From NCBI GenBank assembly GCA_002373755.1, contig DFJU01000055.1:30451-53095 (forward strand): DNA of 22,645 bases. Direction: 5' to 3'. Each line of letters begins with the position of its first letter. The stretch's first letter is position 1. This document shows positions 1-22,645 of this stretch, one piece after another. The notes beneath the pieces were generated by a model. That model saw only the letters and a list, made by a program, of their open reading frames with translations. It did no database searches and was not told where the DNA came from. The DNA is from Bacteroidales bacterium UBA3663 (GTDB lineage: Bacteria > Bacteroidota > Bacteroidia > Bacteroidales > UBA3663). A program made the position numbers and the translations under genes.

Positions 1-3000
1 TGCGAGCAGCGTCTCGATGGCGCGCTGGAGGTCGCTGGTCGGAGTCTCCCACGTCGAACCGTCGGGCGTACCGTTTTCTGGCTTCTCGATGGTCGATACC
101 CAAAGGATGTCAACCGCGTCGCCCTCGCTCGATGCTACCAGACGGCAGTGCGGATATTCATAGACGCCGAGGTCGATGTAGGTCTGGTTGTGCGACGGAG
201 CCGGATCGGCAGCCACACGAGGCAGATTCTCGTCGGTCGATGCCGAGCGCATGTAGATGTCGTTGCCCAAGTTCATGCCGCGACGGTTCTGCTCGTTCAG
301 GTAGTATGCCTCGAAGTATGCGCCGTTGCCGTTGTACTTGCCGTCGGCATCGGTGGTCCAGTAGGTCGAATAGCCTTCAGCGCCATTGTTGACGATGGCC
401 TGCTGCAAGAAGCATGAGCCGTTGTCGGTCAGGTTGTTCAGACGGGCACGCGACCAGTCGGCGGCCTCGTTGTAGCCGCTGTAGCCGGCCGAGGTCGATG
501 GATTGCAGAAGTTCGGGCCGTCGAGCGCGTCGTTGTCCGAGCTGAGTGCGATGTTGACGTTCTGTGTGGCGTAGCTGTCGCCCGAAGTCGCGTAGTTGGC
601 CACCCAATGGCTGTAGATGGTCTTACCGATGAATTCGTTCGGGCTGTAGGCCATCTGGCGGTAGTCGGCGGTGTTGGCCACGGTCTTGCCCCTGCCCTTC
701 TCGTAGGCCGAGAACCAGACGGCTTCGCAGTAGAGGCTGTCGAGCGCGCCCTGGCTGGCCGGAGCCTTGCTCAGGTCGGTGTCGTAGATGCCGTTGGCAT
801 CGAGCGACGCGCTGTTGGCGAAGTTGATGCAGAGCTGCTGGGCGAACGGGTTGGCCGATGTGATGTCGTCGTGGATGGCATTGCCCCAGAAGACATTGTT
901 GGCCACAAGGTTGTAGTCGGCTTCGGTGGCATCGGATGTCTGGTCGAGGCCGACGTTCGGATTGAGCGTGAAGATGGCCGGATAGAGGCAAGCCTTGTTG
1001 TTGACGAAATCGCAGTTGAGCACCTTCATGCGGCTGTTGTAGCCACCGTAGAGGGCTGCGCCCGTGCCGCCGTAGATGAGGCGGCTGTCGGACTGCGGTT
1101 CGAGTGTGGAGCCAATGGCGCGGGTGACGGTCTTGTCCAGGTCGGCCGAGGCGTCTTCGGCCTCGTTGTTGGAGAAGATGGTGTTATAGACCTCAAGCTT
1201 GTTGTTGAAGCAGACTGCACCGCCGTTGCCCGGATAGTCAACCGTAGTCGTCTTGGTCACGCCGTAGTCGCCTGCCGAGGTCGACGGCACTGTCCATGTG
1301 ACCAATTCGCTCTGGCTGATGGCCTTGTTTTCGGCGAAGAGGCAGTCGTAGATGTGGGTCGAGAGGTTGACGTCGATGCCTGCGCCATAGCCAGCCTGAT
1401 TGTTGATGAACTGCGAATTGCGGATGTAGAGCGGAATGTCGCGGTAGGCCACAGCCGAGTTCAGACCCTGATGATACAGGTCGTCGTCGGTGCCGTTCTG
1501 GTAGTCGGAGCAATACCAGTTGCCGTTGCCACGCAGACCGGCGCCGCGATAGTAGTCGTAGATTCCGTTGTCGTTCAACGAGCCGTCAACGTAGTCGCGG
1601 GCATAGCCGTCGGAGATGTGGACGCCGTCGATGACAACCGGCTGGCCGATGAAGCGCGAGCTGAGTCCGTCGGCCACGTAGTCGCTGTTGACGCTGACTG
1701 GCTTTGGCAATTGGCCGACGCCCGGTGCATAAGGAATGATCGACACTACGTGATATACGCCGGAGTTCTGCAGGTTGACGGTGTTGCCCGACAGGTTGGT
1801 CTGGTTCTGGAACTCCCACGGTTCGAGGATGTTGTTCAGGTTCTGGTCTTCAAGCACGCGGCGGTAGGCCATCGTGTCGAGCGGCAGCTGAACGAGGGTG
1901 ACGGAGTCGCTGAACTCGGCATCGGCCGCAAAATGGTTGAGCGTGTCGGTGCTGAAGCGGATGGTGTTGGCCGACAGCACAGTGCCATAGGCCGACGAAT
2001 CGGCTGGATTCGGTTTCCAATATTGGCCGTAAAGCTCGTTGCAGTCGAAGCCGCCCATCAGCGTCACGCCCTCGGGGATGAGGAAGGTGTTGGCCAATGA
2101 GTAGCCGTAGTTGCCCTGCATGTCGCGCTGCGGATAGTATTCGCCGCGGGCAATGCAGATCTCGAACGGAAGGTTGTTGGCGCGGTTCTTCCAGACGTCG
2201 GCACTGCGCACTTCTGAGATGTAGGCCAAGGCATCGTCCAGGTTGTGGAACGGATAGGCGAACGACGAACCGAGCAGGCCGTAGATGTAGTTGTCGTCAT
2301 CGACCGAAGCGTTGGCGCTGTAGTCCTGCATCACCTGATAGGCATCCATGTTGACGTCCTGCGTCTCGGCCACGAACAGGCGGAGGAACGGATGCTCCGT
2401 ATCGACCACCGACGATGACGGGTAGGCACGGGCGCCGATATCGACGTAGGTGCGCTGCTTGGTGCCGGCCGGAATGGTGTCGCGGCTCCATTTGTTGTAG
2501 TCGCGCTCGGCCAGACCCTCGGTCTCGACGAGTTTCGCGTAGTTGGAATATGGCATACCGGTGCGGCACAGTGCCGAGAAGATGGTCAGGCCGTAGTAAT
2601 CGACCTGTGTGGTGTCGGTTGCGATCGACTTGCCGTTATAGACGGTCGAATCGGTCGGCGAGTCGATGCCGAAGCGGTTGCCCTGACGGTTCTGGATGTC
2701 AACGCTGATGTTGCTCGTGCCAGACAGACGGATGTTCTGTACAGCCGAATAGGCGAACGGATACCACTCGAAGGTCGAGATTCCGTTGGCATCGGTCGGC
2801 ATGTCGGGGCTGGTCTGACCGGCTACGTTGGCCTGGTCGGGCGAGTCGTTCTGCCACAGCACGGTCGAGTTGACGCGCACGTTCGGCTCTTCGGCATCGT
2901 TGGAGAACCACAGGCCGCCGCCCTGCTGGCTGCCGGTATTCTTGACGATGGTGGTGGTATAGACGTGCGGCATGTTTGCGTCCAATGTGGCAGCCGAGCC

Positions 3001-6000
3001 CTGCGATGTGCTGTTGACCATGCCGTCCGACATTGTTATGCCGTCTTCCACAACGTAAATGCCGCCACCGTAGTCTGCTTCATTGTCGATGATGAGGCAG
3101 CCCGACACGAGACCCTTGTTCATCAGGGCCAACGCGCCGCCGTAGGTTGCCGAGTTGTTCTTGAGGATGCAGTTGCGCACGTGAGCGTAGTCGGTCACAA
3201 CGGCTGCACCGCCATACTGGTTGACGTTGACCATCGATGCTGCCGAACCGAAACTTTCGCCGTCAGCCTGGCCGCCAACGAGGAAGAGGCCGTCGAGCAC
3301 GGCACGGTCGGTCACGCCTGCGCTCGACAGGGTCATGCCCTCGCGCACGTTGCCGTCCACGTCGAATGTCTCGTCGGTGAAGGTCACTACGTGATATCCG
3401 CGCACGGTCTCGTTCAGGTCGGAGTTATCATACTGCGTCTGGAGGAAGGTCGGATGATACATGATTGAACGCTCGTCGTCGGTGAATCGGTCGGCACTCA
3501 CGGCTCCGGTTGCGGCGTCGGTCACAACGTAGTCGTCGGTGTAGCCGCCCCAGACCTCAACGCCGCGCGGCACCATGATGCTCCACACGCGGACGTTGTC
3601 GTTTTCGCTGTCGGTTGTGCGGCACGGATAATACTTGAAGCAGGAGCTTTCGCTGTAGCTGTCGAGTGTGGCATCGACGCCGGCCAACTTCACTATCACG
3701 CGCGTACCTTTATTCTCGTACTTGTAGCGGCCTGCTGCATCGAGCACCTTCTGGAGCTTTTCGGCGCAGGCGGCATTGGCCTGATTGAATGCCTGTGTGG
3801 TGCCGAATCCGTATTCAGTCACGTAGTAGATTGCAGTGCCCGGCTCGGTGGTCAGATCGGGCGTGATGGAGGCTGCGCCATTGTACTCGTAGGCACCGAT
3901 ATCGACGCGGCAATCCTGCACGCGGTCGGTGTAGTCCATATCGACATCGGGCAGGACGACTGGTGTCACGCCGTCATAATCGTAGCCCAACTCTTCAGTA
4001 CCGGCATTCACGCAGTTGTAGCTCTCGTCCTTGAGCGTGATTCGGTAGTCGTAGTCGGCCAATGCATCGGCATAGTCCAGCTTGAACGGGTTGATGGTCG
4101 CGTAGTCGGAGGTGTTGTAGTTCTCGAGACAGTTGGTCTTCTGCACATTCGAATAGCCGCCAGCTGCAAAGTTCTTCTCGCTCTGCAGATAGCAGTGGTC
4201 GAAGCTACATGGCGTACCTCCACCCATCAGCCAGAGCAACGGCTTGTTGTTGGCCATAATGATGGAGTTGTAGACAGTCAGGTGCGACTCGTCCTTCGAG
4301 GCAGTATAGACGCCGATGGCGCTGTTGCCGCCGTAGTTGTTGACCACGGTGTTGTTGTAGAAGTTGGCCGACTCGAAGAAGATGCCGTTGCCTCGGCAGT
4401 TGTCATGGTCGGTCAGGAAGCCGTTGTGGGCGATGACCGTATTGTACATAGTGCCCCAAATCATGAACATGGCAGCGCCATAGTTCTCCATCGAATTGCC
4501 TGCACCTTTACAATCGGAAATATTGTCACGGAAGTAGCAGTTGATGACCGTACCACCGTCGCAGTAGGCACCGCCACCACGGCCGATGGCCTCGCGCGTC
4601 GTTCCGGTCCATGTGGTCAACAGGTTGTCGCGGATGACGCAGTTGCGGATGATGGCGTTCTCGTAGATGGAGAATCCGGCACCGCCGTTACGACGGCCGC
4701 CGTTACCGCTCTCTCGCTGGACGACACCCTCCTTGATGCCGTAGCGCAGGGTGAAGCCGTCCCACTCACAGCCATAGTAGATGTCGCGGCAACGTGGACG
4801 GTTGTGGTCGTCATAGTCGGTGACGCGGCAGACGTACGGATGCGACAGGACACTCACCGAACGGCGCATTTCGTCGCGCACCTCAATGCTCGGGTTTGTC
4901 TGTAGGATGGTCTCGTAATCGGCCACATTCAGACCCTGGTTGGCCAATGACAACGGCACGCCATCCGTCAGCTGCGGGTGTCGCTCGTTCATGCCCGGGT
5001 TGCCCGTCTTCGGGAAGCCGCCATAGACCTTGACGTTGTTGCGGATCTGGTAGCCGAATGGGTTGGTATATTCGCCGGCACCCACCCAGACATTGACCTG
5101 GGGATGCTCGGCAGTTTCATTGTACGTAATATGGTTAATGGTGACCGGATAGCCATCCGATGATCCACTGTTGCCGAATGCCTCGGTGGTATCGACCGTG
5201 CGATAGACAAAGCCGTCCTTCATGGTCTCGTAGGCCCGATCGACGGCGAACTGGAGACCAGTTGTACCCTGCTGGTTCAAGGCGTTCTCGCCATAATACA
5301 TCAACTGGAAATTGTCGAAGGCCGTCCAGTCCCTTGAACTGGCATTGAGCTTGCGGATACCGACGCGCAGAGTTCCATCGGCCACATAAATCCACACGGA
5401 ATTGTCTTTATACAGACCGTATTCGAAGGCCAGATGCGCCGTACCGTAGTTGCTCGGATAACCCTCATCCCAATGCGGAGTCTTGCCGGCAAAGTTCTGT
5501 GTAATGGTGGTCAGGCGCATGTAGTCGAGGGCCTCCTTTTCATCGGTGTAATACATCACCTTTTTCGATGCCGTTGTCCCGCCAGACTGCGCGTAAAGCA
5601 CCGGATAAACCGTATTCTGGTCGCCCTGCCTATTCTTGTAGAAAGCCTGACAGGTCAGGTTGTACCAGCCCGTCGGCAGGCCCGTCACTGTCTGATAGAC
5701 ATCAAAAGTGCAGTCATACTGCTCGGCGATGGCATATCTTGCATTGTATGTAGTATAGTTATGCGTCGTGGTCCAACCAGCTGTACTCTTGAAGTCATAG
5801 TCCTGGATCATGTAGGACATATCCTGCACCGGCACGCCGAGGTTTGCGCCCGTCGTGTTGCTGTAGGCCGAGTTGCCGTTGATGGCCGTGGACCACGACA
5901 TGCCGTTGCCGCCCGACACGTAATCGACCGTACCGTCGGCGTTGCGGTAATCGCGGACATAGACCACGGTACCATAAAGCGGCTGCGTAGCAGAATTGGC

Positions 6001-8850
6001 CACAGAAGCGCCGTTCTCCAGTGCGCCGATGTCTGGCAGGCCGCCGTAGTCGCGTGGTGCGTGGGTCGTCATGTCATAGCCCCACGATCCATCGGACAAA
6101 GCCGAAACGTGAGCCACACCGTCGGTACTTGCGGCATTGACGGCCGGGTTCATGTCCGATGGTGTATAATCGACCGCACGTCCGTAATAGGTCACGTCAC
6201 CCGCCTCGCTGACGCCGGCATTCTTGGTCGAATTGACGAATCGCGGATAGGTGTCCGATGTAGTCTGGAAACTCCATGACAGGATGGTCTGTCCCAGCGC
6301 GTTGGCGTGGGTATCATTGGCCGATGCCGTGTCAAACATATTGTGCGAGCCGGTATATTCGCCCGTACCGAGGAAGGCGGCCAATGCCAATTCGCCCTTG
6401 TCGTTGGTATCCTCCACCTCGCTGCTCATGTTGGCGTAGAAAAGGGAATTGGCCGACGTGAACGAACCGTGATTGACCACGGCATGGCCCACATTGCGCA
6501 CGATGTCGCAGTGATTCTGTGTCATTGTTGCCCCTTGCGCCAGGTAGATGGTACCGCCCGAGGTTGTGGACGTCGTCAGGCTGCTGGCGTTGTTGCGGAA
6601 GATACAGTTTTCGGCCGACAGCGAACCGCTCTCCACATAGATGGCCGAACCAGCGGCTGCCGTACAGTCGGCAATCGTGGTGTTCTTGATTTCGGCCGAT
6701 GCGCCATTGGCCACAACCACGCCGGCACCGTTCTGGCCGTAGTCGGCGTTGACCGTCGAGGCCGCATTGCCCCAACGCAGCTCGAAGCCGTCCATGACGC
6801 TGCCCGTCACCCCGTCGAAGGTCACCAGATGGGCCACGTTGCTCGCGTAGTCGCCATCGGTCACCTTGCCCGAGATGATGGTCGGATTGGTCACTGGATT
6901 GCGCAGCGATGTGTCAGTTCCGGTCAATTCGGCGGCATAGCCACCATAGACGCTCACACCCGACACCATCGGAATCGTCGTGCCGCGCAGACGGCCTTGT
7001 GCCGAGCGGCTGGCCGTATAGAGAGAACCCTCCTTGACGTAGATTGTACCCGTCAGACCACTCTGCCGGAAGTAGGTCAGGGCGTCGGTCAGGTTGTCGA
7101 GCGGACAGTCCCAGCTGATGCCCGGCGTGCTGTAGGTGCTTCCGCTCGAACGGTTGGGATCGACGAACATCACAGCCAAGCCGCCGATGGTTGCGTGCGA
7201 CGGGGTTTCAGCCTTCGCAGCGTATGCGCCCAGCGTACACTTCGGGCTGAAGTCGTTGCCCAGCAGGTCGTCGGTGATGTAGCCTGCCGAGATGTCGGCC
7301 GAAGCCGTCTCGTTGATGTCGAGCAGCTGCAAACCCGCGTAGCAGAGGCCAGACGACGATGTCGGCACCCACAGACAGCGGTTCAGGTAGCTGTTGACCG
7401 AATTGAGCGCGATGCCTGCCTGGTCGCTCACGTGGCCGCAGGTGTCGAACGCATTGGTGAACATCGCAAATTTTTCGAGCGACGATGTGCTGCCGCTGTT
7501 CTCGTTCTTGTCCGACAGCTTGCTGATGCCGACCTTCTTCGTGCCCGACCAGTCAGTGTAGTCGGCGCGCGAGATGGCCACATAGGTCATAACCGGCTTC
7601 AGGTCGTTGCTCGACGTCGAACGTGTGGCTGCATATTGCAGGTTGTTGGTGTTGTTGGCCGATGTCTGGTTGCCCCACAGCACGCTGTTGTAGATTCGGG
7701 CATGGTCGCGCACGTAGATGCCGCCGCTCCGTCCGGTCACGATGCTGTTGAGCGTCACGCCGGTGCCGTAGGTCTTGTTGTTGACGATGGTCAGACCGTT
7801 GATCAGGCCGCCCTTGTTCATGTAGATGCCGCCAGCCTCGACGGTCGATGTGTTCTGCGCAACGAGGCAGGCCGATGCCGCCAACGCATATTGTCCATTG
7901 CCTGTCGCGTCGGCCGATGCGTCGTAGTTGAAACTCAAGCCACCGCCGCTGCGGCCCACGTTGTTGACGATGGCGCAATGGGTCACAAGGCCCGACTGCT
8001 CGATTGCGATGCCGCCGCCGAAGCCCGATGTCGAGTTGACGCCGAGCGACTGGCAGTCGTGCACGTAGCAGTTTTCGACCAGGCCGCCGCCGTCGAGGTA
8101 GAGGCCGCCGCCGCCTCGCGAAGCCTCGCAGTGATAGACCTCGCAATTACGCACAATGGCGTTGCCCACCAGGTAGGCACCGCCGCCGAATGCATTGTGA
8201 TAGATATTGTTGATGTCGCTGTTGTAGGCATAGCCGTCGCGGATCACCACGCCGTCGAGCACTGCCGTGTCGGCCAGCGCGGTGTAGTGCTTCGTGCCGC
8301 TGGCATCGGTCGTAAAGCCGTTGTTGGCGAACCACACTACGTGATAGCAGTTGCCGAAGTAGGATGTGTTGTAACGGTGCTTCGTGTCGTTCCACGCGAA
8401 GATGGCATCGCTCGACAGCGAACCGGTGAACTCTGTGCGGTTCTGCATGTAGGTTCCGATTTCGGTCGTGATGGTCTCGCGCTTGGCGATGATTTCCTTG
8501 GCCGTCGCACCCGTCTCGTTGCCGGCGAAACCGCCATACACCGAGATGCCGGCCGGAATCTGGATTGACATGTAGAGCGTCGAGCTGCTGCCCGAGCCGC
8601 TGATGGCCTGGGTCGGCCTGTAGGTGCCTGCATCGACGAAGATGTAGCCACGGTCGCCGCTTTCGATTTTGTCTTTAATGTCGTTGATGGCATCCTGCAC
8701 GTTCATCTTGGCGGTGCTCCAGCTTGTTCCGCTGTTGTTGTATGCACCCTGACTTTTCGATACGTAACGGATGTAATCGGTTGCCACGGCCTCGCTCAAC
8801 GCAGCGATGCTCAAAATGGCGGTCAATATCAGACGATTCGGTTTCATCAT
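1..8850 (-). CDS. Giant secreted multi-module right-handed beta-helix surface protein (C-terminus outside window)
   Basis: The frame is open without a stop from ATG at 8850 (second ATG at 8847) to the window edge, 2950 codons. A signal peptide (MMKPNRLILTAILSIAALSE..AVA) ends near residue 23. Six modules follow, at about 24-545, 557-947, 955-1650, 1668-2140, 2152-2895 and 2914 onward. A full module starts with a strand plus 'G.SW..a..dLq.Ai', continues 'f.iP.Gv.vyGGf..nE', then 'YHVV' and 'LDG..I.dGyA', runs through Gly-rich 'GGG.y' coils with 'vrNC.i..N', and closes with D[IL]GA.E[Y]. This matches the Bacteroidetes right-handed parallel beta-helix family, and the closing motif resembles the choice-of-anchor Q type. 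Module 3 carries a jelly-roll, carbohydrate-binding-like domain (about 1005-1185). The start is 57 nt after the preceding lipoprotein gene and no -7 box is visible in the gap, so it is probably the last gene of that operon. An adhesin or glycan-binding role is inferred. The anchor or sorting signal is not visible. Confidence 0.9.
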   Translation of the reverse strand, partial: MMKPNRLILTAILSIAALSEAVATDYIRYVSKSQGAYNNSGTSWSTAKMNVQDAINDIKDKIESGDRGYIFVDAGTYRPTQAISGSGSSSTLYMSIQIPAGISVYGGFAGNETGATAKEIIAKRETITTEIGTYMQNRTEFTGSLSSDAIFAWNDTKHRYNTSYFGNCYHVVWFANNGFTTDASGTKHYTALADTAVLDGVVIRDGYAYNSDINNIYHNAFGGGAYLVGNAIVRNCEVYHCEASRGGGGLYLDGGGLVENCYVHDCQSLGVNSTSGFGGGIAIEQSGLVTHCAIVNNVGRSGGGLSFNYDASADATGNGQYALAASACLVAQNTSTVEAGGIYMNKGGLINGLTIVNNKTYGTGVTLNSIVTGRSGGIYVRDHARIYNSVLWGNQTSANNTNNLQYAATRSTSSNDLKPVMTYVAISRADYTDWSGTKKVGISKLSDKNENSGSTSSLEKFAMFTNAFDTCGHVSDQAGIALNSVNSYLNRCLWVPTSSSGLCYAGLQLLDINETASADISAGYITDDLLGNDFSPKCTLGAYAAKAETPSHATIGGLAVMFVDPNRSSGSTYSTPGISWDCPLDNLTDALTYFRQSGLTGTIYVKEGSLYTASRSAQGRLRGTTIPMVSGVSVYGGYAAELTGTDTSLRNPVTNPTIISGKVTDGDYASNVAHLVTFDGVTGSVMDGFELRWGNAASTVNADYGQNGAGVVVANGASAEIKNTTIADCTAAAGSAIYVESGSLSAENCIFRNNASSLTTSTTSGGTIYLAQGATMTQNHCDIVRNVGHAVVNHGSFTSANSLFYANMSSEVEDTNDKGELALAAFLGTGEYTGSHNMFDTASANDTHANALGQTILSWSFQTTSDTYPRFVNSTKNAGVSEAGDVTYYGRAVDYTPSDMNPAVNAASTDGVAHVSALSDGSWGYDMTTHAPRDYGGLPDIGALENGASVANSATQPLYGTVVYVRDYRNADGTVDYVSGGNGMSWSTAINGNSAYSNTTGANLGVPVQDMSYMIQDYDFKSTAGWTTTHNYTTYNARYAIAEQYDCTFDVYQTVTGLPTGWYNLTCQAFYKNRQGDQNTVYPVLYAQSGGTTASKKVMYYTDEKEALDYMRLTTITQNFAGKTPHWDEGYPSNYGTAHLAFEYGLYKDNSVWIYVADGTLRVGIRKLNASSRDWTAFDNFQLMYYGENALNQQGTTGLQFAVDRAYETMKDGFVYRTVDTTEAFGNSGSSDGYPVTINHITYNETAEHPQVNVWVGAGEYTNPFGYQIRNNVKVYGGFPKTGNPGMNERHPQLTDGVPLSLANQGLNVADYETILQTNPSIEVRDEMRRSVSVLSHPYVCRVTDYDDHNRPRCRDIYYGCEWDGFTLRYGIKEGVVQRESGNGGRRNGGAGFSIYENAIIRNCVIRDNLLTTWTGTTREAIGRGGGAYCDGGTVINCYFRDNISDCKGAGNSMENYGAAMFMIWGTMYNTVIAHNGFLTDHDNCRGNGIFFESANFYNNTVVNNYGGNSAIGVYTASKDESHLTVYNSIIMANNKPLLWLMGGGTPCSFDHCYLQSEKNFAAGGYSNVQKTNCLENYNTSDYATINPFKLDYADALADYDYRITLKDESYNCVNAGTEELGYDYDGVTPVVLPDVDMDYTDRVQDCRVDIGAYEYNGAASITPDLTTEPGTAIYYVTEYGFGTTQAFNQANAACAEKLQKVLDAAGRYKYENKGTRVIVKLAGVDATLDSYSESSCFKYYPCRTTDSENDNVRVWSIMVPRGVEVWGGYTDDYVVTDAATGAVSADRFTDDERSIMYHPTFLQTQYDNSDLNETVRGYHVVTFTDETFDVDGNVREGMTLSSAGVTDRAVLDGLFLVGGQADGESFGSAASMVNVNQYGGAAVVTDYAHVRNCILKNNSATYGGALALMNKGLVSGCLIIDNEADYGGGIYVVEDGITMSDGMVNSTSQGSAATLDANMPHVYTTTIVKNTGSQQGGGLWFSNDAEEPNVRVNSTVLWQNDSPDQANVAGQTSPDMPTDANGISTFEWYPFAYSAVQNIRLSGTSNISVDIQNRQGNRFGIDSPTDSTVYNGKSIATDTTQVDYYGLTIFSALCRTGMPYSNYAKLVETEGLAERDYNKWSRDTIPAGTKQRTYVDIGARAYPSSSVVDTEHPFLRLFVAETQDVNMDAYQVMQDYSANASVDDDNYIYGLLGSSFAYPFHNLDDALAYISEVRSADVWKNRANNLPFEICIARGEYYPQRDMQGNYGYSLANTFLIPEGVTLMGGFDCNELYGQYWKPNPADSSAYGTVLSANTIRFSTDTLNHFAADAEFSDSVTLVQLPLDTMAYRRVLEDQNLNNILEPWEFQNQTNLSGNTVNLQNSGVYHVVSIIPYAPGVGQLPKPVSVNSDYVADGLSSRFIGQPVVIDGVHISDGYARDYVDGSLNDNGIYDYYRGAGLRGNGNWYCSDYQNGTDDDLYHQGLNSAVAYRDIPLYIRNSQFINNQAGYGAGIDVNLSTHIYDCLFAENKAISQSELVTWTVPSTSAGDYGVTKTTTVDYPGNGGAVCFNNKLEVYNTIFSNNEAEDASADLDKTVTRAIGSTLEPQSDSRLIYGGTGAALYGGYNSRMKVLNCDFVNNKACLYPAIFTLNPNVGLDQTSDATEADYNLVANNVFWGNAIHDDITSANPFAQQLCINFANSASLDANGIYDTDLSKAPASQGALDSLYCEAVWFSAYEKGRGKTVANTADYRQMAYSPNEFIGKTIYSHWVANYATSGDSYATQNVNIALSSDNDALDGPNFCNPSTSAGYSGYNEAADWSRARLNNLTDNGSCFLQQAIVNNGAEGYSTYWTTDADGKYNGNGAYFEAYYLNEQNRRGMNLGNDIYMRSASTDENLPRVAADPAPSHNQTYIDLGVYEYPHCRLVASSEGDAVDILWVSTIEKPENGTPDGSTWETPTSDLQRAIETLLA

Positions 8851-8907
8851 ATCTTGAGTAACAAATTACGTAATTACAAATTCGGTTTTTCTGTGTCGTG
8901 CGATGTC

Positions 8908-10041
8908 TCATTCCGGCTCCGACAGGAGGTTGAAGTCGAGCTTGTACCATGCGGCGAAGACGTCGTTGGTCGTGCCGTTGCCCGCCGGCTTGACGACGCT
9001 ACGCGAGTTTGTGCCGCCCTCGCTCGTGGTGAGCGTGAAGTCGAGGTCGCCGGGCTGCAGCACGTAGGTGTAGGCGCGGCCGCTCCACTGGTTGGTGGCA
9101 TCGGCCAGGGTCGCATCCGCGTAGCGTGCCGAGTGGGTGTCGTTCATGTCGTCGGCTGCACCGTCGGCCAATGAGCTGTTGCCCAGAAGCACCTTGGTGT
9201 AGGTCGGCACGCCGCTCACGGTGGCTGCCTGACGGAACAGATAGCCGCGCTTCGGTGCATTGTCGATGATTGCGCTCTGCATCACGTTGCTTTGGCCGAT
9301 GCTGGCTGCGTGCCACTGGAAATCGACCTTGGCAGCGGTGTGGTAGAGCGTGTCCTTGATGCTGATGACGCCCGTCGAACCCGAACCTGCGATGTCGGTC
9401 ACAGTGCCGTAGTAGCCCGTGCGGTCGGTATCGGCGTTGGCCAACTTGGCAAGTCCGCCGTCGTAGGTCAGGTTGTAGGGCGTTGAATAGACGTCGCGCA
9501 GACTGAGGCTGTAGCTGCCGTCGGCCAACGATGCGAAGAACTGCAGGTCGAGCAGGTCGCTCTCGGTGAATCCGGCCGGCTTGGTCACTTTGTTGTATTC
9601 GTTCACGCCGATGGCATCGACGGTGGTTATGAGGTCGTACGATGCGACGAGGTAGGCGCGCAGCTTCAGGTTGGACGAGATGCCGACTTCGGGATCCCAA
9701 TCGACCAGCTGCGAGAACTTGCCGCGGAAGACGAGGCTGTCGCTGCTGCGTGTCCAGTCGCTCTGGCTGCACGGAATGTTGTAGAAATAGACGTTGTTGG
9801 CCGACGGTGTAGTCGGGTCGCCCTCTGCCAGGAAGAGGTAGAGGAGCTGCGGACGCTCGAAAAACTCGGCAATGCCGGGGTCGCCTGCTCGCGTAGCGGT
9901 GGCCAGCTGGCTGCTCTCGACCGGCAATGCAAGCTCATAGCGCAACGTGACCTGTGCCGAATTGGCGGCATCGTCGTTGTTGCAGGCCGTCAAGCCCATC
10001 AATGCTGTGGCGGCAAGGATTATGTATTTTGAACTTTTCAT
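8908..10041 (-). CDS. Fimbrillin-like/surface lipoprotein
   Basis: A 377-residue protein starting MKSSKYIILAATALMGLTAC. The LTAC lipobox puts the lipidated Cys at residue 20, followed by acidic NNDD, which fits a surface-exposed lipoprotein of Bacteroidetes. Residues 30-55 hold a beta strand and then a TRAGDPG stretch, as near the processing site of fimbrillins. Later motifs include 'LYHTAAKVDFQW' (about 240), 'GRAYTYVLQPGDLDFTL' (about 325) and C-terminal 'AAWYKLDFNL', typical of a Mfa/FimB-type beta-sandwich. It is divergent from the two lipoproteins upstream, so a pilus-anchor or tip role is possible but not shown. It lies 119 nt after the preceding lipoprotein gene and 57 nt before the giant beta-helix gene, so co-transcription is likely. 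Exact family assignment is uncertain. Confidence 0.85.
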   Translation of the reverse strand: MKSSKYIILAATALMGLTACNNDDAANSAQVTLRYELALPVESSQLATATRAGDPGIAEFFERPQLLYLFLAEGDPTTPSANNVYFYNIPCSQSDWTRSSDSLVFRGKFSQLVDWDPEVGISSNLKLRAYLVASYDLITTVDAIGVNEYNKVTKPAGFTESDLLDLQFFASLADGSYSLSLRDVYSTPYNLTYDGGLAKLANADTDRTGYYGTVTDIAGSGSTGVISIKDTLYHTAAKVDFQWHAASIGQSNVMQSAIIDNAPKRGYLFRQAATVSGVPTYTKVLLGNSSLADGAADDMNDTHSARYADATLADATNQWSGRAYTYVLQPGDLDFTLTTSEGGTNSRSVVKPAGNGTTNDVFAAWYKLDFNLLSEPE

Positions 10042-10044
10042 CTT

Positions 10045-10087
10045 CTGAGGTTATCTGAGGTTGTGAAGTTATGAGGTTGTGAGGTTT
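10045..10087. repeat. Degenerate short tandem repeat GAGGTTnT between two lipoprotein genes
   Basis: On the plus strand GAGGTT or GAAGTT occurs at 10047, 10057, 10065, 10073 and 10081, with steps of 10, 8, 8 and 8 bp. The array ends immediately upstream of ATG 10041, so it would lie in the leader of that gene. Confidence 0.6.
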
Positions 10088-10160
10088 GTTTCGGTCACTG
10101 GGTCAATCTGCCTTAAAACCTGAAAGCGCAGTAACCTTGCAAATGGTGTGACCCTAAAAC

Positions 10161-11429
10161 TCAATATACGTCAATTGCATCGTCGCCGCTCCAGACGTAC
10201 GACGAATGGTAGTACAGGTAGATTTTGGCCTCGACGTCGAGCTTGGCCTTGTTGTCGAACATCCAGATGGGCGCCGTCATGTAGTAGTTGCCCTCCTTGA
10301 TGGTCTTTTCCGACACTGCGCCGTAGTAGGTCGCACCCGGCAGGCCCGTCGTGGTGTTGCGTGTGTGCACGATGAGCATCGGATGGATATTGAGCGTCGT
10401 GTTCACCGGACACGGCACCGAAAGGTAGAACGTCGTTCCCCAGGCCACCGAATCGGCATCGACGCTGTGGTTGACGGGTGTGGCATCCTGCTCCTCGATT
10501 TCGCGCAAATCGACGCCTGTCGTGTCGGCCAGATGGGTGACAGTCACCATGCTGCTAGCATCCTCACTCGGCGACACGAGGCCGCTTGCCAGAGCCAGAC
10601 TTGCATTGCTGATGCCGGGAGCCGTTGCCGAGATGTTCTGCACCTCGATGTAGTCAATGTCAACGTCGTTGCCGAGGTAGTCGTTCAGGCTCGTCAGGAT
10701 GGTGTCGGGGTTGCCGTTGCCGTCGGTCGTGATGTCGGCCACAACCATCGAGAAGCGGATGATGGACATCTTGTTGTCGAGGATGATGTCTTCGCTGCCG
10801 GTCTTGTGCGAGTGCCACGTCAGGTTGCTGCTGCACGACGACTGAGCTTCGCGCAGGGTGACGAGTCCGTCCTCGCATCGGCCGATGGCTGAGCCCCAGG
10901 CGTAGAGATGCAGCTGACGGAGCCATTCGAGCGAGCCGTACTGCTCATCGAACGTCAGGGTGACGCTGGTTGACGAACTCGGCATACTCTCGAAGCGGCT
11001 GCACGGATAGACGAGTGCGAAAGGCATCTCGTTCGGGGCATCCTCGCCCATCTTCGACCTTGCCGTGCCCATGAAGACCGCGTAGTCGATGCCGTATTCA
11101 TCGGCCGCATCTTCGACATAGTTGAGTGCAATGGCGTTCGGCGCATCGACAAACACCGAACCGAAGTCGAACAGCGCAATGGCGTCGGACGATTCCCAAC
11201 GGCTCTCAACGCCCTCAAGCTCGTTGTCAACCAATGTGACACGAGTGTCCGACCCGCCAGTTGTGCCGGGTTGCTGGGCTCCGAAAGTGAAAGTGAGGTT
11301 GCGTTCGACGTCGTTGTATTGAGTGCGAATCTCTTCGGCAGTACGTCCCAAACGGCAAGATGTCAGCGACAATAAAACAAGACCAGAAAACAGTAATCCA
11401 TTCTTACGCATTGATACCATAATCGTCAT
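10161..11429 (-). CDS. Fimbrillin family (Mfa-like) lipoprotein
   Basis: A 422-residue lipoprotein. In-frame ATGs lie at 11429, 11420 and 11411. The last gives the most typical signal peptide (MRKNGLLFSGLVLLSLTSC, Cys 19), so 11411 is a strong alternative start. After the lipobox, 'TRVTLVDNELEG' followed by 'RWESSDAIALFD' matches the N-terminal pattern of fimbrillin-like (Mfa-like_1) proteins, where a T-R stretch precedes 'W...D.I.lf'. The C-terminal half has 'WGTTFYLSVPCP' and 'YYGAVSEKTIKEGNYYMTAPI', shared in form with the lipoprotein upstream, so the two are paralogues. A TACCTTTG box about 40 bases upstream of 11429 provides its own promoter. A structural or assembly subunit of a surface polymer is inferred from the family. 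Confidence 0.88.
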   Translation of the reverse strand: MTIMVSMRKNGLLFSGLVLLSLTSCRLGRTAEEIRTQYNDVERNLTFTFGAQQPGTTGGSDTRVTLVDNELEGVESRWESSDAIALFDFGSVFVDAPNAIALNYVEDAADEYGIDYAVFMGTARSKMGEDAPNEMPFALVYPCSRFESMPSSSTSVTLTFDEQYGSLEWLRQLHLYAWGSAIGRCEDGLVTLREAQSSCSSNLTWHSHKTGSEDIILDNKMSIIRFSMVVADITTDGNGNPDTILTSLNDYLGNDVDIDYIEVQNISATAPGISNASLALASGLVSPSEDASSMVTVTHLADTTGVDLREIEEQDATPVNHSVDADSVAWGTTFYLSVPCPVNTTLNIHPMLIVHTRNTTTGLPGATYYGAVSEKTIKEGNYYMTAPIWMFDNKAKLDVEAKIYLYYHSSYVWSGDDAIDVY

Positions 11430-11467
11430 TAGGGTTATAAATCGTTCGTTGGTTTGAAATTCGACCG

Positions 11468-11475
11468 CAAAGGTA
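11468..11475 (-). promoter_or_regulatory. Candidate -7 box TACCTTTG for the second lipoprotein gene
   Basis: An exact TAnnTTTG match on the minus strand, within the 249-nt gap between the first and second lipoprotein genes. It gives a leader of about 30-50 nt depending on the start used. No convincing -33 element was found at the usual distance. Confidence 0.6.
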
Positions 11476-11678
11476 CGCGTTTTTCGCGCACGTACATACG
11501 CGCAAAGGGCTGAAACATAAATTTTGACGCCTATTTTGCGCTATATCAACCCATTTTGTAACATTAGTTTGGCTTTTCAGCAACCCAAAACGGTCAGTTG
11601 TCAACAGTTTCCCAAATCGTCAATGCAATCGGTTTCTCCCATCCCGATGCCCGCCGCTACGCGGATTTTCACGCCCGT

Positions 11679-12920
11679 TCAGCGCGTTTTTGCCTTGCAG
11701 ATTTCGGCCGGTTCGGTGGCCATTTCGGCCGATGTGTAGAGCGCGATTGGCGAAGTCACGTAGTAGCAGCCGTCGCACAATGTGGTGGCCTCAATGCGGC
11801 CGTAGTAGCGGATGGTCTCGGTGCGCGACGTGCCGACCTTGTTCACATAGACGGTGACGAGCGGGTCGATCTCCAGACGCCCCTCATCGACGCACGGGAA
11901 TGCCACATAGACCGACGTGCCCCACGACGCTCCCGTGCCGCCCACATCGGCCAGGGGCTGCGCCTCGCTCCGCGCAATCTGCGTGTGGTTCCAGAATCGG
12001 GCATCGTCCTGCACCATCAGGTAGGTGGCCGATGTGCCTTGCGGCTCCATCCAGCCGGTGGTCAGGTTGAGCAGGGTGCGGCCGATGCACTTCGCGTCGC
12101 TCAACTGGTTGCCTATCATTATCTTGTCAACGTAGTAGGTCGTCCCGCTCATGTTGAGGCCGGTCAGATAGTCGAGCAGCGTGAAGTCGTCTTGCGCAGG
12201 CACTATGAGCGACAGGCGGACGACGGCCATCTTGGGGTCGAGCAGCAGCACGTCGTCGGCCGATGCAACATGGTCGTGCCCCGCCAGACATTCGGCCGAA
12301 TCGCGTAGTGCCACCGATGTCTTCGTGCAGAGCCCTCGGCCACGTCCCAAAGCCACGTAGTAACTGTCGCGCAAGGTCGTCAACGTGCCGTCCTGCCCAG
12401 TGAATGTGAACGGGATGGAATCGACGCGCGCCTTAAGCGGATTGCCGTTGCGGTCAATCACCTTACTGTATGGATAGACCACATTGATCAACGTGGCATA
12501 ATCCTCGCCGATGCCGTGTTTGGCATAGGCCGAAAATTCAAACGGAATCCGCGTCACGTTATCGACAACCGACGTATCGGTGTTGCGGTAGCGGTTGTAG
12601 TCCAACGCCTCGGGATAGGGCCAGAGGGCATCGCCGATAGTGTCTTTTTCGACAAGAAATTCACTGCCCATCACGGCCAGTTTTTCGTGCTCGTCCCAAT
12701 TGACGTTCAGGCCGTCCGGACCATAATCGACAATTGCGCTGTCGCTCACTGCAATCGACGGCAAGGCCACCGACATGCTGTAGGTGAGCTGCCGTTTTTT
12801 ATTGGCCAATGCCGCCAATCCGTCTGGTTTGTCGCCGAAGTGGCAAGCGGAAAGGATGTTGGCCGAAAGGCATACGCCAAACAATAATCCGATGGTTCGG
12901 GAAAGTCTTTTTGTCGTCAT
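11679..12920 (-). CDS. Fimbrillin family (Mfa-like) lipoprotein, paralogue of the next gene
   Basis: The ATG at 12920 (MTTKRLSRTIGLLFGVCLSA..ILSAC) gives a lipoprotein signal with Cys near residue 26 and a product of 413 residues. The frame opens earlier at a GTG (12944), but that codon lies inside the TATCTTTG promoter box, so ATG 12920 is preferred. Early 'NVNWDEHEKLAVMG' corresponds to the 'W...D.i.v' strand of fimbrillin-like proteins. The second half has 'WGTSVYVAFPCVDEGRLEIDP', 'RYYGRIEATTLCDGCYYVTSPI', alignable by eye with the downstream 422-residue lipoprotein. The extra Cys residues (CHFGD; LCDGCYY) are unremarkable. A surface fibre subunit role is inferred from family and context. 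No terminator is obvious in the 249 nt before the next gene. Confidence 0.86.
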   Translation of the reverse strand: MTTKRLSRTIGLLFGVCLSANILSACHFGDKPDGLAALANKKRQLTYSMSVALPSIAVSDSAIVDYGPDGLNVNWDEHEKLAVMGSEFLVEKDTIGDALWPYPEALDYNRYRNTDTSVVDNVTRIPFEFSAYAKHGIGEDYATLINVVYPYSKVIDRNGNPLKARVDSIPFTFTGQDGTLTTLRDSYYVALGRGRGLCTKTSVALRDSAECLAGHDHVASADDVLLLDPKMAVVRLSLIVPAQDDFTLLDYLTGLNMSGTTYYVDKIMIGNQLSDAKCIGRTLLNLTTGWMEPQGTSATYLMVQDDARFWNHTQIARSEAQPLADVGGTGASWGTSVYVAFPCVDEGRLEIDPLVTVYVNKVGTSRTETIRYYGRIEATTLCDGCYYVTSPIALYTSAEMATEPAEICKAKTR

Positions 12921-12943
12921 TTTTCGGGATGTTTTCAAAGGCA

Positions 12944-12951
12944 CAAAGATA
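12944..12951 (-). promoter_or_regulatory. Candidate -7 box TATCTTTG for the first lipoprotein gene
   Basis: An exact TAnnTTTG match on the minus strand, about 24 nt before ATG 12920. It overlaps the alternative GTG start at 12944, which argues against that start. Its first base abuts the 3' arm of a 10-bp inverted repeat. Confidence 0.6.
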
Positions 12952-13013
12952 GCCCATTTTCTCCTACTACGTGAAAAAATGGGCTAAAAAATGGCTTCCT
13001 CCCCTCGAGGAGG
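12951..13013 (-). terminator. Possible terminator region after the small gene
   Basis: On the minus strand, CCTCC..GGAGG (13013-12998) is followed by two T6 runs (about 12992-12987 and 12979-12974). A second, perfect 10-bp inverted repeat (AGCCCATTTT 12951-12960 with AAAATGGGCT 12976-12985) overlaps the second run and ends against the TATCTTTG box of the next gene. Termination is plausible but the second hairpin lacks its own T-run. Confidence 0.4.
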
Positions 13014-13236
13014 TTGGGAGTGGGTCTGTCAGTACGTCCCCTCCCACTCTTGCCAGTCGCGCATACGGGCCGCGCGGCCTTGCACCTGGCCACTTTCGCC
13101 GCTGCCGCCACCGTTGCCGAGGCCTGCATTGTTTTGTATGCTCTGGCAGATGACCTGCGATGTGTCGATGTCGATTATCTCAAAGGTGGGGCGGACATAG
13201 ACCCGACCCCCTCCCAGCCTCCCCGAGGGGAGGTTG
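12995..13236. repeat. Pair of inverted G/C-rich repeats flanking and entering the small gene (MITE- or REP-like)
   Basis: The left copy reads from 12995 and the right copy is its inverse from 13236. They match at 27 of 32 positions by eye, with core CCTCCCCTCG[AG]GGAGG followed by [TC]TGGGAG[TG]GGGTC. Each core is itself self-complementary. The right copy lies inside the small gene's coding sequence, the left copy just past its stop. No transposase is present. Confidence 0.65.
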
Positions 13237-13283
13237 CATTGGTTTGCTTTGGAGGGCATGAATTTATTATTGTTGTCTGACAT
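13029..13283 (-). CDS. Small protein of the Bacteroidales 'RPTFEIIDID...R.RDW' type
   Basis: An 84-residue frame starting at ATG 13283 after an AT-rich leader. The segment VYVRPTFEIIDIDTSQVIC (about residues 28-46), then a Gly/Ser-rich tract (NGGGSGESGQ) and an Arg/Trp/Asp tail (ARMRDWQEWEG), fits a class of very short Bacteroidales proteins commonly seen beside surface-protein genes. I know no established function. There is no signal peptide. The N-terminus is longer than usual for such proteins: residues about 15-27 (CNLPSGRLGGGRV) are encoded by a palindromic repeat (13218-13233 and flank), suggesting insertion of repeat DNA that kept the frame. The gene begins 127 nt after the large mosaic gene, with no promoter box between, so it may be its downstream partner. 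It could still be a chance frame; confidence is moderate. Confidence 0.6.
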   Translation of the reverse strand: MSDNNNKFMPSKANQCNLPSGRLGGGRVYVRPTFEIIDIDTSQVICQSIQNNAGLGNGGGSGESGQVQGRAARMRDWQEWEGTY

Positions 13284-13324
13284 TTTGATTTAATTTTTGA
13301 CATTTATGTTTATTTGGGGATTCC

Positions 13325-13406
13325 GTAGAGACGTTTCATGAAACGTCTCTACATTCCCGCATTTGTTTTGGGCGGCTGCCACAATGTGCCAGCCCTACAT
13401 TCCCGC
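13325..13406. repeat. Two palindromic REP-like units, each ending in CTACATTCCCGC
   Basis: Unit 1 is a perfect 28-bp palindrome (13325-13352; half-site GTAGAGACGTTTCA). Unit 2 is an imperfect palindrome GGCTGCCACA-A-TGTGCCAGCC (13374-13394). The 12-mer CTACATTCCCGC follows or overlaps the end of both (13349-13360 and 13395-13406). They lie just after the stop of the mosaic gene, so they could stabilise or end its mRNA, or be dispersed genomic repeats. Confidence 0.75.
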
Positions 13407-13410
13407 GTAT

Positions 13411-16400
13411 TTATTCAACGACCGTTTTACCATTGTGGATAAACAATCCATTCTCGTTAGGTTTGCCCTTCAAACGGCGGCCATCCAGCGTGAACCAGAT
13501 TTCCTCTTTCGTTGTCACGCGCACGTTCTCGATGGTGACAGTCTCCGACTCTTCACCGAAGTCCATCACGATGGAGCGGAGCTGCGCTGCATCGGCCACA
13601 AAATCGTCATTGCCGATCTTGAAGTAGGCCCGGCAGGCACCGATGGTCGTCGTGGCCTTACCGTCGGGATAGTAGAGGTTGTTGCCGCCGCCCAGGAAGA
13701 GCACGTCCTTGTTCTCGTCGTCGAAGGTCACAAGGTCGTAAGTGCCAACGAAGCGCACCAGACGGTCGTCGCTACAGAACATGTTGTCCGTTGCATCGAT
13801 CGGGACGTATGGGAACACGGGGTTGACGATATCCGTCTCGCATTTCTCCGTCCACTTGATGATGTAGGGCACGCCGGCCTCCAGTCGGGTGACAGGCTCG
13901 TCGAAGTTGAGCGTGAGCGTCTGGCCGTTGTTGGTCAGGCTGGCCGATGCGAGCGTGCGGGCCGTCGCACCGAAGAGCGGGCTGTCCTCGTCGGTCAGAT
14001 CGACCTCGAATGGCAGGACAAGCGTGTTCCAGTCGCCGTCGCGGTAGATGGTGCGGTTGGCCAATGTCACGTTGCACAGCCTGCCGTCTGTCTTGGCGAC
14101 GATGATGCCGTTGTTCGTGGCGTTGTTGGCCAATGTGATTTCCAGCACAGGCAGCGTGTACGTCACCTCGTCGCTCCACTTGGTAGTAAGACCCTCCTTG
14201 CGGCCGCGCACCTTGAACGTATATTCAGTGGCGACAGGCAAATTCCCCAGCGTGTAAGGATTGCTCGTGACACCCTCCACGATGGTGAAGTCGGTCGCCG
14301 TATTGGACTTGTAGGCCACATCCCACGAATCATGATGTCCCTCGTATGACTGCCAGCCCAGTTCGAAGTCACCTATTTCCGGTTCCGTCACACTGAGGTC
14401 GTACGGACGGGCACTGGTCAAGAGTTGGTAAATGGTGTATCCCCCAGAAAGCGAGCCTCCAGATCCGCTGAAAAGCAGGTCTCCATCGCCGTCATTGAAC
14501 GTCCACGATGTTTCACTTGCCCAAGACCCGGCTTTCCATGCAAAGGTGTAAACCTTGCCCGCATCAAGCATCAGTTCTCCAGACGCAGATTTGCCACTGT
14601 TAATTGTCAAGGTATTGACCGTTGTGGCCGATGTCTTTTCAATCACATTGATGGCGCAACCGTTCCAACCATCACCCCAGGAATCGGCCAAGTCGTAGTT
14701 GACAACAAACACGTCTTCATCCGTAAGGACAGTGAAACTGGCCGTGGCTGTTCCGAAGCATCCAGCCTCTTCATTGCCTGCGATGGTCATGACATATTCG
14801 CCTCCTTTCTTCACCGCATCCACAGCCTCGCCGTTGCAGGTATAGGCAATCGTGTAGTCGGTTTCGGCCAATGCCTTTCCGCCACAGTCCACGACGAGAC
14901 CGACATTGACAGGCTTCCCTTCACTACAGAAATACTCAGTCTGTACGCCGCTGATGGCGCACACCGCATAATATTCCGTACCGAACAGGGTCACTTTCTT
15001 GTAAAGAGTGGTCTGGACTTCGGTGAAGACCTGCGTACCCTGCACTGTGCCGAGAGCCTGCGTGTAGTATGCACCGTTGAGCGTCGGTGTACCATTGCGG
15101 TAGAAGGTGGCATTGCCGTTTCTCACATTGACGCTTGTAGGTGCATACAGACAGTCGTTGAACACGAAATTGGTGTTGGTTCCGCCCATCGACCATGCGG
15201 CAAACGGACACCAGTTGTCAGTATTGATGCCGTCGAACGTGCCGTTGAACAGACAGTCGGTGAAGGTGAACGTCTTGCAGTCGCTTTCGATGCGACCCAC
15301 AAAACCGCCATGCGTACCGTCGCCGGTCTTGCCGGCATGGATGGTCACGCTGCTCACACAGTTCTCGATGGCGTTGTCTCCATGGGCGCGAGCCACGAAA
15401 CCTGCGGCGAACATCTTGCTTGTCGTAATTTCGCCCGTGACGGTCATGTTCTTGATGACAGCGTTCTTGATCCATTGGAACGGTGCGGCATTGTCCGCAT
15501 CGGTGCTGTAGTTGAAGGTCAGCGTATTGCCACCGCCGTCGAACGTGCCACAGAACGGATTGGCTTCCGTACCGACCATCGTCGTGACCGTGATGTCACT
15601 GTTGGCCAACTTCACCGTCTTGCCGCTGAAGGATTCGACATTGGCCACCATCGTGGCGAATGTGTTCCAGTCATCGGCATTGGCAATGACGTAGTTGCCA
15701 TCGGTATCGCAATCGACTCCAATCACATGGAACGTCTTGCTCCAAGTACCGAAGACCTCGTTCCCGTTATTGCCCGTGATGGTGATGACATATTCGCCAC
15801 GTTCCTTCACCTCGGTGGCCGATGCCCCATTGTAGGTCATCGTCAGGGTGTAGTCTTCCGATGTCATTACATCGCTGCCCGCAAAGACCTTAGGGTCAAG
15901 TTCGATGGTCTGGCCTTCGTTGTAGCAATAGTAATCTTCCACGCCGAGGACATCACACTGTGCGTAGTAATCCGTACCGAACAGCGTCACCTTCTTGCAG
16001 AGAGTCGTCTGCGGCTCGTCGAATACGCGTGTGCCTTCCTTCTTCAACACTGTCGTATTGGCTGCGACACCATTGTAGAAACAGTTGGTAAGAATGCCGC
16101 GCTTGTTGCCGCTCACGAAGATGTAGGTAAGTTGTTTCGTATTCTCTTTGGTCATCGTGAGTGAAGACGGTGCAAACAGACAGTTCGTGAGGTTGGCTGT
16201 CGCATTGGCATCCTGTGTCCAGCCGACCATGCCGCCGCCCTCATGGTTGTTGGTAAGATAGACGAAGGTGCCGGTGAAGCGGCAGTCGGACATGTTGAGC
16301 GTGCAGCCATTGTTGACACGTGCAATCAACGCACCGCCGTCCACCCAGTCGAGTGAGGATGGGGTGTAGTTCGAGATGATGTTCACATCGCTCCAGCAGT

Positions 16401-19400
16401 TCTTGACGGTACTTGTGCCTGCAACGTATGATGCGATGGAGGCAGGACGGTGACGCGCGAAATTGATGGTACCCGTGATGTGCAGGTTCTGGATGGTAGC
16501 ATTGGAGATGGTAGTGAAGATGGCCAATTCCTCATTGCCGCCCGACAGGTTGACGGTCAATGTCTTTCCGCAACCATCGAATGTGCCGGCAAATGTGCTT
16601 GGAACACGTTCCGTGACGGTAACGTCATCGCTGGCCAGTTTCACGGTCTTGCCGCTGAAGGTCTCGCCGTTGGTAATCTTTGAAGCAAAGAGACTCCAGT
16701 CATCGTTGTTGGCAATGATGTAGTTGCCCTCGGCATCGCGACCGAAGCAGACCTTGAACGTCTTGCTCCATGTGCCGCAATAGCCATTGGCCTCATTGCC
16801 CGTTACGGTCATCGTGTATTCGCCTTCGTCCTTGACTTCATTGGCCAATGCCCCGTTGTGGGTAATCGCGACGGAATAATCATCGGCCGAAAGCACCGTT
16901 CCTGCGTACTTGACGGACAATGCCGGCGTGATGGCAGAACCTGTGCATTCATAGAAGTCGTTCACGCCGCTGATGTCGCAAGTGCGGAAGACGTTGTAGC
17001 CCATAATGGACAGACTCTTATAAAGACTCTTGCTCGGGACTTCCGAGAAGACCTGTATGCCCTGAGCCTGACCAAACGTTTGCGTGTAATATGCGCCACT
17101 CATGGTCGGCGTGGTGTTGCGGTTGAAGGTGCAGGAACCCGACGTGCTCATCGTGAGCTCGGCTGGGTCGAACAGGCAATTCGTGTAGCTGGAACTGCCC
17201 GAACGGACATAGCCCAGGAAACCGCCATTGTATGTCGTCGATGCACCGAGCAACTTGCCACGGAACACGCAGTCGGTGAAGTTGGTCGTAGAGTTGTTTT
17301 CTGCAATGCCAATGAAGCCGCCATGTGTACCGTCGCCACTGATTGTACCTGTAATGCTGGCGGTGCTTGTGCAGCCTGTAATGCGAGTCGTGCCAGATGC
17401 AGAAGCAATGATGCTTGCCGCAAATTTCTTGCTGCTTTGTATCGAACCAGTGATGTGGAGGTTTTCAATAGTCGCGCCATTGGTGAAACGGAACGGAGCG
17501 GTGTATTCTTCCGTGGTAGTGTTGTAATTGACCGTCAGCGTGTGACCGCCGCCGTCGAATGTACCAGAGAACTTGTTGCTGCTTGTGCCTACCATTGTGG
17601 ATGCCACAACGTCGTTGTTGACGAGTTTCACGGTCTTGCCGCTGAAAATCTCGCCGCCAGCCACCATTTGTGCAAAAGCGTTCCATGCATCGGTGTTGGC
17701 AATCACGTAGTTGCCGTTGGCATCTTGGCTAAGGGCACCCTCCCACTGCGCGCAGAGCGTCACATTGCTATTGGTCGTGTAGGTGTCGCCAGCGGCGTAG
17801 ATGGTGCCACCGCGGCCATCGGTCACAGGGCGGACGGTATAGCCATACTCGCGGGCATAGTAGTTCACGACCACATAGGTTGGGACAAAATTGAGTTCCC
17901 ACATACTTATCGGGTATTTGAGTGTACGCGACGCGTAGTGGCCTTGCCCGCCATCGTCGAAGAGCCTATTTTCGGAATGAGCGCCCGCAGCGGGCAGGAA
18001 AATATAGTTGCCGTTCGATGCCGTGAACTTGTAGCCATTTACGCCATTCTCAGTTGTCCATGCAGACTCGGTATTGTTCACCAGTTCCTGCCATTCTTTT
18101 TCGGACGGGATCCTCCATGCGCTGCCCCAATTGACGTAGGCAGCATCATCTGCCAGTTCCAGTTCTGTCAAACCATCTGTGTCATTGTATTTGGTTATGG
18201 AGTTTTCCGTGCCTTGGCAATACTTGTAGGTTTCCCAGCCGTAACTGTTCTTGTCCTCGGTCTCGCCCCAAACGTAATAGTTGCCGTAGTCTTCAGACTT
18301 CTCGGCACCGAGGTTGCATGTTGCCCACAGCACGGACAAGCCCAAATCCACGTAGTCGTGGGTGTTAAGTGCTTTCCATCCCACAAACTTGTAGCCCTCG
18401 CGGGTCGGTACGGTTGTGGCCAATGTCAAGTCCTCGCCCTTGATTTTCGTCTGTGTTTCGGGTGCGCCCGTGCCGCCGTTGGCATCGAAGGTGAGGGTGT
18501 AGTGCTCGCGGATATCCTCCCATTGTGCGTAGAGTGTCGCTGCGGCATCGGCCGTGTAGACGTCACCAGCCGCGTAGCTCGTACCCTTGCCATCGGCCAT
18601 CGTGTTCCAACCCAAGAAGTTGAAACCTGTGCGGGTCGGCACGGTGGTGGCCAATGTCAAGTCCTCGCCTTCGGTTTTCGTCTGTGCTTCGGGGGCACCC
18701 GTGCCGCCGTTGGCATCAAATGCGATGGTGTAAACCTTTTCCCACTGGGCATAAAGCGTGATTACTTGACTGATGGTGAAAGTCGCATTGGCAGCATAGT
18801 GAGTTCCATTGCCGTCGGCCATCGTGTTCCAACCGACAAACATGTAGCCTGTTCGTTTGAAATTGTCTGGGATGCCCAAGACCGTAACTGTAGTGTTTTG
18901 GCCAGGATAATATCTGGTCTCATCTACGGGTGCGTCACCTTCTGTGTTGCCGTTGCCGTCGTAGGCAACGGTGTACCATGCACGTGCTGCACAATAGATA
19001 CAATCTCCGTTGTCGTTGAAACTATGGTTGTCGCAGTGTACCAATTTCACGTATGCGGATCTGCATGTATTGATACGTTCCTCATTGGCGACAAGCTCGT
19101 TGCTGTCCTCTGAGGCATAGACTATCATGTCAACCAAGTTCACAGTTCCGTCCTGTTCGACCCAAATGCCACCGCCGATTGCTTTTGCGTCTTTTCCACT
19201 TTTGGCCACTACCGTACCACCAGTGATGGTTACATTTCCGCCAATAGCCCACAAGCTTCCGGCACCAATGCCAGATGAGGCTCTGCCAAGACCTTCAGCA
19301 AGGACTTCACCGCCTGTTATGATCACTGTTCCGCCACCGCCATTTAGGCCGCCACCGATAGCACATCCGTATTCGCCTTGACAACGGGCTGTAACTTTGC

Positions 19401-19929
19401 CACCATGTATGACTGTCTTGCTTGCATTTCCATACCAGCCACCACCTATGGCCGCTGCTCGTCCAGCGCATGTGATGGAAATTATACCTCCGTGAATTGT
19501 GATTTCCCCACTTGTTTCGGCACTGTTTCCACCTACACAAGATATATCGACAGTACCTTGTGTGGCTATGAGGCTTCCTGTGCCACCACTTTGTGCATAG
19601 ACATTCAAGTTTGTACCGCTTTTCACATGCATACCAGCATTGGCCTTAAAGGTCGCGCCGTCGCACAAAATCAGATTGACGGTACCAGCACATTCAATAC
19701 GGCTACCTACGGAAACATTTTCCGTTACCACATACCATCCAGAACTCATCGCAGTGGTCGATGATGTTACTGTTGTAATGGTTGATGGAGACGTTTTCGT
19801 CTCAAACTCTCCGGTCTCCGTGTTGTACTTGCGATAGGACACCTGTGCCCACGCCGTACTGAAACACAACATGGCGAGCAGCACAAATACTGCCCGCGCC
19901 CAAATGTTTGGATTCTTTTTAAAGTTCAT
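13411..19929 (-). CDS. Large secreted mosaic surface protein (InlB repeats, FISUMP, GLUG-like modules, FN3, sorting-tail-like C-terminus)
   Basis: A complete frame of 2172 residues. The signal peptide ends at AWA-Q (about 28/29). Residues about 100-290 form a Gly-rich beta-solenoid-like stretch with recurring 'IGGG' and 'ITGG.V'. A small C..H...C..C motif lies at about 299-316. Three InlB-type (Listeria-Bacteroides) repeats at about 317-395, 398-473 and 476-731 end in AQWE; the third is split by a FISUMP domain (about 521-702: HDYVDLGLSVLWATCN, 'AWRIPSEKEW', 'TVRPV'). Three tandem modules follow (about 734-1060, 1061-1405, 1406-1735), each starting 'd.dGNY[VI]IAN.D.W..FA' with 'SGKTVKL' and 'GTFDG.G.TLT', then GLUG-like coils and an Ig-like end. 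The end holds DSWGDGWNG (about 1740-1840), FN3 (about 1838-1930), a 'DGDWNTLVLPF...GVPYIIKW' domain and a WFTLDGRRL...GLFIHNGK tail. An adhesin-like role is inferred. It sits directly downstream of the membrane AraC regulator. Confidence 0.93.
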   Translation of the reverse strand: MNFKKNPNIWARAVFVLLAMLCFSTAWAQVSYRKYNTETGEFETKTSPSTITTVTSSTTAMSSGWYVVTENVSVGSRIECAGTVNLILCDGATFKANAGMHVKSGTNLNVYAQSGGTGSLIATQGTVDISCVGGNSAETSGEITIHGGIISITCAGRAAAIGGGWYGNASKTVIHGGKVTARCQGEYGCAIGGGLNGGGGTVIITGGEVLAEGLGRASSGIGAGSLWAIGGNVTITGGTVVAKSGKDAKAIGGGIWVEQDGTVNLVDMIVYASEDSNELVANEERINTCRSAYVKLVHCDNHSFNDNGDCIYCAARAWYTVAYDGNGNTEGDAPVDETRYYPGQNTTVTVLGIPDNFKRTGYMFVGWNTMADGNGTHYAANATFTISQVITLYAQWEKVYTIAFDANGGTGAPEAQTKTEGEDLTLATTVPTRTGFNFLGWNTMADGKGTSYAAGDVYTADAAATLYAQWEDIREHYTLTFDANGGTGAPETQTKIKGEDLTLATTVPTREGYKFVGWKALNTHDYVDLGLSVLWATCNLGAEKSEDYGNYYVWGETEDKNSYGWETYKYCQGTENSITKYNDTDGLTELELADDAAYVNWGSAWRIPSEKEWQELVNNTESAWTTENGVNGYKFTASNGNYIFLPAAGAHSENRLFDDGGQGHYASRTLKYPISMWELNFVPTYVVVNYYAREYGYTVRPVTDGRGGTIYAAGDTYTTNSNVTLCAQWEGALSQDANGNYVIANTDAWNAFAQMVAGGEIFSGKTVKLVNNDVVASTMVGTSSNKFSGTFDGGGHTLTVNYNTTTEEYTAPFRFTNGATIENLHITGSIQSSKKFAASIIASASGTTRITGCTSTASITGTISGDGTHGGFIGIAENNSTTNFTDCVFRGKLLGASTTYNGGFLGYVRSGSSSYTNCLFDPAELTMSTSGSCTFNRNTTPTMSGAYYTQTFGQAQGIQVFSEVPSKSLYKSLSIMGYNVFRTCDISGVNDFYECTGSAITPALSVKYAGTVLSADDYSVAITHNGALANEVKDEGEYTMTVTGNEANGYCGTWSKTFKVCFGRDAEGNYIIANNDDWSLFASKITNGETFSGKTVKLASDDVTVTERVPSTFAGTFDGCGKTLTVNLSGGNEELAIFTTISNATIQNLHITGTINFARHRPASIASYVAGTSTVKNCWSDVNIISNYTPSSLDWVDGGALIARVNNGCTLNMSDCRFTGTFVYLTNNHEGGGMVGWTQDANATANLTNCLFAPSSLTMTKENTKQLTYIFVSGNKRGILTNCFYNGVAANTTVLKKEGTRVFDEPQTTLCKKVTLFGTDYYAQCDVLGVEDYYCYNEGQTIELDPKVFAGSDVMTSEDYTLTMTYNGASATEVKERGEYVITITGNNGNEVFGTWSKTFHVIGVDCDTDGNYVIANADDWNTFATMVANVESFSGKTVKLANSDITVTTMVGTEANPFCGTFDGGGNTLTFNYSTDADNAAPFQWIKNAVIKNMTVTGEITTSKMFAAGFVARAHGDNAIENCVSSVTIHAGKTGDGTHGGFVGRIESDCKTFTFTDCLFNGTFDGINTDNWCPFAAWSMGGTNTNFVFNDCLYAPTSVNVRNGNATFYRNGTPTLNGAYYTQALGTVQGTQVFTEVQTTLYKKVTLFGTEYYAVCAISGVQTEYFCSEGKPVNVGLVVDCGGKALAETDYTIAYTCNGEAVDAVKKGGEYVMTIAGNEEAGCFGTATASFTVLTDEDVFVVNYDLADSWGDGWNGCAINVIEKTSATTVNTLTINSGKSASGELMLDAGKVYTFAWKAGSWASETSWTFNDGDGDLLFSGSGGSLSGGYTIYQLLTSARPYDLSVTEPEIGDFELGWQSYEGHHDSWDVAYKSNTATDFTIVEGVTSNPYTLGNLPVATEYTFKVRGRKEGLTTKWSDEVTYTLPVLEITLANNATNNGIIVAKTDGRLCNVTLANRTIYRDGDWNTLVLPFEVDLTDEDSPLFGATARTLASASLTNNGQTLTLNFDEPVTRLEAGVPYIIKWTEKCETDIVNPVFPYVPIDATDNMFCSDDRLVRFVGTYDLVTFDDENKDVLFLGGGNNLYYPDGKATTTIGACRAYFKIGNDDFVADAAQLRSIVMDFGEESETVTIENVRVTTKEEIWFTLDGRRLKGKPNENGLFIHNGKTVVE
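18400..18733. repeat. Near-identical direct DNA repeats inside the mosaic gene (InlB repeats 2 and 3)
   Basis: Segments of about 102 bp at 18400-18502 and 18631-18733, offset by 231 bp (77 codons), are nearly identical at the DNA level, including synonymous positions. They encode 'FDANGGTGAPE.QTK..GEDLTLATTVPTR'. This suggests recent duplication or gene conversion and a possible site for repeat-number change. Confidence 0.8.
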
Positions 19930-19993
19930 AAAATTGGATAATAAAAGTGATGAAATTCAAATCAAGAATGTTTGTCTTTTTCGTTTGTCGCCG

Positions 19994-20001
19994 CAAAGGT
20001 G
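19994..20001 (-). promoter_or_regulatory. Candidate -7 box CACCTTTG (proximal, mosaic gene)
   Basis: CACCTTTG on the minus strand has one mismatch to TAnnTTTG. It shares the longer word ACCTTTGCGG with the box at 11468-11475, which supports a real promoter. It would give a leader of about 60 nt before ATG 19929 and would place the repeat arrays upstream, in operator-like positions. Confidence 0.5.
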
Positions 20002-20070
20002 CGATAATCGCGCGTGACACGTGTGCCATTGCGAGAAAAGGCTGTCCCAAATCGGGAAAAAGTTCAGTCG

Positions 20071-20110
20071 GGAAGATTTTCCACCTGACGGTTAATGTAG
20101 AAAATCTTCC
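20071..20110. repeat. 11-bp perfect inverted repeat upstream of the mosaic gene
   Basis: GGAAGATTTTC (20071-20081) and GAAAATCTTCC (20100-20110) are separated by 18 nt. On the minus strand no clean T-run follows, so a simple terminator is unlikely. An attenuator, RNA-stability element or protein site is possible. Confidence 0.65.
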
Positions 20111-20160
20111 AACGATGACATTCTCCTGTCCAAATGCGCCCCATAAGTGGAAGTTTTGGA

Positions 20161-20290
20161 AAGAAGTTAGCGGAAGTTATTAGGAGTTATCACTTCGCTC
20201 TGGGAGTTAACGGACGTTTCTACTGAGTGTCTAAAGCACTCCCAACAACCATAACATTCGTCTGTTAACTCCCGTTATCTTCTGTTAACT
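20161..20290. repeat. Two opposed arrays of 10-bp-phased GTTA repeats around a 15-bp inverted repeat
   Basis: On the plus strand GTTA occurs at 20166, 20176, 20186 and 20206 (unit about nnGGAGTTAn; degenerate GTTT at 20216). In the opposite sense it occurs at 20264, 20274 and 20284 (unit about tCTGTTAACT). The inner units form arms GGGAGTTAACGGACG (20202-20216) and CGTCTGTTAACTCCC (20259-20273) with one mismatch. The 42-bp spacer holds a GAGTG...CACTC hairpin (20225-20241). The exact 10-bp step places the units on one face of the helix. Confidence 0.75.
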
Positions 20291-20373
20291 CCATGAAATC
20301 AACTCCTTTATCGCACTTGCAAAACCTAATGCAATTGTTTCGTCGAAAGTCGAAAAACTTTGTTTTTGCTCCA

Positions 20374-20381
20374 CAAAGGTA
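20374..20381 (-). promoter_or_regulatory. Candidate -7 box TACCTTTG (distal, upstream of the mosaic gene)
   Basis: TACCTTTG on the minus strand is an exact match to the Bacteroidetes -7 consensus TAnnTTTG. A TTTG lies 24 nt upstream, longer than the usual spacing for a -33 element. If used, it gives a leader of about 440 nt that would contain both inverted repeats. Confidence 0.5.
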
Positions 20382-20481
20382 GGGAAATCGGTTCACAGAA
20401 GGGCGCAAAGCCATGTTGCAATATCGGGAAACGATGTTGCAAATATGCAAATAATTGAAAATGAGATGATTGAAGAAGTGG

Positions 20482-21573
20482 TTAAAGTGCGGCCACGAAG
20501 TCGGTTGGAGAGATGCCGATGAATTTCACGAAGTTGCGGTAGGCTGCAGTGCGGCTACGGAATCCGGCCTCGAAATAAAGCCTCTTGTGGTCTTGCCGAG
20601 GGTCGCGGCGCAACTCATCGGCCATAAACTCGATGCGCTTGTGGTTCAAGAAATCGTTGAACGTCATGCCAGTGTGCTCGCGGATGCTCAGCGACAAGTA
20701 ATGGCGGTTGGTGCCAACACTGCGGCTCACGGTTTCGACCGTCGCGTCGGGGTTGCGCCATTCCTCGCGGTCGTCCATCAGCTGGCAGATGCGCGGCCAA
20801 TAGTCTCTCGTGTCGGGCACCGTGTCCACGCCTTTCCCATTGTCGGCCAATGCCGGGGCAGACTCCACATCGGCCAAGTCATCCTCCTTGTCGGCCGGCG
20901 GCAGAAGACGGTCGCTGAATTCGTGGTAGGTCAGGTAACCCACCACAAAGATGCACCACGACATGTGCAGGCAAAAGAATATTGACATGTTGGTGAAGGC
21001 CTCGCAATAGAAAAGCAACGTCATCACCACTCCCATCAACGTCGTGCGGCAAATCCAGCCGAAGTCGGCACTCGACTTGCGCCAGTTGTAGGGAATGAAG
21101 AACAATATCAACGAAATGGCGGCGAGCAGCACAAGGCACACGATGCGCAACCAGACATCAAAATCGCCGATGTGTGCCACCAGATCGTCCCACGAATGCA
21201 GCACTCGGCATTGCATCCCGAACAGCATCGGCAATGTGACAAGCAACAACGGCAGGAAGAGCAGCAGAAGCCAGACGCCACACAACTGGCGCGGACGCAT
21301 CACCTCAATCGGGTAGCAGAGGTACATGATGGTGGCAAACAGGCCTCCGAAGACCAGTTCCGGCGCAAGCAGAATCCGTGAAAAATTGGGCTGCGGCCAC
21401 ACGTAGCTGTATGACAGGAACAGCGAGCAACCGACGCCGACCCACAGACAGAAAACTGCCAGATAGGCCCGTGAGCGGTCGGGCACGTCCTTGCGCTTAG
21501 CCCACAGCAGGCTGCCGCCTACAAGACACACCGTCATGCAGATGCTGACCAGAATAATAGTAATGTAATCCAT
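20482..21573 (-). CDS. Membrane-bound AraC-type transcriptional regulator (7TM sensor + HTH)
   Basis: A 363-residue protein. Residues about 2-215 contain seven hydrophobic segments (starting YITIILVSICMTVCLVGG; also LCGVWLLLLFLPLLLVTLPM and IVCLVLLAAISLILFF) with only short loops, so the sensor part would be embedded in the inner membrane with no large periplasmic domain. A charged linker (about 218-255) leads to an AraC/XylS-type DNA-binding domain (about 257-363): a first helix-turn-helix around 'ATVETVSRSVGTNRHYLSLSI' positions, 'FLNHKRIEFMADELR', and a second around 'GFRSRTAAYRNFVKFIGISP'. The next gene in the same direction is the large mosaic surface protein, 552 nt away across a repeat-rich region, so a cis target is plausible but unproven. 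The ligand is unknown. No clear TAnnTTTG box was found upstream. Confidence 0.92.
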   Translation of the reverse strand: MDYITIILVSICMTVCLVGGSLLWAKRKDVPDRSRAYLAVFCLWVGVGCSLFLSYSYVWPQPNFSRILLAPELVFGGLFATIMYLCYPIEVMRPRQLCGVWLLLLFLPLLLVTLPMLFGMQCRVLHSWDDLVAHIGDFDVWLRIVCLVLLAAISLILFFIPYNWRKSSADFGWICRTTLMGVVMTLLFYCEAFTNMSIFFCLHMSWCIFVVGYLTYHEFSDRLLPPADKEDDLADVESAPALADNGKGVDTVPDTRDYWPRICQLMDDREEWRNPDATVETVSRSVGTNRHYLSLSIREHTGMTFNDFLNHKRIEFMADELRRDPRQDHKRLYFEAGFRSRTAAYRNFVKFIGISPTDFVAAL

Positions 21574-21905
21574 GTCTCAATTCGGATTGGAGCAATTTAA
21601 GCTAAAATGAAAGACAACTTTGACAAAAAAACTCATATAACACTCAACTTCGATGGCCTTTGATTTTTCCAAAGCCAATAAATTCGCGTAGCAAGTGACA
21701 ACCACTACGGGTCGGATTTTTGTCAAATAAGGTTCAAACTAAAAACGCGCGAAATTATAGAAAAAAAAATAAACAGATAAAATGGGTCGAAATTTAATTT
21801 GCATCGGCCATAAAACAAATGGGGCTAAGCGGATTTGTGCAATATATATTACATTTTAACATTGTATGCTACGCGTTCAACACTATATCCTACGCGGATT
21901 TTGGA
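21574..21905. other. AT-rich intergenic region upstream of the AraC-type regulator
   Basis: This 332-bp non-coding stretch must hold the promoter of the regulator, but no full TAnnTTTG box is visible. Nearest are weak matches such as TTAGTTTG on the minus strand. It contains A/T runs and two copies of CTACGCG, plus one non-coding copy of CATCGGCC (about 21803). No gene or RNA was recognised. Confidence 0.5.
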
Positions 21906-21944
21906 CGAAAAAAAGAAGCGGCACCCGTCACTCGGATGTCGCTT
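21906..21944 (-). terminator. Intrinsic terminator after GDP-L-fucose synthase
   Basis: On the minus strand, arms AAGCGaCATCC and GGGTGcCGCTT pair with one A/C mismatch and one G-T wobble around a short loop. They are followed directly by TTCTTTTTTTC. The structure starts about 27 nt after the stop codon. Confidence 0.85.
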
Positions 21945-21970
21945 TCATTCATTTCGTTGGCCGATGAAAA

Positions 21971-22645
21971 TCAACCCTTGTGATTGATGCAGATGCCCAG
22001 TTTGTACCACTCGAAAAGGCGGTGGATGCCTTCGTCAATCTCGATGGTGTGGTGCCAGCCGAGGGCGTGCAGTTTCGAGACGTCGGTCAGTTTGAGCATT
22101 GTGCCGTCGGGCTTGGTGCTGTCCCAACGCAAATCTCCCTTGAAGCCGATTTCGCGGACAATCTTCTCGGCGCACTCCTTGATGCTGAGCTGCTTGCCGG
22201 TGCCGACGTTGATGTGGCAGTTGCGCACCTCGCGAATACCGTCGTGGTTGGTGACGAACTGGCTCTTCTCGACCACGTCCTTGAAATCGACGTTCAGCAG
22301 GCAGTGGACTGAGGCATCGGCCATCTCCTCGCTCCAAAGGAACTCGCGCATCGGCGCGCCCGTGCCCCACAAGGTGACTGCATCGGCCGTAATGCCATAG
22401 CTGGCCAACACCTTGAGGATGTCGCTTTCGGCCGATGAACCATCGACGCGCAAATCTATGCCCTTCATCGACACCGGACGCAGGTCGATGTCCTTGCGGA
22501 CGGCCTCCCAGTCGCCCTCGTTCAGGCACTTGGCGAGATAGATCTTGCGGATCATGGCGGGCAGCACATGGCTGTTCTCGAGGTGGAAATTGTCGTTCGG
22601 GCCGTACAGGTTGGTCGGCATCACGGCGATGTAGTTGGTGCCGTA
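21971..22645 (-). CDS. fcl: GDP-L-fucose synthase (N-terminal part outside window)
   Basis: The frame is open from the window edge (reading YGTNYIAVMPTNLYGPND) to TGA at 21971. The enzyme is an NADPH-dependent epimerase/reductase of the extended SDR family that converts GDP-4-keto-6-deoxy-mannose to GDP-L-fucose in the cytosol. Visible family marks are 'MPTNLYGPND', 'NSHVLPAMIRK' (the His matches the catalytic acid His179 of the E. coli enzyme), 'LWGTGAPMREFLW', 'NVGTGKQLSIKE', and 'KPDGTMLKLTDVSKLHALGW'. The YxxxK motif and Rossmann fold lie beyond the edge. An insert of about 45 residues between the NSHV helix and the LWGTG strand is common in Bacteroidetes homologues and lengthens the protein relative to the E. 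coli form. A strong terminator follows at once, so this is the end of its transcription unit. Confidence 0.95.
   Translation of the reverse strand, partial: YGTNYIAVMPTNLYGPNDNFHLENSHVLPAMIRKIYLAKCLNEGDWEAVRKDIDLRPVSMKGIDLRVDGSSAESDILKVLASYGITADAVTLWGTGAPMREFLWSEEMADASVHCLLNVDFKDVVEKSQFVTNHDGIREVRNCHINVGTGKQLSIKECAEKIVREIGFKGDLRWDSTKPDGTMLKLTDVSKLHALGWHHTIEIDEGIHRLFEWYKLGICINHKG

Follow-up and report, generated by a model that had tools for sequence, protein, structure and literature searches.

Inverted decamer arrays beside an AraC-type regulator gene in a Bacteroidales genome probably represent one copy of a dispersed, hairpin-forming intergenic element

We examined a stretch of 22,645 nucleotides from Bacteroidales bacterium UBA3663 (hereafter the window). 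Within it, the gap between the gene for a membrane AraC-type regulator and that for a giant surface protein contains two arrays of short units that face each other across a core (Table 1). The starts of the GTTA motif given in the initial annotation (20166, 20176, 20186 and 20206) were found again, with 10-bp steps and one step of 20. The missing step, at 20196, reflects a 15-nt insert that occupies that place, and inserts resembling it are present in other copies too. On the right side, GTTA does read on the plus strand at 20264, 20274 and 20284, in part because the units contain the palindrome GTTAAC, but the truly inverted unit is TAACTCC, found at 20266-20272 and 20286-20292 with a degenerate unit between them. 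The nested inverted repeat proposed earlier is real, as an inverted-repeat search recovered a 28-nt arm pair (20165-20192 / 20263-20290, 75% complementarity) and a nested 15-nt pair (20202-20216 / 20259-20273, 93% complementarity).

The core ends in the window read GGACGTTTC...AACATTCGTCT, and a small hairpin lies inside the core (GAGTG at 20225-20229, CACTC at 20237-20241). Compared with shuffles, the window copy folds with z = -2.44 as DNA and, less clearly, with z = -1.69 as minus-strand RNA. The nine-codon frame in this region terminates at a TAA within a repeat unit and seems to require no explanation of its own. Between the regulator stop and the element, on the minus strand, lies the motif TACCTTTG (20381-20374), which fits the Bacteroidetes -7 consensus, TAnnTTTG.

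Table 1. The repeat element in the window, its parts and its flanking genes.
Feature	Position	Strand	Evidence
Flanking gene: 2172 aa, Listeria-Bacteroides repeats (Flg_new) and fn3; start 233 nt from element	13411..19929	-	
Whole element: inverted decamer arrays flanking core	20163..20292	.	Coordinates, inverted repeats, R1 match
Left array: GAAGTTA, GAAGTTA, GGAGTTA, 10-bp step	20163..20189	+	Pattern counts
Insert in left arm, 15 nt, TCACTTCGCTCTGGG, resembles TCGCTTCGCT insert of other copies	20190..20204	+	A-side spacer comparison (row L264)
Proximal left unit GGAGTTAAC, adjoins core, pairs with right arm	20203..20211	+	Inverted repeats, fold
Core, 52 nt, ends GGACG...CGTCT	20212..20263	.	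Core extraction (rows window and L264)
Right array: inverted TAACTCC units (20266, 20286), degenerate middle	20264..20292	-	Inverted repeats
Flanking gene: 363-aa protein, AraC-type HTH_18 domain, 190 nt from element	20482..21573	-	

Arrays of this type are found at many places in the host genome. The pattern GTTA-N6-GTTA-N6-GTTA occurs 26 times in the assembly versus 0 times when read backwards, and GRAGTTA-N3-GRAGTTA occurs 52 times versus 0 reversed. The paired units group into 24 loci. The dispersed Bacteroidales microrepeat offered earlier as an alternative is supported, and the repeat proves to be a structured element. No predicted ORF contains any of the 24 loci, and 19 of them have a start or stop codon no more than 26 nt away to one side or both. 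Median distances are 12 nt to stop codons (21 distances) and 25 nt to start codons (24 distances, approximate because ORF prediction simply took the longest frame). Three loci at contig ends, where a neighbour is missing, could not be classified; 18 of the other 21 lie between co-oriented genes, and the corresponding figure for gaps of at least 100 bp in a sister sample is 286 of 472 (Fisher p 0.014). The window copy departs from the usual placement, its neighbours being 233 and 190 nt away.

A domain scan covered one neighbouring protein each at 19 of the 23 other host loci. The proteins are unrelated: DHFR, ThiC, histidinol dehydrogenase (HisD), ETF, an ACT-domain protein, ABC transporter, HlyD, MFS, sulfatase, aminotransferase, thioredoxin-like, DUF1573 and Gate proteins, five glycoside hydrolases and one SusD-like protein. 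AraC-type proteins account for 0 of the 19 (E <= 1e-5), and the initial idea of a helically phased operator serving the adjacent 7TM-AraC regulator is not supported.

Of the 14 other genus genomes one, G009, encodes an ortholog of the regulator (90% identity), and the remaining matches in the genus share 23-34% identity over the C-terminal part only. G009 keeps the order epimerase, regulator, giant gene, and the end of the giant gene is 94% identical in DNA. In this one genome the array is absent from the gap between regulator and giant gene; the absence from an orthologous locus with the regulator, which had been named as evidence against an operator, was thus observed. The stop-to-start gap measures 118 or 202 bp in G009, depending on the choice of ATG, versus 552 bp in the window, and the region has possibly been exchanged, since the two giant genes cannot be aligned at their starts.

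In 1.44 Mb of G009, flanks could be paired for seven further host loci, which gives 8 sites including the window; the other 16 of the 24 loci have no paired orthologous site in this sample. The 8 sites include L073, paired at only 61-63% identity, and L064, paired via a distant right-flank match with the near flank read by eye. At three sites (L064, L068 and L077) an 8-mer inverted array occupies the same place in G009, for which a rough baseline of 16 period-8 arrays in 538 intergenic segments gives a binomial p of 0.0013. The host locus L064 retains right-hand 8-mer units beyond its decamer array, and one element therefore appears to be nested in or overlaid on the other. The decamer array followed by 8-mer remains (L064:3330-3420) can be set beside the 8-mer element of the sister (L354:3445-3560). 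The window, L065, L072 and L073 have no array in G009, and L061 (compared with L324) reads as a deletion and not as a pre-insertion site because the sister retains two TAACT units. At a given site, sister species differ in whether a copy is present and in the type of array, and the unit sequence and period of the inverted arrays vary between copies and species.

Pattern extraction from all collected loci recovered 68 distinct cores between arrays. The commonest length is 49 nt (13 of 68), 10 more are 48 or 50 nt long, and the others range from 32 to 84 nt. The core is asymmetric, with an A end GGACGWTACC and a B end ACATTYGTCC, and these ends are common to 10-mer and 11-mer elements. The A-side array enters the core directly in 52 of 63 oriented elements (spacer 4 or 5 nt) and with an insert in 11; on the B side, 40 of the 63 carry an insert of 13 to 41 nt. 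Eight of the 11 A-side inserts come from the host genome and are mostly of the TCGCTTCGCT type, a variant of which lies at 20190-20204 in the window. Small hairpins make up many of the inserts, and their stems vary (ACAGGCT, ACAAGCC, GCGC, GCGGCT, ACTGGC, ACGAGCC and others). Mini-hairpin stems of at least 4 bp are present in 36 of 47 spacers of 10-26 nt, versus a mean of 3.9 and a maximum of 10 in 500 shuffles. This stem count used the B side of oriented elements and either side of unoriented ones, the 11 A-side inserts being left out; the 12 of 75 elements that could not be oriented enter the stem count and are omitted from the A/B count. The end-pair, core, junction and spacer surveys all used strict patterns and therefore missed diverged copies.

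An alignment of 25 elements, all from other genomes (A2), folds as arm helices plus a side hairpin. Paired cells make up 95.1% versus 88.7% in shuffled alignments, two-sided compensated cells number 47 versus 16.6, and the covariation score is 0.231 versus 0.125 (each 0/500). Among the five covariation measures, the two least inflated by relatedness are not clearly above shuffled values: pairs with two-sided change (9 versus 6.9, reached by 47/500) and pair types (22 versus 20.0, reached by 88/500). Sliding the partner lowers pairing to 29-43%. In the side hairpin, two-sided changes occur at 4 of 4 pairs and 82% of cells are paired. The junction dinucleotides of both arms match at 113 of 150 positions versus 90.2 when shuffled (0/5000), the elements compared being related to each other.

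The covariance model built from these 25 elements, and so without the host genome (R1), matches the window copy on the minus strand at 20162-20287 (58.4 bits, E 2.8e-11) and on the plus strand at 20178-20293 (49.5 bits). The near symmetry of the element leads to matches on both strands at many loci, and for the window copy the core ends favor one orientation and R1 the opposite. R1 matches 18 of 23 sources from the host genome, the window included (E <= 0.1), and finds no match at the other five (L070, L075, L078, L079 and L080).

R1 also matches 13 of 15 genomes of the genus, the host's own included (E <= 0.001; both strands counted, at most 150 candidates scored per genome). Among the same 15 genomes, triple-pattern matches range from 0 to 133, with at least 6 in 8 of them; the genomes are incomplete (63-90%), which blurs absences. 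These are counts of patterns and not of elements, and the congeners mix repeat dialects (for example, GTTAAGAGGG direct arrays). The scatter over hundreds of unrelated sites that the initial annotation had envisaged is only partly seen, with 24 loci in the host and 109 (G001) and 133 pattern matches in two congeners. Outside the genus the triple pattern is seldom seen, and its count often does not exceed that of its reversed control. In an order-wide search of 198 genomes, R1 matches at least 3, of which two belong to this genus, a lower bound because filters were strict and 18 candidates were scored per genome.

A pattern that combines two units with the beginning of the core has matches in at least 117 stretches from genomes of named organisms. 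Among the 80 of these that were listed are Prevotella, Prevotellaceae, Bacteroidaceae, Bacteroides, Bacteroidales, Marseilla massiliensis and Candidatus Minthosoma caballi, the last two of which are also Bacteroidales, and several of the 80 are of rumen, abomasum or other gut origin. Searches against plasmids and phages, with one copy each, gave no match. Four IMG/VR contigs match the three-unit pattern, and the core ends are absent from all four. Rfam gave no match for window positions 19800-20700 or for four loci with strong copies.

Other array dialects were found in the sister genomes. R1 also matches elements with 11-mer arrays (AAAAGGGGAGT type) in G006 and G009, whose core ends are GGGACGATACC...AAACGTCC. 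In a larger G009 sample, inverted 8-mer pairs (AGGTT units) and inverted 7-mer pairs (AGTTA units) share the polarity of the decamers in 8 of 8 and 5 of 5 cases, respectively; the simple patterns used found no inverted 9-, 10- or 11-mer pairs there, and a GGAC core is not visible by eye in the 7- and 8-mer families. As a separate observation, G006 (L128, L129, L132) and G012 (L139, L140, L143, L145) carry minisatellites with 41-42 bp units in up to about 8 copies.

Searches for a transposase, a target duplication or an outer terminus found none, and mobility is for this reason only inferred. The element carries inverted arms. The end-pair survey took in 80 of the at least 117 matched stretches; in its 137 loci, no more than 202 bp separates the left and right ends in 50 neighboring pairs, and no gene-bearing version was seen. 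Five alignments inspected (from the 7 paired sites and the window locus) contain no clean target-site duplication, and one deletion-like footprint is present among the paired sites. Matches to PF01797 occur in 3 of the 10 genus genomes scanned, the host's own included. Across the whole survey (16 genomes, 10 of the genus) they do not track array number: G001, with its 109 triple matches, has no PF01797 match. R1 finds nothing in the 16 loci around such matches. The host encodes a RAYT-like protein (MPNHVHVL...YISDNP, L087:1051-1899) that scores 64 bits against NCBIfam REP_Tyr_transpos, below the cut-off of 80. Its gene is flanked by different repeats, ending in CTCCTTGT, and among the 15 incomplete genus genomes the protein is found in the host's own only. 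Mobilization by RAYT was rejected on these grounds.

Several known repeat systems share properties with the element. Like REP, REPIN and BIME sequences, it is short, multi-copy and intergenic, forms inverted pairs that can give a long hairpin, and has species-specific copy numbers; the CGTC motif is also present at its core ends. According to the portions consulted of one account, REPs have a tag beside a single stem, of 8-9 bp for the CGTC type and 5-13 bp for the GTAG type (PMC3733652). Here, there is no GTAG tag and no CGTC-type stem of 8-9 bp, the arms are short tandem arrays, and no linked RAYT was found. Membership among the CGTC-REPs was rejected because the structure is one of arrays around a core and not a tagged single stem. 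The element works like a REPIN or BIME, yet it has no tagged stem, and no RAYT gene flanked by its repeats was found in the incomplete genomes scanned.

Among repeats of Bacteroidales, BrickBuilt is outlined as a Porphyromonas gingivalis MITE with 23-nt direct repeats, a leader and tail, and IS-like terminal repeats, and the sections seen report no BLASTn match outside P. gingivalis (PMC4596501). It is likewise intergenic, with a minisatellite within the element and predicted long stem-loops, but the units here are 10-11 nt long and form two inverted arrays around a core. The PINSR repeat of Prevotella intermedia/nigrescens, also intergenic, is summarized as 188 bp long, with about 180 copies and without terminal inverted repeats (PMC4755523); by this description it differs from the element. 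The TAACTGA repeats are, in the excerpts available, 7-bp direct repeats in intergenic DNA of Beggiatoaceae, Cyanobacteria and Bacteroidetes, with one inverted case, a phylogenetically scattered distribution and, in one species, a position mostly just upstream of start codons (PMC4679880). They share short TAACT-type tandem units with the element; those excerpts describe no core, whereas here 10-bp units are inverted around one, and families in congeners use 7 bp. For Bacteroidetes TnpAREP subclass 2.6, one account mentions genes flanked by "atypical secondary structures" with copies elsewhere in the genome (PMC6006769). These structures are a possible counterpart of the element, and the RAYT-like gene of the host has different flanking repeats. 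In the parts of the open-access (PMC) literature consulted, we found no description of the element.

Taken together, we consider it very probable that the feature in the window is a copy of a non-coding element that forms hairpins and is dispersed through intergenic DNA of Prevotella-like Bacteroidales. Such an element would spread in trans via an enzyme that recognizes the folded single strand, and its arrays could then lengthen, shorten and change by slippage. Copies would persist for the most part where a short gap separates two co-oriented genes and a transcript across the gap may fold into a long hairpin, as with BIME/REPIN; their presence at gene junctions could reflect tolerance or a mild RNA role. 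At this locus, the presence of the element beside the AraC regulator is best taken as incidental, and a dedicated switch for the adjacent surface-protein gene is unlikely. It is highly improbable that, as the initial annotation favored, the membrane AraC protein acts on the giant surface gene by cooperative binding to phased units. That idea draws on the position of the array between the two genes, the HTH_18 domain of the regulator and the regular spacing of the units. However, like arrays at 23 other loci have no AraC-type protein among their 19 scanned neighbors, and the array is missing from the orthologous locus in G009 (1 of 14 other genus genomes, in which the giant gene start is not alignable). 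Helical phasing was rejected because sibling arrays have periods of 7, 8 and 11, and the 10-bp step therefore looks like the length of the repeat unit. Binding by a general protein involved in nucleoid structure or segregation would account for the many copies, regular units and fixed polarity, but this is very unlikely given that pattern matches vary from 0 to 133 within one genus and that unit sequence and period switch.

A role in RNA, as an intercistronic or leader hairpin that shields mRNA ends, attenuates transcription or separates the translation of adjacent genes, is possible, although we are inclined to doubt it. A structure in a leader RNA was also the second alternative of the initial annotation. 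The copies lie between co-oriented genes and close to stops and starts, the stems are compensated, and the TACCTTTG motif, if used, would put the window copy within the leader RNA of the giant gene. On the other hand, the RNA fold of the window copy is weak, Rfam has no match, a sister species lacks the element at the same gene pair, and tolerance alone could explain the placement. Plain microsatellite growth through polymerase slippage, with no element at all, is quite unlikely. Arrays of period 5-12 are indeed enriched in non-coding DNA of the sister G009 (84, versus 59 in coding DNA, in a first sample of 1.15 Mb of which 90.4% was called coding), and one mononucleotide shuffle of the 538 intergenic segments yielded 0, but slippage alone would not produce defined core ends, inverted partners of one polarity or a core common to different species. 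It is also conceivable, if unlikely, that an enzyme extends both ends of a folded core with units of constant polarity, and that elements replace or nest in one another. The units would be 7, 8, 10 or 11 bp by family, in a process resembling templated end-extension, and replacement or nesting at fixed gaps would lead to differing repeat dialects at the same site in sister species.

If the reading as a dispersed element is right, the intergenic DNA of Prevotella-like gut and rumen bacteria harbors a family of structured repeats, single copies of which are easily taken for operators or RNA leaders. With a core, a side hairpin and arrays that can be exchanged, the family would be well suited to the questions of how interspersed repeats of bacteria spread when no transposase is linked to them and whether arrays at gene junctions affect expression.

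Two further repeats were observed elsewhere in the window. At 10044-10140, in a gap between two co-oriented genes, an 8-mer array with units of the TGAGGTTN type (10044-10086) faces AACCTGA and AACCTTGC on the opposite side; the inverted-repeat search reports no inverted pair there, and the feature may be a degraded element of the 8-mer inverted-array kind. A perfect palindrome with 14-nt arms (GTAGAGACGTTTCA/TGAAACGTCTCTAC) occupies 13325-13352, in the gap that lies downstream of the giant gene. This may be another dispersed repeat, because a near-identical palindrome adjoins the element in L075.
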